DNA of 64,000 nt from Hansschlegelia beijingensis (GTDB taxonomy: Bacteria; Pseudomonadota; Alphaproteobacteria; Rhizobiales; Methylopilaceae), in contig NZ_JACIDR010000001.1 of NCBI RefSeq assembly GCF_014196425.1, forward strand, positions 62,001-126,000, in the 5' to 3' direction. This document shows positions 1 through 64,000 of the stretch, in pieces (the first letter of the stretch is position 1; every line of letters begins with the position of its first letter). Position numbers and translations under genes: made by a program. The notes under the pieces are model-generated. The model made no database searches. It was not told where the DNA came from and worked only from the letters and a program-made list of their open reading frames with translations.

Positions 1-2262
1 GTCGAACACCTTGTCGGCGAGCTCCGGCGAGATGCCGCTGCCCCTGTCCGCGACCCTGAAGATCATGGCGTCCTGCGTACGCTCCGCGCTCACCCTGACG
101 GCATGGCCGGGCTTTGAGAAGCCAATAGCGTTCGCCAGCAGGTTGAACAGGATCTGGCGCACGCGCTTGCCGTCTGCCACGAAGGTCCCGACGCTCGGCG
201 GCGCGTCGATCTCGAGCCCGAGACCGGCTTCGGCGAGGCGGTCCCGCACGCCCTCCACCGCGCCGTCGATCGCGTCGCGCGCGTTCACCGGCCCGAGCTC
301 GAGCTCCATCGCCCCGGCGTCGATCGTGGTGAGGTCGAGAATGTCGTTGATGATGGCGAGCAGCGCCGACGAGGACGACAGGATGTGATCGACATATTCC
401 CGCTGCTTGGGGCTGAGCGCGCCGAGCCGCGGGTCCCCGAGCAACTGGCCGAAGCCGATGATGTTGGTGAGCGGCGACCGCAGCTCGTAGGAGACGTGGC
501 TGGTGAAGTCGGCCTTCAGGCGGGCGGCGGCCTCGACCGCCTCCGCGCGGTCGCGCAGCGCGCGTTCCACGTTCACCCGCGCTGTGACGTCCGTGAACGT
601 CGCGAGCGTGCCGCCGTCCGGCAGCGGGAGCGTCACGACGTCGATCACCGCGCCCTCCGCGCGGTCGATGCGCGCCGTCAGCGGCTGGCGCTCGTCCGGC
701 ATCGCGGTCATGGCCATCTTGAGCCGGCGCCAGAGCTCGGCGTCGGCGTGGCGGGCGCCGCACGCGGTCAGGATCTGGTCGGCGTGCGGGCGCTCGGCGA
801 GTTCTTCCTCGGAGAGGTCCCAGAGCGCCTGGAAGGCCGGGTTGTGCAGGCGCAGCCGGCCGTCCGAGCCGAACACCGCGACCGCCTCCTGCAGATGGTC
901 GATGGTTTCGCGCTGCACCTTGGAGAGCGCGTTGAACCGGCTCTCGAGCGCCAGCCGCTCGGTGACGTCGTCGAACAGATAGGTGACGCCGCCGCGCGGA
1001 TTGGGGGCCGCGACCACGCGCAAGGTGCGGCCGTCCGGAAGATGCCACCAGTGCTCGCGCGCTTCGATCGCCCGGTAGGCCTCGTGCAATTGGGCCTTCC
1101 AGGTCCGGAAGTCCGCCTGCTCGGGCAGCTTCCGGTCCGCCCGCAGGCGATCGAGGATCACGGCGTCGCTGGGCGAGGTCTCCAGGAAGGCGGGGTCCAG
1201 CGACCACAGCTGGCGGTAGGCCTGGTTGTGGAAGACGAGCGCGCCGTCGGGCCCGAAGATGGCGACCGCCGTGGTGAGTTCGTCGAGCGTGCGGCGATGG
1301 GCGTCCATCTGGCGCGACAGGTCGGCGCGCACGTCCTCGAGCTCGGAAACGTCGGTCGCGATCGCGGCGGAGCCGAACGCCGCCGGGGCCTCGACCACGT
1401 CGAAGATGCGCCGGGCGCCGGCGAACACCGCAGGCGCCCGCTTGCGGAACACCTGCCCGGCGTCGTTCGCGCGCCGCGCCGCCGCCCGCTCGTTCTGATC
1501 GAGGAACTCGGCGCCGCGCTCGACCGCGGCGCGGCCGTCCAGCGCTTCGACCGCCTTGCCATAGGCTTCGTTGGCGTAGATCAGCCGCCCACTCTCGTCG
1601 CGCAGCCACACGGGGTGGATCAGCGCCTCGGCGAGCGCCGTGAACCGCCCGAGCGCGGCGTGCAGTTCGGCGTTCCTGGCGTCGGTCTCGGCGCGCGCCA
1701 GCCGTTCGCCGGTGACGTCGCGCAGCCGCAGCATCACGGCGGATCCGATGGCGCGGCCGTCGGCCTCGATATGCGCGCCGCGCGCGGTGCGCAGCATCAG
1801 GCGGAGCGGCTCTCCGCGTCGGCGCAGCGCCTCGACGGCGCCGTCGATCATTCGCGCGGAGGACGCGTCGAGCCAGGTTCCGAAGGCCAGCAGGCGGGTT
1901 CCGGCGGGGGCCCCGGGCAGCCGCGAGGCGTCGCCGACGATCTCGGGATCGCGTGCGCCCGCCCGCCAGATCACGATGGCCTGGACGTCCGCGGCGGCGA
2001 GCACTTCAGCGAGATCGAGGCGGGCGCGCAGTTCGCCGATGGTGGCGTCGGCCTCGGCGCGGGTCTCGGCGATCCGCCGGCGGGCCCGCACCAGCAGGAC
2101 GGAGCTGACGACGGCGGCGAGCGCCGAGCCGACGAACAGCGCCAGCGCGGCGGTTTCGGGCGCGCCCAGCGCTGCGGCCTGCGCGTGCCCGGGAATCAAA
2201 ACGCCGACGGCTGCTGATGCGGCCGTCGGAAGAGCGGCGCGTGGCCGCAACCGTTCGGACAT
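1..2262 (-). CDS. divL: DivL-like PAS-domain sensor pseudokinase, C-terminus cut by window edge
   Basis: The visible 754 residues begin at the ATG at 2262 and run off the window start inside the ATPase domain. An N-terminal hydrophobic stretch (about residues 15-62) is followed by several PAS-like segments, a HisKA-type helix pair and the start of HATPase_c, with the N box (NLLANAIGF) and G1 box (DRGSGIS) visible. At the phosphorylation site the sequence is SHVSYELRSPL, so Tyr592 stands where a kinase has histidine. This motif is the hallmark of DivL, the cell-cycle protein of alphaproteobacteria that modulates CckA and so CtrA phosphorylation. Its position just downstream of ahcY is also typical of Rhizobiales. 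Family assignment is firm. The direction of its effect on CckA in this species is inferred from Caulobacter. Confidence 0.93.
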   Translation of the reverse strand, partial: MSERLRPRAALPTAASAAVGVLIPGHAQAAALGAPETAALALFVGSALAAVVSSVLLVRARRRIAETRAEADATIGELRARLDLAEVLAAADVQAIVIWRAGARDPEIVGDASRLPGAPAGTRLLAFGTWLDASSARMIDGAVEALRRRGEPLRLMLRTARGAHIEADGRAIGSAVMLRLRDVTGERLARAETDARNAELHAALGRFTALAEALIHPVWLRDESGRLIYANEAYGKAVEALDGRAAVERGAEFLDQNERAAARRANDAGQVFRKRAPAVFAGARRIFDVVEAPAAFGSAAIATDVSELEDVRADLSRQMDAHRRTLDELTTAVAIFGPDGALVFHNQAYRQLWSLDPAFLETSPSDAVILDRLRADRKLPEQADFRTWKAQLHEAYRAIEAREHWWHLPDGRTLRVVAAPNPRGGVTYLFDDVTERLALESRFNALSKVQRETIDHLQEAVAVFGSDGRLRLHNPAFQALWDLSEEELAERPHADQILTACGARHADAELWRRLKMAMTAMPDERQPLTARIDRAEGAVIDVVTLPLPDGGTLATFTDVTARVNVERALRDRAEAVEAAARLKADFTSHVSYELRSPLTNIIGFGQLLGDPRLGALSPKQREYVDHILSSSSALLAIINDILDLTTIDAGAMELELGPVNARDAIDGAVEGVRDRLAEAGLGLEIDAPPSVGTFVADGKRVRQILFNLLANAIGFSKPGHAVRVSAERTQDAMIFRVADRGSGISPELADKVFD

Positions 2263-2397
2263 GTGGCGAAGCCCCCGACGACGACGGAAGAGCGTCGCCG
2301 CTCCCGCCTTCAGGCGCCTCGCCCCCGACGGCGCCCGTCCCGAATCACCTTGAAGTTAGCCGAGGCCGAGGCCCCGCCCCAAGAGTCCGGAACGGGA

Positions 2398-2422
2398 ACG
2401 GGCGGCGAAAATCGCCGCCCGT
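2398..2422 (-). terminator. Hairpin just after the ahcY stop codon
   Basis: A perfect 11-bp inverted repeat (arms 2398-2408 and 2412-2422, 3-nt loop) starts seven bases beyond the ahcY stop. Read on the minus strand it is followed by a C/T-rich tract, not a true U-run, so it may be a weak terminator or a 3' end stabiliser. Confidence 0.5.
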
Positions 2423-2428
2423 GGCGCC

Positions 2429-3835
<1,407 letters not shown>

Positions 3836-3928
3836 TGGGAGGTCCTTGCGTTGACGGGCGCGTCCCGCGGGCGCGCCGAGATCCGTTCCGGTCGTCCGTA
3901 GCACGTCGCCCGACGGCGTTCAATAAAG

Positions 3929-3948
3929 ACATAAAGAAGTCTTTATGT
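3929..3948. promoter_or_regulatory. Perfect palindromic operator upstream of ahcY, SamR-like
   Basis: ACATAAAGA-AG-TCTTTATGT has two perfect 9-bp arms around a 2-bp centre, and an extra ATAAAGAC half-site abuts it on the left. It is strikingly AT-rich in a GC-rich genome and lies in the expected promoter zone of ahcY. ArsR-type regulators of the S-adenosylmethionine cycle (SamR/SahR type) bind palindromes of this general form before ahcY, metK and metH in alphaproteobacteria. The palindrome is directly seen. The regulator's identity is inference, and no such gene lies in the window. Confidence 0.65.
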
Positions 3949-4046
3949 GTGACGGCCACTGAAGGCGGACGCACGCAAGCGCCCGGCGGGCGGCCGCGGC
4001 GGCGCCAGATCTGCTGCTGTGGAGGAAATGCCCCGAGGCGTCTGGC

Positions 4047-4544
4047 TCAGAAACCGGACGTCACGGAGGCGAGGCGCGTCGGGAAGATGGTCGGCCCGCT
4101 TCCGCCGGTCGGCACGATGGCGGTGCGCATCGAGGCGGTGACGAAGTCGTTCGCCCCATATGCGAGCGCGTTGGCGTCGGCCGCGCCGAAGCCCGCGAAG
4201 GCGACCTGGACCCGGCGGTCCACCGGTCCGCCGGCGATCGACGTCAGCGTCTCGGTCTGCGGCCTGGAAAGGCGTTCCTTGTCCGCCCTGACGGCTGCCG
4301 CCACCACGGCGGGGTCGAGGCCGGAGCCGGATGAGGGCGCGCCGAAAGCTGGCGTTTCCGGGGCGACGGAGATCGTCAGGAAGCCAGCGGCGAAATCCCC
4401 GGCGAGCGCGACGGGCGCCGCCGGCATCGCCGGAAACGGCGTCGGCGCGGGCTCAGCGCTGACGGTCGTGACGAAGCCCGCCACGGCGCCGCAGGTCAGA
4501 ATCCATCGGGAACGGCGAATCCGCCGAGCCATGCTCATGTCCAA
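4047..4544 (-). CDS. Exported protein of unknown function
   Basis: A 165-residue product starts MDMSMARRIRRSRW, followed by a hydrophobic core and a likely signal-peptidase site near TVSAEP, so it is probably periplasmic. The rest is rich in Ala, Pro and Gly, with a moderately charged middle (AAAVRADKERLSRPQTETL). I recognise no domain. Third codon positions are strongly GC-biased in this frame and the signal peptide is convincing, which is why I prefer it to the opposing frame. It stands alone between ahcY and the Tim44-domain gene. Confidence 0.6.
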   Translation of the reverse strand: MDMSMARRIRRSRWILTCGAVAGFVTTVSAEPAPTPFPAMPAAPVALAGDFAAGFLTISVAPETPAFGAPSSGSGLDPAVVAAAVRADKERLSRPQTETLTSIAGGPVDRRVQVAFAGFGAADANALAYGANDFVTASMRTAIVPTGGSGPTIFPTRLASVTSGF

Positions 4545-4740
4545 AGGGATAGGTCATCACCGCCGCTCAGCCGAGCGCCAAATGTCCGACCGAGGCGGTT
4601 CGTCGCACCCGTTGCATTTGGGCCGCACTGTGGCGCCGCGGGGGCGCTCGTCGGGCGGCCTCCCGAAGAGGTGACATTCCAAGCCCGGCTCCCCATGTCA
4701 AAGGGAGCAGGGGCATCTCGCCCCGGGGACAGACAGGATT

Positions 4741-5733
4741 ATGACCGCTCGCATGCCTCGCCGCCTCGCCGCCCTCGCTTTCGCGAGCCTCATCGTCGGC
4801 GCCTCGTTCGCGCCGGTCGACGCAGATGCGCGGGCCGGCCGCAGCTCGAGCTTCGGCAGCCGCGGCGCGAAGACGTTCTCCGCGCCGCCTCCGACGGCCA
4901 CGATGCCCAACGCCGCTCCCGTCCAGCGCTCGGTCACGCAGCCGGGCCAGGCCGCGGGCGCGCAGTCGGCCGCCCAGCAGGCGCCGCGCCGCGGCGGCAT
5001 GTTCGGCGGCGGTCTCGGCGCGGGTCTGCTCGGCGGCTTCCTCGGCGCCGGCCTGTTCGGCATGCTGTTCGGAGGCGGCCTGATGGGCGGCCTCGGCTCG
5101 ATGGCGTCGATCTTCGGCCTTCTGCTGCAGGTCGCCCTGATCTTCATCGCCGTCCGCCTGGTCATGGGCTGGTTCGCGCGGCGCAACAGCCAGCAGCAGC
5201 AGCCGGCCGCGGCGGCCGGACCCTCGGGCTATCGGTTCGAGGCGCCCGAGGAGCGCACCCGCGGCGGCATGTTCGGCTCGACGTTCGGCGGCGGCCTCGG
5301 CGCTGGCGCGGGTCCCGCGTCGGAGCCCGTGACGCTCGAGAAGGCCGACTTCGACGTGTTCGAACGTCTGCTCGGAGAGGTCCAGCAGGCCTGGTCGGAC
5401 CAGGACATCACCCGGATGCGCTCGCTCGCCACTCCCGAGATGGTCGAGGTCTTCGCTGACGACGTCGCCGATGACGCCAGCCGCGGCGTGATCAACCGGG
5501 TGAGCGACGTGAAGCTGCTGCAGGGCGATCTGGCCGAGGCGTGGCGCGAGGGCGGTCGCGATTACGCGACCGTGGCGATGCGCTACGAGCTCAAGGACTG
5601 GACCGAGGAGCAGGGCAGCGGACGGGTCGTCGACGGCGACCGCGACGCGCCGACCGAGGCGGCGGAGCTGTGGACCTTCGTCCGCGCGAGCGGCGGCCGG
5701 TGGCTGCTCTCGGCGATCCAGCAGTCGGCCTGA
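4741..5733 (+). CDS. Tim44-domain membrane protein
   Basis: This 330-residue protein has an N-terminal signal or anchor (LAALAFASLIVGASFAPVDA), a Gly/Ser/Ala-rich linker, a Gly-rich hydrophobic region and a membrane helix near residues 120-142 (SIFGLLLQVALIFIAVRLV). A C-terminal Tim44-like domain spans about residues 195-328 (FERLLGEVQQAWSDQD to WLLSAIQQSA). Bacterial relatives (TimA in Caulobacter) are inner-membrane proteins of uncertain function, related to the mitochondrial import motor anchor Tim44. The gene converges on ptsH with a perfect hairpin between them. Confidence 0.85.
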   Translation: MTARMPRRLAALAFASLIVGASFAPVDADARAGRSSSFGSRGAKTFSAPPPTATMPNAAPVQRSVTQPGQAAGAQSAAQQAPRRGGMFGGGLGAGLLGGFLGAGLFGMLFGGGLMGGLGSMASIFGLLLQVALIFIAVRLVMGWFARRNSQQQQPAAAAGPSGYRFEAPEERTRGGMFGSTFGGGLGAGAGPASEPVTLEKADFDVFERLLGEVQQAWSDQDITRMRSLATPEMVEVFADDVADDASRGVINRVSDVKLLQGDLAEAWREGGRDYATVAMRYELKDWTEEQGSGRVVDGDRDAPTEAAELWTFVRASGGRWLLSAIQQSA

Positions 5734-5741
5734 GCCGACAA

Positions 5742-5769
5742 GGCGAAGAGGAGCCTACTCCTCTTCGCC
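5742..5769. terminator. Perfect hairpin between convergent tim44-like gene and ptsH
   Basis: A perfect 12-bp stem (5742-5753 with 5758-5769, 4-nt loop) overlaps the last codons of ptsH. It has no U-tract on either side. It could slow polymerase from both directions, but it may simply reflect the GAAGAGGAG codons of ptsH. Confidence 0.4.
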
Positions 5770-6039
5770 GAACCTGCTCTCGACAAGGCGCGTCAGGGCG
5801 TCGAGCGCGGCTTCCGCCTCGGCGCCTTTGACTTCGACATGGATGGTGGTGCCGGGCCCGGCCGCGAGCATCATGAGGCCCATGATCGACGTTCCGCCGA
5901 CGGTCTCCCCGGCGCGGCTGACGCGCACCGAGGCGTCGAACTTCTCGACAGTCTGGACGAATTTGGCGGAAGCGCGGGCATGCAGCCCGCGCTTGTTCAC
6001 GATCGCAAGCTCGCGAGAGACGCTTTCACACGAGTCCAC
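5755..6039 (-). CDS. ptsH: HPr phosphocarrier protein of the regulatory PTS
   Basis: The 94-residue protein is a full-length HPr. It carries the active-site histidine in KRGLHARASAKF (His20) and the regulatory serine in GGTSIMGLMML (Ser51), the site used by HPr kinase. I chose the GTG at 6039 because GGAG sits six bases upstream and the HPr fold begins a few residues later. A longer reading would run back into the EIIA gene. HPr receives phosphate from EI (not in the window) and passes it to the EIIA encoded just upstream. Fourth gene behind chvG in a tightly packed operon. Confidence 0.93.
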   Translation of the reverse strand: MDSCESVSRELAIVNKRGLHARASAKFVQTVEKFDASVRVSRAGETVGGTSIMGLMMLAAGPGTTIHVEVKGAEAEAALDALTRLVESRFGEEE

Positions 6040-6064
6040 AAGCGTCTCCGCCTCGAGCCCACGA

Positions 6065-6466
6065 TCATTTGCCGGAGAGCACGCGGCTCGCGACGTTGAT
6101 ATATTTGCGCCCCGCCTCCTGAGCCTGGACGACCGCCGCGTCAAGTGGAAGATCGGACCGGACGCTCGCGAGCTTGATCAGCATCGGCAGGTTGATGCCG
6201 GCGATCACCTCGACCTTCCGTCCATCCATGCACGATATCGCTAGGTTCGACGGCGTGCCGCCGAACATGTCGGTCAACACCGCGACGCCGTCGCCGCTGT
6301 CGACCTCGCGCACCGCGGCGAGGATGTCCCCGCGGCGCAGCTCCATGTCGTCTTCCGGGTCGATGGTGATCGTCGCGATCTGCTGCTGCGGACCCACGAC
6401 GTGCTCCAGCGCGGAGCGGAACTCGCAGGCGAGACGACCGTGTGTCACGAGGACGAGGCCTATCAT
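6065..6466 (-). CDS. manX: PTS EIIA component, mannose family, regulatory
   Basis: The 133-residue protein is a stand-alone EIIA(Man). The phosphorylatable histidine lies in LVLVTHG (His9) and the family signature VLTDMFGGTPSNLA is near residues 64-77. No sugar-specific EIIB, EIIC or EIID gene is near, so it probably acts as a regulatory phosphate acceptor, as in other Rhizobiales. The ATG at 6466 overlaps the hprK stop (ATGA), which implies translational coupling. An in-frame TTG five codons upstream is a less likely start. Confidence 0.92.
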   Translation of the reverse strand: MIGLVLVTHGRLACEFRSALEHVVGPQQQIATITIDPEDDMELRRGDILAAVREVDSGDGVAVLTDMFGGTPSNLAISCMDGRKVEVIAGINLPMLIKLASVRSDLPLDAAVVQAQEAGRKYINVASRVLSGK

Positions 6467-7053
6467 GCAGTCTTTGCGCAAAACTCATTGCGCTCCGGGT
6501 CGGGATCGGCGGCCATGGGCCGGCCGTTCCTTTGGACAGGCGCGTGCGGCGCCAAACGCTTCATTTTTCCATGTTGCGGCGCGAACGCAAGCTCTGATGC
6601 TTCACGGTCAGGCGCCGGCCAGTTCCGGACCGTGAAAAGCAGGAGGGCCGCCGCCTCCGGATCGCCGCGGCGCACGGCGATCCGCGGCAGAGGAACGTCC
6701 AACAGGCGCGCAGTGGCGGCGTCCGGCTCGGGCATGCGCTCCGGCTGCACCTCGATGTCCGCCACGAACCTGACCACGCACGCGCTCAGCGCGGGAAGCC
6801 TGAGGAGGCCGACGCCGCGACGCTCGATCAGACCTTTGAGGACGTCGGGCGCCTCCGCGACCAGGCGGCCGCCGGCCAGACTCAGCCGCGTCCGGTCGTC
6901 AGCGACCAGCCGCGCGAACAGCCCTGCGGCCTGGGCGCGCTCGATGAGAGCCGCCGAGAGGCTGGATTTCCCTGCGCCCGAGGGGCCGCGGATCAGGACC
7001 CCGGCCTCCCCGACGACCACGCAACTGGCGTGAACGGAGCCCGTCCCGGTCAT
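6463..7053 (-). CDS. hprK: HPr kinase/phosphorylase, short alphaproteobacterial form
   Basis: The enzyme phosphorylates HPr on its regulatory serine and can reverse this. The 196-residue protein has the P-loop GPSGAGKS at residues 23-30 right after a short N-terminal segment, so it lacks the N-terminal domain of Gram-positive HprK, as is usual in alphaproteobacteria. VADDRTRL follows the kinase core. About 35 residues at the C-terminus (after LLFTVRNWP) are low in recognisable motifs. Its ATG overlaps the chvG stop and its stop overlaps the EIIA start, giving a chain of 4-base overlaps. Confidence 0.92.
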   Translation of the reverse strand: MTGTGSVHASCVVVGEAGVLIRGPSGAGKSSLSAALIERAQAAGLFARLVADDRTRLSLAGGRLVAEAPDVLKGLIERRGVGLLRLPALSACVVRFVADIEVQPERMPEPDAATARLLDVPLPRIAVRRGDPEAAALLLFTVRNWPAPDREASELAFAPQHGKMKRLAPHAPVQRNGRPMAADPDPERNEFCAKTA

Positions 7054-8837
7054 TTCATGGCCGCCGGCAGCCGCACGACGAAGCGCGCGCCCGTCACCCT
7101 GGCTTCGCCCGCGACCGTCTTCATGCGGTTCTCCGCCTTGATCCGCCCGTTATGAGCCTCGACGATCTGCTTCGAGATCGAAAGCCCAAGGCCGGAGTTC
7201 TGCCCGAAGCCCTGCTCAGGTCGATCGGTGTAGAAGCGGTCGAAGATCTTGTCGACGGCGTCCGGCCGGATGCCCGGACCGGTGTCGTCCACCAGAATCT
7301 CGACCGAGTTCCGCACGCGCTTGCAGGTCACCTTCACGACTGAGCCAGGGGGCGAGAAGGAGCGGGCGTTGTCGATCAAATTGGTGATCACCTGCGCCAG
7401 CCGGGAATCGTGGCCGAGCACCAGATAGGCGTCGCGGCCCTGCGCCGCATCGACCACCTTGAGCTCCACAGTGACGCCGTGCTCGCGCGGCGCCCCGTTC
7501 TGCATGTCGATCACCGTGGTCAGCAGCTTGACCATGTCGACCGGCTCGGCGTCCTGCCGCTGAAGCTCGGCGTCGAGCCGGCTCGCGTCGGAAATGTCGC
7601 TGATCAGCCGGTCGAGCCGGCGCACGTCGTGCTGGATGACGCCGAGCAGCCGCTCGCGCGACTCCTCGGTCTTGGCGAGCGGCAGGGTCTCGACGGCGGA
7701 GCGCAGCGAGGTCAGCGGGTTCTTCAGCTCATGGGCGACGTCGGCGGCGAAGCGCTCGATCGCCTCGATCCGCGCGTAGAGCGCGCTCGTCATGTCGCGC
7801 AGCGCCCCGGACAGATGGCCGATCTCGTCCGAGCGCTTGGTGAAGTCCGGGATCTCGGCGCGGTGCTTGTAGCGGTGGCGCACGCGCTCCGCGCCGTCCG
7901 CGAGCTTGCGCACCGGTCCGGCGATCGTGCTGGCCAGCAGCAGCGACAGCACGAGCATCACGGCGGCCGCGACCAGGAACACGCGCATGATCGCGAAGCG
8001 CTCGGCCTGCACGATGGAGTCGATGTCGCCGCCCTGCGTCGACAGCAGCAGCACGCCGGTCACCGCCCTGAAGCGCTGCACGGGCACGGCGACCGAGACG
8101 ATGATCTCGCCCGCGTCGTTGACCCGCACGATGCTCTGCGGGGAGCCCGACAGCGCCTTCGTGACCTCCGGATAGCCGCGGCCGTTGCTCGCGCCGAGCT
8201 CCGCATAGAGCGGAAGGTCCGAGCGTCGAAGCCAGCTCTTGATGGTGCGGCCGATCTGGTCGAGCAGCCCCGGATCATGGGTCTGGGGCGGCGGCAGGTC
8301 GAAGCGCAGGATGTCGCCGCGGGCGTAGAGCGAGCGCGAGTCGAGCAGCAGCGCGCCGTCGCGGTCGTAGATGCGCGCGCGGGTCCGGGTCGGCGTCACC
8401 AACCGGCGCAGCACCGGAGCGACGCGCTCGGGATTGATCGGGAATTCGAGGCTCTGCAGCCCCTCGTCGCCCGGCGAGGCGGTCTGCCCGGCCTGGAGTT
8501 CGAGCAGCTTGTCGGGGTCGACATAGAGCTGGTTGGTCTCGACGGTCGCCGAGGAGGCGATCGCGCCGGCGATGATCTCGCCCTGGATCAGCAGGCTCTG
8601 GACGCGGGCGTCGATCAGCCCGGCGCGGAACTGGTTGAGGTAGAGGATGCCCGAGACCAGCGCGACGAGGCCGGCGAGGTTCAGAACGACGATGCGCCGG
8701 GTCAGGCTCGAGAAGCCGAGGACGCGCAAGGCGCGGAGCGCGCGCATGACCTTGACGCGCCATGGCTCGCGCTGGCCGGCGTCCTCGTCTGCGTCGGTCG
8801 GGACGACGTCGTCCGCCCGCTCGGCTTCCACGCTCAT
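7050..8837 (-). CDS. chvG: Sensor histidine kinase ChvG (ExoS/BvrS family)
   Basis: This 595-residue inner-membrane kinase has a cytoplasmic N-tail, a first membrane helix (about residues 48-68), a large periplasmic sensor domain, a second helix (about 285-305), a HAMP linker, the phosphoacceptor helix FAADVAHELKNPLTSLRS with His369, and HATPase_c motifs (NLIDNARSFSPPG, DTGPGI, GLGLSISKQIVEAH). ChvG phosphorylates ChvI. In Rhizobiales the pair responds to acid or envelope cues, with ExoR as the periplasmic inhibitor, and controls exopolysaccharide, motility and host-related genes. The chvI gene lies 37 bp upstream and hprK overlaps downstream. Confidence 0.95.
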   Translation of the reverse strand: MSVEAERADDVVPTDADEDAGQREPWRVKVMRALRALRVLGFSSLTRRIVVLNLAGLVALVSGILYLNQFRAGLIDARVQSLLIQGEIIAGAIASSATVETNQLYVDPDKLLELQAGQTASPGDEGLQSLEFPINPERVAPVLRRLVTPTRTRARIYDRDGALLLDSRSLYARGDILRFDLPPPQTHDPGLLDQIGRTIKSWLRRSDLPLYAELGASNGRGYPEVTKALSGSPQSIVRVNDAGEIIVSVAVPVQRFRAVTGVLLLSTQGGDIDSIVQAERFAIMRVFLVAAAVMLVLSLLLASTIAGPVRKLADGAERVRHRYKHRAEIPDFTKRSDEIGHLSGALRDMTSALYARIEAIERFAADVAHELKNPLTSLRSAVETLPLAKTEESRERLLGVIQHDVRRLDRLISDISDASRLDAELQRQDAEPVDMVKLLTTVIDMQNGAPREHGVTVELKVVDAAQGRDAYLVLGHDSRLAQVITNLIDNARSFSPPGSVVKVTCKRVRNSVEILVDDTGPGIRPDAVDKIFDRFYTDRPEQGFGQNSGLGLSISKQIVEAHNGRIKAENRMKTVAGEARVTGARFVVRLPAAMK

Positions 8838-8874
8838 GAATGATGGACTGAAGCGCCGCGCGAGCCGCCGGCGC

Positions 8875-9582
8875 TCAGATCTCCTTGAACCGGTAACCCA
8901 CGCCGTAGAGCGTCTCGATCATGTCGAAGTCGTCGTCGCAGGACTTGAACTTCTTGCGCAGCCGCTTGATGTGGCTGTCGATCGTGCGGTCGTCGACATA
9001 GACCTGATCGTCATAGGCCGCGTCCATCAGCGCGTTGCGGCTCTTGACGACGCCGGGCCGCATGGCGAGCGCCTGCAGGATCAGGAACTCCGTGACGGTG
9101 AGCGTCACCGGCTCGCCCTTCCAGGTGCAGGTGTGGCGCTCGGGGTCCATCATCAGCTGGCCACGCTCGAGCGCCTTGGAGTCAGGCCCCTTCGGGGCGC
9201 CGGGGACGGTCGGCTCCTTGGCGGCCGCGCGCCGCAACACAGCCTTGACGCGCTCCACCAGCAGACGCTGCGAGAACGGCTTACGGATGAAGTCGTCGGC
9301 GCCCATCTTGAGGCCGAACAGCTCGTCGATCTCCTCGTCCTTCGAGGTCAGGAAGATCACCGGAAGCTCGGACTTCTGCCGCAGCCGGCGCAGCAGCTCC
9401 ATCCCGTCCATGCGGGGCATCTTGATGTCGAAGATCGCGAGATCGGGCGGAGAGGCGCGCAGCCCCTCGAGCGCCGTCGCGCCGTCATTATAGGTCTGGA
9501 TCCGGTAACCCTCGGCCTCAAGCGCGATGGACACAGAGGTCAGGATGTTGCGGTCGTCATCGACCAGGGCGATCGTCGGCAT
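8875..9582 (-). CDS. chvI: Response regulator ChvI (OmpR family)
   Basis: The 235-residue protein has a receiver domain (acidic pocket DDD at residues 8-10, phosphoacceptor Asp52 in [11 protein letters not shown], switch Lys in FIRKPFS) and a C-terminal winged-helix DNA-binding domain ([33 protein letters not shown]). It is the transcriptional partner of ChvG. It is the promoter-proximal gene of the chvI-chvG-hprK-manX-ptsH operon, divergent from the HugZ-like gene and pckA, the usual Rhizobiales arrangement. Confidence 0.96.
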
Positions 9583-9719
9583 GGCGCCTTCTTGTATAGC
9601 ACAGAGTGCAGGGCATGAACCGACTTGGCGTGGCTTTAATGTGACGCAAGGTCGCGAGCCCTCTTTTTGGCCGCATCTGCGATCGAAGCGAGGCCAGGAC
9701 CGTCGAAGGAGCGCGAAGC

Positions 9720-10481
9720 ATGACCACCTCGAACGCTTCTCCCGCGCCGGAGGAAACCGCCGCTTTCGACCCTGCCTCGGTCGCCCGCGCGCTCGTCAGA
9801 TCCGCCCGCCGCGCCAGCCTGGGGACGATCGACCGCGTCTCCGGCCTGCCTTACGTCTCGCTGGTCGCGGTCGCGACCGCGCCCGACGGCGCGCCGCTGC
9901 TGCTGGTCTCGAACCTCGCGCGCCACGCCGCCAACCTCGCGGCGGATCCCCGCGCGAGCCTGCTGTGCGCGGAGGTCGGCGCCGGCGATCCGCTGGCCCA
10001 TCCGCGGGTCACGCTGTTCGGACGCTGCGCGGCCACGGACAAGGCGGCGCACAAGGCGCGCTGGCTCGCCCGTCAGCCCGAGTCCGAGCTCTATTTCGAC
10101 TTCGCGGATTTCAACATGCTCCGGCTGGAGCCAGAGGGCTGTCATCTCGTGGCGGGCTTCGGGCGGATCGTGGATCTCGGATGGCCGGAAATCCGCACCG
10201 AGACCGCGGGCGCGGAGGCGCTGCTCGCCGCCGAGGCCGGGGTGGTCGAGCACATGAACGAGGACCATGCCGACGCCACGCGCCTCTACGCCACCGCGCT
10301 GCTCGGCGCGCCGGACGGCGACTGGACGTTCCAGGGCGCCGATCCGCTCGGCTGCGAGCTCGGCCTTGACGGCCGCGCCGTCTATCTGCGCTTTCCCCAG
10401 CCCGTCACGGGGCCCGGAGAGGTTCGGCGCGCGCTCGTCGATCTGGTGGCCGAGGCGCGGTCGCGCGGCCCAGCACGGTGA
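9720..10481 (+). CDS. HugZ-like protein: pyridoxamine 5'-phosphate oxidase fold plus DUF2470
   Basis: The 253-residue protein has an N-terminal split-barrel domain of the pyridoxamine-phosphate oxidase superfamily ([42 protein letters not shown]) and a C-terminal DUF2470 module with the signature [11 protein letters not shown] (His178 and neighbours). HugZ-type relatives bind or degrade haem, while others are of unknown function. The ATG is preceded by AGGAGCGCGAAGC. No haem-uptake genes adjoin it, so haem oxygenase activity is not asserted. Confidence 0.82.
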
Positions 10482-10627
10482 GCCGCCCGGGCCCGGAGCC
10501 CGGCCAAACGTGAAGGCGAGATTAACGGTCCGTCACGTTGAGGTCGTTTTTAGCTGTTTGATGCCGCGCCTCGCGTGCTAGCGACGGCGCCTGTCAGGGC
10601 GACCTTCTCGAGCCAAGGAGAGACGCG

Positions 10628-12244
10628 TTGAGGCAGATCGGCGTTTGGAATCGCGACTTCGGCGCGGAAGCTTTCGGCTTCGAGGCGCTCGCGGGCGTGA
10701 ACTGGAACCTCGGGCCTGCGGCGCTCGTCGAGCGGGCGGTCCGGCGCGGCGAAGGCGCGCTCGCTTCGAGCGGCGCGCTCGCGGTCGACACCGGGCCGCA
10801 CACCGGGCGATCTCCCGAAGACAAGTTCATCGTGCGGGACGAGGCGACCGAGAGCACGGTCGACTGGAACGCGCACGCCAGCCTGACGCCGGAGCAGTTC
10901 GAGACGCTGCGCCAGGACTTCCTGGCCCACGCGCAGGGGCGCGAACTGTTCGCCCAGGACCTTCACGTCGGCGCCGATCGCCAGCGTCGCCTGCCGGTGC
11001 GCACGTTCAGCGAATACGCCTGGCGCTCGATGGCGGTGCGCACGCTGCTGGGCGAGCCCGGCGCCGACGAACTCGGTGGCTTCACCCCGGAGCTGACGGT
11101 GCTGGACATGCCGTCCTTCCGCGCGGATCCGGAGCGGCATGGCGTGCGGTCGGCGACCGTGGTGGCGATCGACCTCACGCGTCGCATCGTGCTGGTCGGC
11201 GGCACGGCCTATGCGGGCGAGATCAAGCACGCGATCCTCACGGTCATGAACCACCTGCTGCCGGATCGCGGCGCGCTGCCCCTGCACGCCGCGGCCTCCG
11301 TCGGTCCCGACGGCGACGTCGCGCTGTTCGTAGGTCTGTCGGCCACCGGCAAGACGACGCTTGCGGCGGACCCGGCGCGCAGCCTCATCGGCGACGACGC
11401 GCTTGGCTGGAGCCCGGACGGCGTCTTCAACCTGGAGGCCGGCTGCTACGCCAAGGCCGCGGCGCTGTCGGCGGAGGCCGACCCGGCGCTGCGCAGCGCA
11501 GCCACGCGTTTCGGCGCCCTGCTGGAGAACGTGCCGCTCGATCCGGAGACCCGCGACCCCGATCTCACGGCCCGCCCGCGGACCGAGAATGCGCGCTGCG
11601 CTTTCGGCCTGGCCTCGCTCCCCGGCGTCAGCGCGTCCGCGGTCGCCGGCCACCCCACGAATCTCGTGCTGCTGACCTGCGACGTGCATGGCGTGATGCC
11701 GCCGATCGCGCGGCTGACGCCCGAGCAGGCCGTCTATCATTTCCTTTCGGGCTACACCTCGCGCGTCGCCGACGCCGAAAAGGGGGCGCGCGAGCCCGAG
11801 GCGACGTTCTCCGCCTGCTACGCGGCGCCCTTCATGCCGCGCCCCGCCGCGGTCTACGGCGAGATGCTGCGCAGCCTGATCCTGGAGCACGACGTGAAGT
11901 GCTGGCTGGTGAACACCGGCTGGACCGCGGGCGCCTATGGCGTCGGCCGGCGGGTGCCGGTTGAGGCGACGCGCGCGCTCATCGCCGCGGCCCTCGACGG
12001 ATCGCTCGACGCGGCCGAGACCTACACGGACAAGTTCTTCGGCTTCACCGTGCCGCTCAGCGTCCCGGGCGTCGACACGATGCTCTTCCGGCCGCGCAAG
12101 GCCTGGGCCGACAAGCGGGTCTACATCGCCACCGCCCGCAAGGTGATGACGATGTTCCAGTCGAACTTCGCGGCCTTCGGCGACTCCGTCGATCCCGAGG
12201 TCGCCGCGGCGGGGCCCCACGAATATCGCGAGGCCGCGGAGTAG
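10628..12244 (+). CDS. pckA: Phosphoenolpyruvate carboxykinase (ATP)
   Basis: The enzyme converts oxaloacetate to phosphoenolpyruvate, the first committed step of gluconeogenesis. The 538-residue protein has the substrate motif TGRSPEDKF, the kinase P-loop GLSATGKTT at residues 236-244, the metal/nucleotide motif LIGDDALGW, and NTGWTAGAYGVGRR near the C-terminus. The start is a TTG with a strong AAGGAG seven bases upstream, and the protein begins at the family N-terminus (RQIGVWNRDFG). Location beside chvI is typical of Rhizobiales and fits joint control of C4-carbon use and envelope state. Confidence 0.97.
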   Translation: MRQIGVWNRDFGAEAFGFEALAGVNWNLGPAALVERAVRRGEGALASSGALAVDTGPHTGRSPEDKFIVRDEATESTVDWNAHASLTPEQFETLRQDFLAHAQGRELFAQDLHVGADRQRRLPVRTFSEYAWRSMAVRTLLGEPGADELGGFTPELTVLDMPSFRADPERHGVRSATVVAIDLTRRIVLVGGTAYAGEIKHAILTVMNHLLPDRGALPLHAAASVGPDGDVALFVGLSATGKTTLAADPARSLIGDDALGWSPDGVFNLEAGCYAKAAALSAEADPALRSAATRFGALLENVPLDPETRDPDLTARPRTENARCAFGLASLPGVSASAVAGHPTNLVLLTCDVHGVMPPIARLTPEQAVYHFLSGYTSRVADAEKGAREPEATFSACYAAPFMPRPAAVYGEMLRSLILEHDVKCWLVNTGWTAGAYGVGRRVPVEATRALIAAALDGSLDAAETYTDKFFGFTVPLSVPGVDTMLFRPRKAWADKRVYIATARKVMTMFQSNFAAFGDSVDPEVAAAGPHEYREAAE

Positions 12245-12277
12245 CCGGCGGGCGCTCGCGGAGCTCCGGGACCGGCT

Positions 12278-13732
12278 TCATATCAGGGTCAGCAAGGTGA
12301 CCACCGCGAAGCACGGGATCAGCACGGCGAACGACCACGCCATGTAGCCGAAGAAGCTCGGCATCTCGACGCCGCGGTTGCGGGCGATCGACAGGACCAT
12401 GAAGTTCGGAGCGTTGCCGATATAGGTCAGCGCCCCCATGAACACCGCCCCGCCCGAGATCGCCGCCAGGGTTTTGGCCTTCACGGTCATCAGCTCCGCG
12501 GCGTCGCCGCCTGCGAGATTGAAGAACACCAGATAGGTCGGGGCGTTGTCGAGCACGCTCGAGAGCAGGCCGGTCAGCCAGAAATAGACGGCGGGGCGGG
12601 GCGCGCCGGCCTCGTCCGAGACCAGCGCGACGAGCGGGGCGGCGGCGCCGTTCATGCCCGCCTTCAGGATCAGGAGGGCCGGGATCAGCGTCACGAAGAT
12701 GCCGGCGAAAAGCTTGGCGACCTCGCGGATCGGCTCCCAGTCGAAGCCGTTGCGCTCCCGGTACTCGGTCGGCGTGATCTTCAGCGAGATAAGAGCGAGC
12801 ACGATCAGAGTGACGTCGCGCGCCACCGCCTGCAGGGAGAGGTGCGTGCCGTAGACGTCGAACTCGATGCCGGGCTTCCAGAAGCCGCTCACAAGGATGG
12901 CCGCGACCGCGCAGGCGAGCAGCGGGATGTTGCGCAGGCCCGACAGGCCGAGCGGGGAATCGGGCGACGGATCCGGCTTCGGCGAAAAACCCTCGCGGGC
13001 GTAGAACCAGCGGTCCAGCACGTAGAACAGCGGCAGGAGGATCGCGACCAGGACGCCGGTCTGGGGCGCGAGATGCGTCGCCGTCCAGAAGAAATCGACG
13101 CCCTGGAGAAAGCCGAGGAACAGCGGCGGGTCGCCGAGCGGCGTCAGCGAGCCGCCGATGTTCGACACGAGGAAGATGAAGAACACCACCACATGGGCGT
13201 TGCACCGGCGCTGGTCGTTCGCCCGGATCAGCGGGCGGATCAGCACCATCGAGGCGCCGGTCGTGCCGATCACGCTCGCAAGCAGGGCGCCGACGGCCAG
13301 CAGCGCGGTGTTGACGGCCGGGCTGCCGTGCAGATTGCCCCGCACCAGGACGCCGCCCGAGATCGTGAACAGCGTGAACAGCAGCACGACGAACGGCACA
13401 TATTCGGCGACCGCGGCGTGGATCACCTCCGACGCCGCCGGACCGACGCCATGGACGAAGCCGAACGGGATCAGCAGCAGGGCCGCCCAGAAGGCCGCCA
13501 CCTTCCCGTAGTGGTGGTGCCAGAAATGGGGGGCCGCGAGCGGCAGGATCGCGATCGAGCCGAGCATCCCGACGAGTGGCGCGACCCAGGCGACCGACAG
13601 TTCCTGGCCGTCGACATGGCCCGAAATCACCCCGCGCAGCAGCGGATCGAAGCCGTACAGGACGGCGGCGAGCACGATCACGAAGGCCGCGAGTTGCGGT
13701 AGAAGCCGTCGCTCGGCGCGGCGCGTGATCAT
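12278..13732 (-). CDS. NhaD-like sodium:proton antiporter / citrate-transporter-fold protein
   Basis: The 484-residue product is a polytopic inner-membrane protein with about a dozen hydrophobic segments of the ion transporter superfamily. Motifs include the re-entrant-like GTTGASMVLIRPLIRAN and SNIGGSLTPLGDPPLFLGFL, which mark NhaD and arsenite/citrate-type carriers. It most likely exchanges Na+ for H+, but substrate cannot be settled from sequence alone. It is monocistronic and convergent with pckA. Confidence 0.8.
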   Translation of the reverse strand: MITRRAERRLLPQLAAFVIVLAAVLYGFDPLLRGVISGHVDGQELSVAWVAPLVGMLGSIAILPLAAPHFWHHHYGKVAAFWAALLLIPFGFVHGVGPAASEVIHAAVAEYVPFVVLLFTLFTISGGVLVRGNLHGSPAVNTALLAVGALLASVIGTTGASMVLIRPLIRANDQRRCNAHVVVFFIFLVSNIGGSLTPLGDPPLFLGFLQGVDFFWTATHLAPQTGVLVAILLPLFYVLDRWFYAREGFSPKPDPSPDSPLGLSGLRNIPLLACAVAAILVSGFWKPGIEFDVYGTHLSLQAVARDVTLIVLALISLKITPTEYRERNGFDWEPIREVAKLFAGIFVTLIPALLILKAGMNGAAAPLVALVSDEAGAPRPAVYFWLTGLLSSVLDNAPTYLVFFNLAGGDAAELMTVKAKTLAAISGGAVFMGALTYIGNAPNFMVLSIARNRGVEMPSFFGYMAWSFAVLIPCFAVVTLLTLI

Positions 13733-13849
13733 GCGGACCTCGTCGGAAGACTCTGGTGGTTCAAGGCCTAGACGGCGAGGCGGGGCGCGCCAAGGCCGCG
13801 CGTCGGCGCCGGCCGCGGCCCGACGACGATACGGGAAGCATTCGCCCGC

Positions 13850-14662
13850 TCAGGGCTTCAGATCCATGGGGATCGCGCCCGGCGCGGCGGTGAGCGAGAT
13901 GGTCACCCGGCGGTTGGCGGCGATTTGCGGCGCGTCCGGGAACATGGGCTCGGTCGAGCCCTTGCCCTGCACGGCGGCGAACCGAGCGTCCGGGACGCCG
14001 TCGGCGGCGAGCAGCCCGCGGACGGCGCTCGCCCGCTCCGCCGAAAGCCGCCAGGCGTCGGTGTTCGCGCCCTCGGACACGCCCGAAGCGGTGTGGCCGG
14101 TGACGGAGATCGGATAGTTCAGCGCCCGCAGCGAGGGCGCGAGCGCCGCGAGAGCGTCCACGACGCGCTGCGAGGGCGCGGCCGATCCGGCCGGGAACAT
14201 CGAGCGGCCGTCCTGGTCGACGATCGCGATCGAGACCCCGTCGGGGCTGTCCTCCACCACGATCTGGTTCGAGATGTCGGCGATCTCGGGCATCGACCGC
14301 AGCGCCTGGCGCAGCGTCGCGGCGGCGCGGGCGAAGCCGCGCGCGGCCGGCTCGGTGTCGCGCCGGTCGGGCGAAAGGGGGCCGGCGAGATCGGAGGTCT
14401 CATCCGGGGTGCGGGCGGTGTTGTTGAGCAGTTCGGTGCGGGCGGGCGAGCCGGCGATGTCGATCACGCCATCGGCGATGACCTGCTTCTGCGAGCCGAA
14501 GGCTTCGCGCATCGAGCCCGCGACGATGGCCATCTTCTTCTTGTCCTGCGACGAGAACGCCACCAGGACCACGAAGAACGCCATCAGCAGCGCCATCAGG
14601 TCGGCGAAGGTGACGAACCAGCCGTGCCCGCCGCCGTGGGCGTCGTGCTTCTTGCGCGCCAT
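13850..14662 (-). CDS. motB: MotB-like stator protein with OmpA C-terminal domain
   Basis: The 270-residue protein has a short cytoplasmic N-tail (MARKKHDAHGG), one membrane helix carrying the ion-binding aspartate (FVTFADLMALLMAFF, Asp21), a plug/linker, and a peptidoglycan-binding OmpA-like domain at about residues 130-255 (SVTGHTASG, RLSAERASAVRGLL, NRRVTISL). It would anchor the MotA ring to the wall and form the ion channel. Its ATG overlaps the motA stop by one base (TGATG). No flagellar structural gene is in the window, so use in flagella is inferred. Confidence 0.88.
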   Translation of the reverse strand: MARKKHDAHGGGHGWFVTFADLMALLMAFFVVLVAFSSQDKKKMAIVAGSMREAFGSQKQVIADGVIDIAGSPARTELLNNTARTPDETSDLAGPLSPDRRDTEPAARGFARAAATLRQALRSMPEIADISNQIVVEDSPDGVSIAIVDQDGRSMFPAGSAAPSQRVVDALAALAPSLRALNYPISVTGHTASGVSEGANTDAWRLSAERASAVRGLLAADGVPDARFAAVQGKGSTEPMFPDAPQIAANRRVTISLTAAPGAIPMDLKP

Positions 14663-15432
14663 CAGGCGGCCGCTTCGAGCAGATCTGCGCGATGCTTCTC
14701 GGGCAGGTAGGCGAGCAGCATCTCCTTGATGACGGCCGGGCTCTTGGACGCCCTGAGTTGCAGCACGCCGTCGATGACCAGCGTCTGGTTGAGCTCGTCA
14801 TGGGCGAACTTGATGGTCAGCTTGTCGGCGATCGGCAGGAAGAAGAAGTTCGCCACCACCGCGCCGTAGAGCGTCGCGAGCAGCGCGATCGCCATGAAGG
14901 TGCCGAGCTTCGAAGGGTCGGACATCTCGGCGAACATCTGCACCATGCCGATCAGGGTGCCGATCATGCCGAAGGCCGGGGCGCAGTCGCCGATCCCGCG
15001 GAAGACCTTCGAGGCCATTTCGAGCCGGTGCAGGTTGAGGTCGCGCTCTCGCTCCAGCGTCTCGCGGATGAAGTTCTCGTCGAAGCCGTCGGCGACGTAG
15101 CGCACCCCCTTGGCCAGGAAGGCGTCGCGCGGGTTGGCCTTGTCGAGACCGACCGGCCCGGATTTGCGCACGATCGCGGCCATCTCGGCGATCTCGGAGA
15201 TCAGGTCGCGCGGGTTGCTGTGCGCGCCCTTGATCACCGTTTTGAACGCCGTCGGGAAGGCCGACAGGATCGCCGACAGCTCGAAGCGGATGAAGGTCGC
15301 CGCGAAGGCGCCGCCGAAGATCACGAGCACGGCGTGCTCGGAATAGTAGCGCTCGAGCCCGCCGCCCTCGTGGATCAGGAACCCCAGGACGCCCGTCCCG
15401 AAGGCGAAGCCGATGATGGTGGCGAAATCCAT
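14662..15432 (-). CDS. motA: MotA/PomA-like stator channel protein
   Basis: The 256-residue protein has membrane segments near residues 4-20, 33-50, 150-170 and 182-200, the usual four. The last pair holds the conserved AFGMIGTLIGMVQMF and ALLATLYGAVVANFFFLPIADKL. The short length and these motifs resemble PomA and other stators of this size more than the longer MotA of Sinorhizobium. A perfect CtrA-type box lies 57-72 bp upstream of the ATG. The partner gene overlaps downstream. Confidence 0.88.
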   Translation of the reverse strand: MDFATIIGFAFGTGVLGFLIHEGGGLERYYSEHAVLVIFGGAFAATFIRFELSAILSAFPTAFKTVIKGAHSNPRDLISEIAEMAAIVRKSGPVGLDKANPRDAFLAKGVRYVADGFDENFIRETLERERDLNLHRLEMASKVFRGIGDCAPAFGMIGTLIGMVQMFAEMSDPSKLGTFMAIALLATLYGAVVANFFFLPIADKLTIKFAHDELNQTLVIDGVLQLRASKSPAVIKEMLLAYLPEKHRADLLEAAA

Positions 15433-15488
15433 GCCCGTCCCTCAGGCGCGCCGGAGCGGCGGCGACGCGGGCATGGTGAGGAGTTAGG

Positions 15489-15504
15489 GTTAAGGCCCTT
15501 TTAA
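15489..15504 (-). promoter_or_regulatory. CtrA box upstream of motA
   Basis: On the minus strand the sequence reads TTAA-AAGGGCC-TTAAC, an exact match to the CtrA consensus TTAA-N7-TTAAC. It sits 57-72 bp before the motA start codon, where an activator would bind. CtrA control of motility genes is widespread in alphaproteobacteria. Binding here is inferred. Confidence 0.7.
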
Positions 15505-15549
15505 AGAGGCGCAAGGCGCCGCAGGAACGTGAGCCGGCTTGGCTCGGCC

Positions 15550-16593
15550 TCAGGCGAGGCCGAGCTTCAGCAGATCGTGGATGTGCACGAGGCCCGCCGG
15601 CCTGCCGTCGTCCACGACGAACAGCGCGGTGATCGCGCGGCTCTGCAGCTCGCTGAGCGCGCTCGCCGCAAGGTCGTCGGGCGCGATCACGCGGGGCGCG
15701 TGCGTCATCACGGTCTCGACGCGCTTTGCGGTCAGGTCCGGCCCCATGTGACGGCGCAGGTCGCCGTCGGTCACGATTCCGACCAGCGCGCCCGCCGGAT
15801 CGACGACGCCGACGCAGCCGAAGCTCTTGGTCGTCATCACGATGAGCGCCTCGGACATCAGCGTGCCCTCGGCGACCAGCGGCACGGCGTCGCCGGAATG
15901 CATGACGTCGCGCACGAAGGTGAGCACAGCGCCGAGCTTGCCGCCCGGGTGGAAGCGCTTGAAATCGCCCGGCGTGAACTCGCGGCTTTCCAGCAGCGCG
16001 ACCGCAAGCGCGTCGCCGAGGGCGAGCTGCATCGTGGTCGAGGTCGTGGGCGCAAGCCCGTTCGGGCAGGCCTCGCCGACGCGCGGCAGCACGAGCGCGA
16101 CGTCCGCGGCCCGAGCGAGCGCGCTGTGGGCGTTGGAGGTGATCGCCACCACGGGCACCCGAAAGCGGGACGAGTACTGGACGATGTCGCGCAGCTCGGC
16201 GGTCTCGCCCGACCAGGACAGCGCCAGCACCACGTCGTCGGGCGTGATCATGCCGAGGTCGCCATGGCTCGCCTCGGCCGGATGCACGAAGAAGGCGGGC
16301 GTGCCGGTCGAGGCCAGCGTCGCGGCGATCTTGCGCCCGATATGGCCGCTCTTGCCCATCCCGCTGACGATCGTGCGGCCGCGGGCCGAGGCGATCTTCT
16401 CGACCGCCGCCGCGAACGGCCCGCCAAGCTCTTCGCGCAGGGCGCGCCCCAGCCGCTCGAGACCGGCCGCTTCGATGTCGATGGTGCGCGTCGCCGACGC
16501 GACGGCCGCAGCCTGCACGGCGGCCGCGTCGACGGGGCTTGCGGCGATCCCGGGGGCGGGGAGGGGGGACGAGGAAAGAAGCGGTTGAACCAT
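15550..16593 (-). CDS. kdsD: D-arabinose-5-phosphate isomerase (KdsD/KpsF/GutQ family)
   Basis: The enzyme interconverts ribulose-5-phosphate and arabinose-5-phosphate, the first step to the lipopolysaccharide sugar KDO. The 347-residue product has an SIS sugar-isomerase domain (VSGMGKSGHIGRKIAATLAS, HPAEASHGDLGM, LSWSGETAEL, ALGDALAVALL) followed by two CBS domains (VRDVMHSGDAVPLV and VETVMTHAPRVIAPDD). Start choice is uncertain: the ATG at 16593 is used here, but a GTG at 16620 with AAGG upstream is possible. The gene is divergent from a beta-barrel gene. Confidence 0.93.
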   Translation of the reverse strand: MVQPLLSSSPLPAPGIAASPVDAAAVQAAAVASATRTIDIEAAGLERLGRALREELGGPFAAAVEKIASARGRTIVSGMGKSGHIGRKIAATLASTGTPAFFVHPAEASHGDLGMITPDDVVLALSWSGETAELRDIVQYSSRFRVPVVAITSNAHSALARAADVALVLPRVGEACPNGLAPTTSTTMQLALGDALAVALLESREFTPGDFKRFHPGGKLGAVLTFVRDVMHSGDAVPLVAEGTLMSEALIVMTTKSFGCVGVVDPAGALVGIVTDGDLRRHMGPDLTAKRVETVMTHAPRVIAPDDLAASALSELQSRAITALFVVDDGRPAGLVHIHDLLKLGLA

Positions 16594-16692
16594 TCGGGAC
16601 GCGGACTCCGGAGAACGCACTGCGAAACCTTGAAACTAGCACTTTTGATCCCGGCGCGCAGCGAAGGCGCGGCGGCCGGGAGGCAAGGCTTT

Positions 16693-16724
16693 GTTAACCA
16701 CGGCTGTTTCATCCTCGTTAACCA
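16693..16724. promoter_or_regulatory. Two GTTAACCA direct repeats 24 bp apart
   Basis: GTTAACCA occurs at 16693-16700 and again at 16717-16724, in the divergent region between kdsD and the beta-barrel gene. Each resembles the CtrA half-site TTAACCAT, but neither forms a full TTAA-N7-TTAAC box. Confidence 0.3.
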
Positions 16725-16769
16725 TGCCGGAGCGCGCGGCGCCATGTTCCTTCGCGGCCAAAGGAAGCG

Positions 16770-18248
16770 ATGTCCCGTCGCCGGGCGATCTATGTCGGCC
16801 TCCTGATTGGCGGGGCGCTCGTCGCGTGCGGCGGCGTCCGCGCGCAACAGACGCAGCCCGACCCGACCCGCGCGACCAACGCCGCGGGCGATGAACCTCT
16901 GCGCCGGCTCGACCCCTCGACTCTCGCGGGCGGCGACTATGGCGGGACCGAGCCCGCGCCGCTCGCCGGCGGGGACTACGGCCTCACGTCGCCCACCGAG
17001 ACGGACACGGCCGTCCCGGGACCGGCGCTGATCGGCGATCCGCTGGCCTCGCCGCCCGGCGGTGCCCAGCCGCGCCGGCCGGAGCCGCCTGACTTCAGAG
17101 CCGACGAAGAGGCGTATGCGCCAACCGGCGTGCGCGCCGGCGCGTTCATCCTGCGGCCCTCGCTGGAGACGGCGGGCGGCTACGACAGCAACCCGCTGCG
17201 CGATCCCGGAGGCGGCAAGAGCTCGCCCTTCTACCGACTGCGGGGCGTGCTGGACGCCCAGTCGGACTGGGAGCGTCACGAGGTGACCGTCAAGCTCGAC
17301 GGGCAGATCCGCCGCTACACGGACCTGCCGTCGCCGGGCTACGAGCCCAATCTCAGCGCGGTCGTCGACGGGCGGTTCGACGTCACCCGGCAGACGCAGA
17401 TCACGTCCCAGCTTCGCGCCTCGCTCACCACGCCCCGGCGCGGCGACCCCGACACGCCGACAAACATCAAGGGCGACGAGGTCGACAAGTCGATCGGGGC
17501 GACGCTGGGCGCGTCGCACGCCTTCAACCGGCTGAGCTTCAAGGTGGAGGGCCTCGTGGATCGCTACCTGTTCAACGACGCGAAGCTCCAGAACGGCGAG
17601 ACTCTCGACAACTCCGACCGGATCTACAACGCCTATGAGATCAGGGCGCGCGGCGCCTATGAGCTGTCGCCGGCGCTGCAGCCCTTCGCGGAGGTCGCGG
17701 TGGACACGCGCGACTACGACAGGACCATCGGGGACGACGGCCGCCGGCTCGGCTCGAGCGGCTACGCGATCCGGGGCGGCGCGCGCTTCGAGGCCACCCG
17801 TCTGATCACCGGCGAGGCAGCGATCGGCTACGGCCGGCAGACGCCCAAGGACAACGACCTCAAGCCGGTCGACGGGCTCATCTTCGACGCCGACGTGACG
17901 TGGTCGGCGACCGCTCTCACCACGGTGCGGCTGAACGCCCAGACGTCGTTCCAGGAGACGACGCTCGACGGCGCCGGCGGCGTCCTGGAGCGCACCGCCG
18001 GCGTCGCGATCGAGCACCGTCTCCGCCGCAACCTCATCCTGACCGGCCGGGCCGATTACGCGCGGTCGAGCTATCGCGGGATCGGCCGGATGGACGACGG
18101 GCTGACGCTCACGCTGGAAGGCGAGTACCGGCTGAACCGCACGCTTTCGATGATCGGCAGCTTCCAGCACGAGCGGCTCGACAGCAATCTGCCCGGCGAG
18201 GACTACAAGGCCTCGATCATCGAGTTCGGCATGAGGGTTCGGCGCTGA
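16770..18248 (+). CDS. Outer-membrane beta-barrel protein (BBP2-type)
   Basis: The 492-residue precursor begins with a signal peptide (about residues 1-26). A Pro/Gly-rich, low-complexity segment follows, including a short repeat (LAGGDYG twice, residues 53-72). From about residue 120 the sequence shows alternating amphipathic strands and ends in a typical barrel C-terminus (IIEFGMRVRR), consistent with PF10082-type outer-membrane barrels that often sit with polysaccharide genes. LVAC in the signal region resembles a lipobox, but a lipoprotein is unlikely given the barrel. Exact role is unknown. Confidence 0.8.
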   Translation: MSRRRAIYVGLLIGGALVACGGVRAQQTQPDPTRATNAAGDEPLRRLDPSTLAGGDYGGTEPAPLAGGDYGLTSPTETDTAVPGPALIGDPLASPPGGAQPRRPEPPDFRADEEAYAPTGVRAGAFILRPSLETAGGYDSNPLRDPGGGKSSPFYRLRGVLDAQSDWERHEVTVKLDGQIRRYTDLPSPGYEPNLSAVVDGRFDVTRQTQITSQLRASLTTPRRGDPDTPTNIKGDEVDKSIGATLGASHAFNRLSFKVEGLVDRYLFNDAKLQNGETLDNSDRIYNAYEIRARGAYELSPALQPFAEVAVDTRDYDRTIGDDGRRLGSSGYAIRGGARFEATRLITGEAAIGYGRQTPKDNDLKPVDGLIFDADVTWSATALTTVRLNAQTSFQETTLDGAGGVLERTAGVAIEHRLRRNLILTGRADYARSSYRGIGRMDDGLTLTLEGEYRLNRTLSMIGSFQHERLDSNLPGEDYKASIIEFGMRVRR

Positions 18249-18358
18249 CCCGCTGCGCGCGCATGGCGGTCATGCGCTGAAAAGCGCCGTTCGTTGACGC
18301 GCGTTAAGCATCGTTGCGGTAGCTAGAGGCCTCCTCTCGCTCCCCGGCGCTTATCTTC

Positions 18359-19303
18359 ATGTCAGTCACCGATCTCGGAGTCTCGGCGCGCGGCCGCGCG
18401 CTCGATCCAACGGCGCGCGGCGTCATCGCGATGGTCGTCGGCATGGCGTTCCAGGTGACGAACGACGCCGTGGTCAAGCTGATCGCCGCGCGCCTTCCGG
18501 CCTCGGAGATCATGGCGCTGCGCGGCGTGATGGCGATCGCGCTGATGCTCGCCGTCATCCTGGCCGCCGGCCACGGGCCGCGTCTGAGGACGCTGGCCCA
18601 TCCGCTGGTCGTGCTGCGTTCCGCGCTCGAGGCCGGCTGCTGTCTGCTCTACGTCACCGCGCTGTCCGGCCTGGGGCTCGCCGAGTTCACCAGCATCGTG
18701 CAGGCGACGCCGCTCATCCTGACCGCGATCGCGGTCGCGATCGGCTGGCAGAGCGTGGGGGCGCGGCGCTGGGCCGCCATCGGGGTCGGCTTCGTGGGCG
18801 TTCTGCTGGTCGCCAAGCCGTCGCCCAGCGGCGTCAACGCCTATGCGGCGCTCGCGCTGCTCTCGGCGGTCATCATGGCGGTGCGCGATCTGGTGACGCG
18901 CCGCATTCCGGGCCACGCGCCCTCGCTGGTGGTGACCCTCGGGGCGACGATCGCGGTGACCCTGCTGGGCGCGGCCGGCGGCGCCGCGCAGCCCGCCTCC
19001 TGGATCGCCCCGGACGCCCGCGAGATCATCCTGCTCGTCGGCGTGGCGGCGCTCGTCTGCGCCTGCAACATGACGATCGTGCTGGCCTTCCGGCTCGGCG
19101 ACATGGCCGTGGTCGGGCCGTTCCGCTACAGCGTCATCCTCGGCTCGTTGATCCTCGGATACGCCGTGTGGGGCGATCGGCCCGACGCGCTCGGCCTCGT
19201 CGGGGCGGCGCTGATCGTCGGCTCCGGCCTCTATGCGCTGCGGCGCGAGCGCGAGCGCGGCGAACCGACGACCGCCGCGGAGGGCGTCGCCGGTCCGGTC
19301 TGA
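18359..19303 (+). CDS. EamA-family (DMT) transporter
   Basis: The 314-residue inner-membrane protein has about ten hydrophobic helices arranged as two EamA repeats (residues about 24-145 and 165-295). Motifs such as LPASEIMALRGVMAIALML and DMAVVGPFRYSVILGSLILGY are typical of the drug/metabolite transporter superfamily. Substrate is not predictable. Its stop lies six bases from the galU stop, and the two genes converge across a small palindrome. Confidence 0.88.
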   Translation: MSVTDLGVSARGRALDPTARGVIAMVVGMAFQVTNDAVVKLIAARLPASEIMALRGVMAIALMLAVILAAGHGPRLRTLAHPLVVLRSALEAGCCLLYVTALSGLGLAEFTSIVQATPLILTAIAVAIGWQSVGARRWAAIGVGFVGVLLVAKPSPSGVNAYAALALLSAVIMAVRDLVTRRIPGHAPSLVVTLGATIAVTLLGAAGGAAQPASWIAPDAREIILLVGVAALVCACNMTIVLAFRLGDMAVVGPFRYSVILGSLILGYAVWGDRPDALGLVGAALIVGSGLYALRRERERGEPTTAAEGVAGPV

Positions 19304-19309
19304 GCGCGC

Positions 19310-20188
19310 TCAGAGAGCGAGCAGCGTCTCGAGCTCCGCGCGGAAGTCGCCGGCCATGTCGGGGCGGGCGAGCGCATAGGCGACGTTCGCGGTCAGGAAG
19401 CCGATCTTGGATCCGGTGTCGTAGACCTTGCCCGGGAAGGCGTAGCCCGAGAAGGGCTGCGTCTCGGTCAGCCGGAGCATCGAGTCCGTGAGCTGGATCT
19501 CGCCGCCGGCGCCCGCCTCCTGCCGGCTGAGCAGATCGAAGATCTCCGGCTGCAGGATGTAGCGCCCCGAGATCGCAAGGTTCGACTCGGCCGTGCCGGG
19601 CTTGGGCTTTTCGACCATCGAGGTCATGCGGAAGCCCTTGCCGACCTTCTCGCCGGCGCCGACGATGCCGTACTGGTGCGTCTGGTCCTCGGGCACCTCG
19701 TAGACCGAAACCACGTTGCCGCCTCCGGCCTCCTCATAGACGTCGATCATGTCGGCGAGGCAGCCGCGCGGCGACTGGTGCAGCATGTCGGGCAGCAGCA
19801 GCGCGAAGGGCTCGTCGCCGACGATGTCGCGCGCGCACCAAACCGCGTGGCCGAGGCCGAGCGGCTCCTGCTGGCGGGTGAAGCTCGTCTGCCCGGCGGC
19901 CGGGAGCATCTCCCGCAGCAGTTCGAGCTCCTTGGTCTTGCCGCGCCGCTCGAGCGTGGCGTCGAGCTCGAAGTGCTTGTCGAAGTGATCCTCGATCACG
20001 CTTTTGTTGCGTCCGGTCACAAAGATGAAATGCTCGACGCCGGCCGCCTTCGCCTCCTCGACCACATGCTGGATCGCTGGACGGTCGACGATGGTGAGCA
20101 TCTCCTTGGGAACAGCCTTGGTGGCGGGCAGGAAGCGCGTGCCGAGACCGGCGACAGGGAACACGGCTTTGCGGATCTTGCGGGACAT
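19310..20188 (-). CDS. galU: UTP-glucose-1-phosphate uridylyltransferase
   Basis: The enzyme makes UDP-glucose for exopolysaccharide, LPS and osmoprotective glucans. The 292-residue product starts [21 protein letters not shown], the nucleotide-binding signature G[17 protein letters not shown]. VEKPKPGTA and [10 protein letters not shown] are further family motifs. The ATG at 20188 has GGAG six bases upstream. The longer in-frame reading has no homology and was rejected. Confidence 0.96.
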
Positions 20189-20410
20189 GAGGGCTCCAGG
20201 AGGGGGCAGCAGCCGCAGATTGGCCGCGGTCGGCGTGTAGATTTGTGTCGTTCGGGCGGTCCGTAAAGGGCGGCGCCCACGATCCACGTATCAAAGCGGG
20301 ATTGGAACGCGGTTAACGGAATGCAAACTCTGACGCGTATCCTCAGTGGAGCATTCAGAGCAGCGGCGTCGCCCCGCCGTTCGGGGCGCGCGTCGCCGGG
20401 AGAATACGCC

Positions 20411-21625
20411 ATGACGAACGGAACTCGCGCGCGCCTCCTGCGCGCCTTCGCCGCGACGGCCCTGGGCCTGGCCGCAGCGCTGGCGGTCGCGCCGGCGTCC
20501 GCGCAGAGCGACCCGCGGCTCGCCGCTTTCATCGCCAAGCTGAAGCCGGAAGCCGCCCGCGCGGGCGTCAGCGCCGCGACGGTCGACCGCGCCTTCCGCG
20601 GCGTGCGGCTCGACACCGAGGCGATCGCCAAGTCGCAGACCCAGCTCGAGTTCAAGCTGACGATCGCGCAGTATATCGACACCCAGGTGTCCGACACGCG
20701 GATCGCGGCCGGCAAGTTGAACTACGCGCAGTGGAGCGACCTGCTGGCGCGCATCGAGCGCAGCTACGGCGTGGATCGCTACGCGGTGCTCGCGGTGTGG
20801 GGCATGGAGACGAATTACGGCGCCTCCATGGGCGGCCACAATGTCATCGAGGCGCTCGCCACTCTGGCCTGCTGCCAGCCGAAGCGGCCGCAGTTCTTCC
20901 GCAAGGAGCTGATCGCGGCGCTGCAGATCCTGCAGAACGGCGACATCACGCCCGACAAGATGATCGGTTCGTGGGCCGGCGCGATGGGCCAGACCCAGTT
21001 CATGCCGACCAGCTACAAGGCCTACGCGGCCGACGGCGACGGAGACGGCAAGCGGGACATCTGGACCTCGGTTCCGGACGCGCTGGCCTCGACGGCGAAC
21101 TACCTGCGCAAGCATGGCTGGAGGTCGGGCGAGACCTGGGGCTACGAGATCGTGCCGCCGGCCGGCGCGAAGTCCGGCCAGGCCATGTCGCTCGCGCAGT
21201 GGCGCGCCGCCGGCGCCAAGCGGGTGGCGGGGCGCGAACTGCCGGGCGGCGCCGCGCGCGCGACGCTGTTCCTGCCGGGCGGCGCGGGCGGGCCGGCCTT
21301 CCTGATGTTGCAGAACTATCGGGTCATCAAGCGCTACAACAACGCCGACGCCTACGCGATGGCGGTCGGCCATCTGTCCGACCGCATCCGCGGGGGAGGG
21401 CCGTTCGTCACCCAGTGGCTGAACCACGACCGCCCGCTCGACGAGCCGAGCCGGATGGAGCTGCAGGCCCTGCTCGGCCGTATGGGCTTCGACGTCGGGG
21501 AGCCGGACGGCAAGATCGGCCCGGCGACGCGCTCCGCGATCATGTCCTATCAGAAGACCCAGGGACTTCCGCCCACGGGCTACGCCAGCGTTTCGCTGCT
21601 GCGCCGGCTCAAGACGGGGCGGTGA
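20411..21625 (+). CDS. Lytic murein transglycosylase (MltB family) with peptidoglycan-binding domain
   Basis: The 404-residue precursor has a signal peptide ending near APASAQ, an SLT_2/MltB catalytic domain (catalytic Glu133 in [35 protein letters not shown]) and a C-terminal PG_binding_1 domain from about residue 345 ([24 protein letters not shown]). It cleaves the glycan strand to 1,6-anhydro-muropeptides in the periplasm. I chose the ATG at 20411, which has GGGAG upstream and is followed directly by the signal peptide. An SGNH-like gene follows after 48 bp. Confidence 0.94.
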
Positions 21626-21673
21626 GCCCCGCCGGCGTTTGCGGGCTACGCGGGGCGTGGTAGCGTAGTCCGC

Positions 21674-23158
21674 ATGAAACGGCTGGTCCTGGGCGCGCTG
21701 CTGGCGATCTTCGCCGCTCAGATGCTCGCCTTCGCGCCGGAGGCGGGCGCGCAGGACTATTACCGTCGCTACCAGGAAGCTCCGCCGCCGTCCGAGCGGT
21801 CGGCGCGCCAGCGCCGCTACGTGGACGAGGACGACGCCTACTTCCAGCGGCGCATGCAGTATTACCGGCGCGACCAGGTCGCGCGCCGTCAGCAGGAGGC
21901 GCGGCGCTCGACCGAAGCGGCCCGGCCGCGGTCCGTCTTCCCGATCCCGTTCCTGCAGCGCCTGTTCGGGTCGCGTGACGACGACGAGCGGGAGGCTCCC
22001 GGCGACTGGCGGGCCAGGCGCGATCCCGGCGCGGTCGAGGTGCGGCCGCAGCGCCGGACCGTACGGCGCAGCAGGCCTCCGGCCGAGCCCGCCAAAACCC
22101 CTCTGCCGCCGAACGTCGTGGCGTTGCCCAAGGTCGCCCCCGACACCTTCGTGGCCGTGTTCGGCGACACCGTCGCCGACGAGCTCGCCGGCGGGCTGGA
22201 GGAAGCCTTCGTGGACGCGCCGGGCCTCGTGGTCCGCCGCCACGTCAAGGCGAACGCCGGCCTCGTGCGCTCGGACTATTTCGACGTCGTGGCGGACGCC
22301 CGCAAGGCGGTCGAGTCCGAGCAGATCACCTTCGCGGTGATCGACGTCGGGGTGAACGACCGGCAGCCCTTCGTCGACATGCGGCACGCTCCGCCGCTCT
22401 CCGACGAGTGGATCAGGCGCTACGGCGAGCGGGTGAACGCGCTGCTCGCGCCCTTCAGGGAAAAGAAGATCCCGGTCTACTGGGTGGGCCTCGCGCCGAG
22501 CGAGAGCCGCAAGGCGAGCGCCGATCACACCGCGCTCAACACCCTGATCAAGGAGCGCGTCGAGGCCGCCGGCGGAACCTATGTGGACGTCTGGGAGGGC
22601 TTCGTCGACGAGGGCGGCGCCTATATGGCGGACGGCCCGCAACTCGACGGCCAGATCGGCCGGCTGAGGCTCGACGACGGGGTGCATTTCTCGCGGGCGG
22701 GCGCCCGCAAGCTGGCGCACTACGTCGAGCGCGAGATCCGCAAGGTCTACCGGCCCTCGGCCAGCGATCCGAACGCGATGATCGGAGCGATCGCGCCCGA
22801 GGGGGATCCGCAGCCGCCGCCCGGCGCGCCGGGCGAGATGAACCGGCCGCGCCCGCTGTCGAGCCCGATGATCGTGCTGACCGCGCCCCGCAAGGCGGAG
22901 GGCGGCGCGCTCGCGGCGGCCGCAATGGCGGTGCCGGCGCGCGACGCTTCGCCGGACGCCGAACGGGTTCTGGTGAACGGGGAGACGCTCGACCCCGAGC
23001 CGGGCCGGCTCGACGATCACCGCTGGCCGGGCGCGACGCCCGCGAAGGCGGAGAGCAAGCCCGAGACGCCGGCGGCCCCCGATGCGGGGCCTCGTGCGGG
23101 CCTGGACAATGCCCGCACGCCCACGCCCTCGCCGACTGCGCCCCAACCCCAGCCTTGA
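21674..23158 (+). CDS. DUF459/SGNH-fold exported protein lacking the catalytic serine
   Basis: The 494-residue precursor has a signal peptide (about residues 1-26), an Arg/Gln-rich region, an SGNH-hydrolase-like domain at about residues 158-360, and a Pro/Ala-rich tail. The block I motif that normally reads GDS is FGDTVADELAGGL here, with Thr166 in place of the nucleophile. The block III Asn (GVND, Asn228) and the DxxH dyad (DGVHF, Asp335/His338) are kept. It may therefore be a weak esterase or a binding protein. It probably shares a transcript with the upstream lytic transglycosylase, suggesting a cell-wall role. Confidence 0.82.
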   Translation: MKRLVLGALLAIFAAQMLAFAPEAGAQDYYRRYQEAPPPSERSARQRRYVDEDDAYFQRRMQYYRRDQVARRQQEARRSTEAARPRSVFPIPFLQRLFGSRDDDEREAPGDWRARRDPGAVEVRPQRRTVRRSRPPAEPAKTPLPPNVVALPKVAPDTFVAVFGDTVADELAGGLEEAFVDAPGLVVRRHVKANAGLVRSDYFDVVADARKAVESEQITFAVIDVGVNDRQPFVDMRHAPPLSDEWIRRYGERVNALLAPFREKKIPVYWVGLAPSESRKASADHTALNTLIKERVEAAGGTYVDVWEGFVDEGGAYMADGPQLDGQIGRLRLDDGVHFSRAGARKLAHYVEREIRKVYRPSASDPNAMIGAIAPEGDPQPPPGAPGEMNRPRPLSSPMIVLTAPRKAEGGALAAAAMAVPARDASPDAERVLVNGETLDPEPGRLDDHRWPGATPAKAESKPETPAAPDAGPRAGLDNARTPTPSPTAPQPQP

Positions 23159-23216
23159 GCTAGCGCTGCGGCCGTTCCCCGCCGCAGCCATCAGGCGGAG
23201 ACGCCCGGTCGGGCCG

Positions 23217-24641
23217 TCAGCGCGGCAGCGTGGTGGCGCCGGTGAGGAAGACGTCGATCGCGCGCGCCGCCTGGCGGCCTTCGCGGATCGCCCACACCAC
23301 CAGCGACTGGCCGCGCCGCATGTCGCCCGCCGCGAACACCTTGGGGCTCGAGGTGACGTAATTGTCCTCGTCGGCGAGCACGTTGCCGCGCTTGTCGAGC
23401 GCGACGCCGGACTGCTCGATCAGGCCCTCGAACACCGGGCCCGTGAAGCCGAGCGCGATGAACACCAGGTCCGCCTTGATGACGAACTCGGTGCCGGGGA
23501 TCGGCTGGCGCTTGGCGTCCGCGCGCGCGCAACGCACGCCGGTGACCTTGCCGTTCTGCCCCTCGATGCCGAGCGTGACGGCGGCGAACTCGCGCTCCGC
23601 GCCCTCCGCCTGGCTGGACGAGGTGCGGAACTTGGTCGGCCAGTAGGGCCAGGTGATCAGCTTGTCCTCGATCTTCGGCGGCACCGGGCGGATGTCGAGC
23701 TGCGTGACCCGGATCGCGCCCTGGCGGAACGCGGTGCCGACGCAGTCGGACGCCGTGTCGCCGCCGCCGATTACGACGACATGCTTGGCGCCGGCTTCGA
23801 CGGTCGCCTCGGGGATGTGGTTCTCGAAGCCGTTGCGGCGGTTCTGCTGCACCAGATAGGGCATCGCGTAGTGCACGCCCTCGAGCTCCTGACCGGGCAG
23901 CTGCGGGTCGCGGGGCTTCTCCGCGCCGCCGGCGAACAGCACGGCGTCATGGCCGGCGACCAGCTCGTCCACGCTCATGTCGACGCCGACATTGACGCCG
24001 TAGTGGAAGACCACGCCCTCGGCTTCCATCTGCTCGACCCGGCGGTCGATGTGGCGCTTCTCCATCTTGAAGTCCGGGATGCCGTAGCGCATCAGGCCGC
24101 CGGCCTTGGGCTCGCGCTCATAGACGTGGACCTCGTGGCCGACGCGGGCGAGCTGCTGGGCGGCCGCCATGCCGGCCGGCCCCGAGCCGACGATCCCGAC
24201 CTTCTTGCCGGTCTTGTGCTCGGCGGGCTCCGGGACCACCCAGCCATTGGCCCAGGCCTTGTCGCCGATCGCCTGCTCGATCGTCTTGATCGCGACCGGG
24301 ATGTTCTCGAGGTTGAGCGTGCACGCCTCCTCGCAGGGCGCGGGGCAGATGCGGCCGGTGAACTCGGGGAAGTTGTTGGTGGAATGGAGGTTGCGGGAGG
24401 CCTCCTGCCAGTCGTCGGCGTAGATCAGGTCGTTCCAGTCCGGAATCTGGTTGTGGACCGGACAGCCCTGCGGCCCGTGGCAGAACGGGATGCCGCAATC
24501 CATGCAGCGCGCGGCCTGCTTGCCGACTTCCGCGTCCGACAGCGGCAGGGTGAATTCGCGGAAATGACGGATACGGTCGGAGGCCGGCTGATAGCGCGCC
24601 TCCTGCCGCTCGATCTCGAGAAAACCTGTGACCTTGCCCAT
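23217..24641 (-). CDS. gltD: Glutamate synthase (NADPH) small subunit
   Basis: The 474-residue flavoprotein passes electrons from NADPH to the large subunit. Visible features are the N-terminal iron-sulfur cysteines ([20 protein letters not shown] and [14 protein letters not shown]), an FAD-binding [20 protein letters not shown] and an NADPH-binding [21 protein letters not shown]. Length matches the family. It follows gltB by about 160 bp on the same strand. Together they form GOGAT, the nitrogen-assimilation enzyme working with glutamine synthetase. Confidence 0.97.
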
Positions 24642-24800
24642 TTCCTGGTCTCCTCCTTGCGGAGGCCCCGTTCGCTTGTCCGCACGCCATGACCGTCACG
24701 GGCTCAGGCCCGGTCGACACAGGTTTAGACCCGTTCTGATGAGACCCCGGAGGCGCCCTCTTAGGGCCTCCGGGACGACGACGCTAGTCGCGGCTGCGCA

Positions 24801-29513
<4,713 letters not shown>

Positions 29514-29771
29514 CGCCGTCCCTCGCGCTGGGTCGATCTTGAGGTCGCCCGCCATTCAGCCGCACGCACGCGTATGGCGGCCGAAACGGGACCGGCCGGT
29601 CCTCCGACCGCCCGCCGCCGCATCGTCCGCAATTCGCAGAACACAGCCGCAGTTCGCAAATGGACAGCCTTGCTGTCCTATCGCGCACGTTTAAGCAGAA
29701 AACCGTCGACCGGTAAAGCGCCCGCGTCAACCCGCCGGCGCTGAAGCGCGGCCCGCGGGAGAGGGGCGCGC

Positions 29772-29805
29772 AAATAAAAAGGCGTCCCGGGTTTCCCGGG
29801 ACGCC
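29772..29805 (-). terminator. Rho-independent terminator of hsp20
   Basis: On the minus strand, an 11-bp perfect stem (GGCGTCCCGGG with CCCGGGACGCC, 3-nt loop) is followed by TTTTTATTTG. It begins 26 bp beyond the hsp20 stop. Confidence 0.92.
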
Positions 29806-29831
29806 CCCGTCTGGCGGCGCTGTTTCGCCGA

Positions 29832-30311
29832 TTACGCAGCCTTCGCCTGCGAGTCGACCACCTGCGCGTCGATCTGGGCCGGCTTGGCGCCCGCGCCGAT
29901 CGGGATGATCCGGGGCTTCTTGGCCTCCGGAACCTCACGCACGAGGTCGATATGCAGCAGGCCGTTCTCCAGGCTCGCGCCCGTCACCTGGACGTGGTCG
30001 GCGAGCTGGAACCGGCGCTCGAAAGCGCGCGCGGCGATGCCCTGGTGGAGAACGTCAGTCTTCCGCTCCTCGGCCGCCTTCTCACCGCGGACGGTCAGCG
30101 CGCTTTCCTTGACCTCGATGTTGAGGTCCTTCTCGCTGAAGCCCGCGACCGCGACCGTGATCCGGTACGCGTTCTCGGCGGTCCGCTCGATGTTGTAGGG
30201 CGGGTAGCCCGGGGTCGAGGCGTCGCCGCCGGCCACGCTGTCGAGCAGCGAGAACAGGCGATCAAAGCCGACGGTCGAACGGTAGAGCGGGGCAAGGTCG
30301 AACTGGCGCAT
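29832..30311 (-). CDS. Small heat-shock protein (Hsp20/IbpA family)
   Basis: The 159-residue chaperone starts MRQFDLAPLYRSTVGFDRLF and has the alpha-crystallin domain at about residues 38-130 (YPPYNIERTAENAYRITVAV, GEKAAEERKTDVLHQGIAARAFER, GASLENGLLHIDL). The C-terminal IxI-type anchor is RIIPI. It holds unfolding proteins in the cytoplasm until DnaK/ClpB can refold them. The ATG at 30311 has a perfect AGGAGG seven bases upstream. It is monocistronic with a strong terminator, and a possible sigma-32-like promoter lies about 100 bp upstream. Confidence 0.95.
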   Translation of the reverse strand: MRQFDLAPLYRSTVGFDRLFSLLDSVAGGDASTPGYPPYNIERTAENAYRITVAVAGFSEKDLNIEVKESALTVRGEKAAEERKTDVLHQGIAARAFERRFQLADHVQVTGASLENGLLHIDLVREVPEAKKPRIIPIGAGAKPAQIDAQVVDSQAKAA

Positions 30312-30408
30312 CTCATATCCTCCTGATGAAGCGACATAAGCTCGGTCCGCCATGACGGCCGGACCTGATTTCACCTTTCGCCACAGCCGGTTGGCCTGTG
30401 ACGGACGA

Positions 30409-30438
30409 AATTTGGGAAGTCCGCCGAGAACCGTCAAG
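30409..30438 (-). promoter_or_regulatory. Possible heat-shock promoter of hsp20
   Basis: On the minus strand CTTGACG (30438-30432) is followed after 17 bases by CAAATT, within CCCAAATTT. CTTGA in the -35 region and a C-rich start of the -10 are features of alphaproteobacterial RpoH promoters. The match is partial, so this is only a candidate. Confidence 0.3.
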
Positions 30439-30520
30439 AGGGGTCCGGGACGGCGCCGGATATGTTTGCTAAGACGGGCCCGGAGCGGCCCGGCCGCGCG
30501 ACGTTCCAACCGGGTTTGCA

Positions 30521-31516
30521 ATGCCGTTCTCTGCGCCAGGACGCTCGGCTCCGCCGCGCGACGCCTTCGACTCGCTTCTGTTCCCGCCGGGGGAGGGCGC
30601 CCCGGCCGGCGCGCGCGTGCGGATTCTCTCCGCGGCGGACGGCGTGCGGCTGCGCGCGGCCTTCTGGCGGCCGCCCGGGACCGCCCGCGGCACGGTGTGC
30701 CTGTTCCACGGCCGCATCGAGTTCATTGAGAAATACGCCGAGACCGTCGGCGACCTGCTGGGCCGCGGCTTCGCGGTCGCGACGCTGGATTTCCGTGGGC
30801 AGGGTGGCTCGCAGCGCCTGCTGCGAAACCCGCTCAAGGGGCACGTCGCGGACTTCGCGCAGTACCGCCTCGACGCCGAGGCGCTGATGCGCCAGCTCGT
30901 CTTCACGGACTGCCCGCCCCCGTTCTTCGCGCTCGGCCACTCGATGTCCGCGCCGGTTCTGCTCACGCTCGCGGAGCGGCAGCCGCAATGGTTCGAGCGC
31001 ATCGTGCTGATCGCGCCGCTGATCGGCCTGCGCCGCAACGTCAACGGAAGATGGGCGCACGGGCTTGCGGCCGGGCTCTGCGGCGCGGGCCTGTCTCGGG
31101 CCTATGTGCCCGGCGGGGTCGACCGTCCGATGTCCCTGCTGCCGTTCGAGGGCAACCCGGTCACCTCCGACAGCAAGCGCTACGAGCGGACCGCGGCGCT
31201 GATCCGGCACGCCCCCGAGCTCGGTCTCGGCGCGCCCACCATCGGATGGCTGCACGCCGCCTACCAGGCGACCGCCGCGATCGGCCGGCGCGGGCGACCC
31301 GAGGCGTTCCGCGTGCCGACGCTGATCATGACGGCGGGCGACGACCGCATCGTGGATCCGCTCGCGGGCGCGAGCTTCGCGGCGCGGCTCAGGGGCGGCG
31401 GACATCTGATGATGCGGGGCGCGCGCCACGAGATCATGAGCGAGCGCGACGACATCCGCGACCTGTTCTGGGCGGCGTTCGACGCCTTCGTGCCAGGCAG
31501 CCGCGCGCTCCGCTGA
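30521..31516 (+). CDS. Alpha/beta hydrolase, lysophospholipase/monoglyceride-lipase-like
   Basis: The 331-residue protein is a serine hydrolase of the PldB-like (Hydrolase_4) group. FHGRIEFIEKY carries the oxyanion region, DFRGQGGS follows, the nucleophile elbow is GHSMSA, the acid is in TAGDDRIVD, and the catalytic histidine is in GARHEIMSE. There is no signal peptide, so it is likely cytoplasmic or peripheral. It is divergent from hsp20 and convergent with the hisN-DUF805 pair. Substrate is not known. Confidence 0.88.
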   Translation: MPFSAPGRSAPPRDAFDSLLFPPGEGAPAGARVRILSAADGVRLRAAFWRPPGTARGTVCLFHGRIEFIEKYAETVGDLLGRGFAVATLDFRGQGGSQRLLRNPLKGHVADFAQYRLDAEALMRQLVFTDCPPPFFALGHSMSAPVLLTLAERQPQWFERIVLIAPLIGLRRNVNGRWAHGLAAGLCGAGLSRAYVPGGVDRPMSLLPFEGNPVTSDSKRYERTAALIRHAPELGLGAPTIGWLHAAYQATAAIGRRGRPEAFRVPTLIMTAGDDRIVDPLAGASFAARLRGGGHLMMRGARHEIMSERDDIRDLFWAAFDAFVPGSRALR

Positions 31517-31522
31517 GGGCGC

Positions 31523-31942
31523 TCAGGCGAGCGGATCGGGGCCGTAGCGGTTGGTCCTGCGCGACCCGCGCACGAAGCCGAGATAGACGAACAGCGCGAG
31601 GCTGACCGCGCCGCCGAGCACCGCCGCGTAGGTGGGCGCGAGGCCGAAATCGCCCCCATAGGCGATCGCCGCCGCGGCGACCAGCACGCCGAGCCCGAGC
31701 CAGCCGTTGCGGCCGTGATCCTGGAAGCGCCGCACCGACAGCGAGGCGAGCGTCAGCGCCGAGACCACGAAGGCGATCGAGGACAGGATGAGAAAGGCGG
31801 GCTGGCTGTACGGCTGCGCCAGCCAGCCGGCGGCGACCAGAAGGCCGCTGACGATCGCGGACGCGAGCGAGCGCCGCCAGTAGACGAGCCGCGGGATGCG
31901 TCCCGCGAAGCTCAGATAGTCGCGCCTCAGGCGGGCGAGCAT
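31523..31942 (-). CDS. DUF805 membrane protein
   Basis: The 139-residue protein begins MLARLRRDYLSFAGRIPRLVYW and has four hydrophobic helices, with the DUF805 signature SVRRFQDHGRNGW between helices two and three. Function of the family is unknown. The ATG at 31942 lies eight bases after the hisN stop, so the two genes are very likely cotranscribed. A short basic tail (RGSRRTNRYGPDPLA) ends the protein. Confidence 0.85.
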   Translation of the reverse strand: MLARLRRDYLSFAGRIPRLVYWRRSLASAIVSGLLVAAGWLAQPYSQPAFLILSSIAFVVSALTLASLSVRRFQDHGRNGWLGLGVLVAAAAIAYGGDFGLAPTYAAVLGGAVSLALFVYLGFVRGSRRTNRYGPDPLA

Positions 31943-31950
31943 GCCGGCGC

Positions 31951-32736
31951 TCAGCCGCGCGCGAGCCGCTCGAGCGCGGCCTCGTGCAGCCGCCGGTCGC
32001 CCGCGGCGACGATGCGGCCTCCCTGGCTGGCCGGCCCGCCCTCCCAGTTGGTCACCACCCCGCCGGCGCCCTCGATCAGCGGGATCAGGGCGACGATGTC
32101 GAACGGCTTGAGGTCCGCCTCGATGATGAGATCGACATGGCCGGAGGCCAGCATGGCGTAGGCGTAGCAGTCCGCGCTCCAGCGCGTCAGGCGGCTCTCG
32201 GCCGAGACGGCGTCGAACGCGGCGCGCTCCTCCGGGGTGAACATGGTCGGCGAGGTCGCCATCAGCATGGCGTCCTCGATCCTGCTGCAGGGGCGCGTCC
32301 TCAACCGACGCGTTCCGGCGGGGCCGCGATAGGAGGCGCTCATGCCGTCGCCCGAGAAGCTCTCGCCGATGAAGGGCTGGTGCATCAGCCCGAAGCACGG
32401 GGTCCCGCGGCGCAGCAATCCGATCAGCGTGCCCCAGATCGGCATGCCGAGGATGAAGGAGCGCGTTCCGTCGATCGGGTCCAGCACCCAGACGAACTCC
32501 GCGTCCGTGGCCTGGTCGCCGTGCTCCTCGCCGATCACGCCATGGCTCGGGAAGGTCTCCCGGATTATCGCGCGCATCACGCTCTCGCCGGCCTTGTCGG
32601 CGGCCGTCACGGGGTCGAAGCCCGCGCCGCGGCCCTTGTCCTCGACGCCGATGGAGGTCCTGAAGAACGGCAGAATCGCCTGCGCCGAAGCGGAGGCGAG
32701 ACGATCGACAAAGGCGGCGAAGTCGACTGCGGTCAT
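31951..32736 (-). CDS. hisN: Histidinol-phosphatase, inositol-monophosphatase family
   Basis: The 261-residue protein has the Mg-binding motifs of the IMPase superfamily: GEEHGD, the signature VWVLDPIDGTRSFI, and ADCYAYAMLASGHVDLIIE with KPFDIVALIPLIEGAGG near the C-terminus. Members of this branch in alphaproteobacteria act as HisN in histidine synthesis. A role on other sugar phosphates cannot be excluded. I use the ATG at 32736 (MTAVDFAAFVDRL), but an ATG three codons upstream is equally possible. An mmgR/suhB-type RNA lies nearby on the other strand. Confidence 0.88.
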   Translation of the reverse strand: MTAVDFAAFVDRLASASAQAILPFFRTSIGVEDKGRGAGFDPVTAADKAGESVMRAIIRETFPSHGVIGEEHGDQATDAEFVWVLDPIDGTRSFILGMPIWGTLIGLLRRGTPCFGLMHQPFIGESFSGDGMSASYRGPAGTRRLRTRPCSRIEDAMLMATSPTMFTPEERAAFDAVSAESRLTRWSADCYAYAMLASGHVDLIIEADLKPFDIVALIPLIEGAGGVVTNWEGGPASQGGRIVAAGDRRLHEAALERLARG

Positions 32737-32817
32737 CGGGTGCATCCGCTGAGAAGCAGCTCCGGAAGCGCCCGGAGCGCCGTGTATATCGCCGATCACG
32801 CTGTCCGAGTGACGCGC

Positions 32818-32862
32818 AAAAAAATCGCCGGCTTATGCGACAGGCCGTCGCATCCGGCGATT
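32818..32862 (-). terminator. Rho-independent terminator on the minus strand
   Basis: A perfect 9-bp outer stem (AATCGCCGG with CCGGCGATT, 32823-32831 and 32854-32862) encloses a perfect 6-bp inner stem (TGCGAC/GTCGCA). On the minus strand it is followed by seven T (32824-32818). It could end transcripts from the amidohydrolase gene at 33103 before they reach hisN. Confidence 0.8.
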
Positions 32863-32929
32863 AGAGCGTTTTGCCCTTGCTTTTTGTGCGGCGCAGCCGC
32901 ATTTTATTGCGGCGCGGCATTGCGATCTT

Positions 32930-33009
32930 CGATCGTACCGCCGCTGCCCTCCTTGGGCGTTTCCTCCCTAGACTTGGCCGCTCGCTTTACTGCGGGCGGC
33001 CTTTTTTTT
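32930..33009 (+). ncRNA. mmgR: mmgR/suhB-type small RNA
   Basis: The 3' part reads CTTGGGCG-TTTCCTCCCTAG-ACTTGGCCGCTCGC and runs into a GC-rich hairpin and eight T. A single-stranded TTTCCTCCCT that can pair with Shine-Dalgarno sequences, followed by this GGCCGC terminator stem, is how I remember the MmgR (Rfam suhB) RNAs of Rhizobiales. MmgR limits polyhydroxybutyrate granule formation in Sinorhizobium. The name suhB came from its occurrence near a gene of the same phosphatase family as hisN here. The 5' end is approximate, set from the roughly 77-nt length of MmgR. Confidence 0.72.
32976..33009 (+). terminator. Rho-independent terminator of the mmgR-like RNA
   Basis: GGCCGCTCGC pairs with GCGGGCGGCC (10 bp with one G-U pair, 6-nt loop), followed by eight T at 33002-33009. 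Confidence 0.92.
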
Positions 33010-33102
33010 AGGTCATTTTGTCCAGGCAGCGGGACATTGGCTTCATCCGTGGCGGATTGCAACGGTTTTTCTATCAGACGATAGGAGCCCCCGCGGCAGG
33101 CC

Positions 33103-33996
33103 CTATTCGGCCGCCGCGCGAGGCGACGCGAGCGCCCCGAAAGGCTCGGCGACCAGCTGCTCCACGAACGCTGTCAGCGTCTGCCGAAGCCGGTCGAATC
33201 CGTCGAGCTTGGAGTGGCTCCGCTCGTCCATGTAGAGCGCTCGGTTGATCTCGATCTGCAGTGCGTGGAAGTCGCTCGCCGGCGCGCCGTAATGCTCGGT
33301 GATGTAGCCGCCCGCATAGGGCCGGTTGCGGACCACGCTGAAACCGAGCTCCCGCAGGGTCTCTTCCGCGAAGCCGATCAGAGCCGGAGAGCAACTGGCG
33401 CCGTAGCGGTCGCCGAGGACGATGTCCGCCCGGGAGCGCTCGTCCCGCGCCAGCCCCGCCGAGGGCATCGAATGGCAGTCCACCAGCACCGCGACGCCAT
33501 GCAGCCGATGGGCGCGGGCCAGCACCCGTCGTAGCGTGCGGTGATAGGGTTTGTAGATGCCCTCGATGCGGTCGAGCGCCTCGCCCACCGGCAGCCGGGC
33601 GCCATAGATCTCCTGCGCCTCCCCCACGATCCGGGCGATCGTGCCGAGGCCCCCCGCGACCCTGAGAGAGCGGGTGTTGGCGAAGGGCGGCAGCCGGCCT
33701 TCGAACATGCGCGGGTCGAGCTCGTAGGGCTCGCGGTTGACGTCCAGGAAAGCGCGCGGGAAGTGCGCCCGCATCAGCGGCGCGCCGAACGACGGCGCGG
33801 CCCCGAACAGCTCGTCGACGAAGGCGTCCTCCGAGCGACGGAGCGCCCGCGCGTCGAGCCGCGAGGCGGCGAGGAACCGGGCCGGATAGCGAGCCCCGGA
33901 ATGCGGCGAGTTGAACGTCACGGCCGCCGGGGAGCCTTCAGGCTCGATGACCTCGAATGCCGGGTCGAGGAGATCCGGATCGTCCAAGAAAGTCAC
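33103..33996 (-). CDS. N-formylglutamate amidohydrolase family protein
   Basis: The 297-residue protein carries the FGase signature: the metal/substrate segment FNSPHSGARYPARF, FPRAFLDVNREPYELDP, the histidine in VDCHSMP, RPYAGGYITEHYG, and the C-terminal HALQIEINRALYMDE. FGase enzymes hydrolyse N-formylglutamate to glutamate and formate in histidine breakdown. No other hut gene is in the window, so this copy may act on other N-formyl amino acids. It is divergent from cpdR, a neighbourhood common in Rhizobiales. Confidence 0.9.
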   Translation of the reverse strand: MTFLDDPDLLDPAFEVIEPEGSPAAVTFNSPHSGARYPARFLAASRLDARALRRSEDAFVDELFGAAPSFGAPLMRAHFPRAFLDVNREPYELDPRMFEGRLPPFANTRSLRVAGGLGTIARIVGEAQEIYGARLPVGEALDRIEGIYKPYHRTLRRVLARAHRLHGVAVLVDCHSMPSAGLARDERSRADIVLGDRYGASCSPALIGFAEETLRELGFSVVRNRPYAGGYITEHYGAPASDFHALQIEINRALYMDERSHSKLDGFDRLRQTLTAFVEQLVAEPFGALASPRAAAE

Positions 33997-34134
33997 TTTC
34001 CTCAGGGCCGTCGGCGGCGTCGATCCACCGATTGTGGCCCGTGGCGGGCGCCCGTGTCCATCACCGCCTCCGCGGAAACGATCTGTTTACCAAACCGTCC
34101 CCTTATGGGATGAATCCGTGGTCCTCGCGCGAAC

Positions 34135-34521
34135 ATGCAGAGCTCTTTCTCAGTGAACGCCAACACCAAGATCCTCCTCGCCGAAGACGACGACGACATG
34201 CGCCGCTTTCTGGTCCGCGCGCTGGAAAACGCCGGACACTCGGTCGTCTCCTTCGACAACGGCCTGTCGGCCTATCACCGGCTGCGGGAAGAGCCGTTCG
34301 AGCTGCTCCTCACGGACATCGTGATGCCCGAGATGGACGGCATCGAGCTCGCGCGGCGCGCCACCCAGCTCGATCCGGACATCAAGGTGATGTTCATCAC
34401 GGGTTTCGCGGCGGTGGCGCTCAATCCCGATTCGCAGACGCCGAAAGACGCCAAGATTCTGTCGAAGCCGTTCCACCTGCGCGAGCTGGTGACCGAGGTC
34501 GACAAGCTTCTGGCCGCCTGA
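34135..34521 (+). CDS. cpdR: Single-domain response regulator CpdR
   Basis: The 128-residue protein is a bare receiver domain: acidic pocket EDDDD, phosphoacceptor Asp61 in LLTDIVMPEMDGIELARRA, Thr in MFITGFAAVAL and Lys in LSKPFHLRELV. These strings are diagnostic of CpdR. When unphosphorylated, CpdR delivers ClpXP substrates and with RcdA and PopA promotes CtrA degradation. CckA-ChpT phosphorylation turns it off. The ATG at 34135 has no clear Shine-Dalgarno. A GTG at 34153 would also give a full receiver. A candidate small ORF follows immediately. Confidence 0.95.
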   Translation: MQSSFSVNANTKILLAEDDDDMRRFLVRALENAGHSVVSFDNGLSAYHRLREEPFELLLTDIVMPEMDGIELARRATQLDPDIKVMFITGFAAVALNPDSQTPKDAKILSKPFHLRELVTEVDKLLAA

Positions 34522-34531
34522 GGGCGCCCCT

Positions 34532-34708
34532 CTGCTTTCCTCGCGCGACATCGTTCCGCTGACGCTGATCGTCGGCGCGATTCTGCTTTGGGCGACCGGA
34601 GCCCTTGACCGCCTTGGCCTCGAGGGCGCGGGCGACGGGCTCGCGATCGGCGCGGCCATCTGCACGCCGCTCTGGCTGCTCCGGCTTTGGCGCAGCCGGC
34701 GGTCTTGA
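34532..34708 (+). CDS. Candidate 58-residue membrane peptide with CTG start
   Basis: The frame reads LLSSRDIVPLTLIVGAILLW, then WATGALDRLGLEGAGDGLAI, ending LRLWRSRRS. It has one clear membrane helix (about residues 6-24), a second weaker hydrophobic segment (36-50) and a basic tail. GC bias at third positions matches real genes here. There is no in-frame ATG, GTG or TTG. The only fitting start is CTG at 34532, with GAGGG seven bases upstream overlapping the cpdR stop codon, which would couple its translation to cpdR. Function is unknown and it could be non-coding. Confidence 0.42.
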   Translation: MLSSRDIVPLTLIVGAILLWATGALDRLGLEGAGDGLAIGAAICTPLWLLRLWRSRRS

Positions 34709-34834
34709 TGGAGGCGACGGACAGCGCGTCCACCGCTTGCCAGCTCTGCGGCGATCCGATATAGCCGCGCTCTCTTCGGGGCCATCCCGCACGGACCCCG
34801 GAACGACATATCGCCGGCCTTCGGATCGGCGAAT

Positions 34835-34909
34835 GGGCGTGTAGCTCAGCGGGAGAGCACTACCTTGACATGGTAGGGGTCACAGGTTCGATCCCTGTCA
34901 CGCCCACCA
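34835..34909 (+). tRNA. tRNA-Val (anticodon GAC)
   Basis: A 75-nt cloverleaf: acceptor GGGCGTG/CACGCCC, D-loop GCTCAGCGGGAGAGC, anticodon stem CTACC/GGTAG with loop TTGACAT (anticodon GAC), T-arm ACAGGTTCGATCCCTGT, and an encoded CCA end. It reads GUC and GUU valine codons. A terminator follows ten bases later. Confidence 0.98.
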
Positions 34910-34918
34910 CTGATAAAT

Positions 34919-34952
34919 GAGGGGTTTCCGGCTCGCCGGAAGCCCCTCTTTT
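34919..34952 (+). terminator. Rho-independent terminator after tRNA-Val
   Basis: GAGGGGTTTCCGGC pairs with GCCGGAAGCCCCTC (14 bp with one G-U wobble, 2-nt loop) and is followed by TTTT. Confidence 0.88.
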
Positions 34953-35019
34953 GTTTCCGGGACCCGGATCTTCGCGCCCCCGGGCCCGGGCGGCGTTTCC
35001 CGCCGCCCGTCAGAGGCGT

Positions 35020-35679
35020 TCAGCTTCCGAACGACACCACGAACTCCCGCACGCCCGAGGCGATGAACTGCACGGCCACGCAGGCCAGCAGGAACCCCAT
35101 GACCTTCGTCACCGCCTCGATGCCGTGCTCTCCGAGCGCGCGGGCGATCCACGACGAGAAGAACAGCGCCACGTAGGCGATCATGACCGTGATCGCGACG
35201 CCGACGACGACGATGGCGTGTCCGATGACGGTGCTGTCCCCGGGGATCTGCGACCCGTAGCCCATGACGACAGCGATCGATCCCGGCCCGGCGAGGCTGG
35301 GCATCGCCAGCGGCGAGAACGAGAAGTCGAGCGTCGCCCGCTTGATCTGGTCCGGCGATTCGTCGACCGTCGAGGCGTCGGTCTCGCCGGTGAACAGCAT
35401 CCGGAACGCCAGGACCAGGATGATCAGCCCGCCCGCGACCCGGATGCCGGCGAGCGAGATCCCGAACACGGCGATGATCGCGTTGCCCAGGAACAGGAAC
35501 GCGGAGAGAATCGCGAAAGCATAGAAGCAGGCCATCCGGGCCTGATGATCCTTTTCCTTCTCCGGCATGTGCTTGGTCAGCGCCAGGAAGAGCGGGATCG
35601 TGCTGAGGGGGTTCATGATCGGCAGCAGGCCGAGGACGATCGCCGGAATGTATCTTACGGCGGCGTTCAGTTCTTCCAT
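35020..35679 (-). CDS. MarC-family integral membrane protein
   Basis: The 219-residue protein has six predicted membrane helices and the family motifs GLLPIMNPLSTIPLFLALT near the start and LAMPSLAGPGSIAVVM in the second half. MarC proteins are annotated as amino-acid or general transport proteins, but no substrate has been shown. It stands alone, divergent from xthA. A GC-rich hairpin without a U-tract follows its stop (34987-35009). Confidence 0.9.
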   Translation of the reverse strand: MEELNAAVRYIPAIVLGLLPIMNPLSTIPLFLALTKHMPEKEKDHQARMACFYAFAILSAFLFLGNAIIAVFGISLAGIRVAGGLIILVLAFRMLFTGETDASTVDESPDQIKRATLDFSFSPLAMPSLAGPGSIAVVMGYGSQIPGDSTVIGHAIVVVGVAITVMIAYVALFFSSWIARALGEHGIEAVTKVMGFLLACVAVQFIASGVREFVVSFGS

Positions 35680-35841
35680 GGGCGGCTGATCCGGTCAGAG
35701 CGCGGGTGTGACGGCTTTTAGCACGAGAGGGGAGCCGGCCGCAGCCAGAGCGCCAACCGGGGCGCAGCCGGCGCGGAAAGCCTGCCCAATCCGGCGCCTT
35801 GCGCGTTGTAGGCTTGTCCTAGCCGCCGGAGGCCGCCCGCC

Positions 35842-36663
35842 GTGAAGATCGCGACTTTCAACGTCAACGGCGTCAACGGCCGGCTTGCCGTGCTGCTGCG
35901 CTGGCTCGAGGAGGCGAGGCCGGACGTCGTCTGCCTCCAGGAGCTCAAGGCGCCGCAGGAGAAGTTTCCCGAGGAGGCGATCCGAAAGGCCGGATACGGC
36001 GCCGTCTGGCTCGGCCAGAAGAGCTGGAACGGCGTCGCCATCCTGGCGCGGGGGAGGGTGCCGGTCGAAACGCGCCGCGGGCTGCCCGGCGAGCCGGAGG
36101 ACGCCCACAGCCGCTACATCGAGGCGGCGGTGAACGGGGTGCTGGTCGGCTGCCTCTATCTGCCCAACGGCAATCCCGCGCCGGGTCCCAAGTTCGACTA
36201 CAAGCTGCGCTGGTTCGAGCGCCTGACGGCCCATGCGGCGGAGCTGCTCGCGAGCCGCGCGCCGGTCGCGCTGGTGGGCGACTTCAACGTCATGCCGACC
36301 GATCTCGACGTCTACAAGCCGGAGCGCTGGACCGACGACGCGCTGTTCCGCCCGGAGGTCCGCGAGGCGTTCCGCCGGCTTGTGGATCAGGGCTGGACCG
36401 ACGCCGTGCGGGCGCTTCATCCCGGCGAGCGCATCTACACCTTCTGGGACTACTTCCGGAACGCCTGGGGACGCGACGCAGGGCTGCGGATCGACCATCT
36501 GCTGCTGAGCCCCGCCCTGGCCGGCCGCCTTGTTGCGGCGGGCGTCGACCGCGAGGCGCGGGGCTGGGAGCATGCGAGCGACCACGCGCCGACCTGGATC
36601 GAGCTCGCCGCGGAGGACGCCGCGCCGCCGCGGCGGGGCCGCGCGCGCAAGGGAGACGGCTGA
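35842..36663 (+). CDS. xthA: Exodeoxyribonuclease III
   Basis: The 273-residue protein is an AP endonuclease/3' exonuclease of base-excision repair. It shows the EEP-fold motifs: MKIATFNVNGVNGRL, the metal-binding Glu in VCLQELKAP, YLPNGNP, VGDFNVMPTDLDVY, YTFWDYFRNAWGRDAGLRIDHLL and the catalytic histidine in ASDHAPTW. A basic tail (RRGRARKGDG) follows. Its TGA overlaps the ATG of the next gene (TGATG), so both are probably cotranscribed. Confidence 0.97.
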   Translation: MKIATFNVNGVNGRLAVLLRWLEEARPDVVCLQELKAPQEKFPEEAIRKAGYGAVWLGQKSWNGVAILARGRVPVETRRGLPGEPEDAHSRYIEAAVNGVLVGCLYLPNGNPAPGPKFDYKLRWFERLTAHAAELLASRAPVALVGDFNVMPTDLDVYKPERWTDDALFRPEVREAFRRLVDQGWTDAVRALHPGERIYTFWDYFRNAWGRDAGLRIDHLLLSPALAGRLVAAGVDREARGWEHASDHAPTWIELAAEDAAPPRRGRARKGDG

Positions 36664-37097
36664 TGGCGCAGGACCCGTACGACCTCGAGCGGTTCGTCGC
36701 CGCCCAGGCGCCTGTCTTCGAGCAGGCGCTGGCCGAACTTCGCGCCGGCGCCAAGCGCAGCCACTGGATGTGGTTCGTCTTCCCGCAGCTCCGCGGGCTC
36801 GGCTCGTCCCCGATGGCGAGCTTCTACGGCCTGTCCTCGCTCGACGAGGCGCGGGCCTATCTGGCGCATCCGGTGCTGGGGCCGCGGCTGGCGCGGTGCG
36901 TCGAGACAGTGCTGGGCATCGAGGGCCGGTCGCTGGGCGAGATCTTCGGAACGCCGGACGACATGAAGTTCCGGTCGTCCATGACGCTGTTCGCCCGCGC
37001 CGCCGGCGAGGCCGACAGCGTCTTCGCCCGGGCGCTGGCGCGCTACTGCGACGGCGCGGAGGACGCGCGGACGCTGGCGCTCATCGGCGCCGGCTGA
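36663..37097 (+). CDS. DUF1810 protein
   Basis: The 144-residue protein matches the DUF1810 (YkkC-like calpastatin-fold) family: DLERFVAAQAPVFEQALAEL, the hallmark SHWMWFVFPQLRGLG, then SFYGLSSLDEARAYLAHPVLGPRL and DDMKFRSSMTLFA. Function is unknown. Recent annotations relate the fold to ADP-ribose or NADAR-like proteins, which I cannot confirm. It overlaps xthA at its start, and its last 55 bases overlap the end of the convergent receiver gene. Confidence 0.88.
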   Translation: MAQDPYDLERFVAAQAPVFEQALAELRAGAKRSHWMWFVFPQLRGLGSSPMASFYGLSSLDEARAYLAHPVLGPRLARCVETVLGIEGRSLGEIFGTPDDMKFRSSMTLFARAAGEADSVFARALARYCDGAEDARTLALIGAG

Positions 37098-37513
37098 CGG
37101 GGACGTCGGGGGGCCGTCCAGCACGGCGAAAGCTCGAGCCCGACCGGCGTAGTCCCGCAGGCCTCCGGCCCCTCGGCCACGAAAGCGAGCGCGGCCGCGA
37201 TGTGGGCCGGCGAGTAAGGCTTGGCGATCACCCCGACCGCGCCCGCGAAGTCGTCCGGCACCAGCGAGCGGTGGCCCGTGGTCAGCACCGCCGGCACCCC
37301 CTGATCGGCGGCCGCGCGGGCGACCTCGAGCCCGGTGAGGCCGTCGGCGAGACCGAGATCGATCAGCGCGAGGTGCACCCGGGCCGAGCCCAGCAGGGCG
37401 ATCGCCGAGTCCCGGTCGGCCGCGAGCCCGACCACCTGATGGCCCGCTTCGACCACCGCGGGCTTGAGGCATCCGGCCACGACCATGTCGTCCTCGACGA
37501 TCAGCACCCGCAT
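37043..37513 (-). CDS. Receiver-domain response regulator, no output domain
   Basis: The 156-residue protein has a receiver fold with acidic pocket EDD (residues 7-9), phosphoacceptor Asp52 in LALIDLGLADG, Thr in VLTTGHRS and Lys in GVIAKPYSPAHI. It ends in a Pro/Arg/Ser-rich tail of about 35 residues without a recognisable domain. The ATG at 37513 has a GGGG-rich Shine-Dalgarno. No cognate kinase adjoins it. It resembles small receivers that act by protein contact, but its pathway is unknown. Confidence 0.83.
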   Translation of the reverse strand: MRVLIVEDDMVVAGCLKPAVVEAGHQVVGLAADRDSAIALLGSARVHLALIDLGLADGLTGLEVARAAADQGVPAVLTTGHRSLVPDDFAGAVGVIAKPYSPAHIAAALAFVAEGPEACGTTPVGLELSPCWTAPRRPRQPAPMSASVRASSAPSQ

Positions 37514-37665
37514 CAACACCCCCCGAATCATCCCCACCCGGTGTTACCGCCGCAGCCCCGCCGGCGCCACGCCCGAGGCCCGGGAGGGGTCTTGGAGGCT
37601 GACGTTTGGTCGCGTGCGCGGCCTGCGGGAGACATGCTATCGGTTCGCCCGGGGAGACATCGGCC

Positions 37666-38043
37666 TTGCATCGGGTCCGCACCTTCACACGGCTGCTCGG
37701 CGTCTGGGCCGTCGCCTATGTGCTGATCGCACAGGCGGCGCTGGGCGCGTTCGCCATGGTCGGACAGGCGCACGCCGCGCCGAGCGATCCCTTCGGCGTC
37801 CACTGCCTCAACGGAGACGCCTCCGCGGACCAGGACACCCACGGCCAGCTTCAGCGCGCCGCGTGCTGCACGATCGCCTGCCTGAGCCACGCCGCGGCGC
37901 CGCCGCCCGAGCTGATCGTCTTCACCTTCGCCTACGCGCCGCAGCCTGCCGCGCCGCGGGCGGCCTTCGCGGCCGAACGGCCGTGGCGCGAGATCGCCGA
38001 ACGAAGGCCGACGCGCCCGCGCGATCCTCCGGCCGCCGTCTGA
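37666..38043 (+). CDS. DUF2946-like Cys/His-containing exported protein
   Basis: The frame starts at TTG (37666) with GGGGAG nine bases upstream and encodes about 125 residues. A hydrophobic segment resembling a signal or anchor (LLGVWAVAYVLIAQAALGAF) is followed by Cys/His-rich pairs (GVHCLNG, AACCTIACLSHA), a second weak hydrophobic stretch and a basic tail. Such small Cys/His proteins (DUF2946) are found next to copper-related outer-membrane receptors. Start codon is uncertain. It is the first gene of an apparent operon with the TonB-dependent receptor and the YcnI-like protein. Confidence 0.68.
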   Translation: MHRVRTFTRLLGVWAVAYVLIAQAALGAFAMVGQAHAAPSDPFGVHCLNGDASADQDTHGQLQRAACCTIACLSHAAAPPPELIVFTFAYAPQPAAPRAAFAAERPWREIAERRPTRPRDPPAAV

Positions 38044-38172
38044 CCACCACGCATCGGGGCGATCCGGGCGCGCATGCGCCTGCGCCCTGCGATCGCGTGG
38101 CCGCCGCCTAGGCCCGACGGCGAGCGCCGCCCGGGCCGACGCGACCGATCGGCCCGTCCCGGACCTTCCGAA

Positions 38173-40320
38173 ATGCTGAGATCTGCCCTTCTCGCAGGGG
38201 TCGCGCTGTGTGGCGCAGCCCTGCCGCAATACGCCTATTCACAAGACGCCGAGAGCACGCAGCTCGAGGAGATCGTCGTGCAGGGCGCCGGCTCCGCCGA
38301 CAGCCTGACCTCGCCGCCGCTCGAGGAGCGCCGACGCGAGATCGAGCGCACGCCCGGAGCCGTCGAGGTGATCGACGCCGACGGCTACAAGAAGTCGACG
38401 CCGGCGCTCACCATCAAGGACGCGCTCGATTTCACGCCGGGCGTGTTCGTGCAGCCCAAGTGGGGCGACGACACGCGGCTCTCGATCCGCGGCTCGGGCC
38501 TGTCGCGCAATTTCCATCTGCGCGGGGTCCAGCTCTACATGGACGGGATTCCGATCAACACGGCGGACGGCTACGGCGATTTCCAGGAGATCGACCCGTC
38601 CGCCTATCGGATGATCGAGGTCTACAAGGGCGCCAACGCGCTGCGCTTCGGCGCCAACTCCCTCGGCGGCGCGATCAACTTCGTCACCGCGACCGGCCGC
38701 GACGCGGACGCCAGCCTCGTTCAGGGCGCGGTGGACGTCGGCTCGTTCGGGACCTATCGGCTGCAGGCGAGCTCCGGCGGCGCATATGGCGCGGTCGACT
38801 ATTTCGTCACCGGCTCACGCACGCACACCGACGGGTTCCGCGACCACAGCAACGGGCACGCGGCGCGCTTCAGCGGCAATGTCGGCTACCGGATCGGCGA
38901 CAATGTCGAGACCCGCTTCTACCTGAACGCCAATGAGGTCCGGCAGAACATCCCCGGCAGCGTCACGCGCCGCGCCGCGCTGCACGACCCGAAGGCGGCC
39001 GCGCCGAACAACCTGGCGCTGGACCAGGAGCGCAACGTCGACACCCTCCGGTTCGCCAACAAGACGACGATCCGCCTCGCCGACACGACCTCGGTCGACC
39101 TCGGAGCCTTCGTGGTGGACCGGCATCTGATGCACCCGATCTACCAGTGGCTGGACTACAAATATCTGAACTACGGCGGCTTCGCCCGGGTGACGGACGA
39201 GCGCGAGATCGGCGGGCGCGCCAACCGCTTCGTGGCTGGCGTGAACGTGCTGGCAGGGACCACGGACGCCAGGCAGTACGTCAACGTCGCCGGCCGCAAG
39301 GGCGCCAAGACCTTCGACGCCGACCAGTTCTCGAACAACGTCTCGCTCTACGCCGAGAACACGTTCTACGTCGCCCCGACGGTCGGGGTGGTGACGGCGA
39401 TCCAGTACCTTTACGCCAAGCGCCGGCAGAAGGACCATTTCTTCAACGACCCGCCGCTGGGCGGCAATCCCGCCACGCCCGACCCCGTCCCGGACGATTC
39501 CGGCTCGAAGACCTACTCGCTCGCGAGCCCCAAGATCGGCCTGCTGTGGGACATCGATCCGACCTGGCAGGGCTATGCGAACGTCTCGCGCAGCGTCGAG
39601 GCGCCGAGCTTCGGCGAGAACAACTTCGCCGGCCCCGCGCTCGCCAAGCCCCAGAAGGCGTGGAGCTACGAGATCGGCACGCGCGGCCGGCGCGAGAACT
39701 TCACCTGGGACGTCGCGGTCTACCGCATGAACATCCGCGACGAGTTCTTCTGCCGGGACAGCGGGACCAACTCCGGCTCCTGCACCGTGGTCAACCTCGA
39801 CAAGACCGTCCACCAGGGGGTTGAGCTCGGCCTCGGCGCGGCGGTGCTGAAGGACATCTTCGTCAAGGATGCGGGCGTGGCGACCGGGCAGGGCGCCAGC
39901 GGACCGTCCGGCGACAAGCTCTGGCTGAACCTCGCCTACACGTTCAACGACTTCCGCTTCGACGACGACCCGAGCTTCGGGAACAACAAGCTACCCGGCG
40001 CGCCGCGGCACTATCTGCGGGCGGAGCTGCTCTACAAGCATCCGGGCGGCTTCTACGCCGGCCCGAACGTGGAATGGGTCCCGCAGGCCTATTACGTCGA
40101 CAGCGCCAATACGCTGAAGACGAAGGCCTATGCGCTGCTTGGCGCGAAGGCCGGCTACGACGCCGGCGGGGCGTTTTCGGCCTATGTCGAGGCGCGCAAC
40201 CTCGCGGACAAGAAATACATCGCGAGCGTCAGCGTCACCGACCGCGCGAACCCGCAATCCGCGCTGTTCGAGCCGGGCTCCGGCCGAGCCCTCTACGCCG
40301 GCGTCAAATACCGCTGGTGA
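38173..40320 (+). CDS. TonB-dependent outer-membrane receptor
   Basis: The 715-residue precursor has a signal peptide (about 1-24), a TonB-box-like EEIVVQG, a plug domain (about residues 55-165; IKDALDFTPGVFVQPKWGDD, IRGSGLSRNFHLRGVQLYMD, YKGANALRFGANSLGGAINF) and a 22-strand-type barrel ending in GVKYRW with a terminal aromatic residue, as the assembly machinery requires. It imports a substrate too large or scarce for porins. Neighbours (DUF2946, YcnI-like) suggest copper or a copper complex, which is inference. I start at the ATG at 38173, directly before the signal peptide. Confidence 0.92.
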   Translation: MLRSALLAGVALCGAALPQYAYSQDAESTQLEEIVVQGAGSADSLTSPPLEERRREIERTPGAVEVIDADGYKKSTPALTIKDALDFTPGVFVQPKWGDDTRLSIRGSGLSRNFHLRGVQLYMDGIPINTADGYGDFQEIDPSAYRMIEVYKGANALRFGANSLGGAINFVTATGRDADASLVQGAVDVGSFGTYRLQASSGGAYGAVDYFVTGSRTHTDGFRDHSNGHAARFSGNVGYRIGDNVETRFYLNANEVRQNIPGSVTRRAALHDPKAAAPNNLALDQERNVDTLRFANKTTIRLADTTSVDLGAFVVDRHLMHPIYQWLDYKYLNYGGFARVTDEREIGGRANRFVAGVNVLAGTTDARQYVNVAGRKGAKTFDADQFSNNVSLYAENTFYVAPTVGVVTAIQYLYAKRRQKDHFFNDPPLGGNPATPDPVPDDSGSKTYSLASPKIGLLWDIDPTWQGYANVSRSVEAPSFGENNFAGPALAKPQKAWSYEIGTRGRRENFTWDVAVYRMNIRDEFFCRDSGTNSGSCTVVNLDKTVHQGVELGLGAAVLKDIFVKDAGVATGQGASGPSGDKLWLNLAYTFNDFRFDDDPSFGNNKLPGAPRHYLRAELLYKHPGGFYAGPNVEWVPQAYYVDSANTLKTKAYALLGAKAGYDAGGAFSAYVEARNLADKKYIASVSVTDRANPQSALFEPGSGRALYAGVKYRW

Positions 40321-40397
40321 TCCGCCGCGCATCGGCCGGCGGGCGCCGCCGGCCGTCCTCCAAGACGATTTCTCCGATCCAGATGAGGCAGACGCCC

Positions 40398-40928
40398 ATG
40401 CTGAAATCCGCCCTCGTTCTCGCCGCCGTCGCGCTCGGAAGCGCTACGGCTGCGGCTCACATCGTGGTCGATCCGGCGGAGGCGCCGGTCGGCTCCAGCG
40501 TCCGGGCGACGTTCCGCGTCACGCATGGCTGCGACGGCGCCCCCACCACGGGGCTGCGCGTGGTGATCCCGGACGGCTTCATCGGCGTGAAGCCGATGCC
40601 GAAGCCGGGCTGGTCGATCAAGACCGGGCGGGGCAAGTACCAGGGCGCCTACGCCTACTATCACGGCAAGACGCTCACTGAGGGCGTGACCGAGGTCTCC
40701 TGGTCCGGCGGCGAGCTGCCGAACGCCTTCGTCGACGAGTTCACGCTTTTCGGCTTCGCGGCCCGCGAGCTGAAGGCGGGCGACGTGCTGCGCTTCTCGG
40801 TCATCCAGGACTGCGCCGGCGGCAAGACGACGGAATGGACCGAGATCCCCAAGACCTCGGACGATCATCCGGAGCGGCCGGCGCCGAGCGTCACGCTGAC
40901 CTCGGGCGCCGAGCCGCACCGCCACTGA
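40398..40928 (+). CDS. YcnI/DUF1775 periplasmic copper-binding protein
   Basis: The 176-residue precursor has a signal peptide cleaved at about ATAAA/HIVVDP, which leaves His21 as the mature N-terminus. YcnI proteins bind Cu(II) through this N-terminal histidine. The domain contains the conserved PAEAPVGSSVRATFRVTHGC, MPKPGWSIKTGRG, EVSWSGGELPNAFVDEF and CAGGKTTEWTEIP. The ATG at 40398 has GAGG upstream. It ends with EPHRH. It is the last gene of the putative copper cassette. Confidence 0.9.
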   Translation: MLKSALVLAAVALGSATAAAHIVVDPAEAPVGSSVRATFRVTHGCDGAPTTGLRVVIPDGFIGVKPMPKPGWSIKTGRGKYQGAYAYYHGKTLTEGVTEVSWSGGELPNAFVDEFTLFGFAARELKAGDVLRFSVIQDCAGGKTTEWTEIPKTSDDHPERPAPSVTLTSGAEPHRH

Positions 40929-40940
40929 GGCGGAGCGGGG

Positions 40941-41828
40941 TCAGCCGCCCTTGGCGGCGATCGCCTCGTGCCAGGCGACGGCGCGGCGCGCCATGCCGAT
41001 GTGCTGGCGCTCATACATCCGGCCTTCGACCCGGATCGCGCCGCGCCTGGCGTTCTCCGGGAGGTCGAAGGCCGCGATCACCTTGCGGGCGCGCTCGACC
41101 TCCTGAGCCGAGGGCGCGAAGCAGGTGTTCGCCGGCTCGATCTGGTTCGGGTGGATGATGGTCTTGCCGTCGAAGCCGAGATCGCGCGACTGGCGGCACT
41201 CCTCGCGGCAGCCCTCGATGTCGTCGAGATCGTTGAACACGCCGTCCAGGATGGCGAGCCCTTCGGCGCGCGCCGCCGCGAGCGCGAACATGATCCAGGG
41301 CATCATCGGCGCCCGGCCCTTCACGATCTGCGCCCAGGTGTCCTTGGCGAGGTCGTTGGTGCCGAGCACGAGGCAGGAGAGCCGGCAGCCCGGCACCGTC
41401 CTGCGGGAGGCCGCGACCTCCTTGATGTTGAGGATCGACGCGGGCGTCTCGATCATCGCCCAGACCGCGATGCTCTCGGGCGCGTCGAGCGCCTCGAGCC
41501 GGTTCGCGATGCTCTCCAGCACGGCCGGGGAGTTCACCTTCGGCATCAGGATCGCGTCCGGCCGCGCCTCGATCGCGGCCTTCAGATCCTCCTCGCCCCA
41601 CGGCGTCTGGGGGGCGTTGACGCGGATCACGATCTCGCGGCTTCCGTAGCCGCCAGCCTTCACTGCCGCGCACACCTGTTCGCGCGCCAGATCCTTGGCG
41701 TCCGGCGCCACGGCGTCTTCGAGGTCGAGGATCAGCGCATCCGCGGGCAGTTGCCTGGCCTTCTCGAGAGCGCGCTGGTTCGAGCCCGGCATGTAGAGCA
41801 CGCTGCGGCGGAGACGGAGATCGGCCAT
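40941..41828 (-). CDS. HpcH/HpaI-family CoA-ester lyase (malyl-CoA or citramalyl-CoA type)
   Basis: The 295-residue TIM-barrel protein starts MADLRLRRSVLYMPGSNQRALEKA. It holds the family motifs LILDLEDAVAPDAKD (metal site), EIVIRVNAP, MIETPASILNIKEVA, CLVLGTNDLAKD and GKTIIHPNQI. These enzymes cleave or form CoA esters such as malyl-CoA, citramalyl-CoA or citryl-CoA. Malyl-CoA lyase activity would fit a methylotrophic lifestyle, but no serine-cycle gene is near and substrate is unresolved. Convergent with the YcnI-like gene. Confidence 0.87.
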   Translation of the reverse strand: MADLRLRRSVLYMPGSNQRALEKARQLPADALILDLEDAVAPDAKDLAREQVCAAVKAGGYGSREIVIRVNAPQTPWGEEDLKAAIEARPDAILMPKVNSPAVLESIANRLEALDAPESIAVWAMIETPASILNIKEVAASRRTVPGCRLSCLVLGTNDLAKDTWAQIVKGRAPMMPWIMFALAAARAEGLAILDGVFNDLDDIEGCREECRQSRDLGFDGKTIIHPNQIEPANTCFAPSAQEVERARKVIAAFDLPENARRGAIRVEGRMYERQHIGMARRAVAWHEAIAAKGG

Positions 41829-41919
41829 GGGAAAGCGTCCGTTCGATTGAAGACGCCGATCACCTACCAAAGTTTTTGCGCGTGCGAAGCCCCGCTGATG
41901 GCCGGGGCTGCGTCAGGCC

Positions 41920-42174
41920 TCAGGCGCGCGGGCGCGCAGGGTCGTTCTTGAGGGCGGTGCGCACGAAGGTGACGACCGCCCAGACCCCGAGGCAGAGGCC
42001 GATGCCCTCGAGCGCGTAGGCGCCGTATTCGCCGAGCCCAAGGAAGCCCGCGACCGCCCAGCCGCCGGCCACGGAAGCGGCGATCGTCTGCGTCGCGATC
42101 AGGACCGTCGCGGAACCGAGGGTCACGATCCGGGCGAAGCCGCTTGAGGATTCCTGTTCGGGCGCGTCGGACAC
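41920..42174 (-). CDS. Small two-helix membrane protein of unknown function
   Basis: The 84-residue protein has two hydrophobic helices (VTLGSATVLIATQTIAASVA and a later one around YALEGIGLCLGVWAVVTFV) joined by a Gly-rich turn, and a short basic tail. I recognise no family. The GTG at 42174 with GGAG nine bases upstream is preferred. An ATG at 42228 would add 18 residues of low-complexity sequence. It lies between the lyase gene and ggt. Confidence 0.62.
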   Translation of the reverse strand: MSDAPEQESSSGFARIVTLGSATVLIATQTIAASVAGGWAVAGFLGLGEYGAYALEGIGLCLGVWAVVTFVRTALKNDPARPRA

Positions 42175-42318
42175 GGGCGGATGCTCCAGAGTGGGCGGCA
42201 AAGAAGCGCCGCGGCGCCCTTTTAGCATGACGGGGAGCCGCGTCGAGGCCTGCGGGTTGCCCCCTGCCGGCCGGGCCTATAGGCCTTTCGCCTTCTTCGA
42301 CGGCAGGACTGATCGCTG

Positions 42319-43911
42319 ATGGAAGCAGCCCGTTCGGATCGCGGGGTCGTGGCCGCGCCTCATGCGGCGGCCGCCGAAACGGGTCGCGCGATACTTGCGG
42401 AGGGCGGCAACGCCTATGAGGCCATGACCGCCATGGCGGCGACCATCGCGGTCGTCTATCCGCACATGAACGCGATCGGCGGCGACGGGTTCTGGCTTGT
42501 CCGCGAGCCGTCCGGCAAGGTCCGCTACATCGAAGCCTGCTGCCGCGCCGGCTCGCGGGCGACCATCGCCTTTTACCGTGACCGTGGCCGCGACGTGATC
42601 CCGCCGCGCGGCGCCATGTCGGCGCTCGCCGTGCCGGGCGCGGTCAATGGCTGGCGGCTCGCGCTGGATCTCGCCGCGGCGGCCGGCGGCCGGCTGCCGC
42701 TCGACGTGCTGACGGCGGACGCGATCCGCTTCGCCCGGGAAGGCGCGCCGGTGTCGCGCAGCCAGGGCCGCACCCTGCCAAAGGCCTGGGAGGATCTGGT
42801 CGAGGCGCCAGGTTTCCGCGAGACCTTCATGCGCGACGGCAAGCTGCTGGCCGAGGGCGAACTCCTCGTGCAGGCGAAGCTCGCCGACACGCTCGAGCAT
42901 CTGACGCGCGCCGGGCTGCGGGATTTCTACGAAGGCGATGTCGCCCGCGAGATGGCGGCCGATCTCGACCGCATCGGCGCGCCGGTGTCGCGCGAGGATT
43001 TCGCCTCCCACCGCGCGCGACTGCTGCCGCCGCTCGAGATGCGGGTGCGCGGCGGGACCATCTACAACGCGCCGCCGCCGACCCAGGGCCTCGCCTCGCT
43101 GATCATCCTCGGCCTGCTCGACCGGCTTCAACTGCCGGAGGACGGCAGCGCCGGCTTCGTGCATGCGCTGGTGGAGGCGACGAAGCGCGCCTTCCGGATC
43201 CGCGATCATGTCTGCGTCGACTATGACCGGGTTCCGGCCGACCCGCAGAGCTTCCTCACACCCGAGCGGCTCGACCGCGAGGCGGCGGCCATCGACCTCG
43301 GCCGCGCGGCGCCGTTTCCTGCGCCGAAGTTCGACGAGGGCGACACGGTGTGGATGGGAGCGATCGACGCCGAGGGCAGGGCCGTCAGCTACATCCAGAG
43401 CATCTTCTGGGAGTACGGCTCCGGCTGCGTGCTGCCGGGGACCGGCGTGCTGATCCAGAACCGCGGCGCGGCCTTCTCGCTCGATCCGCAGGACAGCAAT
43501 CCTCTGGCGCCGGGCCGCCAGCCGTTCCACACCCTGAATCCGCCGATCGCGGCGATGGACGACGGCCGGGTGATCTCCTACGGCACGATGGGCGGCGAGG
43601 GGCAGCCGCAGACCCAGGCCATGACCTTCGCGCGCCACGTCTGGCTGAAGCGCTCGATCGAGGACGCGCTGTCGGCGCCGCGGGTGCGGCTCGGTCGCTC
43701 CTGGGGCGAGCATGACGCCTCGCTCAAATACGAGCCGCGCTTCGACGGCGAGACCATCGACCGGCTCGCCGCCATGGGGCATGAACTCTCGGCCTTCGAG
43801 GACGGCTTCAGCGACGAGGCCGGCCACGCGGGCATGATCGTGCGCGACGCCGCAGGCCGCATCGAGGGCGCGCATGATCCGCGCTCCGATGGCGGGGCGC
43901 TCGGCGTCTAG
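42319..43911 (+). CDS. ggt: Gamma-glutamyltransferase family protein
   Basis: The 530-residue protein is an Ntn hydrolase of the GGT family: GGNAYEAMTAMAATIAVVYP and NAIGGDGFWLV near the N-terminus, the predicted autocleavage threonine Thr343 in DEGDTVWMGAIDAEGRAVS, then GSGCVLPGTGVLIQNRGAAFSLD and the oxyanion segment TMGGEGQPQTQAM. No signal peptide is visible, unlike periplasmic GGT, so it may act in the cytoplasm on gamma-glutamyl compounds or related amides. phnM follows after 28 bp. Confidence 0.88.
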   Translation: MEAARSDRGVVAAPHAAAAETGRAILAEGGNAYEAMTAMAATIAVVYPHMNAIGGDGFWLVREPSGKVRYIEACCRAGSRATIAFYRDRGRDVIPPRGAMSALAVPGAVNGWRLALDLAAAAGGRLPLDVLTADAIRFAREGAPVSRSQGRTLPKAWEDLVEAPGFRETFMRDGKLLAEGELLVQAKLADTLEHLTRAGLRDFYEGDVAREMAADLDRIGAPVSREDFASHRARLLPPLEMRVRGGTIYNAPPPTQGLASLIILGLLDRLQLPEDGSAGFVHALVEATKRAFRIRDHVCVDYDRVPADPQSFLTPERLDREAAAIDLGRAAPFPAPKFDEGDTVWMGAIDAEGRAVSYIQSIFWEYGSGCVLPGTGVLIQNRGAAFSLDPQDSNPLAPGRQPFHTLNPPIAAMDDGRVISYGTMGGEGQPQTQAMTFARHVWLKRSIEDALSAPRVRLGRSWGEHDASLKYEPRFDGETIDRLAAMGHELSAFEDGFSDEAGHAGMIVRDAAGRIEGAHDPRSDGGALGV

Positions 43912-43939
43912 CGGCGGGGGCGGGGAGCACGATGGCCTG

Positions 43940-45079
43940 ATGGAGACCATCCTCACCAATGCGCGCCTTGTCCTGGAGGATGGGGTGGTCGCGGGCACGC
44001 TGGCGCACGCCGACGGGGTGATCCGGGACGTCTCCGAGGGGCTCTCGCGCGCGCCCGGCGCCGTCGATCTCGAAGGCGACCTGCTCGCCCCGGGGCTGAT
44101 CGAGGTGCACACCGACAATCTCGAGAAGCATTTCGTGCCGAGGCCGGGCGTGATCTGGCCAAATCCGCTCGCCGCGGCGCTGGTCCATGACGTGCAGATG
44201 GCGGCCGCCGGCGTCACCACCGTCTGCGACGCCGTCTGCGCCGGCGGCTACGACGCCGACAACGACTACCGCCGGGCGATATTCCCGGACATGGTCGCGG
44301 CGGTGGAGCGCGGCGTCGCCGAAGGCGTCTTCCGCATCGACCATCGGCTGCATCTGCGGTGCGAGCTGAGCGATCCCAACTTCGCCGAGGACGTCGCGCC
44401 TCACGTCGCGCGGCCGCTGGTGGCGCTCGCGTCCCTGATGGACCACACCCCCGGTCAGCGGCAATGGCGCGACGTCGCCACCCTCAAGCGCTTCATGGCC
44501 GGCGAAGGGCTCAAGGGCGCCGACGCCGACGCGCTGCTCGCCAGGCGCATGGAGCGCGGCGCGGCCGCCGCAGCCACGAACTGGCCTCATGCGGTCAGGC
44601 TGTTCCTCGAGCAGGGCATCCCCCTCGCGAGCCATGACGACACCACCGCCGAGCATGTCCGCGAGGCGGCTGCGGCCGGCTGCGTGATCTCGGAGTTCCC
44701 CACCACCCTCGAGGCCGCGCGGGCGGCCCGCGCCGCGGGGCTCGCGACCGTGGGCGGCGCGCCCAACGTGGTGCGCGGCGGCTCGCATTCCGGCGGCGTC
44801 GCGGTCGAGGAGCTGGCGCGCGCCGGCCTGCTCGACGCGCTGTCGTCCGACTACGTGCCGGCGAGCCTGCTGCAGGCGGTCGAGCGTCTGACCCATGCGC
44901 CGGGGCTTCCGCTCCACGAGGCTTTCGCGCTGGTGACCTCGAGGCCCGCGGCGATGCTCGGGTTTTCGGATCGCGGGCGGCTCGCGCCGGGCCTGCGGGC
45001 GGATCTGGTCCGGCTGCGCTTCATGGACGGGACGCCGGTGCTGAGAAGCCTCACCGTCGCCGGGCGGCGCGCCCTATGA
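43940..45079 (+). CDS. phnM: PhnM: alpha-D-ribose 1-methylphosphonate 5-triphosphate diphosphatase
   Basis: The 379-residue amidohydrolase shows PhnM-specific motifs: the metal-binding LIEVHTDNLEKHFVPRPGV, then HRLHLRCELSD, SLMDHTPGQRQW, ASHDDTTAEH and SDYVPASLLQAV. In the C-P lyase pathway PhnM removes pyrophosphate from the triphosphate intermediate. No C-P lyase core gene (phnG-phnL) is in the window. The ATG at 43940 matches the family N-terminus (METILTNARLVLEDG). The stop overlaps the next gene (ATGA). Confidence 0.93.
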   Translation: METILTNARLVLEDGVVAGTLAHADGVIRDVSEGLSRAPGAVDLEGDLLAPGLIEVHTDNLEKHFVPRPGVIWPNPLAAALVHDVQMAAAGVTTVCDAVCAGGYDADNDYRRAIFPDMVAAVERGVAEGVFRIDHRLHLRCELSDPNFAEDVAPHVARPLVALASLMDHTPGQRQWRDVATLKRFMAGEGLKGADADALLARRMERGAAAAATNWPHAVRLFLEQGIPLASHDDTTAEHVREAAAAGCVISEFPTTLEAARAARAAGLATVGGAPNVVRGGSHSGGVAVEELARAGLLDALSSDYVPASLLQAVERLTHAPGLPLHEAFALVTSRPAAMLGFSDRGRLAPGLRADLVRLRFMDGTPVLRSLTVAGRRAL

Positions 45080-45774
45080 GCGCCGCCCGCTACGCGATCT
45101 ATTACGCGCCGCCGCCGGAGAGCCCGCTCTGGCGCTTCGGGTCGGACGTGCTCGGCTACGACGCCGCGACCGGCGCCACCCGCCCTCCGCTCGCGCCGGA
45201 GGGGTTTTCGGCGGAGGAGTGGCTGCGACTGACCGCCCAGCCGCGCCGCTACGGATTTCACGCCACTCTGAAGGCGCCGTTCCGGCTCGCCGAAGGCGCG
45301 ACCGAGGACGACCTCGTGGCCGCCGGGCGGTCTTTCGCGCGCAAGCGTCGCGCCTTCGATCTGCCCGATCTCGCCGTCACCGCGCTCGAGACCTTCGCGG
45401 CGCTGACCACGCGGGAGCCCTCCGAGCCGCTCTCCGCCCTCTCGGCCGCCTGCGTCGAGGCGTTCGAGCCGTTCCGCGCGCCGCACAGCCCGGAAGAGCT
45501 CGCTCGCCGTCGCTCGGCGGCGCTGACGGAGGCGCAGCAGGCGAATCTCGAACGTTGGGGCTATCCTTACGTGTTCGACGAGTTCCGCTTCCACATGACG
45601 CTGACCGGCAGCCTGCCCGAGCCGCTCGTGCCGCGCGCCGTCGACGGGCTCGCGCGGCTCTACGCCGAGCATGTCGGCGCCGCCGCCTCGACCGTGAACG
45701 CCGTGACGCTCTACGTGGAGGAATCGCCCGAGGAGGGCTTCCGGATCGTCGACCGCTTCGTGTTCGGGAGCTGA
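45076..45774 (+). CDS. DUF1045, putative phosphonate-metabolism 2H-phosphoesterase-like protein
   Basis: The 232-residue protein starts MSAARYAIYYAPPPESPLWRF and has two H-x-T/S-type motifs of the 2H fold: GFHATLKAPFRL and FRFHMTLTGSLPEPL. DUF1045 members recur in phosphonate-utilisation operons beside phnM and phnN. The fold suggests a phosphodiesterase acting on cyclic ribose phosphates. Overlap with phnM by four bases implies coupled translation and a shared pathway. Confidence 0.87.
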   Translation: MSAARYAIYYAPPPESPLWRFGSDVLGYDAATGATRPPLAPEGFSAEEWLRLTAQPRRYGFHATLKAPFRLAEGATEDDLVAAGRSFARKRRAFDLPDLAVTALETFAALTTREPSEPLSALSAACVEAFEPFRAPHSPEELARRRSAALTEAQQANLERWGYPYVFDEFRFHMTLTGSLPEPLVPRAVDGLARLYAEHVGAAASTVNAVTLYVEESPEEGFRIVDRFVFGS

Positions 45775-45791
45775 CGGCAGGGAGGGCCGGC

Positions 45792-46136
45792 ATGATCGCA
45801 GTGATCTTCGAGGTGACGCCGCGGGAGGGCCGCGCCGCCGACTACTTCGCCATCGCGGCCGCGCTGAAGGCGGAGGTCGAGCAGGTCGACGGCTTCATCT
45901 CCGTCGAGCGCTTCGAGAGCGTCACGCAGCCCGGCAAGTTCGTGTCGCTGTCCTTCTGGCGGGACGAGGAGTCGCTCACGAGATGGCGGGCGCACGCCCG
46001 GCACCAGAACGCGCAGAAGGCCGGCCGCGGCGAGGTGTTCGCCGACTACCGGCTGCGCGTCGCCTCGGTGGTGCGCGACTACGGCATGGACCAGCGCGCC
46101 GAGGCGCCGGCGGACGCGATCGCCCTGCACGGCTGA
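45792..46136 (+). CDS. Antibiotic-biosynthesis-monooxygenase (ABM) domain protein
   Basis: The 114-residue protein is a single dimeric alpha-beta barrel of the ABM type: MIAVIFEVTPREGRAADYFA, VDGFISVERFESVTQPGKFVSLSFWRDEESLTRWRAHARH. Such domains serve as small monooxygenases or haem-binding proteins. No catalytic assignment is possible. A GGAGGG ribosome site precedes the ATG, and it is 17 bp behind DUF1045, so it likely belongs to the ggt-phnM operon. Confidence 0.85.
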   Translation: MIAVIFEVTPREGRAADYFAIAAALKAEVEQVDGFISVERFESVTQPGKFVSLSFWRDEESLTRWRAHARHQNAQKAGRGEVFADYRLRVASVVRDYGMDQRAEAPADAIALHG

Positions 46137-46269
46137 GGCGGCCCGGGAGCCGCCCCGACTCTGCGGTCCGGTCGAGGGTTCCGGCGCGTGCGGCCGGACA
46201 TCGCCGCACGCCGCGATGACAGGCGCGTTCGCGGGCCCTATCTAGGCCTTGCGAAACAGAGAAATTCCA

Positions 46270-47328
46270 ATGAACGCGCCTTTCCCTCCGGCCGGCGACC
46301 GCGCCGTCCGCCTCCCGATCGATCATCCTCCCGTGAAGGTCGGCCGCATCGGCGTGCTGCTGGTCAATCTCGGCACGCCCGACGGCACGGACTACTGGTC
46401 GATGCGGCGCTACCTGAAGGAGTTCCTCTCCGACCGGCGCGTCATCGAGACCAGCCGCCTGATCTGGTGGCCGCTGCTCAACGGGATCATCCTGACCACG
46501 CGGCCGGGCCGGAAGGGCAGGGACTACGCCTCGATCTGGAACCGGGAGCGCGACGAGAGCCCGCTCCGGACCATCACGCGCTCGCAGGCCGAGAAGCTCG
46601 CCGCGAGCCTCGCGTCGGCGGCCCCGAACCTCGTGGTCGACTGGGCGATGCGCTACGGCAATCCGTCGATCGCCTCGCGCATCGAGGCGCTTCAGAAGGA
46701 GGGCTGCGACCGCATCCTGCTCGTGCCGCTCTACCCGCAATACGCCGCCGCCACCTCGGCGACGGTCTGCGACAAGGCGTTCGACGCCCTGAAGGCCATG
46801 CGCTGGCAGCCGGTGCTGCGCGTCGCGCCGCCCTGGGCGGACGACCCGGTCTATATCGAGGCCGTCACGACGTCGCTGAAGAAGGAGCTGGCGAAGCTGT
46901 CCTTCGAGCCCGAGGTCATCCTGGCCTCGTTCCACGGCGTGCCGCAGTCCTACCTGCTCAAGGGCGACCCCTATCACTGCCAGTGCCAGAAGACCACGCG
47001 GCTGATGCGCGAGGCGCTCGGCCTCGACGACAGCCGCTTCCGGATCACCTTCCAGTCGCGCTTCGGTCCGGAGGAGTGGCTGCAGCCCTACACGGACAAG
47101 ACCGTCGAGGGGCTGGCGAAGCAGGGCGTCAAGAACCTGGCGGTGGTGATGCCGGGCTTCACCGCCGACTGCCTTGAGACGCTGGAGGAGATCGCCGGCG
47201 AGAACGCCGAGATCTTCAAGCACAATGGCGGCGAGAACTTCGCCGCGATCCCGTGCCTCAACGATTCCGAGGAGGGCATGCGGGTGATCGAGCACGTCGT
47301 CCGGCGCGAGTTGATGGGCTGGATCTGA
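46270..47328 (+). CDS. hemH: Ferrochelatase
   Basis: The enzyme inserts Fe2+ into protoporphyrin IX, the last step of haem synthesis. The 352-residue protein has the family segments VGVLLVNLGTPD-type N-terminus (RIGVLLVNLGTPDGTDYWS), FLSDRRVIE, the catalytic histidine in ASFHGVPQSYLLKGDPYHCQC, FQSRFGPEEWLQPYTD, and MPGFTADCLETLEEI with the conserved Glu. The cytosolic or peripheral-membrane enzyme is of normal length. The ATG at 46270 is preferred over one seven codons earlier. Confidence 0.96.
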   Translation: MNAPFPPAGDRAVRLPIDHPPVKVGRIGVLLVNLGTPDGTDYWSMRRYLKEFLSDRRVIETSRLIWWPLLNGIILTTRPGRKGRDYASIWNRERDESPLRTITRSQAEKLAASLASAAPNLVVDWAMRYGNPSIASRIEALQKEGCDRILLVPLYPQYAAATSATVCDKAFDALKAMRWQPVLRVAPPWADDPVYIEAVTTSLKKELAKLSFEPEVILASFHGVPQSYLLKGDPYHCQCQKTTRLMREALGLDDSRFRITFQSRFGPEEWLQPYTDKTVEGLAKQGVKNLAVVMPGFTADCLETLEEIAGENAEIFKHNGGENFAAIPCLNDSEEGMRVIEHVVRRELMGWI

Positions 47329-47441
47329 GCCCGGCGCCGCCGCGACGGCGCCGAGGACCGACACGAGGACGTCGTCCGCCGTCCGGCTTGCCTTCGCGCC
47401 CCCCGTGGCGCCTCATGCGGGCGTTCTCTGGGGAGTAGCCA

Positions 47442-48416
47442 ATGCCTCTGTCGGGCTTCGACATCGCCGCCATCGTCGTCGCGGCGCTCGTGATCTTCGT
47501 CATCTTCGCCGGGGTGAAGACGGTCCCGCAGGGCTACAACTACACGGTCGAGCGCTTCCAGAAGTATACGAGGACGCTGCGCCCCGGGCTGACCCTCATC
47601 ATCCCGTTCATCGACCGGATCGGCCGGCGGATGAACATGATGGAGCAGGTGCTCGACATCCCGAGCCAGGAGGTCATCACCCGCGACAACGCCTCCGTGC
47701 AGGTCGACGGCGTCGCCTTCTACCAGGTGGTCGACGCGGCGCAGGCGTCCTACGAGGTCACCAATCTCGAGCGCGCCATCATGGCGCTGACGATGACCAA
47801 CATCCGCTCGGTGCTGGGCTCGATGGACCTCGACCACGTGCTGTCCCAGCGCGACGAGATCAACACGCGGCTGCTGCACGTGGTCGACGCCGCCGCCTCG
47901 CCCTGGGGCGTGAAGGTCACCCGCATCGAGATCAAGGACATCACCCCGCCGGCCGACCTCGTCGCCTCGATGGGCCGGCAGATGAAGGCGGAGCGCGAGA
48001 AGCGCGCCTCGATCCTGGTGGCCGAAGGCGCCAAGCAGGCGCAGATCCTCGAGGCCGAGGGGCGGAAGGAGGCGGCCTTCCGCGACGCCGAGGCGCGGGA
48101 GCGCTCGGCCGAGGCGGAGGCCAAGGCCACCACGCTGGTGAGCGAGGCGGTCGCGCGCGGCGACACGGCTGCGCTCAACTACTTCGTGGCCCAGAAATAT
48201 GTCGAGGCGCTCAAGAGCATGGCCACCTCGCCCAACCAGAAGACCTTCGTGCTGCCCTATGAGGCGACCGCGCTGCTCGGCTCGCTCGGCGGCATCGCGG
48301 AGATCGCGCGCGACGCGCTCGGCCGTCCGGCGCCCGGCGCGCCCGAGCGGCCCGCGCGGCCGCGCAGCGGCGTGCCGGCGAGCGGGTCGGTCCCGCCCGG
48401 GCCGGAGAGCGCCTGA
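47442..48416 (+). CDS. SPFH/band-7 (QmcA/stomatin-like) membrane protein
   Basis: The 324-residue protein has one N-terminal membrane helix (about residues 8-25), the SPFH domain ([69 protein letters not shown]) and a long Ala/Glu-rich helix ([22 protein letters not shown]) that drives oligomer formation. A Pro-rich tail ends it. SPFH proteins form cage-like assemblies on the inner membrane and partner with NfeD, encoded three bases downstream, and often with membrane proteases. Confidence 0.93.
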
Positions 48417-48419
48417 GGC

Positions 48420-48872
48420 ATGCTGGCGAGCCTCGTCGTCGCGCTCGGGGCCTGGCGCTGGTTCGTGTTCGGCCTGCTGCTGCTGACGGCGGAGCTGATC
48501 ATCCCCGGCAGCGTCCTGCTTTGGCTCGGCATCGCGGCCATCCTGGTCGGCTTTCTGGCCTTCCTGTTCGATCCCGGCTGGCAGATCGAACTGGTCGCCT
48601 TCGCGGTGCTCGGGCTCGTCGCCGCGATCGCCTGGTGGCGCATCGGCCGGCCGGCGGACGAGACGAGCGACGACCGACCCATGCTGAACCGCCGCGCCGA
48701 GCGCCACATCGGCAAGGTCTTCACGCTCGAGGCGCCCATCGTGGGCGGCGAGGGGCGGGTGAGGATCGACGACACCTCGTGGCGGATCTCCGGACCCGAC
48801 CTGCCGTCCGGCGCCCGCGTGAAGGTGGCCGCCGTCGACGGCGCCACCCTGCTGGTGCTTCCGGAGGTCTAG
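48420..48872 (+). CDS. NfeD-like membrane protein
   Basis: The 150-residue protein has hydrophobic helices at about 12-55 and 60-78 and a C-terminal OB-fold NfeD domain (IGKVFTLEAPIVGGEGRVRIDDTSWRISGPDLPSGARVKV). It starts three bases after the SPFH gene stop, forming the classical SPFH-NfeD two-gene operon. It lacks the N-terminal serine-protease domain of long NfeD forms. It converges on the ALDH7 gene. Confidence 0.92.
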   Translation: MLASLVVALGAWRWFVFGLLLLTAELIIPGSVLLWLGIAAILVGFLAFLFDPGWQIELVAFAVLGLVAAIAWWRIGRPADETSDDRPMLNRRAERHIGKVFTLEAPIVGGEGRVRIDDTSWRISGPDLPSGARVKVAAVDGATLLVLPEV

Positions 48873-48879
48873 GGGCGCC

Positions 48880-50394
48880 TCAGAGGTCGAACCGCACGCC
48901 CTGTGCGAGCGGCAGGGCGCGGCCGAAATTGATCGTGTTGGTGGCCCGCCGCATGTAGGCCTTCCACGCGTCGGAGCCGGACTCGCGGCCGCCGCCGGTC
49001 TCCTTCTCGCCGCCGAACGCGCCGCCGATCTCCGCGCCCGACGGGCCGATGTTGACATTGGCGATGCCGCAGTCGGAGCCGCGGGCGGAGAGGAACAGCT
49101 CCGCCTCGCGCAGATCGCTGGTGAAGATCGACGACGACAGACCCTGGCCGACCGCGTTGTGCAGCCGGATCGCCTCGCCGAGCTCTGAGAAGCGCATCAC
49201 GTAGAGGATCGGCGCGAAGGTCTCCTGCAGCACCGGTCCGGCCTGCTCCGGGAGCTCGACCAGCGCCGGGCGGACATAGAACGCGTCGGGGCTTTCGCTC
49301 TCCTCGCGCGGGCCCCCGGTGACGGCGCCGCCGAGCGCCTCGGCCTCGCGCAGCGCCGCCTGCATCGCCTCGAACGCGGCGGCGTCGATCAGCGGTCCGA
49401 CCAGCGTGCGCTCGTCCAGCGGGCTTCCGACCGCGACGCTGGCGTAGGCGGCCTTCAGGCGCGGGAGAAGAACGTCATAGGCCGCGTCATGCACGAACAG
49501 CCGCCGCAGCGTGGTGCAGCGCTGCCCGGCCGTGCCCATCGCGGCGAACGCCACGGCCCGCACCGTGAGGTCGACATCCGCGGACGGGCAGACGATCGCG
49601 CCGTTGTTGCCGCCGAGCTCCAGGATCGCGCGCGCGAAGCGGGCCGCGAGACGCGGCGCGACGGCGCGGCCCATCCGCGTCGAGCCGGTGGCGGACACGA
49701 GCGGGACGCCCGGATGATCGACCAGGGCCGCCCCGATCTCGCCGCCGCCGATCAGCACGCTCGACAGGTTCTCGGGCGCATGCCCGAAGCGGGCGGCGGC
49801 GCGCTGGAAGAGCGCCTGGCAGGCGAGGGCGGTGAGCGGCGTCTTCTCCGACGGCTTCCAGATCACGGGATCCCCGCAGACGAGCGCGAGCGCCGCGTTC
49901 CAGGCCCACACGGCCACGGGGAAGTTGAACGCCGAGATGATCCCGACCGGCCCGAGCGGATGCCAGCTCTCCATCATGCGGTGATCGGGCCGCTCGCTGG
50001 CGATCGTCAGCCCGTGCAGCTGGCGCGACAGGCCGACCGCGAAGTCGCAGATGTCGATCATCTCCTGGACCTCTCCGAGGCCCTCGGAAAGGATCTTGCC
50101 GCACTCGATCGTGACGAGCCGGCCGAGGGCGGCCTTGTGGGACCGCAGCTCCTCGCCGAACAGCCGCACCAGCTGGCCGCGGATCGGCGCCGGCGTGTCA
50201 CGCCACGCCGGGAAGGCGGCCTGCGCGGCCGCGATCTTCGCCGCGGCGCCGGCCGGGTCGTCCTCCGCGACCCAGCCGATCGGGCGGCCGTCGATCGGGG
50301 AGCGGACCTCGAGCGCGCCGTCGGTCGGCGGCGCGGCGCCCAGATCGGCGAGCAGAGTTGCGGTCTCGGCGGCGAGCGAGGTGCGGAGCGTCAT
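48880..50394 (-). CDS. amaB: ALDH7-type aldehyde dehydrogenase (probable aminoadipate-semialdehyde dehydrogenase)
   Basis: The 504-residue protein is a complete NAD(P)-dependent aldehyde dehydrogenase: GPVGIISAFNFPVAVWAWN, WKPSEKTPLTALA, the general base Glu in ILELGGNNGAIV and the nucleophile Cys in GTAGQRCTTLRRLF. ELGGNN and GQRCTT, with IANVNIGPSGAEIGGAFGGEKETGGGRESGSD near the end taken in parts, are typical of the ALDH7 (antiquitin) branch, which oxidises 2-aminoadipate-6-semialdehyde in lysine breakdown. It is divergent from putA with only 62 bp between the start codons. Confidence 0.88.
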   Translation of the reverse strand: MTLRTSLAAETATLLADLGAAPPTDGALEVRSPIDGRPIGWVAEDDPAGAAAKIAAAQAAFPAWRDTPAPIRGQLVRLFGEELRSHKAALGRLVTIECGKILSEGLGEVQEMIDICDFAVGLSRQLHGLTIASERPDHRMMESWHPLGPVGIISAFNFPVAVWAWNAALALVCGDPVIWKPSEKTPLTALACQALFQRAAARFGHAPENLSSVLIGGGEIGAALVDHPGVPLVSATGSTRMGRAVAPRLAARFARAILELGGNNGAIVCPSADVDLTVRAVAFAAMGTAGQRCTTLRRLFVHDAAYDVLLPRLKAAYASVAVGSPLDERTLVGPLIDAAAFEAMQAALREAEALGGAVTGGPREESESPDAFYVRPALVELPEQAGPVLQETFAPILYVMRFSELGEAIRLHNAVGQGLSSSIFTSDLREAELFLSARGSDCGIANVNIGPSGAEIGGAFGGEKETGGGRESGSDAWKAYMRRATNTINFGRALPLAQGVRFDL

Positions 50395-50456
50395 CGCTCT
50401 CCCATATCAGGAGAGACGGGCCGCGCAGAAGCGAGGCGCCCGCAATGGGAGCGCGC

Positions 50457-53400
50457 ATGCACAAGGCGGCCTCGCCCGACACGCCCTTCGCCCGCTTCGC
50501 CGAGCTGCCGCGACGGGAGCCCTCCCGCGCGGCCGTCACTGCGGCGAACCTCCGGCCGGAGCCCGACTGCCTGCCGCCGCTGATCGCGGCGGCGCGGCTC
50601 GCGCCGGAGCAGGTCGCCGCCGCGCAGGCGACCGCCGGCCGGCTGGTGGAGGCCCTGCGCGCCAAGCGCGCCTTCGAGGGCATGGAGGGCCTGATCCACG
50701 AATATTCGCTGTCGAGCCGCGAGGGCGTCGCGCTGATGTGCCTCGCCGAGGCGCTGCTGCGCATCCCGGACCCCGCCACCCGCGACGCGCTGATCCGCGA
50801 GAAGATCGGCCATGGCGACTGGCGCGCCCATCTCGGCCACAGCCCGTCGCTGTTCGTGAACGCCGCCACCTGGGGCCTCCTGGTCACCGGCCGGCTGGCC
50901 GCGCCCGCGGACGGCGCGAACCTGTGGGGGGCGCTGAAGCGGCTCGTGGCGCGCGGCGGCGAGCCCGTCGTTCGCGCGGCGGTCGACCTTGCGATGCGGC
51001 TGCTCGGCGAGCAGTTCGTCACCGGGCGCACCATCGAGGAGGCGCTGGCGCGCGCCCGGAAGCGCGAACAGGCCGGCTTCCGCCACTCCTTCGACATGCT
51101 GGGCGAGGCCGCGCTGACCGCCGCCGACGCCGAAAACTATCTTGCGGCCTATCGCGAGGCGGTCGTCGCCATCGGTCAGGAGGCCGCCGGCCGCGGCTGG
51201 CGGGAGGGGCCGGGCATCTCGATCAAGCTCTCGGCGCTGCATCCCCGCTACCAGCGCGCGCAGCGCGGCCGGGTGATGGCTGAGCTGGTCCCGCGGCTGA
51301 CGGCGCTCGCCCAACTCGCGCGCGGCTTCGACATCGGCCTCAACATCGACGCCGAGGAGGCCGACCGGCTGGAGCTGTCGCTCGACGTGTTCGAGGCGCT
51401 CTGCCTCTCGCCCGAGCTCGCCGGATGGGACGGCGCCGGCTTCGTGGTGCAGGCCTACATGAAGCGCGCGCCGTTCGTGATCGACTGGCTCGCGGATCTC
51501 GCCCGCCGGTCGGACCGCCGGATCATGACCCGGCTCGTCAAGGGCGCCTATTGGGACAGCGAGATCAAGCGCGCGCAGACGCTGGGGCTCGCGGACTTCC
51601 CGGTCTTCACCCGCAAGATCCACACCGACGTCAGCTTTCTGGCCTGCGCCCGCAGGATGCTGGAGGCGGGCGATGCGCTCTATCCGCAGTTCGCCACCCA
51701 CAACGCGATGACGCTCGCCTCGGTGATCGAGATGGCGGGCCGGGACCGGCCGGCGTCCGATTACGAATTTCAGTGCCTGCACGGCATGGGCGAGCCGCTC
51801 TACGAGGAGGTGGTCGGCGCCGCGAAACTCGGGAGGCCGTGCCGCATCTACGCGCCGGTCGGGGATCACGAGACGCTGCTCGCCTATCTGGTGCGGCGGC
51901 TGCTGGAGAACGGGGCCAACTCCTCCTTCGTCAACCGCATCGCGGACGACACGGTGTCGACGGCGGAGCTGCTCGCCGATCCGGTCGCGGCCGCCTGCGC
52001 GGTCTCGCCCGTCGGCGCGCCTCACGAGGAGATCGCAGCGCCCGCCCGGCTGTTTGGGCCCGAGCGCGCCAATTCGGCCGGGCTCGACCTTGCGGACGAG
52101 AGCGTTCTCGCCGGCCTCGCCGGGGCCCTCGGGTCGAGCGCGCGATCGGAGTGGTCCGCCGCCCCGGGGGCCGGGGAGGGGACGCGCCGGCCGGTGCGCA
52201 ATCCGGCCCGGCCCGCCGACGTCGTCGGCCATGTGACGGAGGCCTCGCCCGCGGCGGTCGTCGAGATGCTCGACCGGGCGGAGCGGGCCGCGGCGCGCTG
52301 GCCCGAGAGCCCGCCGATGATCCGGGCGGCCATCCTGGAGCGCGCCGCCGCGCTGATGGAGGCGCGGAGCGGCGAGCTGATCGGCCTCATCGTCCGCGAG
52401 GCGGGCCGCACAGCGCCGAACGCCCTCGCCGAGCTGCGCGAGGCGGTCGATTTCCTGCGCTACTATGCGGCCGGCGTCAGGGGCTGGTCCGAGGCCGCGC
52501 ACCGGTCGCTCGGGCCGATCGTGTGCATCAGCCCGTGGAACTTCCCGCTGTCGATCTTCACCGGCCAGGTCTCGGCGGCGCTCGCGGCCGGCAACGTCGT
52601 GCTGGCGAAGCCCGCGGAGGAGACGCCGCTGACCGCCGCAGCTGCGGTCGCGCTGCTGCACGAGGCCGGGATCCCGAAGGACGCGCTGCAGCTCGTTCCG
52701 GGCGACGGCGAGGTCGGGGCGGCCCTCGTGGACGATCCGTCCGTGCAGGGCGTGCTGTTCACCGGCTCGACCGAGGTCGCGCGGCTCATCCAGAGGCGGC
52801 TCGCGCGGCGGCTCGGGCCGAACGGCGCCCCGACGCCGCTGATCGCCGAGACGGGCGGCCAGAACGCGCTGATCGCGGACTCCTCCGCCCTGCCCGAGCA
52901 GGTCGTGGCGGACGCGCTCGCCTCCGCGTTCGACTCCGCCGGCCAGCGCTGCTCGGCGCTGCGCCTGCTCTGCCTGCAGGAGGACGTCGCGGACCGGCTC
53001 CTCGACATGCTCAAGGGCGGGATGGCGGAGCTCACGGTCGGGGATCCGGCGAGCCTCGCCACCGATGTCGGCCCGGTGATCTCCGACGAGGCTCGCAGGA
53101 CGGTCGAGGAGCATGTCGAGGCGATGCGCCAGAAGGGCTTTCCGGTCACGCGCGCGGCGCCGCGCGGCCCGGCGGCCGGAAGCTTCGTCGAGCCCACGCT
53201 GATCGAGATCCCGCGCGTCGCGGAGCTGAGCCGCGAGGTGTTCGGGCCGGTGCTGCATGTCGTGCGCTACGCGCGCGACCGGCTGGACGAGCTGATCGGG
53301 GAGATCAACGCGACCGGCTATGCGCTGACCTTCGGACTGCACACCCGCATCGACGAGACCGTCACGCGGGCGCTGGCGCGCATCTCCGCCGGCAACCTCT

Positions 53401-54101
53401 ACGTCAACCGCAACATCATCGGCGCCGTGGTGGGCTCGCAGCCCTTCGGCGGACATGGTCTGTCCGGAACCGGGCCCAAGGCCGGGGGGCCGCTCTATCT
53501 GCGGAGGCTTCTGGCCTGGAAGGGGCCGGACCGCGACCTCGTGGAGGCGACGGCCGCGGATCCGTGGGCGCAGTGGCTGTCGGCCGCTGGCTACGAGGCG
53601 GCCGCCGCGCGCTGCCGGCGGCTCGCCGCCCGTTCGCCGCTGGGCGTCAGCCTGAAGCTGCCGGGGCCGGCCGGCGAACAGAACACGTATGAGTTGCGTC
53701 CTGGCGGCGCCGTGCTCTGCCGCGCGCGGGCGGCGGACGCGCTGTTCGTGCAGATCGGGGCCGCACTGGCGACCGGCAATGTCGCGCTGGTCGACGCTCC
53801 CCCGCAGGTCGAGGGTCTGCTCGACGACCTCCCGGAGACGCTGCGGCCCGTGATCCGTCTCGCGCGGCTGGAGCAGTCCAGCCCGCTCGCCGCAGCCCTT
53901 GTGGAGGATCAGCCCGAGGAGACGCTCGCGCTGCTGCGCGAGATGGCGGCCCGGCCGGGCCCGGTCGTCCCGGTCCATGTTGTCCCCGCGCCTTACGGCG
54001 ACGAGGCGATCGGCCTCGAATGGCTCGTGCGCGAGCGCAGCGTCAGCGTCAATCTCGCGGCGGTGGGCGGCGACGCCGGCCTGATGTCGCTCGACGTCTG
54101 A
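50457..54101 (+). CDS. putA: Bifunctional proline dehydrogenase / glutamate-semialdehyde dehydrogenase
   Basis: The 1214-residue enzyme oxidises proline to glutamate in two steps. The proline dehydrogenase barrel is at about residues 100-450 (GPGISIKLSALHPRYQ, NIDAEEADRLELSLDVFEAL, RLVKGAYWDSEIKRAQ, FATHNAMT, FQCLHGMGEPLYE). The aldehyde dehydrogenase is at about 540-1020 (ISPWNFPLSIFTGQVSAAL, ETGGQNALI, FDSAGQRCSALRLLC). A C-terminal ALDH-superfamily domain of about 170 residues follows, as in type B PutA. There is no ribbon-helix-helix domain, so it cannot repress its own gene. The ATG at 50457 has GGGAG upstream. Confidence 0.96.
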   Translation: MHKAASPDTPFARFAELPRREPSRAAVTAANLRPEPDCLPPLIAAARLAPEQVAAAQATAGRLVEALRAKRAFEGMEGLIHEYSLSSREGVALMCLAEALLRIPDPATRDALIREKIGHGDWRAHLGHSPSLFVNAATWGLLVTGRLAAPADGANLWGALKRLVARGGEPVVRAAVDLAMRLLGEQFVTGRTIEEALARARKREQAGFRHSFDMLGEAALTAADAENYLAAYREAVVAIGQEAAGRGWREGPGISIKLSALHPRYQRAQRGRVMAELVPRLTALAQLARGFDIGLNIDAEEADRLELSLDVFEALCLSPELAGWDGAGFVVQAYMKRAPFVIDWLADLARRSDRRIMTRLVKGAYWDSEIKRAQTLGLADFPVFTRKIHTDVSFLACARRMLEAGDALYPQFATHNAMTLASVIEMAGRDRPASDYEFQCLHGMGEPLYEEVVGAAKLGRPCRIYAPVGDHETLLAYLVRRLLENGANSSFVNRIADDTVSTAELLADPVAAACAVSPVGAPHEEIAAPARLFGPERANSAGLDLADESVLAGLAGALGSSARSEWSAAPGAGEGTRRPVRNPARPADVVGHVTEASPAAVVEMLDRAERAAARWPESPPMIRAAILERAAALMEARSGELIGLIVREAGRTAPNALAELREAVDFLRYYAAGVRGWSEAAHRSLGPIVCISPWNFPLSIFTGQVSAALAAGNVVLAKPAEETPLTAAAAVALLHEAGIPKDALQLVPGDGEVGAALVDDPSVQGVLFTGSTEVARLIQRRLARRLGPNGAPTPLIAETGGQNALIADSSALPEQVVADALASAFDSAGQRCSALRLLCLQEDVADRLLDMLKGGMAELTVGDPASLATDVGPVISDEARRTVEEHVEAMRQKGFPVTRAAPRGPAAGSFVEPTLIEIPRVAELSREVFGPVLHVVRYARDRLDELIGEINATGYALTFGLHTRIDETVTRALARISAGNLYVNRNIIGAVVGSQPFGGHGLSGTGPKAGGPLYLRRLLAWKGPDRDLVEATAADPWAQWLSAAGYEAAAARCRRLAARSPLGVSLKLPGPAGEQNTYELRPGGAVLCRARAADALFVQIGAALATGNVALVDAPPQVEGLLDDLPETLRPVIRLARLEQSSPLAAALVEDQPEETLALLREMAARPGPVVPVHVVPAPYGDEAIGLEWLVRERSVSVNLAAVGGDAGLMSLDV

Positions 54102-54103
54102 GA

Positions 54104-54940
54104 TCAGGCGCGCTGCAGCGCCTTGGACGCGTCCGGAAGGTCCGGCATCTGGATGCGGCGGTAGAGCGCCTGCACGACCCCGAACGCGCCGAATGCGAAC
54201 AGGCCGAGCGCGACCAGCCCGAGCAGCGCCCAGCCATAGGGCTGGCTCTCGAGGCTGTGCAGCGCGCCGCCCAGTCCCTTCGCCTCCTTGGAGTTGCCAT
54301 GCAGGGCCGCGGCCACGAGGAAGCCGCCGATCAGGATGAAGGTCACCCCGCGCGCCGCATAGCCGATCCGCCCGAGATATCTGGCGAACCGCTCCCGCGC
54401 CGGAGGAACCGACAGCCGCTTCAGCACGTCGCCGCGCCAGCCCTTCAGCACGTGAACGCAGCCGCCGACGATGAAGCCGATCCCGACGGCCGCGACGAGC
54501 CAGCGCCCGAACGCATGCGCCAGCGCCCATTCGGTCCAGTCCTGCGCGGCCTGATCGTCGCCGCCGGAGCTGAAGCCGAGGCCGAGCGCGAGGCTGATCG
54601 CCGAGACCGCCAGCGCGCCGTTGGCGAAGCCGCTGAGCAGGTGGACGGCGCGCGTCGCGAGCCCCTTGGGGGACGAGCCGCAGCCATCCGCGTCGGTCGT
54701 GGCCTCCACGATCCGCCACAGCGCGAAGAAGGCGAGCCCGAGCCCGACGGCGAGCAGCAGCGCCGCCCCGAAAGGCTGGCCGAGCAGCGAGCGCAGCGCG
54801 CTCTTGTTGCCGCCGACGTCGCCGCCCGAGCCGATCGCGGCCAGCAGCGCGAGCCCGCCCACGAGGCAGTACACGGCGCCGCGGGCGGCGAAGCCCGCGC
54901 GGGCGAAATGTTCGAGGCGAAGAGCGGCCGGGGGAGTCAT
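54104..54940 (-). CDS. DUF1206 membrane protein
   Basis: The 278-residue protein has six hydrophobic helices in three related pairs. Each repeat begins with an arginine-rich turn and an aromatic/Gly motif (ARAGFAARGAVYCLVGGLA, ATRAVHLLSGFANGALAVS, GRIGYAARGVTFILIGGFL). Function of DUF1206 is unknown. Its stop lies two bases from the putA stop, so the genes converge tightly. Confidence 0.87.
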   Translation of the reverse strand: MTPPAALRLEHFARAGFAARGAVYCLVGGLALLAAIGSGGDVGGNKSALRSLLGQPFGAALLLAVGLGLAFFALWRIVEATTDADGCGSSPKGLATRAVHLLSGFANGALAVSAISLALGLGFSSGGDDQAAQDWTEWALAHAFGRWLVAAVGIGFIVGGCVHVLKGWRGDVLKRLSVPPARERFARYLGRIGYAARGVTFILIGGFLVAAALHGNSKEAKGLGGALHSLESQPYGWALLGLVALGLFAFGAFGVVQALYRRIQMPDLPDASKALQRA

Positions 54941-55090
54941 CTAAGGATCATCGGTCGCCGCGGCCGGGCTTCAAGCCGCCGGCCCGCGAGCGGCCGAAAA
55001 AACCGCAAGGCGCGTGAGCGCTTAGCTTGCGGTCGTCCCGCGCCGGGCCCACATGGGCTCTGTCGTCAACAACCGAAAGGAGGTGATCCA

Positions 55091-55165
55091 GTGTCTCGTT
55101 GCGCCAATCGCCGTTCGCAGAACGCCGTGACCTGGATCTTGGCCTCAGCCGGGATTCACGCCTGA
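55091..55165 (+). CDS. Candidate 24-residue peptide behind a perfect 14-nt Shine-Dalgarno
   Basis: The GTG at 55091 opens a 24-codon frame: MSRCANRRSQNAVTWILASA then GIHA. Upstream, AAAGGAGGTGATCC (55076-55089) is complementary over all 14 bases to the conserved 3' end of 16S rRNA, with ideal spacing (seven bases from GGAGG to GTG). A strong terminator begins 49 bp after the stop, so the unit stands alone as a tiny transcript. An overlapping frame from TTG at 55099 also stays open. It may be a real small protein, a leader peptide or a regulatory RNA that touches ribosomes. I recognise no family. Confidence 0.5.
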   Translation: MSRCANRRSQNAVTWILASAGIHA

Positions 55166-55213
55166 TCAAGGCGAAGGCCGCGGCCTTCTCGAAACGCCGC
55201 GATCTGCAATGTG

Positions 55214-55247
55214 AAGGGCCGTCCCTCCGGGGCGGCCCTTCTTCTTT
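55214..55247 (+). terminator. Rho-independent terminator after the 24-codon ORF
   Basis: AAGGGCCGTCCC pairs with GGGGCGGCCCTT (12 bp with one G-U pair, 3-nt loop) and is followed by CTTCTTT on the plus strand. On the minus strand no T-run follows, so it serves the plus-strand unit rather than the convergent EAL gene. Confidence 0.82.
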
Positions 55248-55252
55248 CCGGC

Positions 55253-56044
55253 TCAGGCGGCGCCGACGGTCCGCGCCTCGGCCGGCAGGGCCACGGCCGG
55301 CAGCGTCTCGAACCCCGGCCGGGCGAGCAGATAGCCCTGCATCAGCCGCACGCCCATCTCCTGCAGGCGGCGGAACTCGCCCTCGGTCTCGATCCCTTCG
55401 GCGATGAGCTCGACGTCCAGTTCGCGCGCCATCCGGACGACGCTCGCCACGATCGCTTGGCGCGGACGGTCATGGTCGAGGCCCCGGACCAGATCCATGT
55501 CGAGCTTGATCACGTCGGGCTGGAACTCGGCGAGCAGGTTGAGGCCGGAGTGGCCGGCGCCGAAATCGTCGATCGCGGTGATGAAGCCTTGCCGCTTGTA
55601 CTCGTTCAGGATCCGGACGAGATGCGGCCGGTCCTCGATCCGCTCGCCCTCCGTGACCTCGAACATGATGCGCTCGATCGGAAAGGCGTGGCGCCGCGCG
55701 GCCGCGAGCGTGGTGCCGAGGCAGAGGCTCGGCTGATAGACGGCGTTGGGCAGGAAATTGATGCTGACCCGGCTTTCGACGCCGAGCCGGGCGGCGTGCT
55801 CGACCGCGGTGCGGCGGCAGAGCTGGTCGAATGCGAACCGGTTCTCCGGCGTGACCCGCGACAACACCGCGCCGGCGCCCGATCCGTCCGCGCCGCGCAC
55901 CAACGCCTCATAGGCGAACACCGATCCGTCGGCGACGTTCACGATGGGCTGGAAGGCCATCGTGATCGCTCCCTCGAACGGCGCCCGGCATCCCGGGCAG
56001 CCGCTCTCCTCCAAGAGATCAGATGATTCCCGGCCCTCTGTCAT
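55253..56044 (-). CDS. Stand-alone EAL-domain cyclic-di-GMP phosphodiesterase
   Basis: The 263-residue protein is essentially one EAL domain, and all catalytic motifs are present: YEALVRG, SINFLPNAV, EVTEGERI, AIDDFGAGHSGL, DVIKLDMDLVRGL, IAEGIETEGE and QGYLLARP. It should hydrolyse c-di-GMP to pGpG. A short N-terminal segment holds a CPGC pair that may bind metal or sense redox, with no other sensor domain. GAGG upstream supports the ATG at 56044, but an in-frame ATG at 56092 exists. It is divergent from prpE. Confidence 0.9.
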   Translation of the reverse strand: MTEGRESSDLLEESGCPGCRAPFEGAITMAFQPIVNVADGSVFAYEALVRGADGSGAGAVLSRVTPENRFAFDQLCRRTAVEHAARLGVESRVSINFLPNAVYQPSLCLGTTLAAARRHAFPIERIMFEVTEGERIEDRPHLVRILNEYKRQGFITAIDDFGAGHSGLNLLAEFQPDVIKLDMDLVRGLDHDRPRQAIVASVVRMARELDVELIAEGIETEGEFRRLQEMGVRLMQGYLLARPGFETLPAVALPAEARTVGAA

Positions 56045-56143
56045 GCCATCCTCTTCGGCGGGAAGGAGTGGGGTTTGGTGTTCGGCTACCACCCTGCAGC
56101 CCTGACTCTTACGAGCCGGTTACTCCTGGCGGGGATGCGTTCG

Positions 56144-58036
56144 ATGACGAGCAGGTATCGCGAGGTTTACAGGGCGTCGCTGGAGGACCGGGACGCCTTC
56201 TGGCTCAAGGCCGCGGAGGCGATCGACTGGTTCGAGAAGCCGCTCAAGGCGTTCGATCCCACGCTCGGCGCCTATGGCCGCTGGTTCCCGGACGGCATGA
56301 CGAACGCCTGCCACAACGCGCTCGACCGGCATGTCGAGGACGGCCGCGGCGACCAGGCGGCGCTGATCTATGACAGCCCGGTCACGGGCGCGAAGCGGAC
56401 CTACAGCTACGCGGAGTTGCTCAACGAGGTCTCCAGCTTCGCCGCGATCCTGCAGGATTTCGGCGTCCGGAAAGGCGATCGCGTCGTCATCTACATGCCG
56501 ATGGTCCCCGAGGCTCTCGTCGGCATGTTCGCCTGCGCCCGGCTCGGCGCGATCCATTCGGTCGTGTTCGGCGGCTTCGCCGCGAACGAACTCGCCAAGC
56601 GCATCGACGACGCCCGCCCGAAGGTGATCCTCACCGCCTCCTGCGGCGTCGAGCCGAGCCGCAAAGTCGCCTACAAGCCGCTGCTCGACGAGGCGATCAG
56701 GCTGTCGAGCCACGCGCCCGAAGCGGTGATCCTGCTGCAGCGGCCGCAGCTCGAGGCGGAGCTCGTCTCTGGCCGCGACCATGACTGGGCGACGCTGCGC
56801 GAGGCCGCGCGCGGCCGCAGCGCCCAGTGCGAGCCGATGCGGGCGACCGACCCGCTCTACATCCTCTATACCTCCGGCACGACCGGCGCGCCCAAGGGCG
56901 TGGTCCGCGACCTCGGCGGCTACATGGTCGCGCTCGCCTGGTCGATGGAGGCGATCTACGGCGTGAAGCGGGGAGAGACCTTCTTCTGCGCCTCCGACAT
57001 CGGCTGGGTGGTGGGCCACTCCTACATCGTCTATGCGCCGCTGCTCGCGGGCTGCACGACCATCCTCTACGAGGGCAAGCCGGTCGGCACGCCGGACGCG
57101 GGCGCGCTGTGTCGGGTCGCGTCCGAATACGGCGCGGTCGCGCTGTTCACCGCGCCGACCGCGATCCGCGCCGTGAAGAAGGAGGACCCGCAGGGCGAAA
57201 AGCTCGCGGGCCACGATCTGTCCAGGATGCGCGCGCTGTTCCTGGCCGGCGAGCGCGCAGACCCCGCGACGGTCGACTGGGCGGAGAAGCTGCTCGGGGT
57301 CCCGGTTATCGACCATTGCTGGCAAACCGAGACCGGCTGGGCGATCGTGGCGAATCCGCTCGGGCTCGGCCTGCTGCCGGTGAAGCACGGCTCTCCGACC
57401 GTGCCGATGCCGGGCTACGACGTGACGATCCTCGACGACGCCGGCCACGAGGTCGCGCCCGGCACGCTCGGCAACATCGTGATCCGCCTGCCGCTGCCGC
57501 CCGGCTGCCTGCCGACGCTGTGGAACGACGAGGAGCGCTTCCGGTCCGCCTATCTGACGGGCTTCCCCGGCTACTACCAGACCTCGGACGCCGGCTTCAT
57601 CGACGAGGACGGCTACGTGTTCTTCATGGCCCGCACCGACGACATCATCAACGTGGCCGGGCACCGGCTGTCGACGGGCGGCATGGAGGAGGCGATCGCC
57701 AGCCATCCGGACGTCGCGGAGTGCGCCGTCGTGGGCGTCGCCGACACCATCAAGGGGCAGTCGCCGCTCGGCTTCGTGGTGCTGAAGGCGGGCGTCGACC
57801 GCACGCCGGCGGAGATCGAGCGCGAGATCGTGACGCTGGTGCGCGAACGGGTCGGGCCCGTGGCCTCCTTCAAGCAGGCCCTCACCGTGCCGCGGCTGCC
57901 GAAGACCCGCTCGGGCAAGATCCTGCGGGGCACGATCCAGAAGATCGCCGACGGCGAGGCGTGGACCATGCCGGCGACGATCGAGGACCCGGGCGCGCTC
58001 GACGACATCGGCGACGCGCTGGCGGACCGGCGCTAG
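56144..58036 (+). CDS. prpE: Propionyl-CoA synthetase-like acyl-CoA synthetase
   Basis: The 630-residue adenylate-forming enzyme activates a short carboxylate to its CoA ester. Motifs: the P-loop-like ILYTSGTTGAPKGVVRD, GWVVGHSYIVYAPLLAG, HCWQTETGWAI, DAGFIDEDGYVFFMARTDDIINVAGHRLSTGGMEEAI (in parts) and the acetylatable lysine in PKTRSGKILRGTI. The N-terminal Y-R-x-SLEDRDAFW and the WQTETG motif place it with PrpE more than acetyl-CoA synthetase. It stands without prpBCD. Its TAG shares a CTAG palindrome with the convergent gene's stop. Confidence 0.9.
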   Translation: MTSRYREVYRASLEDRDAFWLKAAEAIDWFEKPLKAFDPTLGAYGRWFPDGMTNACHNALDRHVEDGRGDQAALIYDSPVTGAKRTYSYAELLNEVSSFAAILQDFGVRKGDRVVIYMPMVPEALVGMFACARLGAIHSVVFGGFAANELAKRIDDARPKVILTASCGVEPSRKVAYKPLLDEAIRLSSHAPEAVILLQRPQLEAELVSGRDHDWATLREAARGRSAQCEPMRATDPLYILYTSGTTGAPKGVVRDLGGYMVALAWSMEAIYGVKRGETFFCASDIGWVVGHSYIVYAPLLAGCTTILYEGKPVGTPDAGALCRVASEYGAVALFTAPTAIRAVKKEDPQGEKLAGHDLSRMRALFLAGERADPATVDWAEKLLGVPVIDHCWQTETGWAIVANPLGLGLLPVKHGSPTVPMPGYDVTILDDAGHEVAPGTLGNIVIRLPLPPGCLPTLWNDEERFRSAYLTGFPGYYQTSDAGFIDEDGYVFFMARTDDIINVAGHRLSTGGMEEAIASHPDVAECAVVGVADTIKGQSPLGFVVLKAGVDRTPAEIEREIVTLVRERVGPVASFKQALTVPRLPKTRSGKILRGTIQKIADGEAWTMPATIEDPGALDDIGDALADRR

Positions 58037-59619
58037 GCCAAGCAGCACGACCTCGGCGCCGCGGCCGGTTTCGGCGGGGCGTCGAGCAGCGCATATTGCG
58101 CGCCAATCTTCTCGGCGATGAGCATCCAGATCTGCCGCAGCCGGTGGACGTGCAGGTCGTCGATCATCAGGCGCACGAGGCGCCGGACGCCTTGCCGGGT
58201 CAAGGCCTCGGCGTTGTGGGCCAGACGATCCGGCGCGTCGGCGGGCGCCGCGCCGGCGTAGGTCGGCTCGAACTTGAGCGCGCGCCGGCAGCGCGCGTTG
58301 CGGTCGTGATCCGTGAGCAAGACGGCGCCGACCAGGTCGACCAGCGTTTCGTCGCTCTCTACCGGAAGCACCGCGCGCTCGAGATCGAAGATCGTCCGGA
58401 TGTTGTAGGACTTGAGCAGCAGGAACCGCTCCGGCCCCACGACGGTGCAGAGTTGCGCCTGCGCCACCCAGTCGATCGCCTCATAGATCCCATAGGGGTT
58501 CTCGATGTGGATCATGATCGGATTGGCGGTGGCGAGGTTCTGGATGTCGAAGATGTTGGCCTCTTCGAGCCGGAACGCCGTGAAGGCGTCCACGCCGTCC
58601 AGAATGGTCAGCGGGACCGTCTTGGCGTGCTCCTCGATCTCCACATAGCGGTCCTTGAAGCGGACGCCCGAGCGCTGCAGCACATATTGCAGGGCCGCGT
58701 CCGGCACGAAGCCGAGCGCGAAGGACAGCATCAGCCAGATCGAATTGACGCCGTCGCGCGGGTCCGGGCCGGGGATCGCGCCGGGCGCCGGCTTGTCCGC
58801 CAGTCCCACGGACGCGACGCTGTCCCTGATGAAGTCCGCCGCGCCCGCGACGCTCGGGAACACCCGATACAGGACGATCGCCAAGGTGGTGGCCAGCACC
58901 ATATGGGCGAACGCCCGCAGGAAGGTCAGCGGCGAGAGGTCGAACACGCCGACGGCCCTGAGCAGCAGCCGGACGCAGTAGAAATACGCGCCGGCGAAAC
59001 AGAAAGCGCCCACCGTCAGCAGATTGGCGTGCGCGGCGGCGAACATGTCGGGGTCGCGGATGAGGCCGACCGGGGCTCCTCCGAGCGACAGGAAGCTCGC
59101 CCACAGCCAGCCGCTGATGCTCTTCTCGGGCTCCAGCACCTCGATAATCGGCGCGAACAGGATGAAGCCCCAGAAGAACGAATAGGCCATCAGGGGCAGG
59201 GCGCAGACCAGAAGCATCCAGTCCGCGTGCAGCATCATGGGGAAGCGCGGGATCGTCTCGAGCTTCGGCTCTTCCCCGTCTCGCAGGTCGAGGTCGACGT
59301 AGTACTTTCCCTTGACGAATTCGAACGACACCGGCGCGCCCTCGCGTCCGGCGGCGCCCGGGGCGGCCATGCTCAGATCGAAGGTGGTCGCGAACAGGCT
59401 GATCAGCTTGATGCGCGTCAGCCGGATCTGGTGCCGGATCGCGATCGTCGTCACCGGGAGGATGACGGCCAGGAACAGGCTCGTCACGATCGGGAACAAC
59501 AGCTGGGTCCGCCAGCCGAGCGCGGCGTAGACCAGGAAGCCGATCAGCGCCGCCAGCGCCGCAAAGCCCAGAAATCCCAGGACGCCGACGGCGACGCCCT
59601 TCGCCCGATGGCCTGCCAT
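58033..59619 (-). CDS. Multi-pass membrane protein of unknown function with a helix-hairpin-helix-like C-terminal region
   Basis: The 528-residue protein has two N-terminal helices (about 12-35 and 40-62), a charged segment, then about four more helices (about 128-150, 190-215, 226-250 and a weaker one near 288-305). The cytoplasmic C-terminal third contains segments resembling helix-hairpin-helix repeats (EEANIFDIQNLATANPIMI and GPERFLLLKSYNIRTIFDLE) and ends in PRSCCLA. I know no function. The Shine-Dalgarno AGGGGGA is followed eight bases later by ATG and overlaps the 3' arm of a leader hairpin (59631-59667). Confidence 0.78.
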   Translation of the reverse strand: MAGHRAKGVAVGVLGFLGFAALAALIGFLVYAALGWRTQLLFPIVTSLFLAVILPVTTIAIRHQIRLTRIKLISLFATTFDLSMAAPGAAGREGAPVSFEFVKGKYYVDLDLRDGEEPKLETIPRFPMMLHADWMLLVCALPLMAYSFFWGFILFAPIIEVLEPEKSISGWLWASFLSLGGAPVGLIRDPDMFAAAHANLLTVGAFCFAGAYFYCVRLLLRAVGVFDLSPLTFLRAFAHMVLATTLAIVLYRVFPSVAGAADFIRDSVASVGLADKPAPGAIPGPDPRDGVNSIWLMLSFALGFVPDAALQYVLQRSGVRFKDRYVEIEEHAKTVPLTILDGVDAFTAFRLEEANIFDIQNLATANPIMIHIENPYGIYEAIDWVAQAQLCTVVGPERFLLLKSYNIRTIFDLERAVLPVESDETLVDLVGAVLLTDHDRNARCRRALKFEPTYAGAAPADAPDRLAHNAEALTRQGVRRLVRLMIDDLHVHRLRQIWMLIAEKIGAQYALLDAPPKPAAAPRSCCLA

Positions 59620-59630
59620 TGGCGCGGTCC

Positions 59631-59667
59631 CCCTGAAGGCGCGCTCGCAAAGCGAGCGCCTGCAGGG
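59631..59667 (-). promoter_or_regulatory. Leader hairpin overlapping the Shine-Dalgarno of the unknown membrane protein
   Basis: An 8-bp perfect stem (GCGCTCGC/GCGAGCGC, 3-nt loop) is extended by an outer CCCTG/CAGGG pairing. On the minus strand the outer 3' arm overlaps the start of AGGGGGA, the ribosome site of the gene starting at 59619. It could restrict translation or simply end the trcR transcript. Confidence 0.4.
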
Positions 59668-59799
59668 TGACGCTACCTCAGATTGTATTCAGCGGAAGGC
59701 GTACAACTACGTACCGGCCGTGGGGGGCCGGCGCTGGGAAGCGCTTCGGATGTCCGTGACGTGACGAGGAGACGCCGGGGCGCCTCCCGGGAAGCCGCC

Positions 59800-60498
59800 T
59801 TAGCGACGGTCCTCGTCGTCGTCCTCGTCCTGATCTTCGCGCTTGAGCTGGTTGAGCTTCGCGAAGACGCTCTGGACGTCGAGTTCGGCCTCCGCGCCGG
59901 GCTCGGCGGTCGTGACCTCGGCCGGCAGCAGGGTGTCCTCCGGCTCCTCCTTGCGGAGCACCGCGTCGGGATTCGCCTTGCCGGCCTTCGCCACCTCGAA
60001 GTCGAGGTCGATCTGCGAGCAGAGGCCAAGCGTGACCGGATCGGCCGGCGCCAGGTTCTGCGCGTTCCAGTGGGTGCGGTCGCGGATCGCCGCGATCGTC
60101 GTCTTGGTCGTGCCGACCAGACGCATGATCTGGCTGTCCTTGAGCTCAGGATGGTTGCGCACCAGCCAGAGGATCGCGTTCGGACGGTCCTGGCGGCGGG
60201 ACACGGGCGTGTAGCGCGGACCCTTGCGGGGCTTGACCGGCGGCAGCCGCACCTTCGACACCGCCACGCTCAGGCGGTAGTCCGGGTTCTTCTGCCCGCG
60301 CTCGATCTCTTCGCGGGTCAACTGGCCCGAGGTGATCGGGTCGAGGCCACGAATGCCCTGCGCCGCCTCGCCGTCCGCCACCGCCTTCACTTCGAGCTCG
60401 TGCAGCTTGCAGAAGTCGGCGATCTGCGCGAACGACAGCGACGTGTTCTCGACGAGCCAGACCGCGGTCGCTTTCGGCATCAGCGGCGCGTTCGACAT
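59800..60498 (-). CDS. trcR: DUF1013 protein, cell-cycle regulator TrcR family
   Basis: The 232-residue protein starts MSNAPLMPKATAVWLVENTS, a helix-turn-helix-like unit (FAQIADFCKLHELEVKAVAD), with a second similar unit later (NAILWLVRNHPELKDSQIMRLVGTTKTTIAAI). Its C-terminus is highly acidic (REDQDEDDDEDRR). DUF1013 is confined to alphaproteobacteria and is annotated as the cell-cycle transcriptional regulator TrcR. That role is taken from family naming. The ATG at 60498 has GAGGAG nine bases upstream. DUF1192 lies divergent to it. Confidence 0.88.
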   Translation of the reverse strand: MSNAPLMPKATAVWLVENTSLSFAQIADFCKLHELEVKAVADGEAAQGIRGLDPITSGQLTREEIERGQKNPDYRLSVAVSKVRLPPVKPRKGPRYTPVSRRQDRPNAILWLVRNHPELKDSQIMRLVGTTKTTIAAIRDRTHWNAQNLAPADPVTLGLCSQIDLDFEVAKAGKANPDAVLRKEEPEDTLLPAEVTTAEPGAEAELDVQSVFAKLNQLKREDQDEDDDEDRR

Positions 60499-60726
60499 CT
60501 GCAATACTCCTCTCGCTCCGTCCGCCGGAACTGCGACGGAGCCCTGACCGATATCTCGATGACGGGATCGGGTGGATATAGGCCTTTCGGCATATCCGCG
60601 CAACGGAGCCGGAGACCGGACTTCTCGTCTTCGGCGCCCGCTCCGGATCGGGACTCGCGGCGGCGCCTTGCGGCCGCACGTCCCGCTGCGGCACGGTGCC
60701 GGTCCCGGCGCGACAGGAGATCAGAC

Positions 60727-60927
60727 ATGGCCGCGTTCGACGACGAACTTCCCCGGGCCCCCGCGGCGTCGCCGGAGCACGTGATCGGGCAGGATCTATC
60801 GACGCTTTCGGTGGAGGAGCTGACGCGGCGCGTCGCGGTGCTGAAGTCGGAGATCGAGCGCCTGGAGGCGGCGGTCGCGGCCAAGACCGCGCACCGGAGC
60901 GTAGCGGATTCGCTGTTCCGCTCCTGA
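60727..60927 (+). CDS. DUF1192 small coiled-coil protein
   Basis: The 66-residue protein matches DUF1192. An N-terminal acidic patch (MAAFDDELPR) is followed by LSTLSVEELTRRVAVLKSEIERLEAAVAAK, a short coiled coil, and the ending ADSLFRS. Function is unknown in this alphaproteobacterial family. AGGAG lies seven bases before the ATG. The next feature downstream is a CtrA box 12 bp beyond the stop. Confidence 0.9.
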   Translation: MAAFDDELPRAPAASPEHVIGQDLSTLSVEELTRRVAVLKSEIERLEAAVAAKTAHRSVADSLFRS

Positions 60928-60938
60928 AACTCCAGGAC

Positions 60939-60954
60939 TTAACGCTCTGTTAAC
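60939..60954 (+). promoter_or_regulatory. Perfect CtrA box upstream of a small RNA candidate and rcdA
   Basis: TTAA-CGCTCTG-TTAAC matches the CtrA consensus TTAA-N7-TTAAC exactly. It lies about 30 bp before the apparent start of the small RNA candidate and 245 bp before rcdA. Confidence 0.7.
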
Positions 60955-60969
60955 CTTTCGTCGGGCTCA

Positions 60970-61051
60970 ATATCGGCGAGTGGTTTTCCTGCCCACTCGG
61001 TACGCCTCCCTATGATCAGCCTCCGGCCGCCCCCTCCGGCGGCCTTTTTTT
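60970..61051 (+). ncRNA. Candidate small RNA with exposed CCTCCCT and intrinsic terminator
   Basis: A 7-bp hairpin (CGAGTGG/CCACTCG, 60977-60999) is followed by an unpaired TACGCCTCCCTATGATCAG and a terminator hairpin with seven T. This is the architecture of alphaproteobacterial small RNAs that mask ribosome-binding sites, and it echoes the mmgR-like RNA at 32930. There is no reading frame of note. The 5' end is approximate. Confidence 0.55.
61025..61051 (+). terminator. Rho-independent terminator of the small RNA candidate
   Basis: GGCCGCC pairs perfectly with GGCGGCC (6-nt loop), followed by seven T at 61045-61051. Confidence 0.9.
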
Positions 61052-61054
61052 GGC

Positions 61055-61070
61055 TTAACGTTTCGGTAAC
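61055..61070 (+). promoter_or_regulatory. Near-perfect CtrA box upstream of rcdA
   Basis: TTAA-CGTTTCG-GTAAC differs from TTAA-N7-TTAAC by one base. It lies 129-144 bp before the rcdA ATG. A GANTC methylation site (GACTC, 61075-61079) adjoins it. Confidence 0.55.
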
Positions 61071-61198
61071 CCTCGACTCAGGTCGGCTGGGGACAAGCGG
61101 CCGGTTGGTCCGGCGTTTGCCCACCGGGTCTCGTTGATGCGAAGATCGGGTCCCGCTAGCGTGCGGCGCCCGCGTGGCGTTCCGGAAGGGTGGCGAGG

Positions 61199-61723
61199 AT
61201 GACGGACAGGACCGCGAAAGCGGAGGACGGCGGCGCGGTGTCGTTCGGCGCGCGGCTGGTCGGCTCTGCGGCCTTCACCTCGCTGTTCCGCGAGGGAATG
61301 GCGCTGGTCGAGGAGACCGCCGCCTATCTGGACGGCGACGGACGGACCGAGTCCCGCAGCCTCGGCCGCCCGGAATCGATCGCCTACGCGACCGAGAGCA
61401 TGCGGCTCACCACCCGGTTGATGCAGATCGCGTCCTGGCTGCTGGTCCAGCGCGCGGTCAACGACGGCGAGATGTCGGCTGATCAGGCGCGCGACGAGAA
61501 GCGCAAGGTGCGGCTCAGCCCGATCACCTCCACGCTGTCGCCGGAGATCTTCGGGCGGCTGCCCGAGCGGCTGCGCGACATCGTCGAGCGGGCCGGGCGG
61601 CTGCAGGAGCGCGTGCAGATCCTCGACGCGCAGCTCGACGGCAAGCTGGTCGCCGAAGAGCCCTCGCGCAACCCGCTCGAGGGCCAGATGGAGCTGCTGC
61701 GCCAGGCCTTCGGCCGCGGTTGA
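61199..61723 (+). CDS. rcdA: RcdA, regulator of CtrA degradation (DUF1465)
   Basis: The 174-residue helical protein has the DUF1465 signature: FTSLFREGMALVEETAAYLDG, SIAYATESMRLTTRLMQIASWLLVQRAVN, then a long C-terminal coiled region (ERLRDIVERAGRLQERVQIL). RcdA is an adaptor that joins CpdR-primed ClpXP to substrates including CtrA. The ATG at 61199 has GGCGAGG directly upstream and AAGG nine bases away. A GTG three codons earlier is possible. CtrA boxes upstream would close a feedback loop, since CtrA is known to activate rcdA in Caulobacter. Confidence 0.9.
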   Translation: MTDRTAKAEDGGAVSFGARLVGSAAFTSLFREGMALVEETAAYLDGDGRTESRSLGRPESIAYATESMRLTTRLMQIASWLLVQRAVNDGEMSADQARDEKRKVRLSPITSTLSPEIFGRLPERLRDIVERAGRLQERVQILDAQLDGKLVAEEPSRNPLEGQMELLRQAFGRG

Positions 61724-61730
61724 CGGCGCA

Positions 61731-61758
61731 AACGAAAACCCCGGCCGCAGGGCCGGGG
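61731..61758 (-). terminator. Rho-independent terminator of rpmE
   Basis: CCCCGGCC pairs with GGCCGGGG (8 bp, 4-nt loop). On the minus strand it is followed by TTTTCGTTTG. It starts 29 bp after the rpmE stop. Confidence 0.82.
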
Positions 61759-61786
61759 TCGGGCAGCTCGGCTATCAGGCCGGCGC

Positions 61787-62017
61787 TCAGGTCTTCGAGA
61801 TGCCGAAGTTGGCGAAGCGCTTGTTGAAGCGCGACAGGCGGCCGCCGCGGTCGGTCAGCTGCGCCGAGCCGCCGGTCCATGCCGGATGGGTCTTCGGGTC
61901 GATGTCGAGCTGGAGGGTGTCGCCCTCTTTGCCGTAGGTCGAACGGCTCTCGTACTCGGTGCCATCGGTCATGACGACCTTGATGGTGTGGTAGTCGGGA
62001 TGGATGTCGGCCTTCAT
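61787..62017 (-). CDS. rpmE: 50S ribosomal protein L31, zinc-free type
   Basis: The 76-residue protein starts [20 protein letters not shown] and contains [19 protein letters not shown] and a short tail. It has no cysteines, so it is the zinc-independent form. L31 bridges the central protuberance of the large subunit to the small-subunit head. It has its own terminator and is divergent from the ABC exporter. Confidence 0.96.
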
Positions 62018-62215
62018 GGGTCGTCTCTGTCGGTTGCGCGCGAGAAACCGCAGCGCGTCTGAAATCGTCGCGATGGCGTCAGGCCGCAGCCTATATCGCA
62101 AAGGCGCCCGCCGGACAACCGCGCGCGACGAGACGGCCGCGGACTTGTCCTCCGGCCTCCGAGGGCTCAATAAGGCCGCGCATGACGACTGGAAAGACCC
62201 AAAAGAAGCGCGCCC

Positions 62216-64000
62216 ATGGCCCGACGCCGCTCCGCCGCCGCTGACGCCGGAACGGAGGCCGCGCCCCGATCCCGCTCGCTGAGGCCGCTCGCGGCGCTCA
62301 AGCCCTATGCGCTTGCGCACAAGGGGCGGCTCCTCGGCGCGCTGGTCGCCCTCACTGCGGCGTCGGCCGCGACGCTCGCGATCCCGGTCGCGGTTCGCAG
62401 GCTGATCGACTTCGGGTTCTCGCGCGACCATCCGGGCATGGTGGACGCCTATTTCGGCGCGGTGCTCGCGGTCGTCGGAATGCTCGCGGTGGCGAGCGCC
62501 GCCCGCTACTGGTTCGTGACGACGCTCGGCGAGCGCGTGGTCGCGGACCTCCGCAAGGCCGTGTTCGCCCATCTCACGCGGCTGTCGCCGGCCTTCTACG
62601 ACGCGACCCGCGCGGGCGAGATCGTCTCCCGGCTCACCGCCGACACCACCCAGATCAAGTCGGCCTTCGGCGTCACCGCCTCGCAGGCGCTGAGAAACCT
62701 GTTCCTGTTCATCGGCGCGGCCGTGATGATGGTGGTCACCAGCCCGAAGCTGTCGGCGATGGTGCTGATCGCGATCCCGGTCATCGTGCTGCCGCTCGCG
62801 GCGTTCGGGCGCTCGGTCCGCCGCCGCTCGCGCGCCGCGCAGGACACGCTGGCTGAAGCCTCCGCGCTCGCGGCCGAAGCTGTCGGCTCGATGCGCGGCG
62901 TCCAGGCCTTCACGGCGGAGCGCAGCGTCGTCGCGCGCTTCTCGGCGGCGGTCGAAGACGCCTACGGGGCCGCGCAGGGCTCGATCACCGCGCGCGCGGT
63001 GCTGACCTTCATCGCCATCTTCCTGATCTTCGCGAGCGTCGTCGGCGTGCTGTGGTATGGCGCGAACGGCGTGCTGACCGGCGAGATGACGCCCGGCACC
63101 CTCGGCCAGTTCGTGCTCTACGCCGTGTTCGGCGCGGCGGCGATCGGCGAGCTCTCCAATGTCTGGGGCGAGATCTCGCAGGCCGCCGGCTCGGCCGAGC
63201 GCCTGAACGAACTGCTGCTGACGCAGCCGGCAGTGGCCGATCCGGCGAGCCCGCGCCGGCTGCCGACGTCGTCGCGCGGGGCGCTCGCCTTCCAAGACGT
63301 AGTCTTCTCCTATCCGGCCGAGCCTGCGGCCGGCGTGCTGAACGGCGTGACGCTCGAGGCCGCGCCGGGCGAGACGGTCGCGATCGTCGGTCCATCGGGC
63401 GCCGGCAAGAGCACGCTGTTCCACCTCGCGCTGCGCTTCTACGACCCGCTCGGCGGCCGGGTGACGCTCGACGGCGTCGACGTGCGGGAGGCCGCGCTCG
63501 CCGAGATCCGTTCGCGCATCGCGCTCGTGCCGCAGGACCCGGTGATCTTCGCCGCCAGCGTGCGCGACAACATCCGGCTCGGCCAGGACGAGGCCGGCGA
63601 CGCCGAGGTCGAGGCCGCCGCGCGGCTCGCCGGCTGCGAGCGCTTCGTGTCGGCGCTGCCGCAGGGCTACGACACGCCGCTCGGCGAACGCGGCGTGAAC
63701 CTCTCGGGCGGCCAGCGCCAGCGCATCGCGCTCGCCCGCGCGCTCCTCAAGGACGCGCCCGTGCTGCTGCTCGACGAGGCGACCTCGGCGCTCGACGCCG
63801 AGAGCGAGACGCTGGTCCAGGAGGCGCTCGCCGCCACCCGCGCCGGCCGCACCACGCTCGTCATCGCCCACCGGCTCGCGACCGTGCTGGCCGCCGACCG
63901 GATCATCGTGCTCGACGGCGGCAGGATCGTCGAGGAGGGCACGCATGCGGAGCTTGTCGCCCGGCGCGGCCTCTACGCCCGCCTCGCCGAGCTTCAGTTC
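62216..64000 (+). CDS. ABC exporter, fused membrane and ATPase domains (MsbA-like), C-terminus cut by window end
   Basis: 595 residues are visible and the frame is still open at the window end. A basic N-tail is followed by six helices of a type I exporter membrane domain (about residues 32-320; [28 protein letters not shown] carries the coupling helix) and the ATPase domain: Walker A GPSGAGKS (392-399), Q-loop VPQDPVIF, signature [17 protein letters not shown], Walker [13 protein letters not shown] and the H-loop VIAHRL. It works as a homodimer or a half of a heterodimer at the inner membrane. Substrate (lipid, peptide or drug) is unknown. Confidence 0.93.

Follow-up and report, generated by a model that had tools for sequence, protein, structure and literature searches.

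A divergent BjrC1505-type small RNA gene with a predicted CtrA-dependent promoter upstream of rcdA in Hansschlegelia beijingensis

Introduction

CtrA is the master regulator of the cell cycle in alphaproteobacteria, and we know of few small RNAs (sRNAs) under its control. Closest to the locus described here stands BjrC1505 (RF02356) of Bradyrhizobium and Rhodopseudomonas, an RNA whose level reportedly falls in nodules. For S. meliloti, the entry on Sm84 in Valverde (2008, PMC2573895) places the gene between SMc03988 and SMc03989 and gives a Northern signal of ~80 nt and a sigma-70 promoter. The same RNA is entered as SmelC671, of 100 nt on the plus strand, in Schlueter (2010, PMC2873474), and the corresponding part of Reinkensmeier (2011, PMC3927594) names relatives among the Bradyrhizobiaceae and Methylobacteriaceae and identifies it with ReC71. 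Other described RNAs resemble the locus in single respects: CcnA of Caulobacter, a non-coding RNA of 182 nt at the replication origin, is tied to the cell cycle, has a predicted CtrA site in its promoter and acts on ctrA and gcrA; EcpR1 (SmelC291), encoded downstream of divK-pleD in the rpmG neighborhood, is a conserved Rhizobiales sRNA with cell-cycle targets; and mmgR/suhB (RF00519) carries CCUCCCU ahead of a terminator similar to the one found here.

Results and Discussion

Organization of the Interval Between DUF1192 and rcdA

The window, as we call the whole 64-kb stretch of DNA that was analyzed, carries on its plus strand a DUF1192 gene (60727-60927; PF06698, E 2e-23), the usual upstream neighbor of the sRNA, and rcdA (DUF1465; 61199-61723, with the ATG at 61199; PF07323, E 1.3e-55). 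An earlier note on this DNA had described, between the two, a terminated small RNA candidate bracketed by a perfect and a one-mismatch CtrA box, with a GANTC site beside the second box, and all of these elements, likewise read on the plus strand, are present. Box 1 (60939-60954) is a perfect TTAA-N7-TTAAC and the predicted promoter element of the sRNA; the intrinsic terminator (61025-61051) has a 7-pair all-GC stem (61025-61044) followed by 7 T; box 2 (61055-61070), TTAACGTTTCGGTAAC, has one mismatch and is a probable rcdA promoter element; and the GANTC site is a GACTC at 61075-61079. The boxes exceed chance: with at most one mismatch, TTAA-N7-TTAAC is matched 7 times on the two strands of the 64 kb, at 4 distinct sites of which two flank the sRNA, where shuffles expect 0.14 matches.

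The sRNA gene (60976-61051, ~70-76 nt) is recognized by RF02356 and by our models R2 and R3, and its fold has a z of -2.6. Its start is predicted within 60976-60982, behind a putative -10 element CAATAT (60968-60973) proposed from the promoter profile of 64 loci and the sequence of locus L049. It comprises a hairpin, SL2 (60977-60999), with a CGAGUGG/CCACUCG stem and UCCUG in the loop, placed by folding and by its offset from the box; a linker (61000-61024) with the conserved, anti-Shine-Dalgarno-like CGCCUCCCU, seen in alignments and folds; and the terminator. The divergent neighbor at 59800-60603 is TrcR, a transcriptional cell cycle regulator (PF06242, E 2.2e-65), so that three cell-cycle-related elements are clustered here.

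Like CcnA, the window gene has a predicted CtrA site in its promoter; it lies between DUF1192 and rcdA, and reading the sRNA as CcnA, which we compared by description only, is not supported. Identity with EcpR1 was rejected: the window gene neighbors DUF1192 and rcdA rather than divK-pleD, and the EcpR1 loop UCCGCCGCAUCU is absent from 60976-61051. So was identity with mmgR/suhB, as the window sRNA scores 16.7 bits against the RF00519 cut-off of 41 and a CtrA box is lacking at 3 of 3 mmgR-like matches. A separate mmgR/suhB sRNA is encoded at 32939-33016 (RF00519, 74.2 bits), with no CtrA-box match nearby in the window scan.

Family Assignment and Distribution

At E 0.01, a 131-base query matched 18 of 100 other genomes. 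Eleven of the matches, ten from the same genus and one from another family, fall below E 0.001, and in these the conserved DNA is confined to query bases 47-125 of 131, corresponding to ~60976-61054, so that it is the sRNA and not its flanks that is conserved. At its own cut-off Rfam gave no match at the position of the window sRNA. The BjrC1505 model RF02356 scores 83-101 bits in five relatives; the window reaches 33.7 bits (E 8.5e-5 over 401 bases, E 1.8e-4 genome-wide), below the gathering cut-off of 50 bits, and we therefore speak of a positional ortholog rather than of a formal family member. Across the order, 245 of 297 genomes, counting that of the window, have an RF02356 match, which exceeds the cut-off in 212, and none of 14 control genomes has one; the 30 best-scoring loci all have rcdA nearby downstream, and 27 have a detectable DUF1192 gene.

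Two RNA-only models, R2 and R3, were built, and R2 was applied to 80 rcdA loci, the best RcdA matches of 319, which are mutually related, a kinship that the shuffle tests reported below ignore. R2 was built from 45 relatives aligned without the window, with the structure set by hand, and the later R3 likewise has the window outside its training set; a model R1 was dropped, as the consensus that RNAalifold returned for the plain alignment lacked both SL1 and SL2. R2 matched 69 of the 80 loci at E 0.01 or better, 35 of these 69 being in its training set. The window scores 35.4 bits with R2 and 38.2 bits with R3. Divergent matches of 31-38 bits lie at the same place in L087, L090-L093, L095, L098 and L099, six of which bear 'rhizobium' names; unrelated places reach 22.5 bits with R2, and the match in L048 is marginal. 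No R2 match was obtained in L020, L033, L054, L055, L057, L065, L069, L083, L086, L094 and L096; L086 and L094 are Methylobacterium, yet the record of Methylobacterium bullatum (L196) has an R3 match upstream of rcdA at 43.4 bits. The viral contigs that were searched contained no RcdA relative.

As a rule DUF1192 precedes the sRNA on the same strand, at most 400 nt away in 54 of the 69 matched rcdA loci, and the terminator would end either of two longer transcripts. Both facts would suit a stretch that is no separate gene at all, but either the 3′ UTR of the DUF1192 mRNA with its terminator or a leader of rcdA subject to attenuation. We hold this to be very improbable, as the stretch has a CtrA-type promoter of its own at a fixed spacing as well as covarying hairpins (see below), DUF1192 is undetected in 13 of the 69 loci and far off in 2 (some of these loci are short), and the probable S. 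meliloti ortholog is entered as a separate RNA of ~80-100 nt. On sequence grounds the terminated stretch is a real sRNA gene, a divergent positional ortholog of BjrC1505. The earlier note had regarded the RNA as new; it belongs instead with BjrC1505, and very probably with Sm84/SmelC671, an RNA family that is already known in soil bacteria, and the new point would be the control of this family by CtrA.

A class-wide search with R2 matched 52 of 190 genomes at E 0.01, with mmgR-like RNAs among the weak matches. What we conclude from it rests on the best 20 places besides the window's own, which were sorted by eye into 16 family-like, 3 mmgR-like and 1 unclear. Downstream of eight of the 16 family-like matches stands rcdA, at a distance of 1.5 kb in one case. 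In four others of the 16, in L132, L133, L138 and L140, the sRNA is followed by a gene for an O-acetylhomoserine-type enzyme (as judged by eye) and not by rcdA.

Structure of the Family and of the Window Copy

The family is made up of SL1, SL2 with a CUCCUGU loop, a GACGCCUCCCUGU linker, which in relatives is able to form a small hairpin (SL3) displaying CCUCCC, and the terminator. In a 45-sequence alignment 95.2% of the cells pair, and 7 pairs show two-sided change against 3.8 in shuffles; in this same alignment, which was not fitted to the structure, pair types are not above shuffles (19 vs. 20.5). A 66-sequence alignment, which was fitted to the structure and is thus biased toward it, has two-sided change in 18 of 25 pairs against 9.6 in shuffles, and all 6 SL1 pairs and all 6 SL2 pairs change on both sides. 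The helices of the sRNA covary.

In the window, the offset from box to SL2 is 39 nt, compared with 56-66 nt in 51 loci, which indicates that SL1 (about 18 nt) has been lost and that promoter and SL2 abut; folding of the window copy predicts no hairpin ahead of SL2, and SL3 is likewise not predicted. The CAATAT motif is separated from the box by 3 nt more than in L049, so that transcription could start anywhere in 60976-60982, a start at the late end probably cutting into SL2. The copy retains the SL2 stem, the linker with CGCCUCCCU (CCUCCCU) and the terminator, all of which are features of BjrC1505, and shares with it the place between DUF1192 and rcdA and a CtrA box, which the 5′ end of the Rfam model includes; it differs from BjrC1505 in its score below the cut-off and in the missing SL1 and SL3.

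These losses make a decaying copy a serious rival explanation, one in which the gene is being lost from this lineage: box 1 and the terminator persist, but the RNA, deprived of SL1 and SL3, does little. The R2 score of 35.4 bits contrasts with 74-100 bits in the nine near relatives L021-L029; in Hansschlegelia plantiphila (L020, RcdA 84% identical) neither R2 nor R3 found a match in 6.5 kb around rcdA, and a same-genus genome (G005) has no RF02356 match, so that this group may be able to do without the RNA, and its copy in the window may be in decay. A tree of three neighboring proteins puts the window on its own branch, with weak support nearby. What argues against decay is that box 1 is perfect, that the SL2 stem, CGCCUCCCU and the terminator are intact and that the promoter abuts SL2 without SL1. 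We judge decay to be rather unlikely and prefer a functional sRNA without SL1, a copy that would indicate which element of the RNA can be lost in evolution.

A CtrA Box at the sRNA Promoter

CtrA boxes were called over the 80 nt that precede the RNA at a minimum of 7 of 8 letters with a 7-nt spacer. Each of the upstream and downstream tests covers 69 sequences, the window among them, and the figures are quoted without it; L048, near a contig end, was excluded from the upstream count, which leaves 68 testable loci. A box precedes the sRNA in 64 of these and in the window, compared with a mean of 8.2 and a maximum of 16 in shuffles of the 69 sequences and with 6-16 of 69 when spacers of 5, 6, 8 or 9 are taken instead of 7. 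Its position is constant as well: 61 of the 64 boxes start 35-37 nt ahead of where the model begins. Together, the 64 loci give the promoter profile TTAAC-N6-TTAA(G/C)CTTTC followed by an AT-rich -10, and the window box has the layout of a CtrA-activated promoter, with TTAA-N7-TTAAC over the -35 region as counted from the predicted start. Among the best class-wide matches, 16 of 16 family-like ones carry a box no more than 70 nt upstream, its distance being less constant (-12 to -53), and the 3 mmgR-like ones and the unclear one have none. The first 40 or so positions of the RF02356 model seem to represent a CtrA-type promoter rather than RNA.

The sRNA is thus probably controlled by CtrA, as the earlier note had supposed, with box 1 at promoter distance from the gene, an arrangement shared by the 64 of 68 loci. 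In some genomes of other orders we find the RNA with a CtrA box and no rcdA beside it, which means that the link to rcdA is not obligatory, and the tie of the sRNA to CtrA appears to be firmer than its tie to rcdA.

The explanation that we favor, and in which we have reasonable though not strong confidence, is that of a trans-acting BjrC1505/Sm84-type sRNA lacking SL1, activated by CtrA through box 1 and repressing translation. Phosphorylated CtrA would bind box 1 over the -35 region and activate the sRNA; the short intrinsic terminator would stop this transcript ahead of rcdA, itself transcribed from its own promoter carrying box 2; and the sRNA would offer the UCCUG of the SL2 loop and the CCUCCCU of the linker to ribosome-binding sites, most likely repressing translation, so that CtrA would gain a post-transcriptional output beside RcdA. 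The family relation, the structure, the terminator and the conservation and spacing of the box were computed, and we infer the activation by CtrA, the start site and the mode of action.

The Box Before rcdA and the GANTC Site

The earlier note had let CtrA drive both the RNA and rcdA. The first half finds support from sequence in the 64 of 68 loci; the second is plausible in the window and patchy elsewhere. With L041 excluded (its sRNA-to-rcdA gap is 1080 nt), a box lies between terminator and rcdA in just 27 of 68 loci and in the window, compared with a mean of 2.6 of 69 in shuffles, and it is perfect in 9 of 69. L057, which offers 41 nt upstream, was excluded from the loci without a matched sRNA; of the 10 testable ones, 6 carry a box no more than 350 nt upstream of rcdA, 4 lack one, and L020 has a box-2-like TTAAGCTTTCGGTAAC there. 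Box 2 may plausibly be a CtrA site of the rcdA promoter in the window.

Could both boxes serve rcdA, with CtrA at box 1 acting on an upstream rcdA site or repressing the sRNA? CtrA boxes that overlie a promoter can also mediate repression, rcdA of Caulobacter is a CtrA target with several promoters, and the 6 of 10 loci just mentioned keep a box with no sRNA matched. We nevertheless find this improbable, because the distance of box 1 to the sRNA is kept in 61 of 64 loci, whereas the gap between sRNA and rcdA varies from 95 to 1080 nt, and because rcdA of S. meliloti is unresponsive to the CtrA that binds its region: the relevant part of Pini (2015, PMC4433202) has CtrA at the rcdA promoter region by ChIP-seq and rcdA unchanged upon CtrA depletion. 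In agrobacteria, several rcdA starts and CtrA sites further upstream than in Caulobacter are given in PMC10469942, and a passage of PMC7200025 has rcdA of Hyphomonas not regulated by CtrA. A CtrA-driven sRNA gene in the interval would explain the observations in S. meliloti and agrobacteria. If that is true, some of the CtrA sites assigned to rcdA would need reassignment.

The GANTC site beside box 2, although present as the earlier note had it, is probably incidental. As a conserved element it was rejected, since GANTC occurs in 23 of the 69 terminator-to-rcdA intervals (window included) compared with 30.4 in shuffles, and its frequency does not exceed chance, with 74 sites in the 64 kb, one per ~865 bases, where dinucleotide shuffles expect 336. 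This ~4.5-fold rarity in the window is as expected under CcrM methylation.

Relation to Sm84/SmelC671 of S. meliloti

In the S. meliloti Ak57 record CP090106.1 (labelled pSymB, 3.7 Mb) the gene order is DUF1192, DUF1465, rpmE, and R3 matches an RNA between DUF1192 and DUF1465 at 43.4 bits (27.2 bits to RF02356). Genes of Ak57 were counted from zapA beside 6S RNA, with zapA taken as SMc03976 and one unannotated gene allowed, and by this count DUF1192 and DUF1465 are SMc03988 and SMc03989; the distance from 6S RNA to the sRNA is 13.0 kb in Ak57 and 14.3 kb in strain 1021. The S. meliloti ortholog of the window RNA is very probably Sm84/SmelC671. Sm84/SmelC671 and ReC71 of R. etli very probably share with the window RNA the same place, a similar size and the same strand; Sm84/SmelC671 differs in a long SL2 of other sequence and a UUUCUCCCU linker. 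The record (L195, L197, L198) carries tkt, gap, rcdA, rpmE and 6S RNA, and with this content it looks like a mislabelled chromosome.

Two perfect CtrA boxes are found in Ak57, at positions 1171 and 1345 of L195 and thus separated by 174 bp, and a perfect box lies 35 nt upstream of the sRNA ortholog. The CtrA peak in S. meliloti may sit at either perfect box, the second lying nearer to rcdA. The sigma-70 promoter listed for Sm84 in the entry cited above neither supports nor excludes CtrA. Our literature search found no paper joining BjrC1505, Sm84 or SmelC671 with CtrA, and none joining Sm84/SmelC671 to BjrC1505; the original BjrC1505 paper (Madhugiri 2012) was outside its scope and may say more. 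The single paper found to cover both Sm84/SmelC671 and CtrA is PMC7143759, whose SmelC671 row carries no sigma-factor entry.

If the family is CtrA-controlled, the whole order gains a conserved CtrA output. A broader picture can be put forward tentatively, as a possibility that we hold to be somewhat short of even: that BjrC1505 and Sm84/SmelC671 are one widespread alphaproteobacterial family and a direct, conserved CtrA output, that the CtrA peak in the S. meliloti rcdA region lies partly or wholly at the sRNA promoter, that the RNA is a general anti-Shine-Dalgarno repressor and that the lineage of the window has reduced it to a single-hairpin core, all of this holding jointly.

Possible Targets and Mode of Action

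The two exposed pyrimidine motifs of the sRNA resemble anti-Shine-Dalgarno sequences, and the pertinent part of PMC3927594 describes such loops in further sRNAs of Rhizobiales. A 14-base sequence exactly complementary to the core was matched 149 times in 145 of 249 genomes, and the backwards pattern once. Those matches that were compared with the RF02356 sites listed fall on the sRNA itself, and at least a few others (e.g., in G004 and G240) do not; at the level of the pattern, no conserved perfect target was apparent.

Pairing of the linker with the starts of ctrA, gcrA and dnaA, compared in 15 genomes with 196 putative gene starts of the same loci, showed no consistent enrichment, and the low percentiles were isolated ones (dnaA in G185 and G057, ctrA in G218 and G004). 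Against shuffles, the regions from -300 to +50 of ctrA and gcrA had median percentiles of 0.60 and 0.70, with single low values for ctrA in G029 and G004 (0.02) and for gcrA in G065 and G041 (0.05). The start regions of rcdA had a median percentile of 0.23 over 61 sequences, with 7% of them no higher than 0.05; so slight a bias could come from any ribosome-binding site. These pairing tests are weak, having no accessibility term, uncertain starts and a background that includes the tested genes. The earlier note had proposed the sRNA as a new arm of feedback onto CtrA; such feedback is possible and finds no support here, as consistent pairing was seen with none of ctrA, gcrA, dnaA and rcdA.

Elsewhere in the window, the minus strand has a perfect CtrA box (15489-15504) 57 nt upstream of an open reading frame on this strand (14662-15432) that reads MotA-like by eye and is plausibly a CtrA-controlled motility gene.
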